Virus record (IMG/VR): IMGVR_UViG_3300020159_002420
Coordinates: 1-47,524 of that record
Strand: one strand, 5' to 3'
Length of the DNA: 47,524 bases
Origin: a virus
Shown: positions 1-47,524 of the stretch, one piece after another
Layout: the number at the start of each line of letters is the position of its first letter
Position numbering within the stretch: position 1 is the first letter of the stretch
Position numbers and translations under genes: made by a program
The notes under the pieces: model-generated
The model's database searches: none
What the model was told of the DNA's origin: nothing
What the model saw: only the letters and a program-made list of their open reading frames with translations

Positions 1-75
1 ATGTTTGCCTACAATAACAAGAGAGAAGATGGCATAGCGTATCTTGGATACTTCAATGACGGGGTAGTAGAATAA
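1..75 (+). CDS. C-terminal part or short ORF, unknown
   Basis: An open frame runs from the first base to a TAA at 73-75 (24 residues). The window starts exactly on an ATG, so this may be the tail of a longer gene cut by the window edge or a complete tiny ORF. No promoter can be seen. No domain recognised. Confidence 0.4.
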   Translation: MFAYNNKREDGIAYLGYFNDGVVE

Positions 76-93
76 TAATCCAGAAAACACAAT

Positions 94-270
94 ATGAATA
101 TATCAGAATTAAGAACAAAAGCAATAGATATTATTAAAACATCACCGGATATAAAATCAGAGATACAGGATATATTTTCATTGGCTGTGTCGGAGATAGA
201 GGATGGTGGGTCGGAAGCGCACGAATGTATGTTGGCGTATAATGATATGTTGGAAATAAAACACGCATAA
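94..270 (+). CDS. small hypothetical protein (58 aa)
   Basis: The ORF begins MNISELRTKAIDIIK and ends in IKHA. It starts 18 nt after the previous stop, behind an A-rich leader, and has no promoter of its own, so it is probably co-transcribed with the upstream ORF. It is amphipathic and helical. No family recognised. Confidence 0.6.
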   Translation: MNISELRTKAIDIIKTSPDIKSEIQDIFSLAVSEIEDGGSEAHECMLAYNDMLEIKHA

Positions 271-290
271 ACAGCGCATATAGGTTGTTT

Positions 291-316
291 TTGTCAAATT
301 CTTTAACGTACATTTA
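291..316 (+). promoter_or_regulatory. early-type promoter
   Basis: TTGTCAA at 291-297 and TACATTTA at 309-316 (18 nt start to start). It lies 22 nt upstream of the ATG at 339. Confidence 0.75.
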
Positions 317-338
317 ATATAAATAAAAAATAAAGGTT

Positions 339-662
339 ATGCTATTAAACAAACAAGACATTGAACTTCTTAAAGAGTTCGCCAATGAATATGATTGTGA
401 ATTAAGAACCGGCTATTCGGGTCGAGGCATGTATGGCAAATCATGTATAGGATTTGTAACAGATTTATCATCGTTTAGCCTTGGATTAGAATTGGCTTTA
501 TTCTTAAACCGTGAAGATAGGACAGAAATGGTAGATGCGTTTTCACAAACACGTGTTAATGAAGACAGTATGGGATTAAGTAGTATAATTTATTTCCCGT
601 CAATACAAGCAGAAGAACAAGACGAGGACGATGAAGACGAATATGACGAGGACGACGAATAA
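339..662 (+). CDS. hypothetical protein with polyacidic tail (107 aa)
   Basis: The N-terminal ~90 residues look like a compact alpha/beta domain. The last 15 residues are almost all Asp/Glu (DEDDEDEYDEDDE). The gene has its own early promoter and an A-rich leader. Polyacidic tails occur in phage DNA mimics and inhibitor proteins, but nothing else here supports such a role. Function unknown. Confidence 0.75.
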   Translation: MLLNKQDIELLKEFANEYDCELRTGYSGRGMYGKSCIGFVTDLSSFSLGLELALFLNREDRTEMVDAFSQTRVNEDSMGLSSIIYFPSIQAEEQDEDDEDEYDEDDE

Positions 663-880
663 ATAAATAATCCAGAAATAAAATAATAAGTAAGGTGCGT
701 AAAATAACGCGTAATGGACGTATTTTCTGCGCTGAAGTTGAGAGTCAACAGAGGTAACGTAATGTGGAGAACGTTAAGATAATGTTGGTAAAGCGTTGTT
801 TTTGTAGAGGATAGGTATAGTGGAATGGATGAAGATGGTGTGGTGTATGTGGAACGGAGTAAAGACGAATATGTAATGTT

Positions 881-944
881 ATGTGTTAGCCCCGGGACTT
901 TGCTGCACACAGCACAACACAGCTAAACTCCCCACATTTTTTTT
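881..944 (+). terminator. intrinsic terminator, long branched hairpin
   Basis: ATGTG/CACAT and TTAGC/GCTAA arms enclose an inner TGCTG/CAGCA stem-loop, followed by a run of eight T. Confidence 0.5.
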
Positions 945-972
945 GTCCATTTTTTTTGTTTTTAAAATTTTT

Positions 973-998
973 TTGTCAAGTTTTTTTGCGTACATTTA
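973..998 (+). promoter_or_regulatory. early-type promoter
   Basis: TTGTCAA 973-979 and TACATTTA 991-998, 22 nt before the ATG at 1020. Confidence 0.75.
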
Positions 999-1019
999 CC
1001 TTAAATAAAATTAAAAAAT

Positions 1020-1436
1020 ATGAGTTTAGAAATGAAAGCAGTAGTGCTAAACAAACTACAACAATTAACCGGAAACCAAAATTACGGTAAAACATGTTAC
1101 AACGATGTATACGACAAAACCAATGGTGAGTCAGTACGACGACTAAAATGTTGGAACTATAATGGATACAGCCAACGATCGATTAATGCATCTAATTTTA
1201 AACAATTTCAGAACGAAATTGGAGCGTTAAGTAACGATCAATATCGGGTTGAATTAGATCGACTGAAGGGTAGTGATATGTATGACTACATCGTTATTCG
1301 TATTATTACATTAGTTGTAGAAGCGCCTAAAGTAGATACAACTCCGGTTATTAATGTTTTTACTCCAGCTAATATGTACAAAATGGTTATGGCATATTTT
1401 AGTAAAGATATTAAAACAAATTTAATCACATATTAA
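1020..1436 (+). CDS. hypothetical early protein (138 aa)
   Basis: Transcribed alone from its own promoter and closed by a strong hairpin at 1450-1489. The protein is mixed alpha/beta with no Cys cluster, membrane segment or recognisable motif. N-terminus MSLEMKAVVLNKLQQLTG. The first ATG after the leader is the natural start. Function unknown. Confidence 0.75.
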   Translation: MSLEMKAVVLNKLQQLTGNQNYGKTCYNDVYDKTNGESVRRLKCWNYNGYSQRSINASNFKQFQNEIGALSNDQYRVELDRLKGSDMYDYIVIRIITLVVEAPKVDTTPVINVFTPANMYKMVMAYFSKDIKTNLITY

Positions 1437-1449
1437 CCTATAGAACAAG

Positions 1450-1489
1450 AACAAAACGAATCATTGCGAAAGCAGTGGTTCGCTTTGTT
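1450..1489 (+). terminator. intrinsic terminator
   Basis: AACAAAACGAATCA (1450-1463) pairs with TGGTTCGCTTTGTT (1476-1489): 13 pairs with one A-C mismatch, 12-nt loop. The T-rich 3' side leads straight into the next promoter. Confidence 0.6.
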
Positions 1490-1492
1490 GTC

Positions 1493-1518
1493 TTGTCACT
1501 TTTTTTAACGTACATTTA
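1493..1518 (+). promoter_or_regulatory. early-type promoter without a downstream ORF
   Basis: TTGTCA 1493-1498 and TACATTTA 1511-1518 at the standard spacing. The next ~130 nt contain no ORF, so it probably drives a small RNA. Confidence 0.6.
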
Positions 1519-1521
1519 TAT

Positions 1522-1640
1522 AGGGGAAGTCTACTCAGCTTAAAGAAAAAAAATCTAAAGTAGCCTACCTCTGATCTCTTCACGCATTTCATAGCGCGCC
1601 CGTCTTATTGACATATAAATTTAAACTTTTTTGTTGACCA
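1522..1640 (+). ncRNA. candidate small RNA
   Basis: This follows a canonical promoter and contains no ORF. AGGGGAAGTCTACT (1522-1535) folds with AGTAGCCTACCTCT (1559-1572) around an A-rich loop, with two internal mismatches. A T-rich tract near 1628-1634 may end the transcript. No Rfam-like family recognised; the 3' end is a guess. Confidence 0.35.
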
Positions 1641-1654
1641 AACAAATAATTTTG

Positions 1655-1680
1655 TTGTCAACGTTTTCACCGTACATTTA
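1655..1680 (+). promoter_or_regulatory. early-type promoter, start codon unusually close
   Basis: TTGTCAA 1655-1661 and TACATTTA 1673-1680. The first in-frame ATG (1685) lies only 4 nt after the -7 box. Confidence 0.7.
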
Positions 1681-1684
1681 ATAC

Positions 1685-2200
1685 ATGATAATAATAAATA
1701 GAGAATGGAAAAGCGGTGATGCATTTGGAGGCGTTATGACCAAAGCATACGCCGACATCGAAGCGCAATACCTTAATTTTAAACCCGGTATTCGAGTATT
1801 ACCCGCTGAATCGTACGACGAACCGTCGACGCCGTTTTATCTTAAAGCAAGATATGAGGCAGGAGAGAAAGCTAGTTTTCCGGATGGTGGATTTGAAGTT
1901 TATGGTCAAGCAAATGAGATACGATCGTTTGATTTAGATCAAGTTATTGTTCATCCGTACGAATTAAATCAGATGAAATTTTTTACCAAACAAATTACGG
2001 TAGAGAAAAAAATACAAGTATCTGATCCGAATGCTCCGAAACGAGGAAGAGGACGTCCGCCAAAAGAAGGAGATAAAAAGCCAAAAGCTGAATATGTTTC
2101 AACCGGACGTAAACGTGGTCGTCCGTCAACAGGCGCTGTTAAGAAACAGTATGTACCAACAGGTAAGCCAAGAGGTAGAGCTAAAAAAGTGTCAGAATAA
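1685..2200 (+). CDS. AT-hook DNA-binding protein (171 aa)
   Basis: The N-terminal ~115 residues form an unrecognised domain. The C-terminal ~55 residues carry three Arg-Gly hooks: KRGRGRPPK, RKRGRPST and KPRGRAKK, embedded in repeated YVSTG/YVPTG linkers. AT-hooks insert RGR into the minor groove of AT-rich DNA, so a role in binding phage or host DNA is likely. If 1685 is the start, the mRNA is nearly leaderless. An alternative ATG at 1736 follows GGAGG at a 4-nt gap and would give 154 residues. Confidence 0.75.
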   Translation: MIIINREWKSGDAFGGVMTKAYADIEAQYLNFKPGIRVLPAESYDEPSTPFYLKARYEAGEKASFPDGGFEVYGQANEIRSFDLDQVIVHPYELNQMKFFTKQITVEKKIQVSDPNAPKRGRGRPPKEGDKKPKAEYVSTGRKRGRPSTGAVKKQYVPTGKPRGRAKKVSE

Positions 2201-2214
2201 TTTCATTACATTTA
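2189..2214 (+). promoter_or_regulatory. early-type promoter overlapping upstream gene end
   Basis: GTGTCAG 2189-2195 lies inside the last codons of the AT-hook gene, with TACATTTA at 2207-2214. Confidence 0.6.
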
Positions 2215-2232
2215 CATCAAATAAAAAAAAAT

Positions 2233-2478
2233 ATGAAACAATTTAAAAAAGGCGTTTACGGATTTGTCTATGATTCATGTTATGGTGAGGTTACTCACAT
2301 ATATGAGTGTAAGTTATCTAGAAATGAAGCACGTATTATTAGTGATTCACTTCCTAAAAATCATACATTATTTACCGAGTTAGATAATAACTTAAATGAA
2401 TTCTTTGATTTTACATCAAAAGAACAATTGATGAATGATACGGAAGGATTAAATGAAGTATTTGAGTGGATTGATTAA
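2233..2478 (+). CDS. small acidic hypothetical protein (81 aa)
   Basis: A compact protein starting MKQFKKGVYGFVYDS and ending in an acidic helix (NEVFEWID). Its promoter overlaps the preceding gene, and an A-rich leader precedes the ATG. No family recognised. Confidence 0.7.
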   Translation: MKQFKKGVYGFVYDSCYGEVTHIYECKLSRNEARIISDSLPKNHTLFTELDNNLNEFFDFTSKEQLMNDTEGLNEVFEWID

Positions 2479-2486
2479 AACGCAAA

Positions 2487-2512
2487 ATGTCAAAATAAAA
2501 GTCGTACGTTTA
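2487..2512 (+). promoter_or_regulatory. early-type promoter
   Basis: ATGTCAA 2487-2493 and TACGTTTA 2505-2512. The leader to the ATG at 2564 is longer than usual (51 nt). Confidence 0.6.
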
Positions 2513-2563
2513 CATCAATGAAGAAATAAAGAAACAAATTTTAAACAATAAAACCCCTTAATT

Positions 2564-2902
2564 ATGAGCTTAACAGCAGCGGCAATCGCCATTACAGACA
2601 TGGATTTAATCCAGAAAATTTACGAAGTATTACCTTCGAATTTACAAGAACAAATCAAAAATGCTTATCCTGACATTTTTGGAGAAGAAAAAACCGTTGG
2701 AGTAGGTCAACGTTACGAAAACACTGATGGAGATGAGTTTATTCTTGCTCACGAACATGGTCATGTTGCTTTGGTTAGTCTACAAGATGGTAGTATCTTG
2801 AACACAGTGAAAGTAGGAAATGTAAATCGTCTTACAGAAGATGAAATTGAAGAAGTTTTTAATGACCTCAGTGATTGGGAGTTAGTTGATGAGGGGTGTT
2901 AA
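2564..2902 (+). CDS. hypothetical early protein (112 aa)
   Basis: The N-terminal helix (MSLTAAAIAITDMDL) is followed by a beta-rich middle (residues ~45-85) and an acidic C-terminus. The stop codon lies inside the loop of the terminator hairpin that follows. Function unknown. Confidence 0.7.
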   Translation: MSLTAAAIAITDMDLIQKIYEVLPSNLQEQIKNAYPDIFGEEKTVGVGQRYENTDGDEFILAHEHGHVALVSLQDGSILNTVKVGNVNRLTEDEIEEVFNDLSDWELVDEGC

Positions 2903-2924
2903 AAACCCCTCCCCTAAAAAGGGG
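2891..2924 (+). terminator. tandem terminator hairpins overlapping the stop codon
   Basis: GAGGGGT (2891-2897) pairs with ACCCCTC (2905-2911), and the TAA stop lies in the loop. A second hairpin, CCCC-TAAAAA-GGGG (2911-2924), competes for the same C-run, and a T-run follows at 2936-2941. Confidence 0.65.
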
Positions 2925-2940
2925 ATAAATTAAAATTTTT

Positions 2941-2966
2941 TAGTCAAAACAAAACACGTACATTTA
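2941..2966 (+). promoter_or_regulatory. early-type promoter
   Basis: TAGTCAA 2941-2947 and TACATTTA 2959-2966. Confidence 0.75.
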
Positions 2967-2999
2967 ATTAATAATAAAAAATAAAAACAAATAAAGGTT

Positions 3000-3257
3000 A
3001 TGCCACACACACAAACAACAACAGTAAAAGCACGTCCAGGACGTCCATCAAACCCAAACTCTAATCGCCAAGTGCAATTAGCAGAACGAGCAGCACGTAT
3101 TGCAGCCGGAGGTTCAGCGAGTAAAGGTCGACCGACCAATCAATCATCAGCACGCCAAATGAAATTGGCTGAGCGAGCAGCGCTTATTGCAGCCGGTGTT
3201 ATGATTAAAAGAGGACGCAAACCAATGCCTAAGGCAGAAGAGACACCAGCTGAATAG
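3000..3257 (+). CDS. tandem-repeat AT-hook-like protein (85 aa)
   Basis: Two copies of a ~30-residue module, GRP-x(7)-RQ-x2-LAERAA-x-IAAG, occupy residues ~13-72, followed by a third basic hook (KRGRKPMP). The hooks (RPGRPSN, SKGRPTN) resemble AT-hooks, and the LAERAA segments should be helical. The protein is strongly basic until a short acidic tail. It probably binds DNA. The TAG stop sits in the loop of the terminator. It shares the GRP-hook theme, but no other similarity, with the protein at 1685. Confidence 0.75.
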   Translation: MPHTQTTTVKARPGRPSNPNSNRQVQLAERAARIAAGGSASKGRPTNQSSARQMKLAERAALIAAGVMIKRGRKPMPKAEETPAE

Positions 3258-3269
3258 CTGGTGTTTTTT
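3243..3269 (+). terminator. intrinsic terminator containing the stop codon
   Basis: ACACCAGCT (3243-3251) and AGCTGGTGT (3256-3264) form a perfect 9-bp stem with a 4-nt loop, followed by T6 that merges into the next -33 box. Confidence 0.85.
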
Positions 3270-3294
3270 CGTCAATAGTTTTTTCGTAAATTTA
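3269..3294 (+). promoter_or_regulatory. early-type promoter for tRNA-like RNA
   Basis: TCGTCAA 3269-3275 and TAAATTTA 3287-3294. The tRNA-like acceptor begins 13 nt further on. Confidence 0.65.
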
Positions 3295-3306
3295 TCTTAA
3301 ATAAAA

Positions 3307-3486
3307 AGTCAGGTGGCGGAATGTTATCAACCCCGTTCTAGATGTAAAAATAATGTGGTTAGAATCCACTACGGGGTCAATGTTAACTTGGTAGACGCTA
3401 ATGAACACAGCCCAATATGGCCTTCACCAGTGGTAATAATAAAAGATAAAATACCACACATACAGGTTCGATTCCTGTCCTGGCTA
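3307..3486 (+). tRNA. Leu-tRNA-like RNA, aberrant, with 68-nt insert in the D loop
   Basis: The acceptor AGTCAGG (3307-3313) pairs with CCTGGCT (3479-3485), followed by discriminator A. The class-II Leu-type D arm (TGGCGGAATG...GTAGACGC) is split by an insert at ~3324-3391. The T arm is intact: ACAGG-TTCGATT-CCTGT. A long variable-like arm pairs GTGGTA with TACCAC. The region where an anticodon arm should be is about 30 nt and does not form a standard 5-bp/7-nt stem-loop, so no anticodon can be assigned. CCA is not encoded; a T-run follows at once. It could be a tRNA remnant or a repurposed tRNA mimic. Confidence 0.5.
3324..3391 (+). other. insert in tRNA-like gene that folds as a mini-tRNA-like hairpin
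   Basis: Absent from the copy at 6656. CCCCGT (3331-3336) pairs with ACGGGG (3371-3376). Inside, GTGG-TTAGAAT-CCAC (3355-3369) resembles a T arm. AATGTTA occurs at both edges, like a duplicated target. Confidence 0.45.
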
Positions 3487-3493
3487 CTTTTTT

Positions 3494-3519
3494 TCGTCAA
3501 ATTTTTTTGCGCATATTTA
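3494..3519 (+). promoter_or_regulatory. early-type promoter
   Basis: TCGTCAA 3494-3500 directly abuts the T-run that ends the tRNA-like RNA. The -7 box is CATATTTA, 3512-3519. Confidence 0.6.
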
Positions 3520-3536
3520 TATTAAATATTAAAACA

Positions 3537-3779
3537 ATGGAAAAACAAGAACTTAAACGTATGCAGCAATTAGCAGGTATTATTAAAGAAGAATTAGATT
3601 ACAGTAAAATATCTAACATTGAATTGGAAGATATTTCTATGAGGGATTATCCTGATTTTTCAGACGCATACATTTCATACGCTGATTATGATGGTGTACC
3701 AATGACTGGTGATCAATTAGATGAACTTAATAACGACGGTGATTTTGTATATGACGCTATTATGGACAAACTTTTTTAA
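3537..3779 (+). CDS. small protein with N-terminal RMQQLAGI tag (80 aa)
   Basis: I take the ATG at 3537, not the upstream in-frame ATG at 3507, because 3507 lies inside the promoter. The N-terminus EKQELKRMQQLAGIIKEE matches a tag on several late genes (4021, 41385, 41942), and IKE resembles a T4 prohead-protease site. The rest is acidic, rich in Asp/Tyr (DYPDFSDAYISYADYD). If the tag targets the head, it is odd that this gene has an early promoter. Confidence 0.75.
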   Translation: MEKQELKRMQQLAGIIKEELDYSKISNIELEDISMRDYPDFSDAYISYADYDGVPMTGDQLDELNNDGDFVYDAIMDKLF

Positions 3780-3804
3780 TAATAAATTTTTTTGCGTACG
3801 AGGA

Positions 3805-3830
3805 TAATCAAAAAACATAACGTACATTTA
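3805..3830 (+). promoter_or_regulatory. early-type promoter for small RNA
   Basis: TAATCAA 3805-3811 and TACATTTA 3823-3830. The flanking GTACG...CGTAC is a decayed form of the promoter hairpin seen at 4289. Confidence 0.65.
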
Positions 3831-3833
3831 ATA

Positions 3834-3976
3834 TAATAAATAAACCCACCGCTCCCGGGCGCGGTGATAATAGAGTGAGGGTGAAAGCGCATCACCGATG
3901 CCAATGATGGGAAGTTGGTACACAATGGTGGTAATACAGACCGCCGAGCGTAGGTAAAAGCATCCCTACTTTTTTT
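3834..3976 (+). ncRNA. structured small RNA with own promoter and terminator
   Basis: No ORF, clearly more GC-rich than its surroundings, and four stem-loops in a row: CACCGC/GCGGTG (3847-3866, loop TCCCGGGC); GGTGA/TCACC (3880-3896); GGTGGT/ACCGCC (3927-3945, one G-U, 7-nt loop AATACAG); and terminal GTAGG/CCTAC (3950-3969) followed by T7. It is flanked by a promoter and a T-run that overlaps the next promoter. It is not a normal tRNA, as it has no T loop. No known family recognised. Confidence 0.6.
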
Positions 3977-4001
3977 CGTCAATATTTTTGTTATACATTT
4001 A
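3976..4001 (+). promoter_or_regulatory. early-type promoter
   Basis: TCGTCAA 3976-3982, starting at the last T of the preceding terminator, and TACATTTA 3994-4001. Confidence 0.75.
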
Positions 4002-4020
4002 TCTAAATAAAAATAAAAAC

Positions 4021-4272
4021 ATGGAAAAAACAGTTACGTCAGAATTTAAAAGAATGCAAAAATTAGCAGGTCTTACTGAAGGAAACAAATCAATGTCAAA
4101 TATAGAACAATTTATAAATGATAAAGATTTTATGGAATCTTTTATAGCAAATGCTGAGGAATCTTATGAATATTTTGGAGATTTCAAAAATATGTTTGAT
4201 GTATATGAAGAAGAAGGATTAACTGACGAACAAATAGGAGATTTATTAGAATATTGTGATAAAATGATTTAA
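4021..4272 (+). CDS. small acidic protein with RMQKLAGL tag (83 aa)
   Basis: The start at 4021 follows the leader; the in-frame ATG at 3988 lies in the promoter. The N-terminus VTSEFKRMQKLAGLTEG has the tag followed by LTE-G, which fits the (L/I)xE-(G/A/S) prohead-protease pattern. The remaining ~65 residues are acidic and helical (IEQFINDKDFMESFI, then YEEEGLTDEQIGDLLEY). A second early gene with a head-targeting-like tag. Confidence 0.75.
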   Translation: MEKTVTSEFKRMQKLAGLTEGNKSMSNIEQFINDKDFMESFIANAEESYEYFGDFKNMFDVYEEEGLTDEQIGDLLEYCDKMI

Positions 4273-4288
4273 TAATAAATTTTTTTGC

Positions 4289-4323
4289 GTACGAGGGTGG
4301 TCAAAACCACTCTCGTACATTTA
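4289..4323 (+). promoter_or_regulatory. composite terminator-promoter hairpin
   Basis: The arms GTACGAGGGTGGT (4289-4301) and ACCACTCTCGTAC (4306-4318) form 13 pairs around CAAA. The -33 box TGGTCAA (4298-4304) is the apex. The -7 box TACATTTA (4316-4323) begins in the 3' arm. Confidence 0.75.
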
Positions 4324-4338
4324 TCTAAACAAAAAAAT

Positions 4339-4587
4339 ATGAATAAGAAAAAAACATTAATTGTAAGAATTCTCAATTTAAATGGGACATGGCAGGGTTA
4401 TAAATTAATAACACCACATGCTTATGATAAAGCAACATGGCCTGAACCAGGTAAACAGTTTGATACGTTGAATGAAATAATTGAATTTTATAAATTACAA
4501 AACGTACGTGAGTTGGGTGTAAAATACTCTTACGATAATAAAGATCAAAAATACGGAATTGAAGAATGGGAAGCATATTTACCATAA
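4339..4587 (+). CDS. hypothetical early protein (82 aa)
   Basis: The start at 4339 follows the promoter leader; the longer frame from 4285 would read through the promoter. The protein (MNKKKTLIVRILNLNG...) looks like a small alpha/beta fold with aromatic residues and ends IEEWEAYLP. No family recognised. Confidence 0.75.
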   Translation: MNKKKTLIVRILNLNGTWQGYKLITPHAYDKATWPEPGKQFDTLNEIIEFYKLQNVRELGVKYSYDNKDQKYGIEEWEAYLP

Positions 4588-4588
4588 A

Positions 4589-4614
4589 TAGTCAGAATTA
4601 TTTTCGTACATTTA
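4589..4614 (+). promoter_or_regulatory. early-type promoter
   Basis: TAGTCAG 4589-4595, directly after the upstream stop, and TACATTTA 4607-4614. Confidence 0.75.
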
Positions 4615-4634
4615 TCTAAACAAAAATAAAGGTT

Positions 4635-4850
4635 ATGAACACAAAAATCAAAGTAACAGATTTAAAATCCGGACACTCAATATTCGGTAACAAAGGTACA
4701 GTATGGTCTAACACAGCCCATATATACAAGTCAGGTCAGGGTAATTTATGCGGTACACCAGCATTAAGTAGTAATTGGGCACAAATAGAGAATATGACCC
4801 ATGTTGGTTGTCCAGAATGTTTAGAGAAATATAATGAACAACTTAGTTAA
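4635..4850 (+). CDS. small putative zinc-binding protein (71 aa)
   Basis: A His (HIYKSGQGNLCG) and a Cys near residue 35, plus a C-terminal GCPECLEKYN, give an H-x(n)-C...C-x2-C set typical of small treble-clef or ribbon proteins in phages. The short size and own promoter suggest an early host-directed or regulatory factor, but the role is unknown. Confidence 0.7.
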   Translation: MNTKIKVTDLKSGHSIFGNKGTVWSNTAHIYKSGQGNLCGTPALSSNWAQIENMTHVGCPECLEKYNEQLS

Positions 4851-4857
4851 ACACTAA

Positions 4858-4883
4858 TAGTCAAAATTATTTACGTACATTTA
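4858..4883 (+). promoter_or_regulatory. early-type promoter
   Basis: TAGTCAA 4858-4864 and TACATTTA 4876-4883. Confidence 0.75.
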
Positions 4884-4904
4884 TCTAAACAAAAATATAA
4901 AAAC

Positions 4905-5156
4905 ATGAAAACAAAAGTACAAATTAAATCGATTTTCGAACAAATTAGTGAACAAGTATTTAAAATGAACAACTTAAACGAGGTCAAAACTTACGTTGTA
5001 GATTTTGTTAATAATAAAAATATTAATGAAGTGGACAAACAAAACATTATTACTCAAGTTCAGAATACAAAATCTCTAACTAAATTTCAAACATACATTT
5101 GTAATAGTTTATTAAAGTATGAAGGTATGGGAGTTGGAGTAAAAAAGGAATTGTAA
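4905..5156 (+). CDS. early untagged paralogue of the 41942 protein (83 aa)
   Basis: The protein is all-helical. Its second half aligns with residues ~25-90 of the late gene at 41942: VVDF versus VIDF, then FQTYICNSLLKYEGMGV versus FDRYMANALLKFEKLGL. The early copy lacks the RMQQLAGI tag carried by the late one. Function unknown, but the pair implies the same domain is needed both in the virion and soon after infection. Confidence 0.75.
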   Translation: MKTKVQIKSIFEQISEQVFKMNNLNEVKTYVVDFVNNKNINEVDKQNIITQVQNTKSLTKFQTYICNSLLKYEGMGVGVKKEL

Positions 5157-5162
5157 TTATTT

Positions 5163-5188
5163 TCGTCAACGTTATTTACGTACATTTA
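5163..5188 (+). promoter_or_regulatory. early-type promoter
   Basis: TCGTCAA 5163-5169 and TACATTTA 5181-5188. Confidence 0.75.
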
Positions 5189-5210
5189 TCTAAACAAAAA
5201 AATAAAAAAC

Positions 5211-5435
5211 ATGAACAGAAAAGAAATTACCCCAGACTTTGTTTATCAAACATTTAAAGATTTAGACATCGAGATTCAAGAAGACATTGAATTAGGAAGT
5301 GAGGAGTGGATGGAGATTATATCTCATCTAGTAAGTAAAGATGCTTATAATGACTCTACATTTACAGAAGAGGATAATGCATATATAATGGAATTTAAAG
5401 ATATGTTAGAGTATATTGGTATTATGTTATATTAA
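5211..5435 (+). CDS. small acidic hypothetical protein (74 aa)
   Basis: Helical, acidic protein (DLDIEIQEDIELGSEEWMEI) ending in a hydrophobic segment MLEYIGIMLY. Own promoter; followed by a composite hairpin. No family recognised. Confidence 0.7.
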   Translation: MNRKEITPDFVYQTFKDLDIEIQEDIELGSEEWMEIISHLVSKDAYNDSTFTEEDNAYIMEFKDMLEYIGIMLY

Positions 5436-5443
5436 ACAGACGC

Positions 5444-5478
5444 GTACGAGGGTGGTCAAAACCACTCTCGTACATTTA
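5444..5478 (+). promoter_or_regulatory. composite terminator-promoter hairpin
   Basis: Same 13-bp hairpin as at 4289 (stem-loop 5444-5473). -33 TGGTCAA 5453-5459, -7 TACATTTA 5471-5478. Confidence 0.75.
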
Positions 5479-5498
5479 ACTAAACAAAAATAAAGATT

Positions 5499-5759
5499 AT
5501 GAAAATTAAAGTAATTAAAAATGCTTACTATGTAAGTGAAGATTTAACAAACATTGGTATGGTCAGTCAAGATGAATTTGAAGCCAGTTTTTCACATTTA
5601 TTAGTTGTAGGTGATGTTTGGGAAAAAATTAAAGATGAAGAAGGTAATTTTGTAGATGATATTTTTACATGTATTGAAGGTAAATGGGAAGAAGAAAAAA
5701 ATGATGGTTGGTGGGATTATGAAGATGTAATAGATTATTTTGAAGTAATTGAAAATTAA
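5499..5759 (+). CDS. small acidic hypothetical protein (86 aa)
   Basis: Begins MKIKVIKNAYYVSEDL with likely beta strands; the C-terminal half is rich in Trp and acidic residues (GKWEEEKNDGWWDYEDV). Monocistronic between two composite promoter hairpins. Function unknown. Confidence 0.7.
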   Translation: MKIKVIKNAYYVSEDLTNIGMVSQDEFEASFSHLLVVGDVWEKIKDEEGNFVDDIFTCIEGKWEEEKNDGWWDYEDVIDYFEVIEN

Positions 5760-5772
5760 AATTATATTTTGC

Positions 5773-5807
5773 GTACGAGGGTGGTCAAAACCACTCTCGT
5801 ACATTTA
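5773..5807 (+). promoter_or_regulatory. composite terminator-promoter hairpin
   Basis: Same hairpin as at 4289 (5773-5802). -33 TGGTCAA 5782-5788, -7 TACATTTA 5800-5807. Confidence 0.75.
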
Positions 5808-5829
5808 ATTAAACAAAAAAATAAAAAAT

Positions 5830-6117
5830 ATGAAAATACAATTAACAAAAACAGCTAAACAAGAGTTAAAAGTAATTAATAAGCGATTTTTAGATGATGA
5901 TAATAGTGATTATTATTTATTAACTGAGCGAGAAAAACTAGTTTGTGATGCCGGAATGTATGTTGATAATGCTTATACTAATAATTCGTTTAAACAATTA
6001 GATAAATGGTGTTTAAAAACAGGAATGAGTGAATATGAAAGTGAAACAGCTACTCAAATTGTTAAACAAAAGATAGGCAGAATGTTGATAGAAGATATAA
6101 TAACAATAATAGAATAG
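5830..6117 (+). CDS. hypothetical early protein (95 aa)
   Basis: Mostly helical: MKIQLTKTAKQELKVINKRF, a Tyr-rich middle, and a C-terminal hydrophobic helix IGRMLIEDIITIIE. Own promoter; followed by a distinct hairpin-promoter. No family recognised. Confidence 0.7.
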   Translation: MKIQLTKTAKQELKVINKRFLDDDNSDYYLLTEREKLVCDAGMYVDNAYTNNSFKQLDKWCLKTGMSEYESETATQIVKQKIGRMLIEDIITIIE

Positions 6118-6120
6118 AAT

Positions 6121-6151
6121 GTGGTGAGTCAAAACTCACCACTTACATTTA
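6121..6151 (+). promoter_or_regulatory. composite terminator-promoter hairpin, independent sequence
   Basis: GTGGTGAGT (6121-6129) and ACTCACCAC (6134-6142) form a perfect 9-bp stem around CAAA. The stem sequence differs from the 4289 family, yet GTCAA is again at the apex. -7 box 6144-6151. Confidence 0.75.
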
Positions 6152-6166
6152 TCTAAACAAAAAAAT

Positions 6167-6385
6167 ATGGATAATCTAAGCCCAAAAATGGAAAAACGAT
6201 ACAACATGATCGTCAGTAATTTAAGAAAAGCAAAGTCTGAAAAAGATACAGACCGAATTTATTCCAATCATATTGTATTACTTCCTAAAAAAGTAAAGAA
6301 TATAATATGTGATAGACTTATCAATATTGGATTAGCCGAAAAAAGTGATGATAATATATATTTGTTATATGATGATGGTTTGTAA
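6167..6385 (+). CDS. hypothetical early protein (72 aa)
   Basis: A basic helical N-terminus (MDNLSPKMEKRYNMIVSNLRKAKSEK), then a segment resembling a small winged-helix end (IICDRLINIGLAEKSDDNIYLLYDDG). A DNA-binding role is possible but unproven. Confidence 0.65.
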   Translation: MDNLSPKMEKRYNMIVSNLRKAKSEKDTDRIYSNHIVLLPKKVKNIICDRLINIGLAEKSDDNIYLLYDDGL

Positions 6386-6388
6386 ATA

Positions 6389-6414
6389 TTGTCAACGTTA
6401 TTTACGTACATTTA
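6389..6414 (+). promoter_or_regulatory. early-type promoter
   Basis: TTGTCAA 6389-6395 and TACATTTA 6407-6414. Confidence 0.75.
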
Positions 6415-6432
6415 TCTAAACAAAAATAAATT

Positions 6433-6612
6433 ATGAAGAATTTAGTAGGTAAAAAAGTTAGTGCTGTGGCGGATTGGGGTACCTATAAGGGTAGAACGGT
6501 AAATGGAATTTTATCCGTTAACGAAATTACAGGCCAGTATTTGGTAACCATAAAGATAGCGACAGTATCTGTAATGGAAGATACAATAGAAGGTTGTAAG
6601 AATAAATTGTAG
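6433..6612 (+). CDS. small beta-rich hypothetical protein (59 aa)
   Basis: MKNLVGKKVSAVADWGTYKG begins a chain of likely beta strands (GRTVNGILSVNEI, QYLVTIKIATVSV), suggesting a small SH3-like barrel. ATG at 6433 after a typical promoter and leader; stop TAG at 6610-6612. Function unknown. Confidence 0.7.
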   Translation: MKNLVGKKVSAVADWGTYKGRTVNGILSVNEITGQYLVTIKIATVSVMEDTIEGCKNKL

Positions 6613-6618
6613 TTAAAT

Positions 6619-6644
6619 TTGTCAAAATAATTTACGTACATTTA
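6619..6644 (+). promoter_or_regulatory. early-type promoter for tRNA-like RNA
   Basis: TTGTCAA 6619-6625 and TACATTTA 6637-6644; the tRNA-like acceptor starts 11 nt later. Confidence 0.75.
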
Positions 6645-6655
6645 ATTAAATAAAT

Positions 6656-6767
6656 AGTCAGGTGGCGGAATGGTAGACGCTAATGAACACAGCCCAATAT
6701 GGCCTTCACCAGTGGTAATAATAAAAGATAAAATACCACACACACAGGTTCGAATCCTGTCCTGACA
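6656..6767 (+). tRNA. Leu-tRNA-like RNA with aberrant anticodon region
   Basis: GTCAGG (6657-6662) pairs with CCTGAC (6761-6766). The D arm TGGCGGAATGGTAGACGC is that of bacterial tRNA-Leu, and the T arm is ACAGG-TTCGAAT-CCTGT. Between them, about 30 nt replace the anticodon arm: TGAA/TTCA, then GCC-CAATAT-GGC. A variable-like arm GTGGTA/TACCAC has a 16-nt loop. This middle section is nearly identical to the 3307 copy, suggesting recent duplication or constraint. No anticodon can be assigned with confidence. Confidence 0.55.
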
Positions 6768-6914
6768 CAAAGTAGAAACAACGTCTCCCCACTTTCTTGT
6801 TACCTGCAGGTGAAGGGTTTTTAAGGAGCAAATAATGAGGTGAAGATTAAATAGACGACAGCTTAAAGGCACTATTGATTTTATGTTGGGCAACCGATGT
6901 CCAACACTTCACCT
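6768..6914 (+). ncRNA. possible structured RNA downstream of tRNA-like gene
   Basis: 147 nt without an ORF, probably part of the transcript from the 6619 promoter. AGGTGAAG near 6838 is complementary to CTTCACCT near 6907, closing a large domain that contains GTTGG...CCAAC (6885-6905). The arm AGGTGAAG also occurs once more near 6810, offering an alternative fold. No family recognised. Confidence 0.3.
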
Positions 6915-6922
6915 TATATTTA
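6897..6922 (+). promoter_or_regulatory. early-type promoter (weaker match)
   Basis: ATGTCCA 6897-6903 and TATATTTA 6915-6922 at the usual spacing. Confidence 0.5.
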
Positions 6923-6938
6923 CATCAAATAAAAAAAT

Positions 6939-7145
6939 ATGAAACGAATAGTACACAATTTATTAGGATGGAATCGCACAAATGGTTTCGGAAACATTGT
7001 TGAACAACAACAATACGTTAGAACAACTCAACCACAGACTCGTTTGTCTCAGGAAGAATGGATAAAGCAATTTAGAGTGAGCCGTCAGTTCACGTTTATG
7101 GATAGGAATCACTACACTGAGGCCGTAGTGAATGTCGCTGTTTAG
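6939..7145 (+). CDS. small hypothetical protein (68 aa)
   Basis: MKRIVHNLLGWNRTNGFGN start, Gln/Arg-rich middle (EQQQYVRTTQPQTRLSQEEW) and short length. Preceded by a typical leader. No motif recognised. Confidence 0.6.
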   Translation: MKRIVHNLLGWNRTNGFGNIVEQQQYVRTTQPQTRLSQEEWIKQFRVSRQFTFMDRNHYTEAVVNVAV

Positions 7146-7204
7146 CCTCAAGTCATATTTTTAGTTTTTGTTTAGACATCGCCCAATAGAAATATTGGGC
7201 TTTG

Positions 7205-7230
7205 TTGTCCAAAAAAAGATCATACATTTA
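7205..7230 (+). promoter_or_regulatory. early-type promoter
   Basis: TTGTCCA 7205-7211 and TACATTTA 7223-7230. A hairpin GCCCAAT-AGAA-ATATTGGGC lies just upstream (7181-7200) and probably ends the previous transcript. Confidence 0.7.
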
Positions 7231-7252
7231 CATTAAACAAAAATAAATAATA

Positions 7253-7540
7253 ATGGAAACAAACTTACCAATAAATAGTATAGTGTCGTTTAATTTTACA
7301 TCCATGGGATGGAACCAGATACAAACCCAACAAGCCGAGGGCATTTTTTTGGGGTACGAGCTTGTGGATCATGAGAATATTATCCGGCCGTTCAATCCTT
7401 CTGCAGTCGAAGGATCCAAGGGAATAATTGCCGTTATGAGGTGTGGGTATGAAACGCTGGCTCTTTATTACTGGCACAAACCAATTACCGACCTTGAACA
7501 ATATAACAACTCAGATTTTAAATCAATAAAAATAAAATAA
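7253..7540 (+). CDS. hypothetical protein (95 aa), GC-richer codon use
   Basis: Beta-rich protein (METNLPINSIVSFNFTSMGW...). It opens a four-gene transcript with 7543, tRNA-Met and 7845. Codons such as CTT, CCG, GTC and GAG are far commoner than in neighbouring early genes, hinting at more recent acquisition. Function unknown. Confidence 0.65.
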   Translation: METNLPINSIVSFNFTSMGWNQIQTQQAEGIFLGYELVDHENIIRPFNPSAVEGSKGIIAVMRCGYETLALYYWHKPITDLEQYNNSDFKSIKIK

Positions 7541-7542
7541 AC

Positions 7543-7749
7543 ATGCAGAATTTTTTGACCGCAATTGGAACCGTAATTGGAATTTTTTTAATCGCAGCCG
7601 TTTTAATGGGCTTGCCTCTAATGATCCTATGGAATTGGCTCATGCCCCACATATTCAATCTACCAGAAATTGGCTTCTGGCAAGCGGTGGGGATCAATTT
7701 CATGTGCTCGATTATGTTTAAATCAACATCATCAAACACAAAAGATTAA
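7543..7749 (+). CDS. small two-pass membrane protein (68 aa)
   Basis: An N-terminal hydrophobic helix (residues ~5-30, IGTVIGIFLIAAVLMGLP) and a second segment (~45-58, FWQAVGINFMCSIMF) indicate an inner-membrane protein. It starts 2 nt after the upstream stop, so the two are co-transcribed. Could be a host-envelope or superinfection factor; no family assigned. Confidence 0.65.
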   Translation: MQNFLTAIGTVIGIFLIAAVLMGLPLMILWNWLMPHIFNLPEIGFWQAVGINFMCSIMFKSTSSNTKD

Positions 7750-7755
7750 ACGCCA

Positions 7756-7829
7756 GGATCCTTAGCTCAGCTGGTTAGAGCAACACACTCATAATGTGAA
7801 GGCCGCAGGTTCAAATCCTGCAGGATCCA
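7756..7829 (+). tRNA. tRNA with anticodon CAU (Met or Ile2 type)
   Basis: A full cloverleaf: acceptor GGATCCT/AGGATCC, D arm GCTC-AGCTGGTTA-GAGC, anticodon arm ACACA-CTCATAA-TGTGA (anticodon CAT at loop positions 3-5), 5-nt variable loop, T arm GCAGG-TTCAAAT-CCTGC, discriminator A. CCA is not encoded. It lies within a protein-coding transcript. Identity depends on whether C34 is lysidine-modified. Confidence 0.93.
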
Positions 7830-7844
7830 CTAAAACAAAATCAA

Positions 7845-8015
7845 ATGAAAACAAGAACGTACCGTATCAGCATTAACAACAAGGGAACCATTACATACAC
7901 CACCATCTCAGTTCAAGCACCGGCTGGATCCGGAGCCGCAATTCAACTGGCTGAATCGATGTACGGGGGATCCGGAATCTTCATCAGTATGCTCGGGATG
8001 ATAAGTGAGGGTTAA
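7845..8015 (+). CDS. small Gly/Ala/Ser-rich hypothetical protein (56 aa)
   Basis: Starts MKTRTYRISINNKGTITY with likely beta strands, then SVQAPAGSGAAIQLAESMYG and a hydrophobic C-terminus. It follows the tRNA by 15 nt and shares the GC-richer codon use of this cassette. Function unknown. Confidence 0.6.
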   Translation: MKTRTYRISINNKGTITYTTISVQAPAGSGAAIQLAESMYGGSGIFISMLGMISEG

Positions 8016-8043
8016 TGCGTGATTATTGTTTTGATTAGGGGTA

Positions 8044-8070
8044 AGGGGTAGACTATGTCTACCTCTTTTA
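8044..8070 (+). terminator. intrinsic terminator
   Basis: AGGGGTAGAC (8044-8053) and GTCTACCTCT (8057-8066) form a 10-bp stem with one G-U pair and a 3-nt loop, followed by TTTT that runs into the next promoter. Confidence 0.8.
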
Positions 8071-8096
8071 TTGTCAACATTATTTACGTACATTTA
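8071..8096 (+). promoter_or_regulatory. early-type promoter
   Basis: TTGTCAA 8071-8077 and TACATTTA 8089-8096. Confidence 0.75.
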
Positions 8097-8117
8097 ACTA
8101 AACAAAAATATAAAAAC

Positions 8118-8336
8118 ATGACAAATTTACTAGAACGTCTTAAACCAGAACACAAACAATCAATGGATCAAATATGGAAACCATATCCAACAACTAAAAG
8201 ATCAATTGAACAACAATTAACAGATAATAAGTTTGTTAGTGGATTGAATTTCGAGACGGTAAACAGATTGTCTGATATATTGGGAGTGTCTAAATTTGGA
8301 TTTATAGACATTTATGATATGTTTGAACAAGGATAA
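8118..8336 (+). CDS. small hypothetical protein (72 aa)
   Basis: The start at 8118 follows the leader; the frame from 8055 crosses the promoter. Helical protein (MTNLLERLKPEHKQSMDQIW...) ending DILGVSKFGFIDIYDMFEQG. Followed by a strong terminator. Function unknown. Confidence 0.75.
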   Translation: MTNLLERLKPEHKQSMDQIWKPYPTTKRSIEQQLTDNKFVSGLNFETVNRLSDILGVSKFGFIDIYDMFEQG

Positions 8337-8345
8337 TACAATAAA

Positions 8346-8375
8346 GAGGGACAGATAATGTTTGTCCCTTTTTTT
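8346..8375 (+). terminator. intrinsic terminator
   Basis: GGGACA (8348-8353) and TGTCCC (8363-8368), followed by T7. Confidence 0.8.
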
Positions 8376-8400
8376 ATGTCAATATAATTATATACATTTA
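8376..8400 (+). promoter_or_regulatory. early-type promoter (17-nt spacing)
   Basis: ATGTCAA 8376-8382 and TACATTTA 8393-8400. Confidence 0.65.
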
Positions 8401-8421
8401 CATCAAACAAAAATAAAAAAT

Positions 8422-8628
8422 ATGAACATTACAGAATTAATTGAACATCTAACACAACTAAAAAACGAACATGGTGATAAAGATGTAGTATTAAAAATTA
8501 CAGACCATACAGATTGGGACTATCATTTCTATCATCCAGGATTTATAATAGATAATGTATATGATGATGGTGATGAAGGTGAATTTGAGGAAGACACTGA
8601 GTATTGTGTTTGTGAAATAAGTATTTAA
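8422..8628 (+). CDS. small acidic hypothetical protein (68 aa)
   Basis: Starts MNITELIEHLTQLKNEHGDKDVVLKI; the second half is very acidic (NVYDDGDEGEFEEDTEY) and ends CVCEISI. The start at 8422 is chosen over 8362, which precedes the promoter. The opening resembles small phage proteins of the type LIxxLxxLKxxxGD-x-VV, but the role is unknown. Confidence 0.75.
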   Translation: MNITELIEHLTQLKNEHGDKDVVLKITDHTDWDYHFYHPGFIIDNVYDDGDEGEFEEDTEYCVCEISI

Positions 8629-8645
8629 AATAGAATAATTAATGT

Positions 8646-8680
8646 GTACGAGGGTGGTCAAAGCTACTCTCGTACATTTA
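8646..8680 (+). promoter_or_regulatory. composite terminator-promoter hairpin, wobble variant
   Basis: GTACGAGGGTGGT (8646-8658) pairs with GCTACTCTCGTAC (8663-8675) around CAAA. The changes in the 3' arm keep pairing through G-U. -33 TGGTCAA 8655-8661, -7 8673-8680. Confidence 0.75.
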
Positions 8681-8701
8681 TCTAAACAAAAAAATAAAAA
8701 C

Positions 8702-8917
8702 ATGAAAAACATTTACTTAATCTTCGTAGACATAAACGATGTATCTAACTACTGTAAAATTGAATGTGAAAGAAAAGACTTTATTAACTCATTAATTGAG
8801 AATGAATTGATTGAAAGTAAGGATGATATAAAAAACTTAAGTTGGATAATATTTGAAAATGGAAATATGATAAATTTTTCTAATTTTTGGTTCTTTTTAA
8901 TAAATAAAATAGAATAA
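8702..8917 (+). CDS. hypothetical protein lacking Ala/Pro/Thr/His/Gln (71 aa)
   Basis: MKNIYLIFVDINDVSNYCK... contains none of the five amino acids whose codons always need a C. The first ~25 codons still use C-ending codons, and C becomes rare toward the 3' end. The start at 8702 follows a composite promoter. Function unknown. First of four consecutive genes that avoid C-requiring amino acids. Confidence 0.75.
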   Translation: MKNIYLIFVDINDVSNYCKIECERKDFINSLIENELIESKDDIKNLSWIIFENGNMINFSNFWFFLINKIE

Positions 8918-8924
8918 TTAATGT

Positions 8925-8959
8925 GTACGAGGGTAGTCAAAGCTATCCTCGTACATTTA
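8925..8959 (+). promoter_or_regulatory. composite terminator-promoter hairpin, covariant
   Basis: GTACGAGGGTAGT (8925-8937) and GCTATCCTCGTAC (8942-8954) around CAAA. Both arms differ from the 4289 family yet still pair. -33 TAGTCAA 8934-8940, -7 8952-8959. Confidence 0.75.
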
Positions 8960-8979
8960 ATTAAACAAAAATATAAAAT

Positions 8980-9177
8980 ATGGAATTAAGAGAAATTAAA
9001 GATTTAAGTGGTGAAAAATTAAGATTTAGTGAGTTTAAGGAGTATGTAGAAGATTATTATAAGAATAATAAGGAGTATGGAATAAAGAAGAGTAGTAGGT
9101 ATTTTAAAGAAATAAAGTATTGTTATTTTAATTTAGAAGAAGGTTATAAAAAATATTGTTTATGTTTTGAATATTAA
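8980..9177 (+). CDS. cytosine-free gene, basic/acidic small protein (65 aa)
   Basis: The coding strand has no C at all in 198 nt. The protein therefore has no Ala, Pro, Thr, His or Gln and consists mainly of Lys, Glu, Tyr, Phe and Ser (ends YCLCFEY). All Leu are TTA/TTG, all Arg AGA/AGG and all Ser AGT. It has its own promoter and leader, so it is a real transcription unit. Function unknown. Confidence 0.7.
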   Translation: MELREIKDLSGEKLRFSEFKEYVEDYYKNNKEYGIKKSSRYFKEIKYCYFNLEEGYKKYCLCFEY

Positions 9178-9210
9178 ATTAATTTATATATTAATAAATT
9201 AAATTATAAA

Positions 9211-9236
9211 TAGGCAAAATAAAAATATTATATTTA
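9211..9236 (+). promoter_or_regulatory. early-type promoter, C-poor variant
   Basis: TAGGCAA 9211-9217 and TATATTTA 9229-9236. The only C between 8967 and 9660 is the one in this -33 box. Confidence 0.6.
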
Positions 9237-9258
9237 TATAAATAAAAAAATAAAAATT

Positions 9259-9648
9259 ATGAAAAAAGTATTATTAAGTGATTGGTTTAAATTTATGTTA
9301 GAAAATGAATTAAATGAAGAGTTGATGTGTGGATTAGGTGAAAAGAAAAAGAATTATATTAGTTTATGTAATGAATTTTGGAAATTGGAAGGTGAAGATA
9401 GAGATATTATGTTAGAAGATTTAAAGAAAGATGAGGGTATATTATATAAGAAAATGGTTGAATGGAATAAAAATGAATTATTAATAGAATTAGATATGAA
9501 TATGGTGTGGTGGGAATATAGTTTAGAAGATTATTTTAGAGATATGTTTAGTAAAAATAATGATGATAATGATGAATTTAGTTTATTTGAATTAAAAGAT
9601 ATTAATAAGATGATGTATGGAGAAGATTATGATGATGAAGATTATTAA
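9259..9648 (+). CDS. cytosine-free gene, acidic protein (129 aa)
   Basis: 390 nt of coding strand contain no C. The protein lacks Ala, Pro, Thr, His and Gln and ends in an acidic tail (GEDYDDEDY). It is Met/Trp/Leu-rich and predicted helical (MKKVLLSDWFKFMLENELNEE). No frameshift or stop interrupts the frame, which argues for a maintained gene. Function unknown; acidic composition and early timing would suit an inhibitor. Confidence 0.75.
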   Translation: MKKVLLSDWFKFMLENELNEELMCGLGEKKKNYISLCNEFWKLEGEDRDIMLEDLKKDEGILYKKMVEWNKNELLIELDMNMVWWEYSLEDYFRDMFSKNNDDNDEFSLFELKDINKMMYGEDYDDEDY

Positions 9649-9656
9649 TTTATAAA

Positions 9657-9682
9657 TAGTCAAAATTAATTATGTATATTTA
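9657..9682 (+). promoter_or_regulatory. early-type promoter
   Basis: TAGTCAA 9657-9663 and TATATTTA 9675-9682. C9661 in the -33 box is the first C after 445 C-free bases. Confidence 0.65.
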
Positions 9683-9705
9683 ATTAAACAAAAAAATAAA
9701 AAAAT

Positions 9706-9825
9706 ATGGGAAATTTAAGAAATGTTAGTAAATGGTTAATTTTAGGAGTAATTGTATTAGATGTTTTAATTGTAATGAGTGGGATTTATTTATATAATCA
9801 TTTTAGTATATGTTTTATTAAATAA
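9706..9825 (+). CDS. tiny single-pass membrane protein (39 aa), one C only
   Basis: MGNLRNVSKWLILGVIVLDV starts a single hydrophobic helix (residues ~9-30). Its only C is in the sole His codon. It has a promoter, a leader and a terminator (9836-9867). Function unknown; a membrane-active early peptide is possible. Confidence 0.65.
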   Translation: MGNLRNVSKWLILGVIVLDVLIVMSGIYLYNHFSICFIK

Positions 9826-9835
9826 ATTTAATATT

Positions 9836-9867
9836 AAACTCCCTATTAATTTAGGGAGTTTTTTTAT
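9836..9867 (+). terminator. intrinsic terminator
   Basis: AAACTCCCT (9836-9844) and AGGGAGTTT (9853-9861) form a perfect 9-bp stem, followed by a T-run. It marks the end of the C-poor stretch. Confidence 0.85.
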
Positions 9868-9872
9868 ATAAA

Positions 9873-9898
9873 CAGTCAAAACAATTACCGTACATTTA
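9873..9898 (+). promoter_or_regulatory. early-type promoter
   Basis: CAGTCAA 9873-9879 and TACATTTA 9891-9898. Confidence 0.75.
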
Positions 9899-9919
9899 AT
9901 TAAACAAAAAAATAAAAAC

Positions 9920-10315
9920 ATGACAATTCAATTAACACAACAAGAATCAGAACACCATTTCCACAACGCACTATGTAATGGATTGGGAGAAATTGGGTAT
10001 TATGGTCTGGATTTAGATTACGATGATCAAAAATACAAAGACGCCAAAACCACCTTACAAACCCAATCCCCAACATCTGTAATATGTCATGAGGACATAT
10101 TGATGGAAATGTTAAAGAGCGGAGGCACATTAACATTACTGGATAATGAGGATGATGATAATGAGGTAGCGTCAATCACAATTTCAGATGTACATGAGAG
10201 AGTAAGTCAAACACCAATTGAACATTTAGTGGATGCAATAACAGAAAATGATGATGCTACAACAGCGGATGTAATAATTCAGACGGTGTTCTTAAATGAG
10301 ATAGTGTATGGTTAA
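9920..10315 (+). CDS. hypothetical acidic protein (131 aa)
   Basis: MTIQLTQQESEHHFHNAL start; acidic, His- and Thr-containing, C-rich codons (CAC, ACC, CCA). It contrasts sharply with the C-free genes just upstream, so the composition break lies at ~9839. No motif recognised. Confidence 0.7.
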   Translation: MTIQLTQQESEHHFHNALCNGLGEIGYYGLDLDYDDQKYKDAKTTLQTQSPTSVICHEDILMEMLKSGGTLTLLDNEDDDNEVASITISDVHERVSQTPIEHLVDAITENDDATTADVIIQTVFLNEIVYG

Positions 10316-10342
10316 AATTAAATAAGCAATATAATAATAAGG

Positions 10343-10377
10343 GAATGGGGCTCGTCAGAGCCTCATTCATACATTTA
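10343..10377 (+). promoter_or_regulatory. composite terminator-promoter hairpin, unrelated stem
   Basis: GAATGGGGCTC (10343-10353) and GAGCCTCATTC (10358-10368) form 11 pairs around GTCA. -33 TCGTCAG 10352-10358, -7 TACATTTA 10370-10377. Confidence 0.75.
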
Positions 10378-10395
10378 CCTCAAATAAAAATAAAT

Positions 10396-10629
10396 ATGAA
10401 CAACAAATTAATAAGAATGGATTTTACAATTCCCTTAATTATCATTATTTTATTGTGTGCTGTACTTGCAAGTTGCAAACCAGTTAACTTTGCAAACTGT
10501 AATCACATGCCTACAAAATTAAGGTGTACGGCAATTAAGTTTAACGGCAAGCAGTGCTTAAATAAGGCTGCAAGGAAATCAGCGTTGTGTAAGTATCATC
10601 TGGAAATATTTTACCCGGCAAATAAATAA
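10396..10629 (+). CDS. Cys-rich lipoprotein (77 aa)
   Basis: A hydrophobic segment TIPLIIIILLCAVLASC ends in a lipobox, with the lipidated Cys at residue 27. The mature part has the spacing RCTAIKFNGKQC...LCKYH (C-x(n)-G-x-C...C-x2-H), seen in small Cys/His domain proteins of the DUF5763 kind; that assignment is from memory. Start 10396 is preferred to 10345, which lies in the promoter hairpin. A surface-exposed exclusion role is conceivable. Last gene of the early region. Confidence 0.7.
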   Translation: MNNKLIRMDFTIPLIIIILLCAVLASCKPVNFANCNHMPTKLRCTAIKFNGKQCLNKAARKSALCKYHLEIFYPANK

Positions 10630-10655
10630 AGAGGATAACAGATACCCGTTCCTCG

Positions 10656-10704
10656 GATCCCATCACCCACTAGCTTACGGAGCTGCTGGCTGGTGGGATC
10701 TTTT
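10656..10704 (+). terminator. terminator ending the early region
   Basis: GATCCCA (10656-10662) and TGGGATC (10694-10700) close a stem-loop that ends in TTTT; further pairing is possible inside. Confidence 0.6.
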
Positions 10705-10717
10705 AATCGTAGGCCTC

Positions 10718-10802
10718 GTGCCCGCAAAAAAGAATGCCGGAAGCTTTATGCCCGCAAAAAGGATGCCGGAGGCTCCATACCCGCAAAAAGAACATCTGGT
10801 GT
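10718..10802 (+). repeat. three imperfect ~29-bp direct repeats
   Basis: Units begin at 10718, 10748 and 10777. Each contains CCCGCAAAAA, then a GATGCCGG-like block (AATGCCGG, GATGCCGG, AACATCTGG). Spacing 30 and 29 bp. Confidence 0.7.
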
Positions 10803-10807
10803 CGGGT

Positions 10808-10836
10808 CGCTATCGATCGTGTGCGGCCCGATAGCG
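10808..10836 (+). repeat. perfect 8-bp inverted repeat
   Basis: CGCTATCG (10808-10815) and CGATAGCG (10829-10836) with a 13-nt spacer, in the GC-rich island. Confidence 0.6.
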
Positions 10837-11068
10837 GGGTGTGTGCGATCTGTCCCCACGTGAGCCGCGATCCATCGACGGGGCGCTGTCGGTACAAAAA
10901 AACTGCGACCAATTCTCAACACGCATATAATCTTTAACCATCGATTGTATATACTAATATACTATCCTAAAATCAACTATCAAATTTCGGATTAACCCAT
11001 TTTGCCAATTTTTTATAAAGAGCCAAATTTAAGTTTTATAATATTTTTTATATCGATAAAAGTATATA

Positions 11069-11275
11069 CTACCATTCTATATACTCAGCCCTTGGCTCAC
11101 GCCACGGCTCATAACGTACTATAGTAGCGAATTGTTCCGGTTCTACTAATTCTCTAGCTTCACTAATTTTATCCGACCAATAAAAGCTACCCATACGATA
11201 ACCTGCAAAGAAGTTATTGAATTTATCCATAACATAAAATTCCGGATCTTTATGTATTTTGTGTTTGTGTTTCAT
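11069..11275 (-). CDS. small hypothetical protein (68 aa), leftward
   Basis: MKHKHKIHKDPEFYVMDKFN start; aromatic and charged (ends EPRAEYIEW). It starts inside the end of the upstream leftward gene (26-nt overlap), so it is translationally coupled with the T5orf172-type protein. Function unknown. Confidence 0.7.
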   Translation of the reverse strand: MKHKHKIHKDPEFYVMDKFNNFFAGYRMGSFYWSDKISEARELVEPEQFATIVRYEPWREPRAEYIEW

Positions 11276-11774
11276 ATATTAATTTTAATTTGTCAGCCCA
11301 AAATGTAGTGGAATATTTATAACCTAGCTGTTCTATTACTAATTGGGCTGTTATTTTATCTATAGCAAACATCTCACGTTTAGCATTTACCCGTTGTGCT
11401 TTAAAATGTGTATGTACTTCTCGCTCTAAAAATAAAGAATTATAACATTTATATTCATATACTACTTGCCATGGTATTGCTACTCCGGTACTAGATGATA
11501 TTTCTTTGGCTCGTTCTGCTGGTGTTTTTGTTGTCATACCTATTTTAACCATATTAGGTACCGATTGGTTAGCCAAAATATATACATACTCAGTTGATTT
11601 AACGGTACCATTTTCATCTAATATTGAATTAGACAAATATATTACGTCTTCCCATTTATCGCCAGAATAACGCCCGTTACGCGACGGTATTAACGTAAAT
11701 GCGTCTGCTTTATTTACGTCTTCTGGCTTTAAAGCAATATAATAATTTGATTCTTCTGGGGTTACATAGTACAT
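11250..11774 (-). CDS. T5orf172-type GIY-YIG domain protein (174 aa)
   Basis: The C-terminal ~100 residues have the family pattern: EYVYILANQSVPNMVKIGMT, then R-A-K-E-I-SSSTGVAIPW, YEYKC, and EREVHTHFKAQRVNAKREMF. This is the T5orf172/MUG113 branch of the GIY-YIG superfamily (YVYI...KIGMT), with the family Arg and the Glu in the EREVH helix retained. The N-terminal ~70 residues are an unknown domain. Such proteins occur in phages and are presumed nucleases. First gene of the only leftward operon. Confidence 0.8.
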   Translation of the reverse strand: MYYVTPEESNYYIALKPEDVNKADAFTLIPSRNGRYSGDKWEDVIYLSNSILDENGTVKSTEYVYILANQSVPNMVKIGMTTKTPAERAKEISSSTGVAIPWQVVYEYKCYNSLFLEREVHTHFKAQRVNAKREMFAIDKITAQLVIEQLGYKYSTTFWADKLKLIYETQTQNT

Positions 11775-11796
11775 TTTAAAATTAAATTTGGTAAAG

Positions 11797-11822
11797 CCAA
11801 TATAAGATGGTTAATTTGACAA
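11797..11822 (-). promoter_or_regulatory. leftward early-type promoter
   Basis: Read on the minus strand, TTGTCAA (11822-11816) is followed after 11 nt by TATATTGG (11804-11797). It is 22 nt upstream of the leftward ATG at 11774. Confidence 0.65.
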
Positions 11823-11823
11823 T

Positions 11824-11867
11824 CAAAATATATTAGTGTATATAGCAAAATATATTAGTATATATAG
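11824..11867. repeat. tandem 22-bp repeat in divergent control region
   Basis: CAAAATATATTAGTGTATATAG (11824-11845) is followed at once by a copy with a single change (11846-11867). It lies directly upstream of the leftward promoter and ~45 nt before the late box at 11913, so it could be an operator or iterons. Confidence 0.75.
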
Positions 11868-11912
11868 ATAGAGATAGGTGGGTGAAGGGCATACATAGTC
11901 TATTAGGTAATG

Positions 11913-11920
11913 ATATTTAT
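11913..11920 (+). promoter_or_regulatory. late-type promoter box
   Basis: ATATTTAT with no TNGTCAA box upstream; only 4 nt separate it from the ATG at 11925. Confidence 0.6.
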
Positions 11921-11924
11921 TAAT

Positions 11925-12179
11925 ATGAAATCATACGTAATAAAATTAGAAGATAAATCTGCATTTACTAATATATGCAGATCTAAGGGTATTGAGTTTA
12001 AAGAAGGAGACTTTAAAACAGATCGTATAAACGATACGTTTAGTTTTGAAGTAATGGATGAAGAAAAAATAAAAAATATCGATACATTATTAAAACAACA
12101 CCCGGGTGTTGATGTTTTGAAGCGTTCTAGCATAAAAGAATCTCATTTTAGTTTGTTTCGTATAATAAGAGGGAATTAA
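11925..12179 (+). CDS. hypothetical protein (84 aa), first late gene
   Basis: I choose ATG 11925 (MKSYVIKLEDKSAF) over 11910, because the latter would include the late box in the coding sequence. The protein is a small alpha/beta type (YVIKLEDK, then FSFEVMDEEKI), reminiscent of a ferredoxin-like fold. Followed by a hairpin GTCC-AAAGAAAA-GGAC (12191-12210). Function unknown. Confidence 0.7.
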   Translation: MKSYVIKLEDKSAFTNICRSKGIEFKEGDFKTDRINDTFSFEVMDEEKIKNIDTLLKQHPGVDVLKRSSIKESHFSLFRIIRGN

Positions 12180-12272
12180 AGAAACTTGGAGGTCCAAAGA
12201 AAAGGACGTAACTTCTCTTAATTGCATCTAAAAAATAAATAGATAGTAAAAAATAAATAATAAAATAACAAT

Positions 12273-12470
12273 ATGAGATTTAAAAACAATGTAATAGATA
12301 GGCTGGCACAGGTGGAGTCTACTCTAAAAAAAATTCAAATACAACTAAATAGAGGTGCCTCGGGTAATGATATTAGTGAAACAGTAGATAACATAGTCGC
12401 GCAAGTAGAATCTGTTAGAGAACTGATATTCACTGAGAATGATGATTTCGACCAACAGTTTAGAGGATAA
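12273..12470 (+). CDS. small helical protein (65 aa)
   Basis: MRFKNNVIDRLAQVESTLKKIQ forms an amphipathic coiled-coil-like helix, followed by a Gly break (RGASGNDIS) and a second helix. It precedes the HD hydrolase by 14 nt. No clear promoter box in the 93-nt gap upstream, which is AT-rich. Function unknown. Confidence 0.65.
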   Translation: MRFKNNVIDRLAQVESTLKKIQIQLNRGASGNDISETVDNIVAQVESVRELIFTENDDFDQQFRG

Positions 12471-12484
12471 GTAAATAAATAGTT

Positions 12485-13225
12485 ATGTTAACATCGGATC
12501 AAATTCAAAAAGAATGGGAGACGTTTAAGTTTTATATTAAAGAATATATTACTGAGCCACGAGCCTCTAAATTAATTGAATTTTATATTAAGTATGAGGA
12601 TAGAATAAAATATATTCCTGCCTCGTTTAATATTAAACAACATAGTGCATTTAATGGAGGTTATTTATATCACATTAATAATGTAGTTAAAAATTCACTT
12701 TCATTACATGAATTATGGGATGTAGCAGGAGTTAATCGTAAATATACTGAAGAAGAATTAGTATTTTCTGCTATAAATCATGATTTAGGTAAGATGGGGG
12801 ATCATGAGTATATAGGATGCTTACATAACCCCTCAGAGTGGCATAGAACCAATTTAGGAGAAATGTATATCATGAATCCTGAAATGGAATTTATGACTAT
12901 TCCGGACAGGGGATTATTTATGCTTCAATACCATAATATTCCTGTCACCCGTAATGAATGGATAGCTATTAAAATACACGATGGGTTATATAATGAAGCT
13001 AATAAACCTTATCTATTTAATAAGCCTAAAAGTGCTATTTCTCTTATTCTCCATCAGGCTGATTTGATGGCTGCTCGTATTGAATATGAACAGCAATATT
13101 TAAATGCTCCTAAATTAGAAAAACCAACAACCAATAATAAAAAACAAACAAGACCTAAAGCGTTTGAATTAATTAATAATTCAGATAAAAATAATGGTCT
13201 AATAAATGCCCTTGATAAATTATGA
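12485..13225 (+). CDS. HD-domain metal-dependent phosphohydrolase (246 aa)
   Basis: HD superfamily pattern: H63 (GGYLYHINNV), H99-D100 (AINHDLGKMG), H150, H165-D166 and D193 (LHQADLMAARIE), in the order H...HD...H...H...D. The layout resembles the HD domain of YhaM-type exoribonucleases and other nucleotide hydrolases. The last ~40 residues are Lys/Asn-rich and probably disordered. The stop overlaps the next ATG. Likely acts on nucleotides or nucleic acid; the substrate cannot be read from the sequence. Confidence 0.8.
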   Translation: MLTSDQIQKEWETFKFYIKEYITEPRASKLIEFYIKYEDRIKYIPASFNIKQHSAFNGGYLYHINNVVKNSLSLHELWDVAGVNRKYTEEELVFSAINHDLGKMGDHEYIGCLHNPSEWHRTNLGEMYIMNPEMEFMTIPDRGLFMLQYHNIPVTRNEWIAIKIHDGLYNEANKPYLFNKPKSAISLILHQADLMAARIEYEQQYLNAPKLEKPTTNNKKQTRPKAFELINNSDKNNGLINALDKL

Positions 13226-13488
13226 TATATTTTATATTACTACATGTATTTGAGCTTATCGGAATATTATTCTATATGCTTATTAGAAAGAACCAAAAAT
13301 TAGAAAAAGCCGTTAAGGAACAGCAACAATATGTTGATTCACTTAGTATTGTAATTGAACAATCTAACGATAGGTTAAAAGAACTAGACGATAAAGGTAT
13401 GTTTGCGTCGGACGATGAAATTGGATTTTTCTTTGAAAATATTAAAGAAATTCAATCTATATTAAATGATTTTACTATTAAAGGATAA
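13222..13488 (+). CDS. membrane-anchored coiled-coil protein (88 aa)
   Basis: An N-terminal hydrophobic helix (IYFILLHVFELIGILFYMLI), then a basic turn (RKNQK) and a long Gln/Glu-rich helix. It overlaps the HD gene by 4 nt and ends 1 nt before the sigma-factor ATG, so all three are translationally linked. Role unknown. Confidence 0.7.
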   Translation: MIYFILLHVFELIGILFYMLIRKNQKLEKAVKEQQQYVDSLSIVIEQSNDRLKELDDKGMFASDDEIGFFFENIKEIQSILNDFTIKG

Positions 13489-13489
13489 T

Positions 13490-14272
13490 ATGAATCATTA
13501 CTACGAAGAAGATATAAATAAGTTTTTAGATGCTGAATTAGGTAAGGTAAGTCTTACTAAAAAAGGTCAACCTCGTTTACGTAAACCTAAGGAACCTCGA
13601 ATATATTTTACGCAAGAAACGGAAGATGCTATTATTGAATATCTTCAAACTGAAGATACAATTCAAAGAAATTGTATATATAATGAGCGAGTATCTTATG
13701 CTTTTTATAAGTTAGCAGAAAATATCATTCATACATTTAAATTTTATTATACTGACATAGATACAATAGAAGAACTAAAGCATGAAGTAGTAGTATTTCT
13801 TCTTGAAAAATTACATCTATATAATCAAGATAAAGGTAAAGCATTTTCTTATTTTGGTACAATTGCTAAACGTTATTTAATAGTATATAATGAGAAAAAT
13901 TATAAAAAATTACAGGAAAAAGCAGATATTGAAGAAATAGATGAAGATAAAACTATTTTATATGAAGTAATAAGAGAAGCAGACAATATTGCTAATCCTA
14001 ATACCTTTATTAATCAATATATTGAATATATAGATACTTATCTATTCCAGTTATTTCCTAAACCACATGATGCTCGAACAGCGGATGCTATTCTTGAATT
14101 ATTTCGTAAACGAGAATCAATAGAAATATTCAATAAAAAAGCACTATATATTTACATTCGTGAAATAACTGATGTATCTACACCGCAGGTAACTAAAATT
14201 ACTAAAAAGCTTAAAATGTTATATATTAAATTATATAATGAGTATTATGAGCATGGTTATATAAAAATTTAA
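13490..14272 (+). CDS. gp55-like sigma factor for late transcription (260 aa)
   Basis: Residues ~60-135 match the sigma region-2-like core of T4 gp55-type factors: an RNC-x-YNERVSYAFYKLAENII helix, then ELKHEVVVFLLEKLHLYNQD and KGKAFSYFGTIAKRYLI, comparable to the FDPxKSxNPFAYFTxII block of T4-like phages. The C-terminal half holds helical segments that could be a region-4 remnant or clamp-binding tail. The start at 13490 follows the upstream stop. It probably directs host RNA polymerase to the ATATTTAT boxes before the structural genes. Confidence 0.75.
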   Translation: MNHYYEEDINKFLDAELGKVSLTKKGQPRLRKPKEPRIYFTQETEDAIIEYLQTEDTIQRNCIYNERVSYAFYKLAENIIHTFKFYYTDIDTIEELKHEVVVFLLEKLHLYNQDKGKAFSYFGTIAKRYLIVYNEKNYKKLQEKADIEEIDEDKTILYEVIREADNIANPNTFINQYIEYIDTYLFQLFPKPHDARTADAILELFRKRESIEIFNKKALYIYIREITDVSTPQVTKITKKLKMLYIKLYNEYYEHGYIKI

Positions 14273-14279
14273 TACATTC

Positions 14280-14287
14280 ATATTTAT
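14280..14287 (+). promoter_or_regulatory. late-type promoter box
   Basis: ATATTTAT, 14 nt before the ATG at 14302; opens the baseplate operon. Confidence 0.55.
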
Positions 14288-14301
14288 TACTAAACGTTAT
14301 T

Positions 14302-14685
14302 ATGGCTGATTTTGATGATATAAAATTATTTGGTGAAACTAGTTTATCTGATATATTTAAACAAATACATAAAAATAATAAAAAAATAGACGGACAAATT
14401 GAAGGATTAGTAGCCGCTCTAAAACCTCTTGTAAATTCAGCAGGTGAGGCCGTTATAGTTATGCCTGTAGTTAAAGATTTAATTGATGTAAATGTTAAAA
14501 ACAATGATCAATTAGTTAAAATGGCGGGAATAGCTCAACGGGCTTCTTCTCCTTCTAAGGCTTCTGATTCTTTCTTTGATGCTAATGAAATGCAAATGTT
14601 AATAGATGAACATAGGTTAACACAAGAAACAAGTAATAAATTACTTGAACAAGGTGAAACAGTTAAAAAACAAATAGAAGGATAA
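14302..14685 (+). CDS. helical structural protein, probable baseplate or tail accessory (127 aa)
   Basis: Begins MADFDDIKLFGETSLSDIFK; predicted mostly helical with coiled-coil potential at the C-terminus (LTQETSNKLLEQGETVKKQI). First gene of the late structural operon; its stop TAA shares one base with the next ATG. No family recognised. Confidence 0.65.
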   Translation: MADFDDIKLFGETSLSDIFKQIHKNNKKIDGQIEGLVAALKPLVNSAGEAVIVMPVVKDLIDVNVKNNDQLVKMAGIAQRASSPSKASDSFFDANEMQMLIDEHRLTQETSNKLLEQGETVKKQIEG

Positions 14686-15899
14686 TGTCAGTTATAACTC
14701 CTAATTCAAGAAGAGGTACGAGTAGTAAACTTCCTTCTTTTAATATAAATGATTACTTAAAACCAGTTGTTGGGCGGGTTGCTGGAATTATATTAGAAGA
14801 AAATACCCCTAATGAAACTTTATATAATAAATATGGTAAAGAATATGGAGTAGGAACTATTTTTTATAACATATATTCATCTACTAATAACAATCCCGTT
14901 ACTGATGTAGATAGTGGAGAAAATTTAAATGGTAATACTGTAATACCAGCTAGACCATTTTTTGCTAATGATAAACAATATCCATTATTAGGAGAATTGG
15001 TTTACATTTTACAATTACCTAATCCTAAATCTGTAACATCTAATTCAAGTACATTTTCTTATTATCTAGGTCCTATAAATTTATGGAATAATTCTCAAAC
15101 TAACCCACAATTTACGAACCAAGAAATATTTTTAGGTAATAAATTTGAACAAAGATCAGATATACCTACATTAAAGGTTTTTGAAGGGGATAAGCTTATA
15201 GAAGGAAGATATAATGCTGGTATTAGATTTAGTAATAGTAATTTATTAAATAATAATTTTTGGAATAGAGGTAAACAAAGTGGTGATCCTGTTTTAATTT
15301 TTACTAATGGATATAATCCTACTAAAAATAACATTCAATCCTCTAATCTATACTCAGAAGATATAAATAATGATAGTTCTACTATATTACTAACGTCTAC
15401 TCAAACTATTCCTTTAAATACAACTGTCACTACTTCTAATCCGTTTACTAAAACTATATTACCTAAAAATTATTCAGGAAATGCTCAGATAATATTAAAT
15501 TCAGACAGATTAGTATTTAATACTAAAAAAGATGATATATTATTATATTCTCAAACAAATACTGAAGTATATGCTAAACAGGATATAACATTAAATGCAG
15601 AAAATGACATAATATTAAATAGTAAACATATAATATTAGGAATACAAACACCTGATAAACCTCAATATCCAACACAACCTGCGGTTTTAGGTACTAATTT
15701 AGAAGATATACTATGTGATTTAGTAGAAGCGCTAGCTTCATTTGGAAATAGCTTAACATCTACTGTTTCTACTCCAGCTGGTTCACCTTTAGTTACTGTT
15801 AATACAGCAGGATCAAGTTTATCTGATAAAATATTAGATATAGTAGATAAAATAGACGGAATAAAATCAAAATCAGTATTTATAAAATCTAACGACTAA
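14685..15899 (+). CDS. gp5-like baseplate hub/spike protein (404 aa)
   Basis: N-terminal ~60 residues contain VVGRVAGIILEEN, the OB-like start seen in gp5/VgrG-type hubs. The middle has the hub signature ILQLPNP, KLIEGRYNAGIRFSNSN (compare EGRxGxSIRFGxS), then GDPVLIFTNG. The C-terminal part has repeated short beta motifs (YAKQDITLNAENDIILNSKH) like a spike beta-helix stem. No lysozyme domain is visible. It should form the central spike that pierces the outer membrane. Confidence 0.75.
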   Translation: MSVITPNSRRGTSSKLPSFNINDYLKPVVGRVAGIILEENTPNETLYNKYGKEYGVGTIFYNIYSSTNNNPVTDVDSGENLNGNTVIPARPFFANDKQYPLLGELVYILQLPNPKSVTSNSSTFSYYLGPINLWNNSQTNPQFTNQEIFLGNKFEQRSDIPTLKVFEGDKLIEGRYNAGIRFSNSNLLNNNFWNRGKQSGDPVLIFTNGYNPTKNNIQSSNLYSEDINNDSSTILLTSTQTIPLNTTVTTSNPFTKTILPKNYSGNAQIILNSDRLVFNTKKDDILLYSQTNTEVYAKQDITLNAENDIILNSKHIILGIQTPDKPQYPTQPAVLGTNLEDILCDLVEALASFGNSLTSTVSTPAGSPLVTVNTAGSSLSDKILDIVDKIDGIKSKSVFIKSND

Positions 15900-17194
15900 T
15901 GACTCCTCAAATACCTGTAGAATCTATACAAGAAACTTTAAAAAAAGCATCTGAATTAAAAGCTCAGACGGATAAGATTAAAAAAGAAATTCAAGGTATT
16001 AATGATAGAATAAAACAAGTAGATGAAAATCTTGTTAAAGCTGATAAAGAAATTACTAGGTTACCTAATAAAAAAGTAATATTAACTGCTAAAATAACAA
16101 AACTACAAACTATTGATAAAGTATTACTTGATTTAAATAATGTGAAAAATAATCTTAATTTAGATTTAAAACACATTTCTAAAAATATTAGTGATAAAGA
16201 ATTTCAAGATGCTAAACTTTTATTATCTACTTCATTTGATAATGAAAATAAAATAATTGATAATCAAATATCATTATACCGAGAAGAACTAGCTAATTCT
16301 GACAGATCTATTAATTTGCAAAAAACTAATATAAAACAAAAAGCAAAATCTAAAAAATTAAAAGTAGGAATAAGCAAAGATCAAAAAGCAGCAACTGTAA
16401 AAAGATTAAAATCATTAGCTAAAAAGGGAGCTTTACTTATATTGCCGATAGTAATAAATGCTCTTGTTAATAAATTAATAGAAAGCATAACTAAAATAAA
16501 TCAATTAAATAAAGAGGTAAATGCTTTAAATTTAGAAATAGAAGCATATAATCAATCTCCTGATCCTGTTACTAAAAATATATTAGTTAAGAAAAAAAAC
16601 GCTTTATTAAATAAAATAAATCAAGTACAAAAATTAATTAGAGATATTAAAAAATTAATTGATACCTTAAATACATACAATCAAATTTTTAGTATAACTA
16701 TAATCGTAGCGGAAATTGGATTATCTTTAGTCCCTCAACCTCCTGTTGGTACTATAGGATTTCAAGCAGTTGTAAACAAAATTAAAAAAATAATAGAGGT
16801 AGCAACTCTTATAACACAAGCTTTAGCTTTAGTATTACCTATAATTTCTTCTGAGTTGGCTAAAGTAATAAATGATTTAGAGGAAATTAAAATACGCATT
16901 AAAAATTTAGAAGATCAACTTGAAAATAATAATCCACCAAATCAAGCATTATTATTACCATCTCAATTAGGTGTTATTAATGAAAATAATGCATATAATG
17001 GATTTAAATTTGTTATTAAAGAAGAAAACACATTGGGAGCTCCTGTAGTAAACGGAATTCATCGTCACTATGGTATAGCTATTGATGGTTTAGGTGTTGA
17101 TGTACTTAAAACTGATCCATCATTTACACAAGATACAGAAGTGTTAATAGATCAATTAAAATTTATTATTGATTCACAAAATTTAAAAGGTTAA
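15899..17194 (+). CDS. long coiled-coil protein with hydrophobic helices (431 aa), baseplate-hub neighbourhood
   Basis: Residues ~5-110 and ~190-260 are heptad-rich coiled coil. Hydrophobic stretches occur near 180-195 (GALLILPIVINALVNKLI) and ~265-320 (IIVAEIGLSL, then LITQALALVLPIISS). The C-terminal ~60 residues form a separate domain (INGIHRHYGIAIDGLGVDVL-like, with adjacent His). The position between hub and wedge genes suggests a hub-associated or membrane-interacting tail component. A small tape-measure-like role is possible but unproven. Confidence 0.55.
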   Translation: MTPQIPVESIQETLKKASELKAQTDKIKKEIQGINDRIKQVDENLVKADKEITRLPNKKVILTAKITKLQTIDKVLLDLNNVKNNLNLDLKHISKNISDKEFQDAKLLLSTSFDNENKIIDNQISLYREELANSDRSINLQKTNIKQKAKSKKLKVGISKDQKAATVKRLKSLAKKGALLILPIVINALVNKLIESITKINQLNKEVNALNLEIEAYNQSPDPVTKNILVKKKNALLNKINQVQKLIRDIKKLIDTLNTYNQIFSITIIVAEIGLSLVPQPPVGTIGFQAVVNKIKKIIEVATLITQALALVLPIISSELAKVINDLEEIKIRIKNLEDQLENNNPPNQALLLPSQLGVINENNAYNGFKFVIKEENTLGAPVVNGIHRHYGIAIDGLGVDVLKTDPSFTQDTEVLIDQLKFIIDSQNLKG

Positions 17195-17195
17195 A

Positions 17196-17203
17196 ATATT
17201 TAT
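17196..17203 (+). promoter_or_regulatory. late-type promoter box
   Basis: ATATTTAT followed by 4 nt and the ATG at 17208, the same spacing as at 11913 and 30552. Confidence 0.6.
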
Positions 17204-17207
17204 TAAT

Positions 17208-17537
17208 ATGAACGCAAAACAATTTAAAAATATAATTAAAGAAGCAGTTCGTGAAGCCGTTCGCGAAGAATTACGTTCTGTTCTATCAGAAACCCAACAA
17301 CCACTACAAGAAACCAAAACTTTTAATTTTACTAGTAATGATGTAATGAAAGGCGGTTTACCGGATGATGCACGCAACTCATTAAGATCTAAAATGGGTA
17401 TGGAATTTGGATTCCAACAACCATATAATAATCTACAAGTACAACCAAATGCTGAAAATCCATTTCAGGCTTTTTTAGATGACGCTGCTAAAAATATGGA
17501 TGCGCGTGACTTATCAGGATTAAGAAATTTAGGATAA
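17208..17537 (+). CDS. tagged small structural protein (109 aa)
   Basis: The N-terminus MNAKQFKNIIKEAVREAVRE is an amphipathic helix of the LxxLIREA tag type and includes VREA, a prohead-protease-like site. The rest is Gln/Asn-rich and low complexity (SETQQPLQETKTF, QPYNNLQVQPNAENP). Its position just before gp25 suggests a tail or packaged accessory protein. Confidence 0.6.
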   Translation: MNAKQFKNIIKEAVREAVREELRSVLSETQQPLQETKTFNFTSNDVMKGGLPDDARNSLRSKMGMEFGFQQPYNNLQVQPNAENPFQAFLDDAAKNMDARDLSGLRNLG

Positions 17538-17538
17538 T

Positions 17539-17955
17539 ATGCCATTAAGTAATACTGTACAAACAAACCCCATTAATCTAAACAGAAATATTACTGTAGG
17601 AATATCTCTTCCCTTTAATAAACCCTCTGCTTTTAGAAGTACATATGACTTTAAACAACAAATAAAATTTAATTTAGTAAATTTATTACTTACTAATAGA
17701 GGTGAACGAGTATATAACCCCGATTTTGGTACAGATATACGAAAACAGATATTTAATCAAATGGTAGAGGGAACATTTGAAGCATTATCTGATGATATAT
17801 CTAATACTATAGCTGCTTATATTCCCGAAATAACAGTAGAAAAACTTACAGTGACTCCCGGTCCGGTATATAATAATAATGCCGTTGTAGTAGATTTAAC
17901 ATACAGAATTAATATATCTAACGAAAGTGACACAATAACAATCAATTTTGAATAA
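17539..17955 (+). CDS. 25: gp25-like baseplate wedge protein (138 aa)
   Basis: A strong GPW/gp25 match: LVNLLLTNRGERVYNPDFGT, DIRKQIFNQ, and the following helix ALSDDISNTIAAYIPEI, then TVTPGPVYNNN. The family forms the conserved inner wedge/sheath-initiator core of contractile tails. Length is typical. Overlaps the gp6-like gene by 1 nt. Confidence 0.92.
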   Translation: MPLSNTVQTNPINLNRNITVGISLPFNKPSAFRSTYDFKQQIKFNLVNLLLTNRGERVYNPDFGTDIRKQIFNQMVEGTFEALSDDISNTIAAYIPEITVEKLTVTPGPVYNNNAVVVDLTYRINISNESDTITINFE

Positions 17956-19769
17956 TGGCTAATAATAGTGTAAACATATCATATTTAAATAAATCTTTTG
18001 GTGACTTTAGGAGTACACTATTAGATTATGCTAAAACATATTTTCCAACATCATATAATGATTACTCGGAAACCGCAGTAGGTTTAATGTTTATAGAAAT
18101 GGCTTCTTATATTGGTGATAATTTATCATTTTATTTAGATACTCAATTTCAAGAAAATTTAGTTAACTATGCTAAAGAAAAAAATAATCTAATAAATATA
18201 GCATATAGTTTAGGTTATACACCTAAAATGTCTTATGCTTCTTCTACTACATTAGATGTATATCAATTAGTCCCTAAAATAACTAGTGGATCTCAGTCCG
18301 TACCTGACTACGATTATGCTATTAAAATTTCTGAAAATTCACCTGTTAAAAGTATAAATAATGTTAATTTCCTTACTACAGAGGAAGTAGATTTTAGTAA
18401 TAGTATTAATAGAGATGTAACATTTTATAACGTTGATTATTTTTTACTTAAAAAAACAGTTAAAGTAATATCTGCTGAGAAAAAAACAACAACATTTACA
18501 TTTACTAGTCCTACTAAATTTACTAGTGTAGATATAGAAGATAATAAAATACTACAGATATTAAATATAGTTGATGATATTAATAATCAATGGTATGAAG
18601 TACCATATTTAGCTCAAAGTGTTATACTTAACCCCACAACAAATCTATCTACAGCAGATAGTGGCTCAGTACCATATGTTCTAGGATATAAACAAGTACC
18701 ACAACGTTTTGTAAGTAGATTTACAAACGACAATACATTACAATTACAATTTGGAGCTGGAACTTCTACATCAGCAGATAATGTATTATTACCTAATCCT
18801 GACAGTACTCAATTAGGTATTATTCCTAATATATTTAATTCTAACTTTAATAAATCAAACGTATATATTGCTAGAGAATATGGTTTAGCTCCTTCAAATA
18901 CAACATTAACAGTTACTTATTTAGTAGGTGGAGGTATAGAGTCAAATCAACCGGTAAATACAATTACACAAAAAGGATTTACAATTTCCAATATAAGTTT
19001 TAAAAATTTCACACCCATTTCTAATCCTACATTAGGTAATACTATATTCGATTCATTAACATTTAATAATCCATATCCCTCATTAGGTGGTAGAGACGGA
19101 GATACTGTTGAAGAAATTAGACAAAATACACTATCATCATTCTCAGCACAAGATCGTGTTGTAACACAAGAAGATTATATTAACAGATCATTAAGTATGC
19201 CTAGTCAATATGGTAATATTTCTAAAGTATATATCGAAAATACAAACCAAAAACTATCAGACGGTACTATAAACTATTCAGCATTAGATTTATATGTATT
19301 AGCCTATGATTCAAATAAAAATTTAACAGCGGCTACTACAACATTAAAAAATAATTTAGCAACATATCTAAATAATTATAGAATGTTAACTGATGCTATT
19401 AATATTAAAGACGCATATTACATTAATATAGGCGTTAACTTTGATATTACTACTATTCCCCAAGCGTCTAATAGAGAAGCACTAAACGCCTGTTTAACGT
19501 CCTTAAAAAATTATTTTGCTATAGATAATTGGCAACTTAATAAACCTATTATATTAGCTGATGTATATTCATTATTATTAAAAATTCCACAAGTTCAATC
19601 TGTACGTAAAGTAGAAATTGTAAATAAACAAGGAGGAAATTATTCACAATATGGATATGATATAGTAGGAGCTACTAAAAATGATATTATATATCCGTCT
19701 TTAGATCCATCTATATTTGAAGTACGTTATCCTGACACAGATATCCAAGGTAAAGTTATTACCTTTTAA
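17955..19769 (+). CDS. 6: gp6-like baseplate wedge protein (604 aa)
   Basis: N-terminal pattern of the T4 gp6/gpJ-type family: RSTLLDYAKTYFPTSYNDY, GLMFIEMASYIGDNLSFYLD, QENLVNYAKEKNNLI. The middle has LQLQFGAG and an internal EEIRQNTLSSFSAQDRVVTQ, EDYINRS block typical of the wedge (baseplate_J). C-terminus similar to gpJ ends (VYSLLLKIPQVQSVRKVEIV). It links wedge arms around the hub. Length close to T4 gp6. Confidence 0.92.
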   Translation: MANNSVNISYLNKSFGDFRSTLLDYAKTYFPTSYNDYSETAVGLMFIEMASYIGDNLSFYLDTQFQENLVNYAKEKNNLINIAYSLGYTPKMSYASSTTLDVYQLVPKITSGSQSVPDYDYAIKISENSPVKSINNVNFLTTEEVDFSNSINRDVTFYNVDYFLLKKTVKVISAEKKTTTFTFTSPTKFTSVDIEDNKILQILNIVDDINNQWYEVPYLAQSVILNPTTNLSTADSGSVPYVLGYKQVPQRFVSRFTNDNTLQLQFGAGTSTSADNVLLPNPDSTQLGIIPNIFNSNFNKSNVYIAREYGLAPSNTTLTVTYLVGGGIESNQPVNTITQKGFTISNISFKNFTPISNPTLGNTIFDSLTFNNPYPSLGGRDGDTVEEIRQNTLSSFSAQDRVVTQEDYINRSLSMPSQYGNISKVYIENTNQKLSDGTINYSALDLYVLAYDSNKNLTAATTTLKNNLATYLNNYRMLTDAINIKDAYYINIGVNFDITTIPQASNREALNACLTSLKNYFAIDNWQLNKPIILADVYSLLLKIPQVQSVRKVEIVNKQGGNYSQYGYDIVGATKNDIIYPSLDPSIFEVRYPDTDIQGKVITF

Positions 19770-19790
19770 TTATAAAAATTTAATTTTCTT

Positions 19791-19798
19791 ATATTTAT
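19791..19798 (+). promoter_or_regulatory. late-type promoter box
   Basis: ATATTTAT in an AT-rich gap, 21 nt before the ATG at 19820. Confidence 0.45.
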
Positions 19799-19819
19799 AT
19801 ATAGTAATTACATTAAAAT

Positions 19820-20863
19820 ATGGCTGTATATAAAATATTTCCTGAAAAATCGGCAACTATATATTCATTCTACACAGGATCTAATTCTGGATTAGATGAA
19901 ATATTAGAAATTAGTTCATATCGTGCGAGTGATGATACAGCACAAGTGGCACGATCATTAATTAAATTTCCTACTTCTGAAATTACTAATTTATTTTCTA
20001 CTAAAATAGGCACTAGTTCATATGATGCTTATTTAAAATTATATTTAGCTAACGCTAGTGAAATTCCGTTAGATTATATAGTTAACGCCCATACTATTAC
20101 AAGTGATTGGAATATGGGAACTGGACGTATAAGTAATTATCCGGCAACTACTGACGGTGTAAGTTGGGGTTGGAGAACATTTGAAGGAGGAACAGCATGG
20201 TCAGCGGCTGGTGGAGATTATAATCAATCAACTAATATATCATCTCAATCATTTAATTATCCTGATTCTAAAGATATAGAAATGAAAGTTTCTAGCGCAG
20301 TAACAGCGTGGTCAAGTAGTAATGCCTTTAACTATGGATTACTACTAAAACTATCAGGCTCATTAGAGTATACTACATCTTCTGTATTTGAACTAAAATA
20401 CTTCTCAGGAAATACTCATACTATATACCCACCGTGTTTAGAAATTAGATGGAATGATTTTGTTTGGAATACAGGATCATTATCATTAGTAACATCTGAT
20501 AATACAGTTGTTACGTTAGGTAATAATAAAAATACATATCAACAAGATTCAATACAGCGTTTTAGAGTAAATGCAAGAGATCGTTATCCTGCTAGGACTT
20601 TCAGCATTACTTCCGTATATTTAAATAATAAAGTATTACCAACAGCATCCTATTGGTCCATAGTAGATGTAGATAGTGAAGAAATTATAATAGATTACGA
20701 TACTACTTATACAAAACTAAGTGCAGATAATACGGGAAACTATTTTGATATTTATATGAACGGACTAGAACCAGAAAGATATTATAAAGTATTAATTCAA
20801 TCTGTTATTAATGGAAGTGTAGTAATATTTGATGAACAATACTACTTTAAAGTAATTAGATAA
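19820..20863 (+). CDS. beta-sandwich baseplate/fibre protein, DNRLRE-like (347 aa)
   Basis: Residues ~1-210 resemble DNRLRE-type modules: MAVYKIFPEKSATIYSF, RSLIKFPTSEI, YDAYLKLYLANASEIP, ITSDWNMGTGR, then VTAWSSSNAFNYGLLLKLSG and FELKYFSG. The C-terminal ~120 residues form another beta domain. Proteins of this type make fibre or peripheral baseplate parts. It follows gp6, where T4 has gp7/gp8, but I cannot align it to either. Confidence 0.6.
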   Translation: MAVYKIFPEKSATIYSFYTGSNSGLDEILEISSYRASDDTAQVARSLIKFPTSEITNLFSTKIGTSSYDAYLKLYLANASEIPLDYIVNAHTITSDWNMGTGRISNYPATTDGVSWGWRTFEGGTAWSAAGGDYNQSTNISSQSFNYPDSKDIEMKVSSAVTAWSSSNAFNYGLLLKLSGSLEYTTSSVFELKYFSGNTHTIYPPCLEIRWNDFVWNTGSLSLVTSDNTVVTLGNNKNTYQQDSIQRFRVNARDRYPARTFSITSVYLNNKVLPTASYWSIVDVDSEEIIIDYDTTYTKLSADNTGNYFDIYMNGLEPERYYKVLIQSVINGSVVIFDEQYYFKVIR

Positions 20864-21204
20864 TGACTAATGTAACACTACAAAATACAGTTATAGGAAG
20901 TGGATATGATAAAGTTATAGATACTGAGTTTAGAACATTTGGCGCTAACGCTACTGCTAATTTAGGTCAAGTAACGTTAGAACAATTCTTTCAAGAATAT
21001 AATGATTTATTTTATCAAATACCTAAAGAAGGCGATTTAGAATCACATACTTTTATTTTAAATAAAACAATAGAATATCTAGGAGTTAAACTAGCAGACG
21101 ATGAATCTATTCAAGCACTATTAGATGAAATTGATGGATTAAAACGACAAATATTAGAAACAAATAAAACGATAGCTGATATATCTAATACAACTAAAAA
21201 ATAA
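20863..21204 (+). CDS. small structural protein with C-terminal coiled coil (113 aa)
   Basis: Residues ~40-75 are helical (LEQFFQEYNDLFYQIPKEGD). The last ~30 form a heptad helix (IQALLDEIDGLKRQILETNK). It shares 1-nt overlaps with both neighbours, so its stoichiometry is probably tied to the 347-aa and 1200-aa proteins. Function unknown. Confidence 0.65.
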   Translation: MTNVTLQNTVIGSGYDKVIDTEFRTFGANATANLGQVTLEQFFQEYNDLFYQIPKEGDLESHTFILNKTIEYLGVKLADDESIQALLDEIDGLKRQILETNKTIADISNTTKK

Positions 21205-24200
21205 TGGCTAAAATTAACATAGTAGGAAATGTTGTTAACTCAACTGTTATAAACAGATACAATACTTCAGACACATCTTTAACGGGAACTCAAATAATTG
21301 ACTATCAGTTTGATACTACAACGGATTATATTGAATATATAGTTTATGATATTGCTAATAATATTCTTAATTTAAGTTATTCATATTCTAATTATACTGT
21401 TCAATCACTTAATGATGATAAAACTTTCTCTGCATTAGATATAAATCCGGAAGAAGATTTAAAATTATATCAAAATGCGGGTGAATTTAATACTCAATAT
21501 AATTTCTTTAGAAACGTCATTGGAGATTCTATTAATCAAGACTTATTTATTAAGGAAATATCACCTGATAGAACCGAATTAAAAATAAGTTCAACAATAT
21601 ATAATAATACCCAGCTACAACAATATGCTGATAATCTTATAAATGAAAAAAATAGTTCACCATATTTAAAAACACATTTATTAAATTTTGGAAACAATAA
21701 TGTTCATTTAATAGTTAATATTGCTTTAGATAAAACAAATCCTACAGAATATTATATATTATTTAAATTGTATGAACCCCTTTCATTTGATATTAATGAA
21801 AAAGATAGTTTTTGGGTTGTTGAAGAAATATCTAATTCACTTATATTTGATATTGATCTACAGAGTGTTATAACTCCTGATGATTTACCAACATTACGTG
21901 GAGCCAATTTTGGTATTGAAATCAAAGAAAAAAATACTCTTCCTACTCAATATCAATCATATAGTACATTATTACAATTTACTGGTTCATCACTTCAAAC
22001 TATATTAAATAGTTTAGGACAAACTTCTATAGATATTAATGTAAATTATACTGATTTTAGTAACTTTGTAAGATTTGGATCTGCTAAAAAACGCATAGAC
22101 AATTTTTATTATAAGGTAAAACAAATTGAAGACTACAACAACTTTATTACATCATACTCAGGTAGCGCTTCTACTACGTCGGGTTTACAAGCTCAAATAG
22201 GAACATATTCGTCTAGTATTAATGATATTGTATCTAAATTTGATGGATTTGAAAGTTACTTATACTTTCAGACTAGTTCAATTACATATCCTCACGCTAA
22301 TGCTTTACCACCCTATATACAACAATCAACAGGATCAACAGCTACTTTAGCTTGGTATAGTGGATTAGCCAGTTCAGCATCTTATTATGATACTAACAAT
22401 AATGATCATTTATATTATTTAATACCTGAATATGTTAGGATTGATAGTAATAATGAACCTTATATTACTTTTATAGATATGATAGGTCAATATTTTGACA
22501 ACATATATATCTATTTAAGATCAGTAACAGATTTATATAAAAGTTATAATAATTTAGAAGAAGGTGTATCTAAAGATTTAGTATATTATGCTTTACAAGA
22601 TTTAGGTGTTAATGTATATAACAGTAATGAAGATGATAACTTAAGTAATTATTTTATAGCAACTAGTGGTAGTAATGTTCCTACAAAAGATTTAGTAGCT
22701 GAACTATATAAACGTATTTACCATAATATTCCTTTATTATTTAAAGGTAAAGGTTCATATCGTGGTATGCAAGAATTAATTACTACTTTTGGTATTACTG
22801 GTAGTATATTAGGAATTAAAGAATATGGTGGTGATTCAAATACTCATGCTGCTTTAACAGATTATAGTACTGATAAAGTTAGAGTAATAGATGAACATAT
22901 ATTTTCTGGGAGTTTATATGGTTCTACAGGAAGTGTATTATCTCCTTTAGTAAAATTAGCTACAACTAGTACTTATACTAATTATAAAAACGACAGTGAC
23001 CGAATAGAAGTTGCATTTTCTCCACAAAACCAAATTGATACTAAAATCTCAGCATCTATTATATCATCATATCCTACATTTAGTATAGATGATTATATTG
23101 GAGATCCAAGATACGCTAGTTCTACTGAATATGGTAGTTTAAATAATATTCGTTATCAGGCTATTTCATCATCATTTACATCATCATATGATATAACGGG
23201 ATTTATTAAACTTATTAAATATTTTGATAATACGTTGTTTAAAATGCTTAAAAGTTATGTTCCGGCTAAAGCTAATTTAACTGAAGGTGTTACAATACGT
23301 CAACAAGCATTAGAGCGTATTAAATTTAAACGTAATGAACCTGGCGTAACTGAACAAGATGTATATGATGCTAAATTTAATGGTCCTACTATAACTGAAG
23401 ATAATAGTTATATATATGATAATTTAGGAGGAGATAAAGCATCCTTTTATAATGGTGATATTGTAGGAAGTTACATTAATATAGGTGCAGAATATTCTAA
23501 TCAATATAATCCTTATCTCCAGAATACAACCCAAAGTGTATATTTTAATGAATGGGATTTTAATCACTCTGATTATAATGTAATGTTAAATAATGTATCT
23601 TCTAGTAGAGTATCATTAGATAGATTACGAACAGAAAAACAACCATTATCTACCCAAAGCGTATTATCACCAGCAGAAATACAAGATTCATATAAATCAT
23701 TAACGTCATATAGACTATCAAGACACGATGGTGTTAAATTACAGGCTAAATATTTAAATGCATTTACAAGCGCTTCTTCAACATATGAGGGAGATATATC
23801 ATATGATGGTAATCCATTATTAGATTATTTAGATAGTTGTATATATGAAGTAGAATGGGGTGGAGGAGGATATCCTGAAATAGAGAATGGTGGTGGTATA
23901 AGATTAGGATATATATATTTAGTTGGAGAGACTAAAGACGATGTAATTAAATTAATACCGGGTGATCCAACGTATTATAATATTTTAGAAAAAAACATAC
24001 CATCTTTATCTACAGCAATATATAGACGATATGATAATAGTGCTGCCATTACTAATAATATAACAGTAACTTATTCTAACATAGGACTCCCAGGAGCATC
24101 ATATTATATAGCTTCAAATCGTGTTGATCCCTCGGGAGATTATTGGGGAGGCTTTTATCCAACCGGTTCAACTGGTGATTCTTCACATATACGTTTAGAC

Positions 24201-24806
24201 GGCGCTCAAGGCACTTCAATACCATTAGCAGAAATAAACGGAGATGGATTTTTACAACAAAGTGTAACTAGTATACAAACCTATTATTGGTTAGAGTATT
24301 TAAAAAATGGAGGAACATCAATAGACGGTAATCCTGATAAAATTCGCCTTAAAGATAGATGGTTTGTAAGTTTTTATAGTGGTAGTGGTGGTACGGGATC
24401 TGCTACTCTTCAAACAGGATTACCTTTAATAACAAATGGAACTCCAATGGAACAATATGGTTATCCATTTGAAATTGATTATATATTGGGGGCACCCTTC
24501 GAAGATTATATATATTTAAAAGATGGTCCTAACAATAGTATAAAATATTGGTTTGAAACGGGTTCTACTTATAAAAGTGGAACAGGTGTACCTATAGGAG
24601 CAACAGGTAGCATTAACCAGTCATACACGGGTATGCTTATAACTAAAGCCGAATATCCTAACTCTGGTCTAACAATATTTGGTATACCTAGTTTTAATTT
24701 CGCAGGTATGAGTAAAGGATATATTATAACACCATATCCTAAAGACGTAATAAAACAAAATGTAGATTATATTACTAAAATGTATGGTAATAATCCTTCT
24801 AATTAG
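21204..24806 (+). CDS. large baseplate/tail protein (1200 aa)
   Basis: The largest ORF in the window. Residues ~500-545 contain LYKRIYHNIPLLFKGKGSYR, GMQELITTFGITGSILGI, KEYGG, a motif shared by phage tail proteins whose pattern is (L/I)xxRIxxNIPxLLKxKGT...xSILxIREYGG. The rest is Ser/Thr/Tyr-rich and beta-like, with Gly-rich C-terminal domains. Position after gp25-gp6 suggests a gp7-like wedge or tail-fibre connector. No catalytic motif seen. Confidence 0.7.
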   Translation: MAKINIVGNVVNSTVINRYNTSDTSLTGTQIIDYQFDTTTDYIEYIVYDIANNILNLSYSYSNYTVQSLNDDKTFSALDINPEEDLKLYQNAGEFNTQYNFFRNVIGDSINQDLFIKEISPDRTELKISSTIYNNTQLQQYADNLINEKNSSPYLKTHLLNFGNNNVHLIVNIALDKTNPTEYYILFKLYEPLSFDINEKDSFWVVEEISNSLIFDIDLQSVITPDDLPTLRGANFGIEIKEKNTLPTQYQSYSTLLQFTGSSLQTILNSLGQTSIDINVNYTDFSNFVRFGSAKKRIDNFYYKVKQIEDYNNFITSYSGSASTTSGLQAQIGTYSSSINDIVSKFDGFESYLYFQTSSITYPHANALPPYIQQSTGSTATLAWYSGLASSASYYDTNNNDHLYYLIPEYVRIDSNNEPYITFIDMIGQYFDNIYIYLRSVTDLYKSYNNLEEGVSKDLVYYALQDLGVNVYNSNEDDNLSNYFIATSGSNVPTKDLVAELYKRIYHNIPLLFKGKGSYRGMQELITTFGITGSILGIKEYGGDSNTHAALTDYSTDKVRVIDEHIFSGSLYGSTGSVLSPLVKLATTSTYTNYKNDSDRIEVAFSPQNQIDTKISASIISSYPTFSIDDYIGDPRYASSTEYGSLNNIRYQAISSSFTSSYDITGFIKLIKYFDNTLFKMLKSYVPAKANLTEGVTIRQQALERIKFKRNEPGVTEQDVYDAKFNGPTITEDNSYIYDNLGGDKASFYNGDIVGSYINIGAEYSNQYNPYLQNTTQSVYFNEWDFNHSDYNVMLNNVSSSRVSLDRLRTEKQPLSTQSVLSPAEIQDSYKSLTSYRLSRHDGVKLQAKYLNAFTSASSTYEGDISYDGNPLLDYLDSCIYEVEWGGGGYPEIENGGGIRLGYIYLVGETKDDVIKLIPGDPTYYNILEKNIPSLSTAIYRRYDNSAAITNNITVTYSNIGLPGASYYIASNRVDPSGDYWGGFYPTGSTGDSSHIRLDGAQGTSIPLAEINGDGFLQQSVTSIQTYYWLEYLKNGGTSIDGNPDKIRLKDRWFVSFYSGSGGTGSATLQTGLPLITNGTPMEQYGYPFEIDYILGAPFEDYIYLKDGPNNSIKYWFETGSTYKSGTGVPIGATGSINQSYTGMLITKAEYPNSGLTIFGIPSFNFAGMSKGYIITPYPKDVIKQNVDYITKMYGNNPSN

Positions 24807-24832
24807 ATTTGGAAAATAAACTGAAATTATAT

Positions 24833-24840
24833 ATATTTAT
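24833..24840 (+). promoter_or_regulatory. late-type promoter box
   Basis: ATATTTAT, 23 nt before the ATG at 24864. Confidence 0.45.
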
Positions 24841-24863
24841 AAACATATAAACAATGCTAAAAA

Positions 24864-25535
24864 ATGGCAATATTAAATAATACAACAATAACAGTAGATG
24901 CTGTTTTAACTACAAAAGGACGTGAATTATTAGCACGTAACGATGGTTCATTTCAAATTACACAATTTGCGCTAGCAGATGATGAAATTGACTATACTTT
25001 ATTTAACCCCACCCATCCATCTGGTTCTGCCTATTATGGTCAGGCTATTGAAGCTACACCAATATTAGAAGCTATTCCTAATGAATCACAAATAATGCGT
25101 TATAAATTAGTAACATTACCTCGTGGAACTTCTAAATTACCTATTATAGGTAGTGTGGGTGCTTCAATTACATTGAAACAAGGTGAATCTAAAACAATTA
25201 CACCATCTACACTAAATTATCTAGGTGCTGTTTCTACGTTTGAATCTAATGGATATACAGTAACAATAGCTGATGCTAGATTGGTAGCAGCATTTGATGG
25301 TTCTGGTATTAATATAACAGCTGTTGGTAACGCTGGATTAAATACAACAACAGGTACAGCATTATCTAAAACTCAAGTTGGTACTACATTCTCTATTACC
25401 GGTACTACAATTAATACATTATTCCCTAGTGGTGCTCAAACATCTGTTGGTACATCATTAACAACAACTATTACCTTTATTGGTAGAGATAGTGGAGCTA
25501 GAATTTCTATACCTTTAAACATAACAAAAATATAA
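24864..25535 (+). CDS. tail fibre/decoration-like structural protein (223 aa)
   Basis: The N-terminus TVDAVLTTKGRELLARNDGS, FQITQFALADDEIDYTLF resembles fibre-attachment or collar-like domains in marine and Bacteroidota phages. The C-terminal ~120 residues are a Thr-rich beta domain, Ig-like (GASITLKQGESKTITPS... IGRDSGARISIPLNITK). It begins the adhesin block. Exact role uncertain. Confidence 0.6.
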   Translation: MAILNNTTITVDAVLTTKGRELLARNDGSFQITQFALADDEIDYTLFNPTHPSGSAYYGQAIEATPILEAIPNESQIMRYKLVTLPRGTSKLPIIGSVGASITLKQGESKTITPSTLNYLGAVSTFESNGYTVTIADARLVAAFDGSGINITAVGNAGLNTTTGTALSKTQVGTTFSITGTTINTLFPSGAQTSVGTSLTTTITFIGRDSGARISIPLNITKI

Positions 25536-25543
25536 TTTAAAAT

Positions 25544-26509
25544 ATGTCATTTTCAAGATACTCAACAGATGATTCAGTAATCAGCTCAGAAGCCGTTGTA
25601 ACCGGTTTATGGAGTAACGGTACTAATACATTAAGTACATTTTTTACATCCAGTACAAATACAGGTAGTGGATATGAATATTATGTAGACGTTTATAATA
25701 CAGGTTCAACATTATCTGGATCTTCAACGCAATTTTCTATCCAATATGCTCACGTAAACGGCTCAGGATCAGCTTATTTAAATGCTGGTGTACCTGGTAT
25801 TAGTCCTTCTCGTATTATATATGGTGAATATAGGAATTTAGTTTACGGAGATGAAAATACAAACTTTGTATTTAGTGGAAGTGCTACTGCTGATCAAGAT
25901 TTTTTTGTACTTAATTTTGCTCGCTCTAGATATAAAGAGAGCTTATATCCTGGTTCATTATTATTGTGTTTAAGTGGAAGTAGTGGTAAGTTATGGTTAA
26001 CAGATAACAGTACAGTAATTACATCTACCCAATTTTTAGGAGAAAATAGATATTTTAATTTAGTTAATACAGCATCATTAAGTGGTACTTCATATGGATA
26101 TGTATTTCCTGATTTAGATGTTGTCCTTATTAACCCGGATTTAGTAGGAAGTGGATATATTACTACACCTTCTCGTACTGCTAATACTAATACAAGTAGT
26201 TCATTATTATTATTTAATTCAATTAAATTAGGAGCTAACTTTCAATTAAAATCACAAGAAACAATTTCATCTCGTTATTTCTTTACACGTGTAAAAAATA
26301 GTGAATTTAATTACACTACAAACCCTTCAGTAATAGATAATGCTGGTAACTTAATTTATAGTTTATTAGTAAATAGTCCTCAAACATATATTACAAGTGT
26401 TGGATTATATAATGATAACAATGAATTATTGGCAGTAGCTAAATTATCTAAACCACTACCTAAAGACTTTACTAAAGAAGCTTTAATTAGAGTTAAACTG
26501 GACTACTAA
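25544..26509 (+). CDS. adhesin/fibre-like structural protein A (321 aa)
   Basis: Ser/Thr/Tyr/Gly-rich beta protein. The C-terminal domain has FTRVKNSEFNYTTNPSV and ITSVGLYNDNNELLAVAKLS, which recur in altered form in the next gene, so the two are tandem paralogues. Probably a receptor-binding or baseplate peripheral protein. Confidence 0.65.
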   Translation: MSFSRYSTDDSVISSEAVVTGLWSNGTNTLSTFFTSSTNTGSGYEYYVDVYNTGSTLSGSSTQFSIQYAHVNGSGSAYLNAGVPGISPSRIIYGEYRNLVYGDENTNFVFSGSATADQDFFVLNFARSRYKESLYPGSLLLCLSGSSGKLWLTDNSTVITSTQFLGENRYFNLVNTASLSGTSYGYVFPDLDVVLINPDLVGSGYITTPSRTANTNTSSSLLLFNSIKLGANFQLKSQETISSRYFFTRVKNSEFNYTTNPSVIDNAGNLIYSLLVNSPQTYITSVGLYNDNNELLAVAKLSKPLPKDFTKEALIRVKLDY

Positions 26510-26524
26510 AATGTTATTTACTAA

Positions 26525-27508
26525 ATGTCATCATTCAAAAGAGTAAACCCTGCAGACCAATTTCAGGATAAAATAATAGCTAACAAGCGATGGACAGGAA
26601 CTTATAGTTCCTATCCTTATAGTGATGACTATATAAAAGTATACACAGGACAAAATATACAAGATACATGGACATCTAGCAGTATTCAAAGCCAAAGTGT
26701 ATATTACCAATTAGAATATAATACTATTAATCAGTTATTTTATCAAGATTATACTACTGGATTAAATACACAACAACGAACTGCATTTTCAAATAATTAT
26801 GAAAATGTTAGTTCTACTAGAGCTACAGCTTCATACTTTATATATAATGAAAATCCATTTTATTATACTGAATTTCCTACTAATCCTAATGATACTATAA
26901 AAACTCTTTATATAGATAAAGATGTATATGGTAATAGAATATTCCCGGGTTCATTAATCTTATCATCCTCAAATTATTATATATTAGACGATGGAAATGG
27001 TAATTTATATGATTGGAAATATGTTTTATCAGGTTCAAATTTATATTATGTTTCTGGAGGATATGTAGATTATAATTATATCCAAGAATATATAGCCGCT
27101 AGTGGTAGTGCCTTTTTTGTGGGAAATATATTTTATTCATTTGGTTTAAGTGTAATTACTAGTCAATATTATCAACAATATTTCCCTATAAGTAGCTCAA
27201 CTCCTATGCTTATATCATTTCAAAATGAATATCCAATATATGAAAATTATATATATTGCAAAACTAAAGCAGGAGAATTTAACTTAACTTACAATCCATC
27301 ATTATGTCCTAGTACTGGAAGTACAGTAGCAGATTTTTCTACTGGTTCTATAGTATCTGGTTCTACGTCTACGTATTTTACTCCATACGCTACCTCTATA
27401 GGTTTATATAATGACTATAATCAATTATTAATGATTGCAAAATTGGCTCAACCCACGCCTATATCATCAGATACTGATATGACGTTTGTAATTAGATTTG
27501 ATACTTAA
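26525..27508 (+). CDS. adhesin/fibre-like structural protein B (327 aa)
   Basis: Paralogue of the preceding gene: IYCKTKAGEFNLTYNPSL and TSIGLYNDYNQLLMIAKLAQ align with its C-terminal block. The N-terminal half is Tyr-rich and very different, as expected where a conserved assembly domain carries a fast-evolving tip. Last gene of the tail block. Confidence 0.65.
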   Translation: MSSFKRVNPADQFQDKIIANKRWTGTYSSYPYSDDYIKVYTGQNIQDTWTSSSIQSQSVYYQLEYNTINQLFYQDYTTGLNTQQRTAFSNNYENVSSTRATASYFIYNENPFYYTEFPTNPNDTIKTLYIDKDVYGNRIFPGSLILSSSNYYILDDGNGNLYDWKYVLSGSNLYYVSGGYVDYNYIQEYIAASGSAFFVGNIFYSFGLSVITSQYYQQYFPISSSTPMLISFQNEYPIYENYIYCKTKAGEFNLTYNPSLCPSTGSTVADFSTGSIVSGSTSTYFTPYATSIGLYNDYNQLLMIAKLAQPTPISSDTDMTFVIRFDT

Positions 27509-27526
27509 AACGTTAAATAAATATAT

Positions 27527-28348
27527 ATGAATCCATATAAATTCTTTGAATTTTTAGAACAAAAAGAAAACAGACAAATACCAATTAGATTTAAATTTTT
27601 AAAAGACCCAAATTATCAAATTACTCAAAAAGAGGCAAATGATAATCTTGATTTAAGTAATACCCCAATAACATCACTACCACCTGGTCTAACATTTGGG
27701 GGTTATCTTAATTTAAATAATATACCAATCACATCTCTACCCCCAAACCTAAGTGTAGGAGGTGATCTTGATTTAGGCGGTACACCAATCACATCCCTAC
27801 CTCCAAACCTAAGTGTAGGAGGTGGTCTTAATTTAAATTATACACCAATCACATCCCTACCTTCGGACCTAAGTGTAAGAGGTGGTCTTTATTTAAATAA
27901 TACACCAATCACATCCCTACCTCCAAACCTAAGTGTAGAAGGTGATCTTGATTTACACAATTGTAAAAATTTAACATCCCTACCCCCAAACCTAAGTGTA
28001 GAAGGTTATCTTAATTTAGGCGGTACACCAATCACATCCCTACCTCCAAACCTAAGTGTAGGAGGTGATCTTAATTTACACAATTGTAAAAATTTAACAT
28101 CCCTACCTCCAAACCTAAGTGTAAAAGGTTATCTTTATTTATACAATTGTAAAAATTTAACATCCCTACCTCCAAACCTAAGTGTAAAAGGTGGTCTTGA
28201 TTTACGCAATGCACCAATCACATCCCTACCTTCGGACCTAAGTGTAAGAGGTAGTCTTTATTTAAATAATACCCCGCTATCTAAATCACATACAAAAGAC
28301 CAAATAAAACAGATGGCTCCTGGTGTTAAAGGAAATATTTATATATAA
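27527..28348 (+). CDS. leucine-rich-repeat protein (273 aa)
   Basis: Residues ~1-40 form a leader (MNPYKFFEFLEQKENRQIP). Then come ten 20-21-residue repeats of the pattern TPITSLPPNLSVGGDLDLxx; four have a Cys-Lys-Asn variant (NCKNLTSLPP). Repeats are near-identical at DNA level, so copy number can change by recombination. The first 56 nt are identical to the gene at 47041. LRR solenoids bind proteins; the target is unknown. The N-terminus may be a packaging tag. Confidence 0.8.
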   Translation: MNPYKFFEFLEQKENRQIPIRFKFLKDPNYQITQKEANDNLDLSNTPITSLPPGLTFGGYLNLNNIPITSLPPNLSVGGDLDLGGTPITSLPPNLSVGGGLNLNYTPITSLPSDLSVRGGLYLNNTPITSLPPNLSVEGDLDLHNCKNLTSLPPNLSVEGYLNLGGTPITSLPPNLSVGGDLNLHNCKNLTSLPPNLSVKGYLYLYNCKNLTSLPPNLSVKGGLDLRNAPITSLPSDLSVRGSLYLNNTPLSKSHTKDQIKQMAPGVKGNIYI

Positions 28349-28353
28349 AAAAT

Positions 28354-28812
28354 ATGATACAAGTTACAAAATCACTATTCGTTGATGATTTAATCAACGA
28401 TCCAATATTTAATATAGATGACTACTATGGTTATGTTTATATGACGACTAATCTAGAAAATGGACGCAAATATATTGGTAAGAAAATATTTAAACATACC
28501 ACAAATAAAAAATTAGGTAAGAAAGAATTAGCAGCCCTGCCCATTCAGCGTGGTCGTACCCCATCTAAGAAAAAAACAATTAAAGAATCTGATTGGAAGA
28601 CATATTATGGGTCCGCAGACGAGGTTAAACAGTGGGTTAAATCAACACCTCCCGATAAATTAATACGTGTTATATTACGCTTATGTCATTCATCTAAGGA
28701 ATTAACATATTATGAAACTAAATATATGTTTGATTATGATGTATTAACTGATGATAAAATATGGGTAAACGGGAATATATTAGGAAAATTTTATCCAAAA
28801 GATTTGGTATAG
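28354..28812 (+). CDS. GIY-YIG putative endonuclease (152 aa)
   Basis: GIY-YIG motif split as YGYVY (25-29) and KYIGKK (39-44), followed by KESDWKTYYGS and a Glu in the YYETKY helix, as in Seg-like putative endonucleases of T4-type phages. Single domain, no separate DNA-binding module. It could be a free-standing homing nuclease or a host-DNA degradation enzyme. Begins 5 nt after the LRR gene. Confidence 0.75.
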   Translation: MIQVTKSLFVDDLINDPIFNIDDYYGYVYMTTNLENGRKYIGKKIFKHTTNKKLGKKELAALPIQRGRTPSKKKTIKESDWKTYYGSADEVKQWVKSTPPDKLIRVILRLCHSSKELTYYETKYMFDYDVLTDDKIWVNGNILGKFYPKDLV

Positions 28813-28834
28813 TCAAATAATAATATTATCTTTT
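28810..28834 (+). promoter_or_regulatory. early/middle-type promoter
   Basis: TAGTCAA 28810-28816 and TATCTTTT 28827-28834 (17-nt spacing), just before the primase gene. Confidence 0.5.
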
Positions 28835-28839
28835 AATTA

Positions 28840-29772
28840 ATGGATAATACTATTTTATTAAATTTACTAGAATCTGTTCTAGGTAAAAGTCATAACACAA
28901 GTAAAGGTAATGCTGCTTTTAAGTGCCCTTTATGTAATCATCATAAACCTAAATTAGAAATACAACTTAACACAAATGAGAAAGGAGAAAATCCATATCA
29001 TTGTTGGGTATGTAATGCTAGAGGTAAAAAAATATCTGCATTATTTAATAAAATACAGGCCCCTATTAATAAAATAGAGGAATTAAAATTAATAATACAG
29101 CCCGGTAAAACTATAGAATATATTACTGAGGAAATTAGAATGCCTAAAGAATATATTTCGTTAAATAATATAGACGTTTTAGATAAATTAACTAAATTAG
29201 AAGCTAGACGAGTAATATCTTTTTTAAAAAAACGTAATATTACATTAGAAGATATACTAAAATATGATATAGGTTTTTGTAATGAGGGTAAATATAGTGG
29301 AAGAGTAATCATACCTTCATATAACGAAAACGGCCAAATAAATTACTTTGTAGCCCGTTCATATGGAGAATCAGACCGTAAATATAAAAATCCTCCTATA
29401 TCTAGTAAAGTAATAGGATGGGAATTACATATAAATTGGGACGCTCCTGTAATATTGTGTGAGGGTGTATTTGATGCTCTTACAATAAAACGCAATGTTA
29501 TTCCATTATTTGGAAAAACAATTAATGAAACATTGATGATGAAGTTAGTAACATCTACTGTTAAAAAAGTATATATAGCTTTAGATAAAGATGCTTATAA
29601 AGATGCTTTAAAACATTGTCAAACATTAATAGATTATGGTAAAGAAGTATACTTAGTAGAATTAGATGGTAAGGATGCTAACGAAATAGGATTTGAACAT
29701 TTCCTTACAATATTAGAACAAACTCCTATACTAACATTCTCAGGATTATTAGAAAAAAAATTAAATTTATGA
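28840..29772 (+). CDS. 61: DNA primase, T4 gp61-like (310 aa)
   Basis: An N-terminal zinc ribbon uses C29-x2-C32 (CPLC) and C55-x2-C58 (CWVC). A TOPRIM domain follows, with E208-G in CEGVFDALT and D249-x-D251 in LDKDAY. This matches DnaG-type primases, close in size to T4 gp61 (342 aa). It makes RNA primers for lagging-strand synthesis. Overlaps the next gene by 4 nt. The short box-to-ATG distance suggests a very short leader. Confidence 0.85.
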   Translation: MDNTILLNLLESVLGKSHNTSKGNAAFKCPLCNHHKPKLEIQLNTNEKGENPYHCWVCNARGKKISALFNKIQAPINKIEELKLIIQPGKTIEYITEEIRMPKEYISLNNIDVLDKLTKLEARRVISFLKKRNITLEDILKYDIGFCNEGKYSGRVIIPSYNENGQINYFVARSYGESDRKYKNPPISSKVIGWELHINWDAPVILCEGVFDALTIKRNVIPLFGKTINETLMMKLVTSTVKKVYIALDKDAYKDALKHCQTLIDYGKEVYLVELDGKDANEIGFEHFLTILEQTPILTFSGLLEKKLNL

Positions 29773-30551
29773 TAGAAAAAAACACAAATATTGTTAAAAA
29801 CAATAAAATTAAGCGCATTATTGAACATAGTGAGGGAGACAAACAGATTAATATTTTAGATCAGCGTTTTTATAAACGTAATAATGAATATTATCCTTCT
29901 GTAACGTCTGTTTTAAATTATTTTCCTAAAAATCAATTTTTTCATTCTTGGCTTAAAGATGTAGGACATAATAGTGATATTATTGCTTCTAAAGCAGCAG
30001 CCGAGGGTACACAAGTACACAATGCTGCTGAAGATTTTATTAATAGTAAAGAAATTACATGGATAGATGAATACGGAAATGCTAAGTATAATCTAGATGT
30101 TTGGAAAATGATATTAAAATTTGCTGAATTTTGGAACACCTATAAGCCAGAATTAATAGAAACAGAGTATCATTTATTCTCAGATGAACACAAATATGCA
30201 GGAACCGCAGATTTAATTGTTAAACTAAATGATAAAATATGGTTACTTGATATTAAAACCTCAAATTCATTACATACGTCTTTTGGACTTCAATTATCCG
30301 CTTATGCTAAAGCATGGAACGAAACCCATAATGAACATATTGAAGAAACCGGTATTATTTGGTTAAAAGCAGCTACACGGGGTGCCGCTAAGGATAAAAT
30401 TCAAGGATCGGGATGGCAATTAAAACAATATAGTGACATAGATAGAAATTTTAATATGTTTAAAAATGTATATGAAATATATAAAATGGAAAATCCTGAT
30501 GATAAACCGGTAACTTTAACGTTACCTACTAGCATAAAACTAATAAACTAA
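29769..30551 (+). CDS. RecB/Cas4-like PD-(D/E)XK nuclease (260 aa)
   Basis: Residues ~80-190: EGTQVHNAAEDF, then EYHLFSDEHKYAGTADLIV with D148, then LLDIKTS with D161-x-K163, then LQLSAYAKAW. This is the RecB-family core (H...GTxD...DxK...QLxxY). It probably processes DNA ends in recombination or replication, and is coupled to the primase by a 4-nt overlap. Confidence 0.82.
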   Translation: MIEKNTNIVKNNKIKRIIEHSEGDKQINILDQRFYKRNNEYYPSVTSVLNYFPKNQFFHSWLKDVGHNSDIIASKAAAEGTQVHNAAEDFINSKEITWIDEYGNAKYNLDVWKMILKFAEFWNTYKPELIETEYHLFSDEHKYAGTADLIVKLNDKIWLLDIKTSNSLHTSFGLQLSAYAKAWNETHNEHIEETGIIWLKAATRGAAKDKIQGSGWQLKQYSDIDRNFNMFKNVYEIYKMENPDDKPVTLTLPTSIKLIN

Positions 30552-30559
30552 ATATTTAT
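30552..30559 (+). promoter_or_regulatory. late-type promoter box
   Basis: ATATTTAT, 4 nt before the ATG at 30564. Confidence 0.6.
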
Positions 30560-30563
30560 TAGT

Positions 30564-32666
30564 ATGAATACTTTTTCAATACAATGGTGGAAAGACATTT
30601 TAATAAATGAAATCCAATTAGGTGATGAACAATCACAACCGAGTGAACCTACTAAAACAATAGCGATGTATCCGGGTATATTTAAACCCCCATACAATAA
30701 TCAAGCAGATGTAGTAGGAGAATTGCTTTCTAAAAGCGATCAAGTAGTTATACTAATATCACCTGAAGATAGAAACGGGGTTACAGCTGATGAAAGTGTA
30801 ATGATATGGAATATATATAAAGAAGTATTAGGCAAGAATATTGAATTAAAAATAACATCCGGCGATCCTATGAAGGAAGCATGGAATACTGCAAAAAATA
30901 ATCCTGATACTAAATTTATAATTGTTACATATGATGATAAATCACCGGAATTAGATAATGTTGAAGTATATAAAATACATGATTCTGATAATTCAAATAT
31001 GACTGCTTTTAAACAAGCTTTAGAAACCGGAGATGCTAGTAGAATTAAAAATTATCTTCCAAATGGAGTTAGTGAAATAGATATAATGTCTATATTCCAA
31101 ATTAAACCTGATCTTAATGAGCCTGAAGAAAAACATCCGTTAGATGTTCCGTCGCCGGCTACCGATTCTATTAATACCCGAGAACTTCAAGAAATTCAAT
31201 TAGGTCGTGAACCTAGCCCATATCAAGAATATATTCGAGCTAATGCTGGAAAAGTAGAAGCAGCTGCTGATTATTTTAATTATCCTATCCCAGACTTACA
31301 ATATGCTTTTTTCTTATCTAAAGAAGTTGTAGTTAGTGATGATATATGGGAAAAATTAGAAAACAGTAATTCATATAATATTACTTCATTAGAAGAAGTA
31401 ATTAAAATGGCAGATAAACAAGGTATAGATATATTACCTTATATTAGAGCTATTAAAAATGAAGAACAACTACCGTTTCCTTTAATATTTAATTATAATC
31501 CTGATAAATATTATTTAGTAGGTGGAGATATTATTTTATCCTTATATAAGGCATTAAATGTTATTCCTGTTGCTTTATTAGCAACATTAGATTTACAGGA
31601 TAAAGAAGATATATCTAAACAAGAATATGATCTAAAACGAGCAGTAGACGAAATAAAAACTAAAAATGATAGTTTAAAAACATATTTGAGCAAATTTATG
31701 AAATATGCTACTGAAACTTTACGACTACAGACTCAACCAGAAGGATTAACATTATCTCAAGATACTGATAAATCACGTACTGATCATACATTTGGTCATT
31801 TTGATCCTGAAAATAAAAAAATATGGTTATATGTTAAAAATCGAAATATAGCTGATATATTGCGTACATTAGCTCATGAATTAGTTCATTTAAAACAAGC
31901 TGAAGAAGGTAGAATATATCCGAGCAGCGGTGAAACTGGTTCTCCAATTGAAAATGAAGCAAATGCTATGGCCGGTGTATTATTACGTAACTTTGGTAAA
32001 GAAAATGAAGGTATATATGAGGGCTTAAAGAAAAAATATGGAGATTATTTATTTGGAGACAAAGAATCGGGTACTAAAATAGGTTGGTATAATGAAGAAA
32101 AAGAAATAGATACACCTGCTGAGAAAAATTTATTCAGTATATTAAAAAAATATGCGGATTCTACGTCAGACGTATATAGTACTATTAGTTTAGATAATTT
32201 AATTCCACTTTTTAAAACTCTTAAAAAACAATACCCAGAAATAGCTGATCCTGATATATCCGGAGAAACCTACTTATATAGAGGTACATCAATGGAAGAA
32301 TTAAGATTAGAAGAAATGATGCAAGATGCTAAAACTGAATATTATGCACAGGGTATAATCATAATAAATCAAAAATATTCATCAAGACGTGTAGTTCAAT
32401 CATGGAGTTTAAGCTATTTTAGTGCATCTGGTTTTGCATTTTCTACTGCTGACCGCTATAAAGGAACTCCTGTTATATTACGAGCAAAAGCAAAGGATAT
32501 GGAATTATACTTTAATCCAAATTTTATGGATAAATTAAGTACACAACTTGAAAGTGAAACATTCAACATAATAAAACCGGTTCCTGTTGATATAATGGTT
32601 CCTGAGGGGTATGAAGATGAGTTTGAAGATATAGAAAGTAGTTATTTACATACAAAATTAAAATAA
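30564..32666 (+). CDS. multidomain polyvalent protein: degenerate nucleotidyltransferase, ParB-like, HExxH metallopeptidase, ADP-ribosyltransferase-like (700 aa)
   Basis: Residues 1-20 are tag-like (DILINE). ~30-175: NMNAT-type cytidylyltransferase fold, MYPGIFKPPYNNQ (38-47) where HxGH is expected, then ISPEDRNGVTADESVMI and NMTAFKQALETGDASRIKNY; the catalytic His are gone. ~205-340: ParB-like segment with YYLVGGDIILSLYKAL (~316). H438-E439-LV-H442 with ENEAN (463-467): zinc metallopeptidase. ~565-690: R573 in LYRGTS, S613-W-S-L-S and E663-S-E665, the R-S-E triad of ADP-ribosyltransferases. Late expression and tag suggest a packaged, injected effector, comparable in role to T4 Alt. Confidence 0.7.
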   Translation: MNTFSIQWWKDILINEIQLGDEQSQPSEPTKTIAMYPGIFKPPYNNQADVVGELLSKSDQVVILISPEDRNGVTADESVMIWNIYKEVLGKNIELKITSGDPMKEAWNTAKNNPDTKFIIVTYDDKSPELDNVEVYKIHDSDNSNMTAFKQALETGDASRIKNYLPNGVSEIDIMSIFQIKPDLNEPEEKHPLDVPSPATDSINTRELQEIQLGREPSPYQEYIRANAGKVEAAADYFNYPIPDLQYAFFLSKEVVVSDDIWEKLENSNSYNITSLEEVIKMADKQGIDILPYIRAIKNEEQLPFPLIFNYNPDKYYLVGGDIILSLYKALNVIPVALLATLDLQDKEDISKQEYDLKRAVDEIKTKNDSLKTYLSKFMKYATETLRLQTQPEGLTLSQDTDKSRTDHTFGHFDPENKKIWLYVKNRNIADILRTLAHELVHLKQAEEGRIYPSSGETGSPIENEANAMAGVLLRNFGKENEGIYEGLKKKYGDYLFGDKESGTKIGWYNEEKEIDTPAEKNLFSILKKYADSTSDVYSTISLDNLIPLFKTLKKQYPEIADPDISGETYLYRGTSMEELRLEEMMQDAKTEYYAQGIIIINQKYSSRRVVQSWSLSYFSASGFAFSTADRYKGTPVILRAKAKDMELYFNPNFMDKLSTQLESETFNIIKPVPVDIMVPEGYEDEFEDIESSYLHTKLK

Positions 32667-32682
32667 AGATTAAAATATAGTT

Positions 32683-33270
32683 ATGGAAAATGAATCAAAA
32701 CTCATTAAAGATTGGAAAGAACGCGATGTACAGCGTATGCGTAATATAATTACCAAAAAATATGGTGATAAAACTGTTACACAAGTAGGATATACTAAAC
32801 CACACATTAGTTATAAAGAAGGTGATAAATGGGAAGAAAACAATAAAAAATGGACTATTAAAAATGGTATTAAACAAACTATAACTCGTTTTGATGAGCT
32901 TAAAAAAGCAGTTATGTTACCATTAATATGTCCTAATTGTAGTAAACCTATGAATACGTCACATGCTAATAAAAAAATGTGGTCTATACATAGAATGTGT
33001 TTAAACTGTGTAGTAGATATGGAAACTAAATTAAAAAAAGAAGGTAAATACCAAGAATATGAAAAAGGTATGATACTTAATGGTATTAAGGTTCATATTA
33101 AAGAATTAGAAGATGCACTGTTAGATATAGCATTAAATAGTAATAATGAATCTTTTGTAACAGAAGCAGGTGATATTGAACAATGGAAAGGCAATGATGA
33201 TACTCGCCAGAGAATTATAACAGAATTAACAGAATATATTAAAAAACTTAAAGAAACCACAGATTCTTAA
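32683..33270 (+). CDS. zinc-ribbon hypothetical protein (195 aa)
   Basis: CPNC near residue 84 and CLNC near 107 form a four-Cys site inside a central domain (LICPNCSKPMNTSHANKKMW, MCLNCVVDMETKLKKEG). The N-terminus is basic and helical (RDVQRMRNIITKKYG), the C-terminus a charged helix. It may bind nucleic acid. Not recognised as a known phage family. Confidence 0.65.
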   Translation: MENESKLIKDWKERDVQRMRNIITKKYGDKTVTQVGYTKPHISYKEGDKWEENNKKWTIKNGIKQTITRFDELKKAVMLPLICPNCSKPMNTSHANKKMWSIHRMCLNCVVDMETKLKKEGKYQEYEKGMILNGIKVHIKELEDALLDIALNSNNESFVTEAGDIEQWKGNDDTRQRIITELTEYIKKLKETTDS

Positions 33271-33277
33271 TATTTAT
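33270..33277 (+). promoter_or_regulatory. late-type promoter box
   Basis: ATATTTAT at the stop of the preceding gene, 20 nt before ATG 33298. Confidence 0.5.
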
Positions 33278-33297
33278 GTGCAAATAAAAGACAGTTT

Positions 33298-33597
33298 ATG
33301 GATAATAACATAATATCAATACTTGTTACAACAATTACGGTTTTAGGTGGATCAACAGCATGGCGATACTACGAAAGACGGGCAATGCATAGAGAAAGAG
33401 ACGAAGATTTTATACGTCATGATTGCAAAGATAGAATAGCAAAATTAGAAGCTTTATTAGAAGCATCATCAAGAGAAAAAGATGAATTACGTGTTTTAAT
33501 TATGAAATTAACATCAGAAGTAGCTGAACTACGAACTAAAGTTGAATTTCTTACTGTAGAAAATGCTAAACTAGAAAAAACAATTTTGCATGATTAA
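33298..33597 (+). CDS. small membrane protein with long coiled coil (99 aa)
   Basis: A single N-terminal membrane helix (IISILVTTITVLGGSTAW, residues ~4-22), then a basic turn (RYYERRAMHRER) and a long heptad helix to the end. The topology fits a membrane-anchored coiled coil, of the holin-accessory or i-spanin type, but a spanin-like pair lies at 46346. Overlaps the next gene by 8 nt. Confidence 0.6.
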   Translation: MDNNIISILVTTITVLGGSTAWRYYERRAMHRERDEDFIRHDCKDRIAKLEALLEASSREKDELRVLIMKLTSEVAELRTKVEFLTVENAKLEKTILHD

Positions 33598-33817
33598 GCT
33601 AATAGATTTATTATCAGAAAATAAACTACAATTCCCTGATGGTTTTAAACCGGCTAAAAAAGTACCGGAAGGTGGGGCAATGTGCGCTAATTGTGCTAAG
33701 TGGAATAAAGAAACTCAATTATGTGAAGGTCAATATTATATTGATTGGCATGGTAATGGTAAAATACCTACTGAACCAACTAAATACGTTTGTATTTGGT
33801 GGGTACCTCAAAAATAA
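33590..33817 (+). CDS. four-Cys protein, HiPIP-like, tagged (75 aa)
   Basis: The N-terminus MIKLIDLLSENK has the short helix plus LSE seen in the tagged cohort. The remainder has CANC, C-EGQYY and VCIWW: C-x2-C-x8-C-x(~20)-C, a spacing like high-potential iron-sulphur proteins or a small zinc fold. Overlaps the preceding gene. Could be packaged; metal identity unknown. Confidence 0.6.
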   Translation: MIKLIDLLSENKLQFPDGFKPAKKVPEGGAMCANCAKWNKETQLCEGQYYIDWHGNGKIPTEPTKYVCIWWVPQK

Positions 33818-33823
33818 CATATT

Positions 33824-34450
33824 ATGAATAAAACTGAATTACAAAATTTAATACAAGAAGTTTTAGATGAGATGAAACCATGCTGGAAAGGCTATAAGCA
33901 AATAGGCATGAAAGAAAAAAACGGTAAACAAGTACCAAACTGTGTTCCTATTAATGAAGGTAATCTTAAAAATGTAGAGGAAGCAACAGACATTGAGTGT
34001 AAAAAATGTGGATGGAAATGGAATATTAAAGATTCAAATAAATCAGATGAATATATCTGCCATAAATGTGGGTTTGATAATAGCTATGCTTATCAAGATG
34101 AAGCAATAGATGAATATGATGTTGAAAATGAAGAAGATACAAGAGATTTTATTAAATTCATGAGAGAATACCAAACATACTTAGCTGAAGCTGATTGTGA
34201 TTGTGTTTATGAAGCAAAATATCATGGTCGTGAAGTATCATTAGGCAAACCAATGCAGGGTGATGTTAAAAAATTTAAAGTATATGTTAAGAATAATAAG
34301 GGAAAAGTTGTAAAAGTAAATTTTGGCGCACATGGAATGAATATTAAACGTAATAATCCTAAAAGACGCAACGCATACCGTAAAAGACATCACTGTGATA
34401 AGCCCGGCCCACGATGGAAGGCTAATTATTGGAGTTGTCGTAAATGGTAA
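33824..34450 (+). CDS. probable head-core/packaged protein with zinc ribbon (208 aa)
   Basis: Tag-like N-terminus MNKTELQNLIQEVLDEM. Then PCWKGYKQIGMKEKNGKQVP (residues ~19-38), a motif typical of prohead-core-associated proteins in T4-like phages, ending PINEG, a protease-like site. A zinc ribbon follows (CKKCGWKW...CHKCGFD). The C-terminus is basic (RRNAYRKRHHCDKPGPRWKA, NYWSCRKW), a domain recurrent in phage proteins. Likely assembled inside the head. Confidence 0.6.
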   Translation: MNKTELQNLIQEVLDEMKPCWKGYKQIGMKEKNGKQVPNCVPINEGNLKNVEEATDIECKKCGWKWNIKDSNKSDEYICHKCGFDNSYAYQDEAIDEYDVENEEDTRDFIKFMREYQTYLAEADCDCVYEAKYHGREVSLGKPMQGDVKKFKVYVKNNKGKVVKVNFGAHGMNIKRNNPKRRNAYRKRHHCDKPGPRWKANYWSCRKW

Positions 34451-34457
34451 TATTTAT
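34450..34457 (+). promoter_or_regulatory. late-type promoter box
   Basis: ATATTTAT, 16 nt before ATG 34474. Confidence 0.55.
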
Positions 34458-34473
34458 TAGTATATAATCGATT

Positions 34474-37104
34474 ATGAATAAAAATCAAGAACTATTTATT
34501 GAATATATAGTTACAAATCTTTTAATGTTAAACGAAGCTTATGGTAAAGCTGAGGTAGAAAGATTAACTAAAAAATTTAAAGATCAAGCAGATGCCTTTA
34601 ACATTAAAGGTAAAGGAGGAACTAATTTAACTGAAGATGAAATTAAAGCTATTATTGATAACTTTGATAAATTGCGTAATACTACTAATAAAAGTGATAT
34701 TAATAAATGGGATATTAAAGAATTAGTTAAATTTGTTTCTGATAGTTTAGATATACCTGACGATGAAGATGAAGTAGACCAAACACCCGACGTAGTATAT
34801 AATGACGATAACTATGTGATATGGAATGGATCAAAAGAAGGTAATTGTATTAGATATGGAACCGGTGAAAAATGGTGTATTACTAAAGGTTCATTTAGTT
34901 CATATAGATATGATTCTAGTAAAGGATATCCTACATTTTATTTAGTTAAAAATAAAAATTTATCTCAAGATAATGCATTAAGCTTTGTAGCTATTCAAGT
35001 TAGAAATAAACAAGAAAGTGAAAGATATGTTTATACAAATAGAAAAAATAGTCCGTATGAATCACAATCAATGAGTTGGGAAGAGTTAAATAATGAAATC
35101 CCATGGTTAAGAAATATTCCTAATGCTAAAGAATTAATAAAATATATTGGCCTAGGAAAAGCAGAAGAAAAACAAAAAGAATGGGATAGTTATCTAGGAT
35201 TAAATGAGGAAGACTTTGATGCCTTATCGTTTAGTGATAAGACGGCATATGTTTCTAAACGAAAAGGTAAAACTTATTTTTTTAATGGTATAAGACATAC
35301 TAATTTTCTTATAAATGATTTAAAAGACTATCCACGTTTACAAGAATGGATAGCTAGTTTTCCATTTGAATTTGGGTTTTCTTTTATTATACAATGTTTA
35401 GATGTATTTACCCCGGCTCAACAACAATCTATTGCCCTTAAAGTAAATAATATAGATCATGGAGGGAATGATTTGCCTTATAATAGTATAAGTGATTATC
35501 CTTATAAAAATATCATTAAATTATTTGAATATAATCCAAAATTATTTCCTAATACTTCTGAGATTAATATAGCATTAGTAAAAATAAATGAAAAACCATA
35601 TTTAACTAACATAGATTATAATAATAACGATATTGAATTAGCATATTTTAATTCAAAACAATGGGTAGAATTAAAATTAAATGCGGCTTCTGAGGATTTA
35701 TTTTTTAATAATCCCTCTATTGTTCAATTACCATTTAGTGTAATTATTAAAATATTAAAAGATAATAATCTTAGTCCTAAAAAAGTAAAATATCTTTTAT
35801 ATAAAATAGAAAAAGGAGAAGGTGGATTTGATAATGGAGGATTTAACATACAAACGATAAATGATAAAAAAATATTATTTGATGTAAATACTGTTATTCC
35901 TACCGCATATGATTTAACTGGAGGAGAAGCAAATAAAGTAGATTTAACATCCCCCGAAAACGCAGATATTGAAGAAGAATTTAAAAATTTAATATCTAAA
36001 GATGAAAATTTTCTAGTTAAAATAGGTAGCAATATAATAAAAGACCCAAACATAACTAAATCATTTACCTTAGAAGAAATAAACAACATATTTAAAAATG
36101 CACCCCAAAATGTATGGGAACAAATAGCTAATTCAACAGTTACCCCAGATGGTAATGGTGATACTAAATTTTTAAATATAACTCCTGATGAAATTATTGT
36201 ATATACAAATGTTGGATATTCTAATACACGTTTTAGTACAAACTTAAATAATTTTAGTACTTTACAAACAGATGAAGTAGAAGATTTTATAGAAACAATA
36301 AACAAAGCAAACTATAAATATTCTGATGAAAAAATAGTTACTTTATTAGAACGTTTAAGATATTATCCATCAGTATCAAAAGCAATAATTAGTAATCCTA
36401 ACTTTCCTGTAGTCGCAGGAAATACATATACTTATGTTGTTATTGATGATAAAATATATCGATATCAAACAACAGATGTAACTAATAGTAATAGATGGAG
36501 CGAGAGTAGCGCTTCATGGGTTAGAGGAGTTGTTAGATTACCAAATACTAATCAACAAGCCCCTGCTGGTAGAGGCAGACCCGCCGGAACTCCAAACCAA
36601 GCCGCGGCTGTTAATACTCCTGCAGCAGTCGGTACAATAAACATATCAGATGCCTTTACTGAAGCAGGATTAAGAACAGGATATAGTTCATTACCCCTGT
36701 CTACAAGACGTCGTTTAGTTACCCTAGCCTCAAATGTTCAAATGGGAGGTGATAGAGGGACAACAGCACGTCAAAATCAATTAGGACAAAATGGTACTGT
36801 AAATAATGTATTATCTGTTAATACTGGGAGTCCTCAACCCTCTAAAATTTACTTTATAAACATGGCTAATGGCTCTCGCATAGCCTCTATTAATATTCAG
36901 CCGGGTAACATTAATTATATTGTTACTACTGATGGACACTACGTAATAGATAGTCCTCGTCAATTATTACAAGCGTTACAACAACGTAATTTAGCAGAAG
37001 GTATGAAATCATATATAATTAAAAACTATTTAACATTAAACCCACATCAAATTGATGAAGTTAAAACAATGTTAAGAACTTATATATCTAACAAGAAAAA
37101 ATAA
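34474..37104 (+). CDS. large probable internal head protein, multidomain (876 aa)
   Basis: The N-terminus MNKNQELFIEYIVTNLLMLNEAYG is a helix with LNE-A, protease-like. Residues ~105-185 hold a domain with WNGSKEGNCIRYGTGEKWCI and a YPTFYLV strand, a pattern (GxxTxWC...YxxF) found in phage polyvalent proteins. ~270-480 are hydrophobic/aromatic and helical. A linker near 690-710 has GRGRPAGTPN, AT-hook-like. The C-terminal ~150 residues (SDAFTEAGLRTGYSSLPLST...) form another domain. No enzymatic residues identified. Probably packaged and ejected. Confidence 0.5.
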   Translation: MNKNQELFIEYIVTNLLMLNEAYGKAEVERLTKKFKDQADAFNIKGKGGTNLTEDEIKAIIDNFDKLRNTTNKSDINKWDIKELVKFVSDSLDIPDDEDEVDQTPDVVYNDDNYVIWNGSKEGNCIRYGTGEKWCITKGSFSSYRYDSSKGYPTFYLVKNKNLSQDNALSFVAIQVRNKQESERYVYTNRKNSPYESQSMSWEELNNEIPWLRNIPNAKELIKYIGLGKAEEKQKEWDSYLGLNEEDFDALSFSDKTAYVSKRKGKTYFFNGIRHTNFLINDLKDYPRLQEWIASFPFEFGFSFIIQCLDVFTPAQQQSIALKVNNIDHGGNDLPYNSISDYPYKNIIKLFEYNPKLFPNTSEINIALVKINEKPYLTNIDYNNNDIELAYFNSKQWVELKLNAASEDLFFNNPSIVQLPFSVIIKILKDNNLSPKKVKYLLYKIEKGEGGFDNGGFNIQTINDKKILFDVNTVIPTAYDLTGGEANKVDLTSPENADIEEEFKNLISKDENFLVKIGSNIIKDPNITKSFTLEEINNIFKNAPQNVWEQIANSTVTPDGNGDTKFLNITPDEIIVYTNVGYSNTRFSTNLNNFSTLQTDEVEDFIETINKANYKYSDEKIVTLLERLRYYPSVSKAIISNPNFPVVAGNTYTYVVIDDKIYRYQTTDVTNSNRWSESSASWVRGVVRLPNTNQQAPAGRGRPAGTPNQAAAVNTPAAVGTINISDAFTEAGLRTGYSSLPLSTRRRLVTLASNVQMGGDRGTTARQNQLGQNGTVNNVLSVNTGSPQPSKIYFINMANGSRIASINIQPGNINYIVTTDGHYVIDSPRQLLQALQQRNLAEGMKSYIIKNYLTLNPHQIDEVKTMLRTYISNKKK

Positions 37105-37111
37105 TATTTAT
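37104..37111 (+). promoter_or_regulatory. late-type promoter box
   Basis: ATATTTAT overlapping the preceding stop codon, 16 nt before ATG 37128. Confidence 0.55.
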
Positions 37112-37127
37112 ACATATAAAATAAAAA

Positions 37128-37733
37128 ATGAAAATGAACTCACTACAATTAAAACAACTTATTCGTGAAGCGTTAACTGAAGTTAAAAAAGCTAAAGATG
37201 CTAAAAAAAGTAAACACGAAAAAGGTGAAACTAAAGCTCAAGAAAAAAAAGAGCACACTTCTGGTAAAGAAAAAACAGAAAAATCAGAAAAACCAACAGC
37301 TAAAAAAACAGCGCCTAAAACCGCTGCTAAACCAAAAAGTACTGGTAAGTTAGTTGATCTTAAAAAAGAAAAAGATGCACTAAAATCAATGCAAGAAGCT
37401 CTTGGTAAATATATGGTTAATGAAGGTGAAAGTGAAGCTCAACTAGAAGCAGCATTTTCTCATCAAGAGTCATATATTAATGAAATGGCTAAAATTAAAG
37501 AAATGACGGCTAATTTGGCTGAAAAAATGAATAGTGATTTAACATTGGTCGAAGAAAAAATTAAAGCAGAAACAGCTAAAATTAAAGACATGATGGGTGT
37601 TGGTGGAATAGATGAAAAGAAAAAACCAGCAATGGGTATGACTAAATCAGAAAAACCAGCAGTAGCTAAAAAAGCACCGATGAAGGATATGAGCAAACCC
37701 GGTAAAGGATTTGAAAAAGTAGCAAAAAAATAA
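37128..37733 (+). CDS. Lys/Glu/Ala-rich scaffold-like protein (201 aa)
   Basis: Begins with tag SLQLKQLIREALTEV. Residues ~20-80 are low-complexity Lys/Glu/Ala/Pro/Thr, then a helix ~85-155 with coiled-coil character and a basic C-terminal tail. The composition is like head-core or internal proteins that fill T4-type proheads. ATG 37134 is an alternative start. Confidence 0.6.
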   Translation: MKMNSLQLKQLIREALTEVKKAKDAKKSKHEKGETKAQEKKEHTSGKEKTEKSEKPTAKKTAPKTAAKPKSTGKLVDLKKEKDALKSMQEALGKYMVNEGESEAQLEAAFSHQESYINEMAKIKEMTANLAEKMNSDLTLVEEKIKAETAKIKDMMGVGGIDEKKKPAMGMTKSEKPAVAKKAPMKDMSKPGKGFEKVAKK

Positions 37734-37735
37734 TA

Positions 37736-38287
37736 ATGATTAAAGAATTATTATTAGAAAAATATATTAAAAAAGCAGTACGTAAATCTTTACGTGAGGC
37801 TGAAGAACAAGCTAAACAAGCTGAGAAAGCGATGTACCTAGTATATCGTTTTCCTGGTTTGAAAAAATTGATGGAAGACTTAATGTCTCCAGCGTATGGT
37901 CGTTTTATTAATAATATTGATTTAGTAGCTCCAAAACCAACTACTTTTAATATTAAATTAATCAACGGTGAAGATTTTAATATTATATATATTGGTAGAG
38001 GTAATTTTCAAGTTAAAATATCTGGTAAAAAATACGATCCTATTAATTTAGGTGATCTAGAAAGAGCATCTCGTTCTATAGCAGATTTATTAGAATTAAA
38101 TTATGCCCCAGCAGTAGGTGCTGAAAAAGAACAAGCAAATCAAGACGCTGGTTTAGCCGCGGATTTATCAGCAGCTAACAATACTCCTGAAATGCCAGGA
38201 GAAATACCACCACCGTCCGAAACCGCTCCTATTGAAACACCACCGGATGAAGAAACATCACCTGAAGAAGAAACACCAACAGCTTAA
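37736..38287 (+). CDS. tagged structural protein with Pro/Glu tail (183 aa)
   Basis: N-terminal amphipathic helix MIKELLLEKYIKKAVRKSLREAEE contains LREA. A central ~100-residue domain (MYLVYRFPGLKKLMEDLM... FNIKLINGEDFNIIYIGRG) is followed by a disordered tail of Glu, Pro and Thr (ETPPDEETSPEEETPTA). Starts 2 nt after its neighbour and is likely co-packaged. Confidence 0.6.
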   Translation: MIKELLLEKYIKKAVRKSLREAEEQAKQAEKAMYLVYRFPGLKKLMEDLMSPAYGRFINNIDLVAPKPTTFNIKLINGEDFNIIYIGRGNFQVKISGKKYDPINLGDLERASRSIADLLELNYAPAVGAEKEQANQDAGLAADLSAANNTPEMPGEIPPPSETAPIETPPDEETSPEEETPTA

Positions 38288-38297
38288 AATAAAAATT

Positions 38298-38534
38298 ATG
38301 AGTATTTTAAAAGAAACACAAAATTATCTTAACGAAGTAAAAGGATCATCTATTAAAAAAGGAGATACATATACTTTGTCAGGCAATATAGGTAAATTTA
38401 ATAAAGGGGATAAAGTCACTATAAATGACATAAAACCACATGGTAACGATATTGAATTATTTATATCTAACTTAGAAGGTATTGAAGATACTTTTTATTT
38501 AGATAAAAATGATGAATTTGAAGGATTAGACTAA
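38298..38534 (+). CDS. small beta-barrel-like protein, tagged (78 aa)
   Basis: Start MSILKETQNYLNEVKGSS; an in-frame ATG at 38232 would run antiparallel to the upstream tail in another frame and is rejected. Residues 20-75 look like an SH3/KOW-type barrel (GDTYTLSGNIGKFNKGDKVT). LNEV is protease-like. Function unknown. Confidence 0.65.
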   Translation: MSILKETQNYLNEVKGSSIKKGDTYTLSGNIGKFNKGDKVTINDIKPHGNDIELFISNLEGIEDTFYLDKNDEFEGLD

Positions 38535-38541
38535 TTTGGAG

Positions 38542-38566
38542 ATGTCAAAACATCTTTATATCTTTA
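38542..38566 (+). promoter_or_regulatory. early/middle-type promoter with small hairpin
   Basis: ATGTCAA 38542-38548 and TATCTTTA 38559-38566. GATG-TCAAAA-CATC again places the -33 box in a loop. Confidence 0.5.
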
Positions 38567-38582
38567 TCATTAATATAAATCT

Positions 38583-39347
38583 ATGAAAAAAATCAAACGA
38601 TTATTCTTTGACATTGAAACCAGCCCAAATATTGGGCTGTTTTGGACATCAGGATACAAACTAAACATAAGCCACGATAGCATAATTAAAGAACGTGCTA
38701 TTATCTGTATATGTTACAAATGGGCAGGTGATGATAAAATATATTCATTACAATGGGATAATAACCAAGACGATAAAAAGTTACTAGAAAAATTTATTCT
38801 TGTTGCTAATGAAGCAGATGAAATTGTAGGTCACAATGGTGATAGATTTGATCTTCCTTGGATTAGAACTCGATGTCTGTATCATCGTATTCCTGTATTC
38901 CCTAATTATAGTACATTAGACACATTAAAAAGTGCTCGTTCTAAATTTAAATTTAATAGTAATAAATTAGATTATATTGCTAAATTTTTAGGTATAGGAC
39001 AAAAAACACATACGGGATATGATTTATGGAAAAAAGTAGTACTAGATAAGGATAAAGAATCATTAGATTATATGGTTGAATATTGTAAAAACGACGTTGA
39101 ATTACTAGAAAAAGTATATAATGAAATGTCAACATATATTCCTGCTAAAACGCATCATGGAGTCTTAAATGACGGTGAAAAATATTCGTGCCCCGAATGT
39201 GGGTCAGAAGACATGAAGTTTTCTAAAAAACGTTACTCAGCATTAGGTACACCACGAATTCAATTACAGTGTGGAAACTGTCATAAATATCATACTGTTT
39301 CTAGTACAATTTATGAAAATAAATTAGCTAGTGAGGTAGAAAAATAA
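38583..39347 (+). CDS. RNase H-fold 3'-5' exonuclease with C-terminal zinc ribbon (254 aa)
   Basis: DEDDy set: D10 and E12 in FFDIETS, D87 or D90 in GHNGDRFDLPW, and Y167-x3-D171 in YCKNDVELL. The C-terminal ~60 residues have C203-x2-C206 and C230-x2-C233, a zinc ribbon. The fold is that of DnaB-like polymerase exonuclease domains, free-standing here. Probably acts in DNA repair, replication proofreading or host DNA breakdown. Its middle-type promoter sits inside the late block. Confidence 0.82.
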   Translation: MKKIKRLFFDIETSPNIGLFWTSGYKLNISHDSIIKERAIICICYKWAGDDKIYSLQWDNNQDDKKLLEKFILVANEADEIVGHNGDRFDLPWIRTRCLYHRIPVFPNYSTLDTLKSARSKFKFNSNKLDYIAKFLGIGQKTHTGYDLWKKVVLDKDKESLDYMVEYCKNDVELLEKVYNEMSTYIPAKTHHGVLNDGEKYSCPECGSEDMKFSKKRYSALGTPRIQLQCGNCHKYHTVSSTIYENKLASEVEK

Positions 39348-39348
39348 C

Positions 39349-39356
39349 ATATTTAT
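39349..39356 (+). promoter_or_regulatory. late-type promoter box
   Basis: ATATTTAT, 16 nt before ATG 39373. Confidence 0.55.
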
Positions 39357-39372
39357 ACTAAACAATAACATA

Positions 39373-39738
39373 ATGAAATTAATAAAAGAAGCTAAACGCT
39401 GGCAGAAATTAGCGGGTATATTAACAGAAGCTGATGAAGAAAGTACTACTCCTGAAACTCCGGCTGGTACTATCAGCAAAGAACAAGCTAAACAATTAAT
39501 TAGAAATACTAATGGTAAGTTCTTTACTGCAACTTTTATTAAAAAAGATGGTACAACACGTGTAATGAATGCTCGTTTAGGTGTTAAAGCGTATCTAAAA
39601 GGTGGTGAATTACCTTATGATCCTGAATCAAAAGGATTAATACCTGTATTTGATGTAAAAACAGGAGACTACAGAATGATAAATATAAATACTCTTACTA
39701 ATCTAAAAATAGGTAGTAATACTTATAATATACAATAA
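39373..39738 (+). CDS. tagged SH3-like barrel protein (121 aa)
   Basis: Tag at residues 5-20 (KEAKRWQKLAGILTEADEES) with LTE-A as a protease-like site. Residues ~45-115: FFTATFIKKDGTTRVMNARL, GVKAYLKGGELPYD, LIPVFDVKTGDYRMINI, a known small SH3-barrel type in Bacteroidota phages. The barrel alone, without tag, would be a normal early protein. Overlaps the next start by 1 nt. Confidence 0.7.
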   Translation: MKLIKEAKRWQKLAGILTEADEESTTPETPAGTISKEQAKQLIRNTNGKFFTATFIKKDGTTRVMNARLGVKAYLKGGELPYDPESKGLIPVFDVKTGDYRMININTLTNLKIGSNTYNIQ

Positions 39739-40751
39739 TGATTAAACTATTAGACATATTAAGAGAAATTAGTGAAGAAAAAATAACTATTGGGAATGAA
39801 AAAGATTCTAATTTTTTTATAAACAGTAAAGGAACTAAAAGTAAAAAAATAGATAATATTAGGACATTTTACGGTATAATACAAAACCCAAACGGATCCT
39901 TAACTGGAGAGCAAGTAGATGATTATTTTCACTCTATTAAAGACAGAGAAATTATGTCGGATGAAGAAATATACAAAATTGTTCTACAAACGGCCCCTAG
40001 AAATATTTATATAAAATATCTTATAGTTCTTCCTTCTACATCCGAATTAAATATGGTTTTAATAAATGCTTTAAAACAAAAGTATAAAATATCTGATGAA
40101 AATATATTAACAGATATCACTAAAATAAATTATTTTATAGATGATATGATAGATAAGGAAAAATACTCTCAATCTGATTCTACAACTCAGGGTATGGCCG
40201 ATACTTGGGTAAGAAGTTTAAAGAAAAAATATGGAAATGAGGCACCACCTATGCCTATTAAAAAATCAAAAGATAAAAAAACCGGTCATCCGGGTATACA
40301 AAGTGGAGCTAGAAAATTACTAAGTCCGGTTTATAAAGTTGGAGATATTGAAAAAATAAATGATAGGATACTAGTAGTTGATGATTTTCTTATAGGAGGT
40401 TCATCTTTTAGAGAAGTGTATAACCAGTTATTAGAAAAAGAAATTTTACCTAATAAAATTTTAGGTTATTGTTTTGGAATAAAACAAACTAAAAAGCCAT
40501 TAACTAAACAACAACCTAAGGATTTGCCTAAAAATATAAGACCAATTGATATAGAAATAAAAGGAATTGAAGATGAAATTGCGGATATTAAACGTAACCC
40601 CGATTACTTATATTGGTTGAATAAATTAAAAGGAAAACCTGAAACATCTCCTGGCTATATAGTTAGACTTAAACCATTTGACGAGAAAATTAAACAATTA
40701 GAGGATAAACTTAAAAATGCACAGAGTAGAAGTTTAATTAAAATAGTTTAA
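39738..40751 (+). CDS. PRTase-like protein, tagged (337 aa)
   Basis: N-terminus MIKLLDILREISEEK (tag-like with ISE). Residues ~207-225: RILVVDDFLIGGSSF, with D215-D216, the type-I PRPP-binding loop shape (hhhhDDxhxxGxS). An upstream segment (~90-130, IYIKYLIVLPSTSELNMVLI) would be the preceding Rossmann strands. The C-terminal ~90 residues are a charged helix pair. Could be an active phosphoribosyltransferase or a binding-only relative. Confidence 0.6.
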   Translation: MIKLLDILREISEEKITIGNEKDSNFFINSKGTKSKKIDNIRTFYGIIQNPNGSLTGEQVDDYFHSIKDREIMSDEEIYKIVLQTAPRNIYIKYLIVLPSTSELNMVLINALKQKYKISDENILTDITKINYFIDDMIDKEKYSQSDSTTQGMADTWVRSLKKKYGNEAPPMPIKKSKDKKTGHPGIQSGARKLLSPVYKVGDIEKINDRILVVDDFLIGGSSFREVYNQLLEKEILPNKILGYCFGIKQTKKPLTKQQPKDLPKNIRPIDIEIKGIEDEIADIKRNPDYLYWLNKLKGKPETSPGYIVRLKPFDEKIKQLEDKLKNAQSRSLIKIV

Positions 40752-40777
40752 AAGGCAAAAGTATTTTATTATATTTA
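40752..40777 (+). promoter_or_regulatory. early/middle-type promoter
   Basis: AAGGCAA 40752-40758 and TATATTTA 40770-40777, 4 nt before ATG 40782. Confidence 0.45.
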
Positions 40778-40781
40778 ATAT

Positions 40782-41123
40782 ATGAAAATCGCAATTATAG
40801 GTAGTAGAATATTTAATGATTATTACACTTTACAAGAAACACTTAAGCCATATAAATTTAAAATTACAACAGTAGTAAGTGGAGCAGCCAAAGGAGCTGA
40901 TTTATTAGGTGAGAAGTGGGCATTAGAAAATAATATTAAAACATTAATATTTCCCGCAGACTGGAATAAATATGGTAAAAGAGCTGGTTTTATTCGTAAT
41001 AAAGATATAATTAAAAACTGTGATTACGTTATTGCTTTTTGGGATAATAAAAGTAAAGGAACAGCACATAGTATATCTTTATGCAAAAAATATAATACAC
41101 CATATAAAATAATAAATATATAA
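40782..41123 (+). CDS. SLOG/YspA-like Rossmann protein (113 aa)
   Basis: IIGSR (4-8), VVSGAAKGADLLGEKWA (~31-47), FPADWNKYGKRAGFIRNKDI, DYVIAFWDNKSKGTAHSI: the DUF2493 (YAcAr) branch of the SLOG superfamily, which binds nucleotides or nucleotide-derived ligands. Untagged, with its own short-leader promoter. Role may be nucleotide sensing or hydrolysis; unknown in phages. Confidence 0.8.
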   Translation: MKIAIIGSRIFNDYYTLQETLKPYKFKITTVVSGAAKGADLLGEKWALENNIKTLIFPADWNKYGKRAGFIRNKDIIKNCDYVIAFWDNKSKGTAHSISLCKKYNTPYKIINI

Positions 41124-41124
41124 C

Positions 41125-41358
41125 ATGAACAACCCATCAGACAAAATAACACTAGACGTACCTTTATTTATACGCTTACTAGAATACGCTCGTGAAGATG
41201 CCAAAACAGATATGGATTTACATAACGTAGCCGAACAAGCTATTGCGTTAAGTGGAACCGGCAACACACTAACAATGACCCAATATGATCAAATTGTAGG
41301 GGGATTATCGTTAGATGAATCAAGAAAATTACAATATTTAGCAGGAATCATAAAATAA
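41125..41358 (+). CDS. small protein with C-terminal LQYLAGIIK tag (77 aa)
   Basis: The tag-like motif SRKLQYLAGIIK is the very C-terminus rather than the N-terminus. The body, MNNPSDKITLDVPLFIRLLE, YAREDAKTDMDLHNVAEQ, is helical. Starts 1 nt after the SLOG gene. The tag at the other end suggests that it acts from either terminus. Confidence 0.65.
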   Translation: MNNPSDKITLDVPLFIRLLEYAREDAKTDMDLHNVAEQAIALSGTGNTLTMTQYDQIVGGLSLDESRKLQYLAGIIK

Positions 41359-41361
41359 CAT

Positions 41362-41369
41362 ATATTTAT
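41362..41369 (+). promoter_or_regulatory. late-type promoter box
   Basis: ATATTTAT, 15 nt before ATG 41385. Confidence 0.55.
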
Positions 41370-41384
41370 AATAAATAAAACAAA

Positions 41385-41915
41385 ATGAAAAAACAAATTT
41401 TAAGCGAAGAATTCCGTAGAATGCAAAAATTAGCGGGGTTATTAAAAGAAGGTATTGAACAAAATCAAGAAAAAATATTATACGTCCAGCAAGGTAATGT
41501 AGTTTATGAGTTTGGAATTCAAACAGAGGAAGGAGTTAAACTATTAAATAAAGTATTAGGAGATGAAAATATTGGATATTTGTCTAACCTAACAACAGAG
41601 ATAATTAATAAATTATTATCCTCACCGTTATATCCTAGAATAGCAGCAGAAGCAAAAAAGGCAATGAATGCACTTAGTGGTATTGAACAAGATTTAGAAG
41701 GAGTTAAATTAAGTACCGATTATAAATTTGTTTTAGATGATGGTAAGAATATAGATAAAAAAGATGGTCCAATTGCTATATTAGAATTTAGTGATAATAC
41801 ATTTGATGATGATGATGATAAAGATATTGATGATCAATTTAAAGACTATCTTGAAAGCAAAGGATTTACTGTTAAGCTATATAATAATGAAATAGCTACA
41901 TTTATTGTAGATTAA
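41385..41915 (+). CDS. tagged protein (176 aa)
   Basis: N-terminus MKKQILSEEFRRMQKLAGLL, then KEG: LKE-G is an ideal (L)xE-(G) prohead-protease site. The mature part has two halves: ~30-95 beta/helical (YVQQGNVVYEFGIQTEEG) and an acidic C-terminal domain (FDDDDDKDIDDQFKDYLE). Shares its 5' leader and tag with the next gene. Confidence 0.7.
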   Translation: MKKQILSEEFRRMQKLAGLLKEGIEQNQEKILYVQQGNVVYEFGIQTEEGVKLLNKVLGDENIGYLSNLTTEIINKLLSSPLYPRIAAEAKKAMNALSGIEQDLEGVKLSTDYKFVLDDGKNIDKKDGPIAILEFSDNTFDDDDDKDIDDQFKDYLESKGFTVKLYNNEIATFIVD

Positions 41916-41922
41916 TATTTAT
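41915..41922 (+). promoter_or_regulatory. late-type promoter box
   Basis: ATATTTAT overlapping the previous stop, 19 nt before ATG 41942. Confidence 0.55.
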
Positions 41923-41941
41923 ATAAAACAAATAAAACAAA

Positions 41942-42502
41942 ATGAAAAAACAAATATTAAACGAAGAATTTCATAGAATGCAGCAATTAGCTGGTATTAA
42001 ACCACTATATGAAGCATACACTGGTCCTAAATCTAAATTAGAAAAAATAATCCAACAAGCATGGGGTGAATCCGATATTAATGCTGCTAAAAAACTTGTA
42101 ATAGATTTTATATCTCCTTCTAAAATTAAATCTAAGGATCAAATTATTAATACAATAAAAGGATTAACAAATAAAAGAGAGTTTGATCGATATATGGCAA
42201 ACGCTTTATTGAAATTTGAAAAATTGGGATTATCTGAAGAACAAGTAAATGAAAATTCTTTTGGTCCTGGCAGCAATTTTCAATGGAAATCCTCTCCTAC
42301 TAATCCTGAAGATATGGTAAAAGATGAAGAAGAAGGTGATACTATGACTAAAGCAGAATTCTGGAAATACAATATAATAGGCCGAGACCCAGAAGAAACT
42401 ATTCCAGGTTATGGAACAAAACAACCAGATGGTACTTGGTCATTTACATTTGATGCAGGAGAATTTAGTGGGTTTGTAGAAGGTGATGATTTTATAAAAT
42501 AA
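41942..42502 (+). CDS. tagged late paralogue of the 4905 early protein (186 aa)
   Basis: N-terminus MKKQILNEEFHRMQQLAGIK. Residues ~28-95 align with the untagged early protein at 4905 (VIDF, IINTIK, FDRYMANALLKFEKLGL). The C-terminal ~80 residues form an extra domain (EFWKYNIIGRDPEETIPGYG). The leader and first codons closely match the gene at 41385, pointing to spread of a tag cassette. Confidence 0.7.
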   Translation: MKKQILNEEFHRMQQLAGIKPLYEAYTGPKSKLEKIIQQAWGESDINAAKKLVIDFISPSKIKSKDQIINTIKGLTNKREFDRYMANALLKFEKLGLSEEQVNENSFGPGSNFQWKSSPTNPEDMVKDEEEGDTMTKAEFWKYNIIGRDPEETIPGYGTKQPDGTWSFTFDAGEFSGFVEGDDFIK

Positions 42503-42509
42503 ATAACAT

Positions 42510-42595
42510 ACAGACAGATTCATAGCCTGTTGACTTAATAAAATTATGGAAGCTGTGGCTCCGATCGAAAGATTGGAGCTACTCTCTTTGTCTGT
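42510..42595 (+). ncRNA. structured RNA / terminator with GNRA-capped helix
   Basis: ACAGACA (42510-42516) pairs with TGTCTGT (42589-42595), closing a domain. Inside, GTGGCTCCGATC (42555-42566) and GATTGGAGCTAC (42571-42582) form a 12-bp stem with a GAAA tetraloop and two G-U pairs. CATA/TATG may form a third arm. The 3' strand runs into the -33 box of the next promoter. No U-run, so a plain terminator is not a full explanation. Confidence 0.5.
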
Positions 42596-42617
42596 CAAAA
42601 TAAAAATTTTACATTTA
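42592..42617 (+). promoter_or_regulatory. early-type promoter
   Basis: CTGTCAA 42592-42598, overlapping the closing helix of the RNA domain, and TACATTTA 42610-42617, 4 nt before ATG 42622. Confidence 0.7.
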
Positions 42618-42621
42618 ACTT

Positions 42622-43101
42622 ATGAATATATTTTACATAAACACAGACCCAATTATGGCCGCACAAGAACTATGCGATGACCACATTCGTAAAATGCAAA
42701 TCGAATCTGCACAAATGTGTTCTACAGCACATTGGGCTTCAGGCAGTGAAGCACCATATAAAAAAGCACATTTGAATCACCCATCAACTAAATGGGTTAG
42801 AGAATCTATACACCATTATAGATGGGTTATACAACATGGTTTAGAAGTATGTAATGAATTTATTAAACGTTACGGTAAATATCATAAAACACAAGGCGTA
42901 TTAGAATGGTTACGTGATAATGAACCTAGTATCCCCGATAATGGATTTACTGAGCCACCACAATGCATGCCAGATGAATATAAAAAATCTAATGCTATAG
43001 AAGGATATAAAACATACTATATAGAAGATAAAATTAAAAATAAACAATTAACTTACAATAAATTAAACAACACACCAGAATGGATAAAAAAATCGTTATA
43101 G
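42622..43101 (+). CDS. conserved phage protein of the MNIFYxxxDPxxAA type (159 aa)
   Basis: MNIFYINTDPIMAAQELCDD, HIRKMQIESAQMCSTAHW, YKKAHLNHPSTKWVRESIHH, then EVCNEFIKRYGKYHKTQG. This His-rich helical pattern is widespread in phages; I recall it linked with pyrimidine-dimer glycosylase-like annotations but am not certain. Conserved His/Glu/Arg suggest an enzyme. Its 3' end overlaps the FAD gene by 22 nt. Confidence 0.7.
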   Translation: MNIFYINTDPIMAAQELCDDHIRKMQIESAQMCSTAHWASGSEAPYKKAHLNHPSTKWVRESIHHYRWVIQHGLEVCNEFIKRYGKYHKTQGVLEWLRDNEPSIPDNGFTEPPQCMPDEYKKSNAIEGYKTYYIEDKIKNKQLTYNKLNNTPEWIKKSL

Positions 43102-44369
43102 TTGGCGCTGGCGTATCAACTCAATATGGAGTATTACATTTATTAAAAAATGGATATAATCCTAAATTAATAACTATTATAGATAAAGGCAATAGTATTC
43201 ATAATAGACAACCTGAGGAAGTAATGACAGGAGCTGGTGGTGCGGGAACATGGAGTGATTTTAAAGTAATCCCTTCATTTAAACAAGGTGGATTATTTTA
43301 TCCACACTATTGCCAGAATGAAGAATATGCAAATTTCTTATCAAAACAACTATATGATTATATAGTTGAATATCATCCTGATCCTACTAAAATAATGTAT
43401 ACTGAACCTGTTGAAGAACCTCAATTCATTAAGGATTCACCATTTGAATTAAGACAATCACCTTGCTATCACTTAGGTACAGATTATGGTCAACAACAAG
43501 TAAAAAATATATTTGAATATTTTGATAAAGTTGGAGTAAACCAAATATATAATGTTGAAATAACGAATATTGATTTTAAACGTAATGAAATAGGTATAGG
43601 ACACGATTATATCAAATACGATAATTTAATCATTGGAACTGGTAAATCTGGTATGGATTTACTTACTAATCTAATAAACAAATATAGTCTAGACACAGTA
43701 TCTAAGCCAGCACAGTTTGGAGTACGTTATGAAACTGATGGTAAATATTTTGAAGAATTGAATAAAATAGCATATGACTTTAAATTATATAAAAAATTTG
43801 GAGAAGATAGTGCTCGTTCATTCTGCACAAACAATTTTGCTGCATTTGTAGCAGAAGAAGAAACATATAATATGAAATCGTATAATGGACATGCTCATAA
43901 GGATAAAGACAAATACAATGGTTTAACTAATTTCGGTATATTGCTAGAAGTACGTGGCATAGAAGATCCATTTAAATTTAGTCAAGATTTAGTACAATTT
44001 TTTCAACTAAATGGTGAAGCTACTTATTATTCCCCAACAAATAGAGAACCTTCATTAACTGATCAAGGTACTAAAGTACCGGGATATAAAATATCATTAG
44101 ATAACTTTAAAGAAGGTTTTGGTAAGTATGCTGATTATATATTAGAATTTATAGATGATTTAAATACAACGTTTGGTATAAACGATAACTACATATTTTA
44201 TTGCCCTGAAGTTAAATTCTTAACTAACGAAATAGCATTAGATAAAACCAATTTATCTTTACCACAGTATCCAAACGTTTACTTACAAGGGGATGCTGCC
44301 GGAGCTAGAGGAATTTATATATCAGCCTTACATGGATTGTATATAGCATCATATTTATTACAAAACTAA
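43080..44369 (+). CDS. FAD-dependent oxidoreductase (429 aa)
   Basis: N-terminal dinucleotide fold: KKIVIVGAGVSTQYGVLHLL, followed by acidic IIDKG at the end of strand 2. A C-terminal YPNVYLQGDAAGARGIYIS with G404-D405 gives the second FAD contact. The middle (~185-300) has DNLIIGTGKSGMDLL and FGVRYE. The layout is that of NAD(FAD)-utilizing dehydrogenases of the COG2509 type. Such genes are unusual in phages; the substrate is unknown. Translationally coupled to the preceding gene. Confidence 0.82.
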   Translation: MDKKIVIVGAGVSTQYGVLHLLKNGYNPKLITIIDKGNSIHNRQPEEVMTGAGGAGTWSDFKVIPSFKQGGLFYPHYCQNEEYANFLSKQLYDYIVEYHPDPTKIMYTEPVEEPQFIKDSPFELRQSPCYHLGTDYGQQQVKNIFEYFDKVGVNQIYNVEITNIDFKRNEIGIGHDYIKYDNLIIGTGKSGMDLLTNLINKYSLDTVSKPAQFGVRYETDGKYFEELNKIAYDFKLYKKFGEDSARSFCTNNFAAFVAEEETYNMKSYNGHAHKDKDKYNGLTNFGILLEVRGIEDPFKFSQDLVQFFQLNGEATYYSPTNREPSLTDQGTKVPGYKISLDNFKEGFGKYADYILEFIDDLNTTFGINDNYIFYCPEVKFLTNEIALDKTNLSLPQYPNVYLQGDAAGARGIYISALHGLYIASYLLQN

Positions 44370-44422
44370 CCCATGTACCAAGACCCAAACGAAGAATACC
44401 CAGACTTCATAGAAAATTATTG

Positions 44423-44448
44423 AAGTCCAATACTTTTTACTACATTTA
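44423..44448 (+). promoter_or_regulatory. early-type promoter
   Basis: AAGTCCA 44423-44429 and TACATTTA 44441-44448. Confidence 0.65.
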
Positions 44449-44463
44449 AATAAAATAAATTTT

Positions 44464-44709
44464 ATGGAAACAAAACGCTTAAGACAAGCAGACGGCACCG
44501 TTGTGTATTATGTTAATATAAATGGTACCAATAAAATGCATAATTGGGATAATTATGCCTACATTCCTAAAGGAAGTAGAAATAAAGCCGAATATTATAT
44601 TTTTGGATTTAAATATTCAAAAGACGATTTTTTAGGTGTAAAAAAAGATGGCAATGGAGTACCATTCCATAAAACAGCAGCAGGTAAACAATCAGGAACA
44701 AGAGCATAA
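44464..44709 (+). CDS. small hypothetical protein (81 aa)
   Basis: METKRLRQADGTVVYYVNIN..., ending with a basic disordered tail (HKTAAGKQSGTRA). Beta-rich middle (AEYYIFGFKYS). It precedes the kinase by 3 nt and shares its promoter. No family assigned. Confidence 0.7.
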   Translation: METKRLRQADGTVVYYVNINGTNKMHNWDNYAYIPKGSRNKAEYYIFGFKYSKDDFLGVKKDGNGVPFHKTAAGKQSGTRA

Positions 44710-44712
44710 GTT

Positions 44713-45237
44713 ATGAAAATAGGATTAACAGGAACAGTATCGTGTGGCAAAACTACACTAGTTAAAGCATTAATGGATTTACCTGAATTTAATGGTTACG
44801 AATTTGCTACTGAACGTAGTAAGTATTTACGTGATCAAGGTATAGCATTAAATACAGATTCAACGTTAAAAGGACAAATAGTGTTCGCTGCTGAGCGTTC
44901 TGTTGAATTGATGAAGGAAAAAATAGTAACCGATAGAACAATATATGATGTATGTTCATTTACAATGAGTGCTAATTCAATTGATTGGAACGTTAAAGAA
45001 AAATTTGTTGACTTAATGATGCGTATACGTAATGATTACGACGTTATATTTTATGTTTCGCCTGAAGGTGTAGACATTGAAGACAATGGTGTGCGTACTA
45101 TAGATAGTGAATACCGTGATAAGATAGACTATACAATACGTGAAATGTTAAAGGAATATCCACCTAAACGTTTGGTAGAAATTAAAGGTACTACTGACGA
45201 ACGTATTCAAATAATTAAAGAGACATTATTTGCTTAA
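44713..45237 (+). CDS. NadR-like P-loop kinase (AAA_28 type) (174 aa)
   Basis: Walker A GTVSCGKTT (7-15), then FATERSKYLRDQGI, VTDRTIYDVCSF (DR lid-type pair) and VIFYVSPEGVDIEDNGVRTI (~115-134). This matches the P-loop family of the ribosylnicotinamide-kinase domain of NadR, also common in phages as generic nucleoside kinases. Substrate unproven: nicotinamide riboside or a deoxynucleoside. Confidence 0.75.
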   Translation: MKIGLTGTVSCGKTTLVKALMDLPEFNGYEFATERSKYLRDQGIALNTDSTLKGQIVFAAERSVELMKEKIVTDRTIYDVCSFTMSANSIDWNVKEKFVDLMMRIRNDYDVIFYVSPEGVDIEDNGVRTIDSEYRDKIDYTIREMLKEYPPKRLVEIKGTTDERIQIIKETLFA

Positions 45238-45244
45238 TATTTAT
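45237..45244 (+). promoter_or_regulatory. late-type promoter box
   Basis: ATATTTAT overlapping the preceding stop, 17 nt before ATG 45262. Confidence 0.5.
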
Positions 45245-45261
45245 ACCCATAAACCACAAAC

Positions 45262-46344
45262 ATGAAAAAATCAAAATTATTATCTATCGTTAATAAAGCC
45301 ATTAATGAAGTATTAGAAGAATCATTATATGCAGAAAAACCAGGAGCTGACTCTTCAAATGTACTACCTAATATAATATCCCCAGACGCTAATACCGAAA
45401 GAGATCCTAAATTTCAATCTAAATATAAAAAAATATCGGAAAGTGAATTAGATGAAGCGCGTCGCTATGGTATAGCAGATGATGCAAGAGCACAAGATTT
45501 AATTGATACAACTAGTGGTAAAGCTCAAATTAGAATTCAACAAATAGTAGATGCTATTAATGGTTCTGGTGGTAGATTAAGCGGTGGTGGTATTGCTCGA
45601 GCGTTAAATGTTGTTCAACCACAGATTAATAATCTATTAAGAACTATGGTTGAAGCTGGTATATTAGATATAGAAGGTGGTACAGCATTTTCTACACCAC
45701 AAGCCGCCGTTGCTGCCGGAGAAGAAGGAGACGATGAACAATCTGAATTTGCCGGTGACGAAACCGACATGGCTGTTGGTAGCGGTAATTATGATAAATT
45801 AATGGCTATGTATTTTGGTACATCAACTCCAGAAGAAACAGGTGAAGAAAGTGAAGAAGAACCCATAACTACACCAATAGAAGCAACACCTGAAGAATCT
45901 GAAGCTGATATAGTAGCATCTGGTTCTGCTGGAAAGTGGTTAGTATATAATTCTGATCTAATTCAAGCTATTATTAATAAAACAAAATCGGCTTCTAAAC
46001 GAATCTCTAGTATAAGAGAAGCAAACGATATTAATCCTAGTAGCTATAAAGAATATGCTAAACTATCTTTAGGAGTTTTAATTGATGAATTAGTTGAAAA
46101 GTTAAAAGTTGTTAGAAGTAGTAATCCTGCTATGTTAGAGAAAATATTACTTAATCTTAAAACATATAAATTCGGTCCTACTAATACTTTATTATCATAT
46201 AAAGAAACTATTAAAAAATTAGGTACAGAAGATATTAGCGCTGCTCCTGTAGATACAGAAGATTTAGAAGTAGATGATGAAGAAGAAATGTTAGATGAAC
46301 CAATTATGGAACGTTTTCAAAAATTAGCAAAAATTATTAGATAA
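45262..46344 (+). CDS. winged-helix protein tagged at both ends (360 aa)
   Basis: N-terminal tag MKKSKLLSIVNKAINEVLEE (INE-V, LEE-S); C-terminal IMERFQKLAKIIR resembles the RMQKLAGI tag. Residues ~73-140 form a winged helix (AQIRIQQIVDAINGSGGRLS... VVQPQINNLLRTMVEAGILD). Acidic, Pro/Thr-rich linker (~150-215), then a helical C-terminal domain. A DNA-binding protein probably packaged in the head. Confidence 0.65.
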   Translation: MKKSKLLSIVNKAINEVLEESLYAEKPGADSSNVLPNIISPDANTERDPKFQSKYKKISESELDEARRYGIADDARAQDLIDTTSGKAQIRIQQIVDAINGSGGRLSGGGIARALNVVQPQINNLLRTMVEAGILDIEGGTAFSTPQAAVAAGEEGDDEQSEFAGDETDMAVGSGNYDKLMAMYFGTSTPEETGEESEEEPITTPIEATPEESEADIVASGSAGKWLVYNSDLIQAIINKTKSASKRISSIREANDINPSSYKEYAKLSLGVLIDELVEKLKVVRSSNPAMLEKILLNLKTYKFGPTNTLLSYKETIKKLGTEDISAAPVDTEDLEVDDEEEMLDEPIMERFQKLAKIIR

Positions 46345-46345
46345 T

Positions 46346-46690
46346 ATGAATAAAATAAATTACACAAACGCTATAATAACATTAGTTATCATGATTGGGT
46401 TATATATTATTTACAATATATTCCAAACTGAACATACTAAATTACAACACAACTTTAAAACTATAGATAGTCTAAAGCAAGAAATACATAAAATAGACTC
46501 ACTACATAGTGCAAAAGATAGTACCATTGCTATATATAAGGACAGTATTATTTACTTAGACAATGTTATATACGATAAAAAAGATAAAATCACTAAAATT
46601 AAATTAAAATATGATAAAGTATTACCTACTATTACTCAGTATACTAACCCTCAGCTTGACAGCTTCTTCACAAACCGTTACGGATACTAA
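46346..46690 (+). CDS. probable inner-membrane spanin-like protein (114 aa)
   Basis: A membrane helix near the N-terminus (AIITLVIMIGLYIIYNIF, residues ~9-26), then a long Asp/Lys/Ser-rich coiled coil in the periplasmic direction, ending LDSFFTNRYGY. The next gene begins inside it (80-nt out-of-frame overlap), the Rz/Rz1 arrangement. Likely joins inner and outer membranes at lysis. Confidence 0.6.
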   Translation: MNKINYTNAIITLVIMIGLYIIYNIFQTEHTKLQHNFKTIDSLKQEIHKIDSLHSAKDSTIAIYKDSIIYLDNVIYDKKDKITKIKLKYDKVLPTITQYTNPQLDSFFTNRYGY

Positions 46691-47024
46691 TTACATTCGC
46701 ATACCTACATCAGTCGCGAGACAAGTAGTATTAGATTTAGTAAACGGAGATAAGTGTAAAGAAGAATTAACAGCAACACAAGATTTACTTAAGATAACTG
46801 AGCATTCCTCATATATGAAGGATACACTTATAAATAACTTTGCTAGTAAAATGCAATTATATGATACCCAAATGGGTTTATATAATCAAAAAGAAAAAGT
46901 ATATGAGCAAAATGTTAAAATATTAACCCATGAAAATAAACGTTTAAAATTTAATGTTAAAATGTCTGCGGCCTCTGGTTTTATAGTTGTAACAGCACTT
47001 GTAATAGGAATGTTTATAAAATAA
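46611..47024 (+). CDS. signal-peptide protein with C-terminal membrane helix (137 aa), spanin-partner-like
   Basis: Signal peptide MIKYYLLLLSILTLSLTASSQ, with cleavage likely after AS-S, and a C-terminal hydrophobic helix (AASGFIVVTALVIGMFIK). The middle is coiled coil (LYDTQMGLYNQKEKVYEQN). No lipobox, so not a classical Rz1 lipoprotein. Embedded start in the upstream gene supports a paired lysis role. An exported chaperone or exclusion factor is an alternative. Confidence 0.6.
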   Translation: MIKYYLLLLSILTLSLTASSQTVTDTNYIRIPTSVARQVVLDLVNGDKCKEELTATQDLLKITEHSSYMKDTLINNFASKMQLYDTQMGLYNQKEKVYEQNVKILTHENKRLKFNVKMSAASGFIVVTALVIGMFIK

Positions 47025-47040
47025 AATTAATAAAACTACT

Positions 47041-47524
47041 ATGAATCCATATAAATTCTTTGAATTTTTAGAACAAAAAGAAAACAGACAAATACCGTTT
47101 AAAATTAAACTAAAGAATAATCCAAATTATCAAATTAGCCAAAAAGATGCAAATGGCGATCTTGATTTAAGTAATACTAAAATTAAATCATTCCCAGCTG
47201 GTCTAGGTCTAATATTTAAAGGTAATCTTAATTTATATAATACTAAAATTATATCATTGCCACCTGATCTAAATGTTGAAGGTTATCTTGATTTAAGTTA
47301 TACTCCAATCAAATCATTACCATCTGGTCTAAGTGTTGGAGGTGATCTTAATTTAAATGGCACTAAAATTGCATCACTACCACCTGATTTAAATGTTGAA
47401 GGTAGTCTTGATTTAAGTTATAATACCAAAATCACATCACTACCATCTAGTCTAAGTGTTGGAGGTGGTCTTAATTTAAATGGTACTAAAATTGCATCAC
47501 TACCACCTGATTTAAATGTTGAAG
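47041..47524 (+). CDS. leucine-rich-repeat protein, 3' truncated by window end
   Basis: The N-terminus MNPYKFFEFLEQKENRQIP is identical to the gene at 27527 (first 56 nt identical). Repeats follow the pattern KITSLPPDLNVEGxLDLS, about 20 residues each, with six to seven visible before the window ends. The repeats differ from those at 27527 (PPDLNVEG, PSGLSVGG versus PPNLSVGG), so the solenoid faces have diverged while the N-terminus stayed fixed. Confidence 0.75.
   Translation, partial: MNPYKFFEFLEQKENRQIPFKIKLKNNPNYQISQKDANGDLDLSNTKIKSFPAGLGLIFKGNLNLYNTKIISLPPDLNVEGYLDLSYTPIKSLPSGLSVGGDLNLNGTKIASLPPDLNVEGSLDLSYNTKITSLPSSLSVGGGLNLNGTKIASLPPDLNVE

Follow-up and report, generated by a model that had tools for sequence, protein, structure and literature searches.

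Hairpins predicted to end the message of one small gene are nested in the promoter of the next in viruses related to a Flavobacterium phage

Introduction

Between positions 4,289 and 10,377 of the viral DNA analysed here (record IMGVR_UViG_3300020159_002420, 47,524 nucleotides, hereafter the window), seven hairpins enclose a promoter box. Could the same letters stop one transcript and start the next, as an earlier note on this DNA had proposed, or do they serve another function? By comparing sequences, we found that about 35 DNA letters appear to do both, that is to encode an RNA hairpin ending the message of one small gene and to start the message of the next gene. The best reading, to which we give a probability of roughly 0.8, is that the seven elements are putative intrinsic terminators lying within the next gene's promoter. 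The viruses in which we found this layout form a group related to a Flavobacterium phage. A terminator lying in a promoter is already known from the PeSLs of T4-like phages; here the lineage, the promoter type and the register are different.

Results

All seven hairpins are present on the + strand where they had been claimed. Three of them, at 4289..4318 (GTCA 4300-4303, -7 box 4316-4323, terminator score d 4.2, -22.1 kcal/mol), 5444..5473 (GTCA 5455-5458, -7 box 5471-5478, d 0.1) and 5773..5802 (GTCA 5784-5787, -7 box 5800-5807, d 2.8), have the same stem, GTACGAGGGTGG/CCACTCTCGTAC. Those at 8645..8676 (extending 8646-8675, GTCA 8657-8660, -7 box 8673-8680, d 17.3, -22.1 kcal/mol) and 8924..8955 (extending 8925-8954, GTCA 8936-8939, -7 box 8952-8959, d 17.1, -22.8 kcal/mol) reach one pair further than described before. 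These five GTACGAG copies are near-identical and do not count as independent. The remaining two, with stems unrelated to the others, are found at 6121..6142 (9 bp, GTCA 6128-6131, -7 box 6144-6151, d 2.0, -14.4 kcal/mol) and 10343..10368 (11 bp, GTCA 10354-10357, -7 box 10370-10377, d 5.5, -19.4 kcal/mol). GTCA is enclosed in 7/7 hairpins, but it forms exactly the loop only at 10343; elsewhere its G and T are paired and the loop is CAAA. When folded as + strand RNA, the seven hairpins reached -14.4 to -22.8 kcal/mol (z -4.3 to -8.6), and none of 200 shuffles folded as well as the real sequence for any of them. Thus, each would be transcribed into a stable RNA hairpin with G-C pairs, as expected for an intrinsic terminator.

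The box enclosed by these hairpins belongs to a longer pattern, GTCA-N12-TACATTTA, found on the + strand ahead of most small genes from 1 to 10.4 kb. Since it also precedes gene-less stretches, it resembles a promoter and not a signal for translation. The flavobacterial -7 box lies at -12 to -5 (PMC9723704), and setting ours there places GTCA at about -28 to -25, so that the name of -33 box previously given to the loop is off by about 8 bp. In agreement with this shift, we found no conserved TTG near -33 in 20 hairpin-less window promoters but GTCAA at -28 to -24 instead; this set was picked with a pattern fixing GTC and TAnnTTTA and excludes the seven hairpin promoters, the promoter at 8378 (other spacing) and those at 3807 and 9213 (altered box). 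The TTG of the Bacteroidetes primary-sigma promoter (-33 TTG / -7 TAnnTTTG) is therefore not conserved in this set, and the -7 box reads TACATTTA, ending in A where TAnnTTTG has G, although the search pattern itself prescribed these bases. Both the firing of this promoter and the identity of the factor that would read GTCA are matters that we infer.

As intrinsic terminators do, these elements sit just 3' of a co-directional gene: of 42 sites, 38 have a stop codon on the same strand no more than 60 nt away, and the promoter boxes are mostly 9-39 nt past it. In 27/27 cases the end of the stem core falls between -3 and +5 nt from the -7 box, and 4-6 T follow in the next 8 nt, so that the -7 box occupies the place of the U-tract. 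However, these T come from a box that all these promoters have and are not independent evidence. The U-tracts are weak, and a generic terminator scan called only 3/7 hairpins. With the d score, an intrinsic-terminator score from the literature that was computed with hand-listed gene starts and stops and is given for the best hairpin per junction only, 7/7 window hairpins were positive against 0/300 coding windows, although three of the scores (0.1, 2.0 and 2.8) are near zero.

Six canonical terminators with positive scores stand directly upstream of promoters in the window. They include, all on the + strand, 3244..3263 (d 34.9), separate from and not nested in the promoter at 3271, as well as 7181..7200 (d 14.5), 8045..8065 (d 23.7), 8348..8368 (d 36.3) and 9839..9858 (d 36.7), upstream of the promoters at 7207, 8073, 8378 and 9875, respectively. 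They have T runs and d generally above that of the composite hairpins. These junctions resemble the composite ones in kind, promoter type and expected effect, but their hairpin and T run precede the GTCA box and have no bases in common with the promoter.

The stems vary in a way that separates RNA from DNA pairing. One pair is G-C at 4299/4308, G.U at 8656/8665 and A-U at 8935/8944, and its G.U state would be a mismatch as DNA; the covariation that had been seen at 8646 and 8925 is thus real as RNA. Scoring G.U and A.C alike in 39 hairpins (19 clusters), we counted 24 G.U and 5 A.C overall, and 16 G.U against 0 A.C inside the G-C stem core. All 5 A.C mismatches fall outside the stem cores and slightly weaken the overall strand test. 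That + strand cores keep G.U and not A.C indicates selection on the pairing of mRNA-sense RNA, not of DNA.

To find relatives we used the conserved gene at 13466..14272 (+ strand), which has no Pfam match and whose product, judged by eye, presumably resembles T4 gp55-type late sigma factors. A related-locus search with one protein found no relatives, Pfam gave no match for ten window proteins, and the sole Rfam match was a tRNA. Neither the exact hairpin, searched at DNA level in viral contigs, nor a long promoter pattern had a match, and a short promoter pattern hit at least 120 stretches, mostly as single background matches. A pattern search of 15 records gave 76 places, from which 31 short stretches were taken in; most others lie in loci already included, with a small number from G001, G002 and G005 omitted.

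The layout is far more frequent in these sequences than expected by chance. Among 102 distinct promoters from the window and relatives, a set including records chosen for holding the pattern, 15 had an apex hairpin scoring at least 22, where left/right swaps predict 0.7 and shuffles 0.12. Across related phages (81 sources scanned, 32 with any promoter-like site), hairpins with unrelated stems occur at 26 of 169 promoter-like sites, with 0.86 expected from swaps, and 143 sites are without one. Moreover, a scan of the 3' side alone, blind to the 5' arm, returned viral sites of which 25/27 (15/17 distinct) had a matching 5' arm, compared to 3/25 cellular matches. The junction hairpin is kept with a different stem beside genes homologous to w5499-5759 in L274, w5830-6117 in L171 and w9920-10315 in L135. 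In L193, the junctions of the w8702-8917 homologue carry hairpins with T-rich tails and then a separate promoter. Taken together, the position right after stop codons, the RNA pairing through unrelated stems, the separate terminator of a relative at one junction and the d scores suggest, as far as sequence can tell, that a single element ends transcription of the upstream gene and begins that of the next.

Discussion

Part of this evidence would also be expected if the hairpin did not terminate at all, with a nuclease cutting read-through RNA nearby and the stem shielding the upstream mRNA from 3' exonucleases. RNA-strand covariation and a location after stops fit such a processing or stabilizing site, and the weak U-tracts agree with it; yet it explains neither the phasing of the G-C core end to the U-rich -7 box, nor the canonical terminators at other window junctions, nor the U-tracts in phage immuto, L243 and L255, and we consider it unlikely. 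Still less probable is that the promoter-hairpin repeats are ends of recombination cassettes, kept alike because small genes are exchanged there, termination being a secondary role. The window and L274 have one gene in common, flanked in each by two hairpins with the same stem, this stem differs between the two phages, and the neighbors of the gene differ as well; gene order also differs between the window and L171, where w5830 and w3000 have traded places, and between the window and L135. PeSLs of T4-like phages have likewise been reported as gene-swapping recombination sites, according to a work cited in an excerpt of PMC4503421. But recombination alone needs neither RNA pairing nor a G.U preference, and it is compatible with a nested terminator rather than a replacement for it.

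The wobble asymmetry also bears on two explanations at the DNA level, both of which we regard as very improbable. One is a palindromic operator overlapping the promoter and bound by a dimeric phage repressor or activator: five near-identical palindromes do cover window promoters, but the other hairpins of the same phage and its relatives have unrelated arms, with only pairing and boxes in common. The other is the proposal of the earlier note that a DNA cruciform exposes GTCA and makes the promoter supercoiling-dependent, or else a promoter of the N4 type. Long near-perfect palindromes centered on the box (up to 17 pairs including wobbles at L171:5205) speak for it. Against it, the stem cores are under selection as RNA, at 16 to 0, the palindrome is imperfect as DNA, the stem sequences are unrelated and the hairpins come right after genes. 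N4-type promoters are all known to include the hairpin, which is recognized as single-stranded DNA, whereas most promoters of the same type here have none; the N4 candidate is therefore disfavored, and neither cruciform exposure nor supercoiling control is upheld.

The nested terminator has its closest counterpart in the PeSLs (promoter-early stem-loops), which Arbiol et al. (2010) and Comeau et al. (2014) are said to have described as a composite promoter-terminator motif and for which termination is reportedly known. As with PeSLs, a promoter and a stem-loop are combined here in several copies between small genes of a variable region, and by analogy the window element may work like a PeSL. 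However, the phage lineage differs, and the promoter, GTCA/GGCA-N12-TAnnTTTA, is not sigma-70 in boxes or spacing. The register differs too, with the upstream box at the apex (centers about -26.5 to -22.5) and the -7 box in the role of the U-tract. In RB49, where we picked 19 gaps by eye in the first 50 kb (a pattern script, blind to other promoter spacings, gave 5/21), hairpins sharing promoter bases have the -10 box in the loop (centers about -11), fill the -35/-10 spacer (center -21) or hold the -35 in the 5' arm (center -27). Flavobacterium phage immuto (NC_055915) has a syntenic small-gene region with hairpins that overlap the promoter (5 of 20, for 0.74 expected; for example near 68.7-69.6 kb), but this is a host-like TTG-N21-TATATTTAG promoter whose TTG lies either in the loop or in the 5' arm, with a clearer U-rich tract ahead of the -7 box. 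As described in an excerpt of PMC3950731, one part of the genome of the haloarchaeal myovirus HGTV-1 has, ahead of most of its ORFs, a TATA-like box together with an inverted repeat; the likeness lies in a promoter-like box with an inverted repeat at many ORFs of one region, while the promoter is archaeal. Our literature search on terminator-promoter overlap found no relevant paper, and that for M13 and ampC/frd precedents nothing usable.

We propose that polymerase on the upstream small gene would make the hairpin a few nt past the stop codon, that the -7 box, for example AUUUAUCU, would itself supply the U-rich RNA following it, and that the transcript would stop short of the next start site by about 2-10 nt. 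Unfolded, the same DNA would be the next promoter, with GTCA (or GGCA) at about -28 to -25 and TAnnTTTA at -12 to -5. The predicted outcome is small genes in a row, each transcribed into its own unit-length mRNA, with hardly any DNA left between them. As the predicted RNA 3' end is so close to the next start, the active site of a released polymerase would be almost on the next +1. It is conceivable, if rather doubtful, that the element acts as a relay, where the RNA is released and the polymerase, never leaving the DNA, restarts on the spot once it has regained an initiation factor. Recycling of E. coli polymerase to nearby promoters after termination is described in an excerpt of PMC11347151; in the literature searched, we did not find such recycling with a promoter built into the terminator. 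If true, one loading event would yield a series of separate unit-length mRNAs from a string of elements.

A putative terminator nested in the next promoter is thus not special to T4-like coliphages; in phages related to a Flavobacterium phage, the arrangement is found again with two or more other promoter types and many unrelated stems. RNA wobble bias together with fixed promoter boxes provides a clean comparative signature for finding such elements in raw sequence, and the elements are a natural template for testing in-place restart of a terminated polymerase. Finally, the layout offers an explanation of how genes of such small size could be transcribed one by one while leaving hardly any space between them.

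The GTCA promoter and its phage

The window, a virus record of 47,524 bases with a G+C content of 29.7%, is probably a piece of a larger myovirus, since its baseplate-wedge protein (17955-19769) matches the counterparts of Flavobacterium phage immuto (NC_055915, 160 kb; 44% identity) and Mel-JY01 (190 kb; 43%). Many small co-directional genes lie at 1-10.4 kb, and small genes are abundant in the syntenic stretch of immuto as well. We found a fixed motif, GTCA-N12-TACATTTA, upstream of most small + strand genes, with 29 matches within 1-10.4 kb by our own count, one of them intragenic (4983), and a few additional matches outside this region and on the - strand. The motif also precedes gene-free stretches, the tRNA-like element at 6657 among them. 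This element (6655-6770) and another one (3310-3487), each downstream of a GTCA promoter, have acceptor, D and T arms of tRNA type with an odd ~60 nt in between, and one of them carries an extra ~64-nt insert in the D loop; neither ARAGORN nor Rfam detects them. A non-coding stretch, CTACCTCTGATC ... GCGCC, possibly a small RNA, is common to the window (1525-1600, directly downstream of a GTCA promoter) and to two related viral stretches, L133 (~2990-3026) and L135 (~5110-5170).

By reading conservation only at the bases left free by the search pattern, we found that 20 promoters without hairpin conserve A at -24, CG at -14/-13, T at -2 and A at +1, among other positions, with no TTG-like conservation near -33. 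In an F. psychrophilum transcriptome study, the -7 box TAnnTTTG spans -12 to -5 (PMC9723704). On this F. psychrophilum scale, GTCA falls at -28 to -25, and "-33 box", as the earlier note called it, is therefore a misnomer. In spacing, the nearest analogue is the T4 MotA box, which is separated from the -10 element by 12 bp (PMC2988021). In several relatives (L268, L271, L273, L278 and L283) an ATG stands 3-5 nt past the -7 box, so that the mRNA would be almost leaderless.

Hairpins enclosing the GTCA box

All seven hairpins reported in the earlier note were found on the + strand, at 4289, 5444, 5773, 6121, 8646 (8645-8676), 8925 (8924-8955) and 10343, and as RNA they are very unlikely to have arisen by chance. 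Their stems do covary, a single pair being G-C in the copy at 4289, G.U at 8646 and A-U at 8925. A further copy at 3795-3821 looks decayed: the 5' arm GTACGAGG and the -7 box are retained, the GTCA box is changed and the 3' arm substituted.

Relatives were collected with the gene at 13466-14272 and its immuto counterpart as queries, which gave at least 556 viral stretches conserving this protein, 80 of which were retained. A Pfam search with the protein gave no match; judged by eye, we take it to resemble a T4 gp55-type late sigma factor. Many relatives have the same promoter or its GGCA form, and several have an apex hairpin, enclosing this box, with a very different stem. An apex hairpin scoring at least 22 was present at 15 of 102 distinct promoters, where exchange of the left and right halves between phages predicts 0.7; at the same threshold, a wider set gave 26 of 169 (0.86 expected). 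We also searched with GTCARARCCC-N6-TAYATTTA. In this pattern only the box, a portion of the 3' arm and the -7 box are specified, so the search is blind to the 5' arm. A complementary 5' arm (at least 5 pairs covering CCC) accompanied 25 of 27 matches in viral contigs (15 of 17 distinct ones) versus 3 of 25 in cellular genomes. The two viral exceptions, L286 and L293, have no same-strand stop close upstream and may be intragenic. At three homologous junctions (in L274, L171 and L135) a hairpin is retained with a stem of different sequence; in L193, the same gene as in the window is accompanied by hairpins with T-rich tails, the promoter being separate.

Pairing in RNA or in DNA

The earlier note had also suggested that, as cruciform DNA, the element would expose the box and so allow supercoiling control. 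When one member of a stem pair undergoes a transition, the strand considered is left with either G.U or A.C, the two being equally frequent under DNA symmetry alone. Among 39 hairpins, some of them mutual copies and hence taken as 19 clusters, we counted 24 G.U versus 5 A.C at stem positions, both scored alike, and 16 versus 0 within the G-C cores (binomial 1.5e-5); a smaller previous count gave 20 versus 3. This surplus of G.U indicates that pairing is maintained in the coding-strand RNA, and the asymmetry disfavours the cruciform as well as an N4-like DNA hairpin. In the three hairpins for which both strands were folded, + strand RNA pairs better than - strand RNA (4285-4330, -22.1 vs -18.2 kcal/mol; 8642-8687, -22.1 vs -11.2; 10339-10384, -19.4 vs -14.8).

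Terminator-like features

The GTCA box lies 9-39 nt past a same-strand stop in 38 of 42 sites. In 27 of 27 cases, the distance between the end of the G-C core and the -7 box is -3 to +5 nt, and the U-rich tract (4-6 T in the 8 nt after the stem) is thus supplied by that box. With an intrinsic-terminator score, all seven composite hairpins were positive (0.1 to 17.3), as were the best hairpins of six other junctions (0.2 to 36.7), which lie entirely ahead of the promoter; at the remaining 17 of 30 junctions the score was negative or the hairpin absent, and none of 300 coding windows was positive. A generic terminator scan called 3 of the 7. In the relatives L243 (CCCCCTTTTTATATTTA) and L255 (GTCAGGCTTTTTTTGTATATTTA), a good T run lies within the promoter/hairpin overlap. 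At ~150 in L255, the GTCA box is contributed by the 3' arm, rather than by the loop, of a canonical terminator, and the T run falls within the promoter spacer.

Relation to known systems and proposed function

Composites of promoter and terminator are already known in T4-like phages, where Comeau et al. 2014 (cited in PMC4503421 and PMC5931544) call promoter-early stem-loops (PeSLs) "composite conserved promoter-terminator motifs" in their title. Within the first 50 kb of RB49, the bases of several early-type promoters overlap those of a hairpin, which has the -10 box in its loop, sits in the spacer or has the -35 in its 5' arm. The window elements would work like these overlaps, but both promoter and register differ; we therefore do not file them as PeSLs and consider the window version one of the same kind that is new in these two respects. 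Our literature search found no report of such a layout in Bacteroidetes phages. The immuto promoter differs (TTG-N21-TATATTTAG), and an overlapping hairpin scoring at least 22 occurs in 5 of 20, versus 0.74 expected.

In the window, a pair of same-stem hairpins flanks one gene that in L274 has another such pair on its two sides; L171 and L135 differ from the window in the order of their genes. By analogy with PeSLs, the elements may also serve gene shuffling. Most likely, the hairpin acts as a terminator for the preceding transcript and its DNA as a promoter for the next: the upstream RNA would stop at the hairpin, with a predicted end 2-10 nt ahead of the predicted start, and the hairpin DNA would double as the start of the following transcript. 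Each small gene would thus have a separate transcript, with minimal intergenic DNA.

Follow-up and report, generated by a model that had tools for sequence, protein, structure and literature searches.

Why should a stretch of protein-coding phage DNA be nearly devoid of cytosine on its coding strand and keep its guanine? The window considered here, a whole stretch of 47,524 nucleotides (IMG/VR virus record IMGVR_UViG_3300020159_002420), raises this question between positions 8967 and 9838, where the plus strand holds 396 A, 4 C, 154 G and 318 T in 872 nt. The G share of the block is 17.7%, which is normal, and a background of 13.5% C would give about 118 C where 4 are seen (binomial log10 P = -47.7). 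Runs of 445, 248 and 109 nt without C, all inside the block, are the longest in the window; elsewhere such runs reach at most 103 nt, and G-free runs do not exceed 50 nt anywhere. A C-free run of 175 nt after an ATG occurs 13 times in the window, always within the block, and in none of 100 dinucleotide shuffles. The sequence-only reading of this DNA had counted four C by eye, and the recount returns exactly C9215, C9661, C9689 and C9799. They also lie where that reading had placed them, with 9215 and 9661 in -33-like boxes, 9689 in a leader near the expected start site and 9799 in the sole His codon of a 39-aa ORF. Its statement that random AT-richness cannot produce such a block is borne out by the probability for this block alone, together with the normal G. 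Elsewhere in the window, C makes up 4.3% of an 86-aa gene at 5499-5771, which has runs of 103 and 72 nt without it; this C-poor gene is perhaps an intermediate.

The block contains three small genes, each behind its own putative promoter (Table 1). The promoter motif ahead of the first gene also precedes other small genes in the window, and TATATTTA, found ahead of the second and third genes, is the C-free version of the TACATTTA of the first. The block ends, as had been claimed, at a terminator.

Table 1. Features of the C-free island and its borders in the window
Feature	Position	Strand	Details
Promoter region of C-free gene 1	8936..8966	+	Inferred from motifs, putative start site; GTCA (-33-like) at 8936-8939, TACATTTA (-7-like) at 8952-8959, last C at 8966
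C-free island	8967..9838	+	4 C in 872 nt, G 154
C-free gene 1, 65 aa, family F1	8980..9177	+	0 C
Putative promoter of gene 2	9210..9236	+	AGGCAAA with the lone C9215; TATATTTA at 9229-9236; motif-based
C-free gene 2, 129 aa, family F2, net charge -18	9259..9648	+	0 C
Putative promoter of gene 3	9658..9689	+	AGTCAAA with C9661; TATATTTA at 9675-9682; C9689 near the expected start; motif-based
Gene 3, 39 aa, hydrophobic peptide, family F3	9706..9825	+	1 C (C9799, His codon)
Intrinsic terminator	9836..9861	+	First C past the last ORF (9839) in the 5' arm; checked by program

Just downstream of the C-free island, in a genome of otherwise 30% GC, lies an intergenic block that is rich in GC and in palindromes (window 10640-10900, and 8860-9130 of the related locus L009). 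Similar GC-rich blocks with CCGCCGGC motifs follow the islands of loci L065 and L077; such blocks might serve as an origin, as a packaging site or as a decoy. The window has other features of its own. A leucine-rich-repeat-like protein built of ITSLPPNLSVGGDLNL repeat units is encoded at 27527-28348, and different ORFs at 39373, 41385, 41942 and other places begin with a nearly identical, MKKQILSEEFRRMQKLAG-like N-terminal stretch. ORFs of a related phage, G001 (locus L019), at 1338, 2016 and 4214 likewise have the near-common N-terminus FDLKRFLIENKMTRNSRLLNE, so that in both phages these ORFs look as if they shared a targeting or propeptide segment.

The C-free state is not peculiar to the window. 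A profile of the HD gene that lies downstream of the island was used to fetch 80 related loci (811 kb). A C-free run of at least 150 nt is present upstream of the HD gene in 6 of the 29 loci that have at least 3 kb of upstream sequence, and none of that length occurs in 548 kb downstream of this gene; G-free runs of at least 150 nt are absent from the upstream regions of the same 29 loci. The census contributed the islands of L065, L077, L102 and L123, as well as a 202-nt C-free run over two tiny ORFs in L090, and the total over the related phages is ten islands, of which the one in the cultured phage immuto_2-6A is weaker. The feature thus recurs in contigs of metagenomes that are independent of each other and, less strongly, in a phage in culture; the island contigs other than those of phage G004 and immuto_2-6A are fragments. 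The same genomic place holds different C-free genes in different phages, and in this group of phages a single accessory region contains the islands. The earlier picture of a single block was therefore right as far as it went and too modest, since related phages have the C-free state as well. Two further observations concern single loci. In L102, an extra C-free ORF of about 83 aa with a GTG start lies between two C-free genes at about 1695-1948, outside the tabulated set described below. The two tiny C-free ORFs of L090 (278-479) encode hydrophobic peptides of about 25 and 23 residues, which resemble the 39-aa peptide of the window.

The phages with islands are tailed phages related to Immutovirus, as they share a conserved tail protein and a region of small genes ahead of the HD gene and a baseplate module. 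Flavobacterium phage vB_FspM_immuto_2-6A (Immutovirus; NC_055915.1) is the closest cultured relative by tail protein, with 63-70% identity, and the HD genes of the window, G004 and this phage are 40-46% identical. In the corresponding small-gene region, the immuto_2-6A gene gp143 has 5 C in 354 nt, by far the lowest C content in that genome, where the next gene has 5.6%. Unlike the window genes, gp143 is C-poor rather than C-free; it is annotated as hypothetical, and no search made gave a match between its product and the window proteins.

Although the genes at this place differ, several belong to families whose members can be compared. F2 relatives are present in two other IMG/VR phages, with 60% and 56-58% amino acid identity and 0 C each, and all three F2 proteins are without Ala, Pro, Thr, His and Gln. 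In the second of these phages, the F2 gene adjoins an unrelated 137-aa C-free gene (F4), which has a relative of 76% identity in a third phage. This F4 relative lies inside 1574 nt with 3 C, each of them in a promoter-like TTCTTT(A/T)TTATATTTA ahead of a gene. All four F4 members have 0 C at 27-77% amino acid identity. A scan of 2.9 million IMG/VR contigs with an anchored pattern and a C-free tail matched the two F4 contigs only; a second anchored pattern added three contigs and with them one further phage, which at the same place has a different C-free gene (F8, 86 aa), preceded by a terminator and a promoter like those of the other islands. No other ORF of at least 40 aa with less than 5% C is found in the 122-kb contig of the F8 phage. 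Since these scans used anchored patterns, the abundance obtained is a lower bound. Homologues with a normal C content, which the sequence-only reading had named as counter-evidence, were sought, and the opposite was found, as the homologues are C-free or very C-poor; the highest C content among them is that of an F8 gene, 6 C in 309 nt, and profile searches with F4 and F6 gave none of normal C content. In 84,980 bacterial and archaeal genomes there is neither an F2 relative nor a C-free run behind AAATTATGAAAAAA.

The tabulated set comprises 20 genes in 11 families, with 17 C in 6510 coding nucleotides (0.26%, compared with about 14% ordinarily). Synonymous NNT and NNC codons are chosen in a ratio of 1006:1, against a 5-20% share of the C-ending codons in the window's normal genes; the log10 P of -70.7 for this bias is no strict probability because the sequences are partly related. 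Codons for Ala, His, Pro, Gln and Thr are nearly absent. Pairs of homologues show many A/G, A/T and G/T differences and hardly any T/C. In some relatives, C-poor genes of 0.5-3% C form a continuum, which fits graded selection yet blurs the boundary of the class. For the proteins scanned, Pfam, PHROGs and PDB sequences gave no family at a meaningful score, the PADLOC defence library gave no match, and tblastn against 50,697 phages found no informative relative. The AlphaFold models of F2 and F4 are poor (pLDDT 50 and 55).

The borders of the islands are informative as to the level at which C is avoided. Eight islands, 7486 nt in total, have 26 C, and 23 of these fall in the 1894 nt of non-coding DNA, nearly all, as judged by eye, in terminator hairpins or promoter boxes. 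The median distance from the ATG to the nearest upstream C is 55 nt, compared with 9 in 221 control ORFs. In 9 of 10 islands, the first C past the last ORF sits in a terminator-like hairpin, often in its 3' arm; the terminator was checked by program in the window, the hairpins of the other islands were judged by eye, and start sites were placed from motifs. Non-coding transcribed DNA can be entirely without C, as in G001, where 222 nt around the C-free gene have 0 C and 23 G. The promoter of gp143 in immuto_2-6A keeps the C of its -7 element and has lost a C near the start site that its sister promoters have. Since the residual C are found mostly at promoters and in terminator hairpins, and since immuto_2-6A retains the -7 C and drops the one at the start site, the constraint tracks the transcript, approximately from the start site to the terminator. 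In L102, L123 and L077, the C just upstream of the -7 element is also missing, with TTCGTATATT changed to TTTGTATATT. A separate observation is a tRNA-like element (GGTGGCGGAATGG...GGTTCGAATCC) just before the island terminator in L010 (about 523-620) and L031 (about 795-890); ARAGORN and Rfam make no call on it, and it is perhaps a degenerate tRNA or a tRNA mimic.

Several processes could in principle remove C from one strand. These phages are AT-rich, but chance, AT-richness or a sequencing artefact is hardly conceivable as the cause in view of the probability of the window's block, its normal G, and the recurrence of the feature in independent metagenomes and, more weakly, in a cultured phage. 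Chronic strand-specific mutation, in which deamination of the exposed non-template strand of transcribed DNA strips C and the proteins adapt, agrees with a loss that affects one strand and spans transcribed DNA, and at some promoters C has indeed given way to T close to the upstream border of the melted region. The substitution pattern is a different matter. Codon position 2 gains 14 points of A and only 4 of T (11 genes), and Ile and Val stay far below a C>T-converted control, without the near-doubling expected. The amino acid composition has an L1 distance of 0.407 from this control and of 0.274 from a simple loss of Ala, His, Pro, Gln and Thr. Among nine aligned pairs with a C codon in one homologue, one fits C to T, and C is retained in the stems of transcribed terminators and, within the islands, in -33 boxes. 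Gln, His, Pro, Ala and Thr are almost gone, yet the frames stay open. A C-to-T hypermutated locus would show replacement by T at all codon positions, homologues of normal C content differing by C>T, and loss of functional C, none of which is seen here; thus hypermutation of the APOBEC type or another C-to-U type resembles the islands in its one-strand loss of C and departs from them in substitution spectrum, codon-position pattern, intact frames and terminator C. Because position 2 gains A, Ile and Val do not double, only one pair in nine fits C>T and terminator C persists, selection against C in the message is the better reading; a mutational process is improbable as the source of the pattern, and a chronic one with full compensation is unlikely. 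Strand-specific deamination, which the sequence-only reading had offered beside selection for C-free mRNA, is accordingly disfavoured, and the selection branch gains from the persistence of C-freeness down to 27% amino acid identity and in unrelated genes at the same place, and from its extent, which is approximately that from start site to terminator. The object of selection might be weakly folded messages, resistant to RNase III or Rho through their want of G-C pairs and of C for Rho, and C-free mRNAs do fold about half as strongly per nucleotide as their neighbours. They do not, however, fold more weakly than their own dinucleotide shuffles (z from -1.7 to +1.1 in 11 of 12 genes, -4.0 in one), G is not reduced, and such graded pressures are not expected to remove the last C at the cost of five amino acids, so folding is quite improbable as the cause. 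Since no other dinucleotide is depleted to a degree comparable with C, and folding is not below that of the shuffles, what is avoided is C as such and not structure. Translation during destruction of the tRNAs that read C-containing codons would account for the near absence of Ala, His, Pro, Gln and Thr codons, but untranslated leaders and 3' regions are C-free too (the 222 nt of G001 among them), and tRNAs with G34 are still required for the NNT codons in use; as the non-coding parts are C-free, codons, tRNAs and amino acids are not the cause, and this explanation has very little probability. Avoidance of palindromic restriction sites was also considered and dropped, since it needs only the loss of motifs and not the removal of every C.

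A coding strand without C is also a template strand without G, and the effect could lie there, if G that is modified to a 7-deazaguanine, or made abasic by a glycosylase, stalled RNA polymerase. This would predict the same strand asymmetry and the same limits at the transcribed region. All three of the largest genomes searched (G004, G010 and immuto_2-6A) encode QueC and a DpdA homologue; in G004 (L035-L041) these are accompanied by a QueE-like radical SAM protein, and in immuto_2-6A by annotated QueD, QueE, FolE and QueF. The window record and the other island contigs, all of them fragments, have no QueC or DpdA match. Because the relatives carry QueC and DpdA, guanine in their DNA is probably modified to a 7-deazaguanine derivative, as these pathway genes predict. 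The likeness to the DpdA/Que modification systems (Hutinet 2019, PMC6884629) lies in these genes; such modification is a property of the whole DNA, whereas the cytosine desert is specific to one strand and to certain genes. The polymerases on which DNA replication depends are reported to be unimpeded by 7-deazaguanines (PMC6884629), and a published link between this modification and base-free coding strands was not found in the literature searched. Since all the remaining genes of these phages have G in their template strand and presumably are transcribed nevertheless, and since G010 has the pathway yet no strict C-free island in the stretch examined, a template effect is fairly unlikely, though less so than a mutational origin; the 7-deazaguanine genes of the relatives keep it a live alternative.

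The explanation that we favour, and consider rather probable, is that protein-coding transcription units of these phages are under strong and long-lasting selection for cytidine-free transcripts, from about the start site to the terminator, and that they carry accessory, probably counter-defence, genes expressed while C in RNA is penalized. Small genes of this kind would need to be expressed under conditions in which C in RNA is nearly fatal to the message. The cell might have run short of CTP or contain a chain terminator such as ddhCTP in its place, or an RNase might be cutting specifically at C. Transcripts free of C could still be completed, or survive, under such conditions, and the protein made from them would lift the block. 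The polymerase would not meet a C until the terminator, past the ORF, where stopping or cutting would be harmless. Since Ala, His, Pro, Gln and Thr are given up and this is maintained over deep divergence, every single C must carry a very heavy penalty. As the agent, a C-specific RNase and the poisoning or depletion of CTP have about equal odds. A counter-defence role is probable, and it is the location and the variability (gene turnover) of the genes that point to it; different C-free genes at one place are what is expected of an accessory, defence-related site. The genes are small, and the phage promoters ahead of them are of ordinary appearance. Against selection for cytidine-free transcripts, it must be said that all other genes of the phages contain C and must be expressed too, and that a purely transcript-level constraint does not require that C be lost upstream of the -7 element. 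The analysis linked no defence system, RNase or viperin to these phages or their hosts, and the literature searched offers no natural agent, nucleotide analogues excepted, with the single-base stringency needed. The prokaryotic viperins (pVips) resemble such an agent in that chain termination by ddhCTP would penalize every C in a transcript, as the pattern demands; however, they are reported to produce ddhGTP and ddhUTP as well (PMC12926258), which a C-free message does not evade, and viperin as the agent is speculation.

A more specific version of selection for cytidine-free transcripts may be entertained tentatively. The islands would be a message channel of three letters (A, G and U). Small genes that can replace one another at a single locus would have transcripts wholly without C and would be expressed while immunity directed at CTP, or an RNase specific for C, silences every ordinary gene; the agent would be an undescribed defence or phage weapon that acts on each cytidine of RNA. 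No precedent emerged from literature searches on phage genes without cytosine and on defence directed at CTP, and no natural class of genes without one base in the whole message appears in the literature searched. Phages of Flavobacterium-like bacteria keep a few small genes with C-free mRNA, and the recurrence of this state in divergent relatives, in about a dozen different genes, points to strong selection for messages that stay functional when RNA cytidine is blocked or attacked. The C-free signature is in itself a means to find such genes by sequence, and the cultured relative immuto_2-6A, which grows on a Flavobacterium strain, makes the question testable. For the biology of these phages, the pattern points to an undescribed force that acts on RNA cytidine, or on template guanine, during infection.
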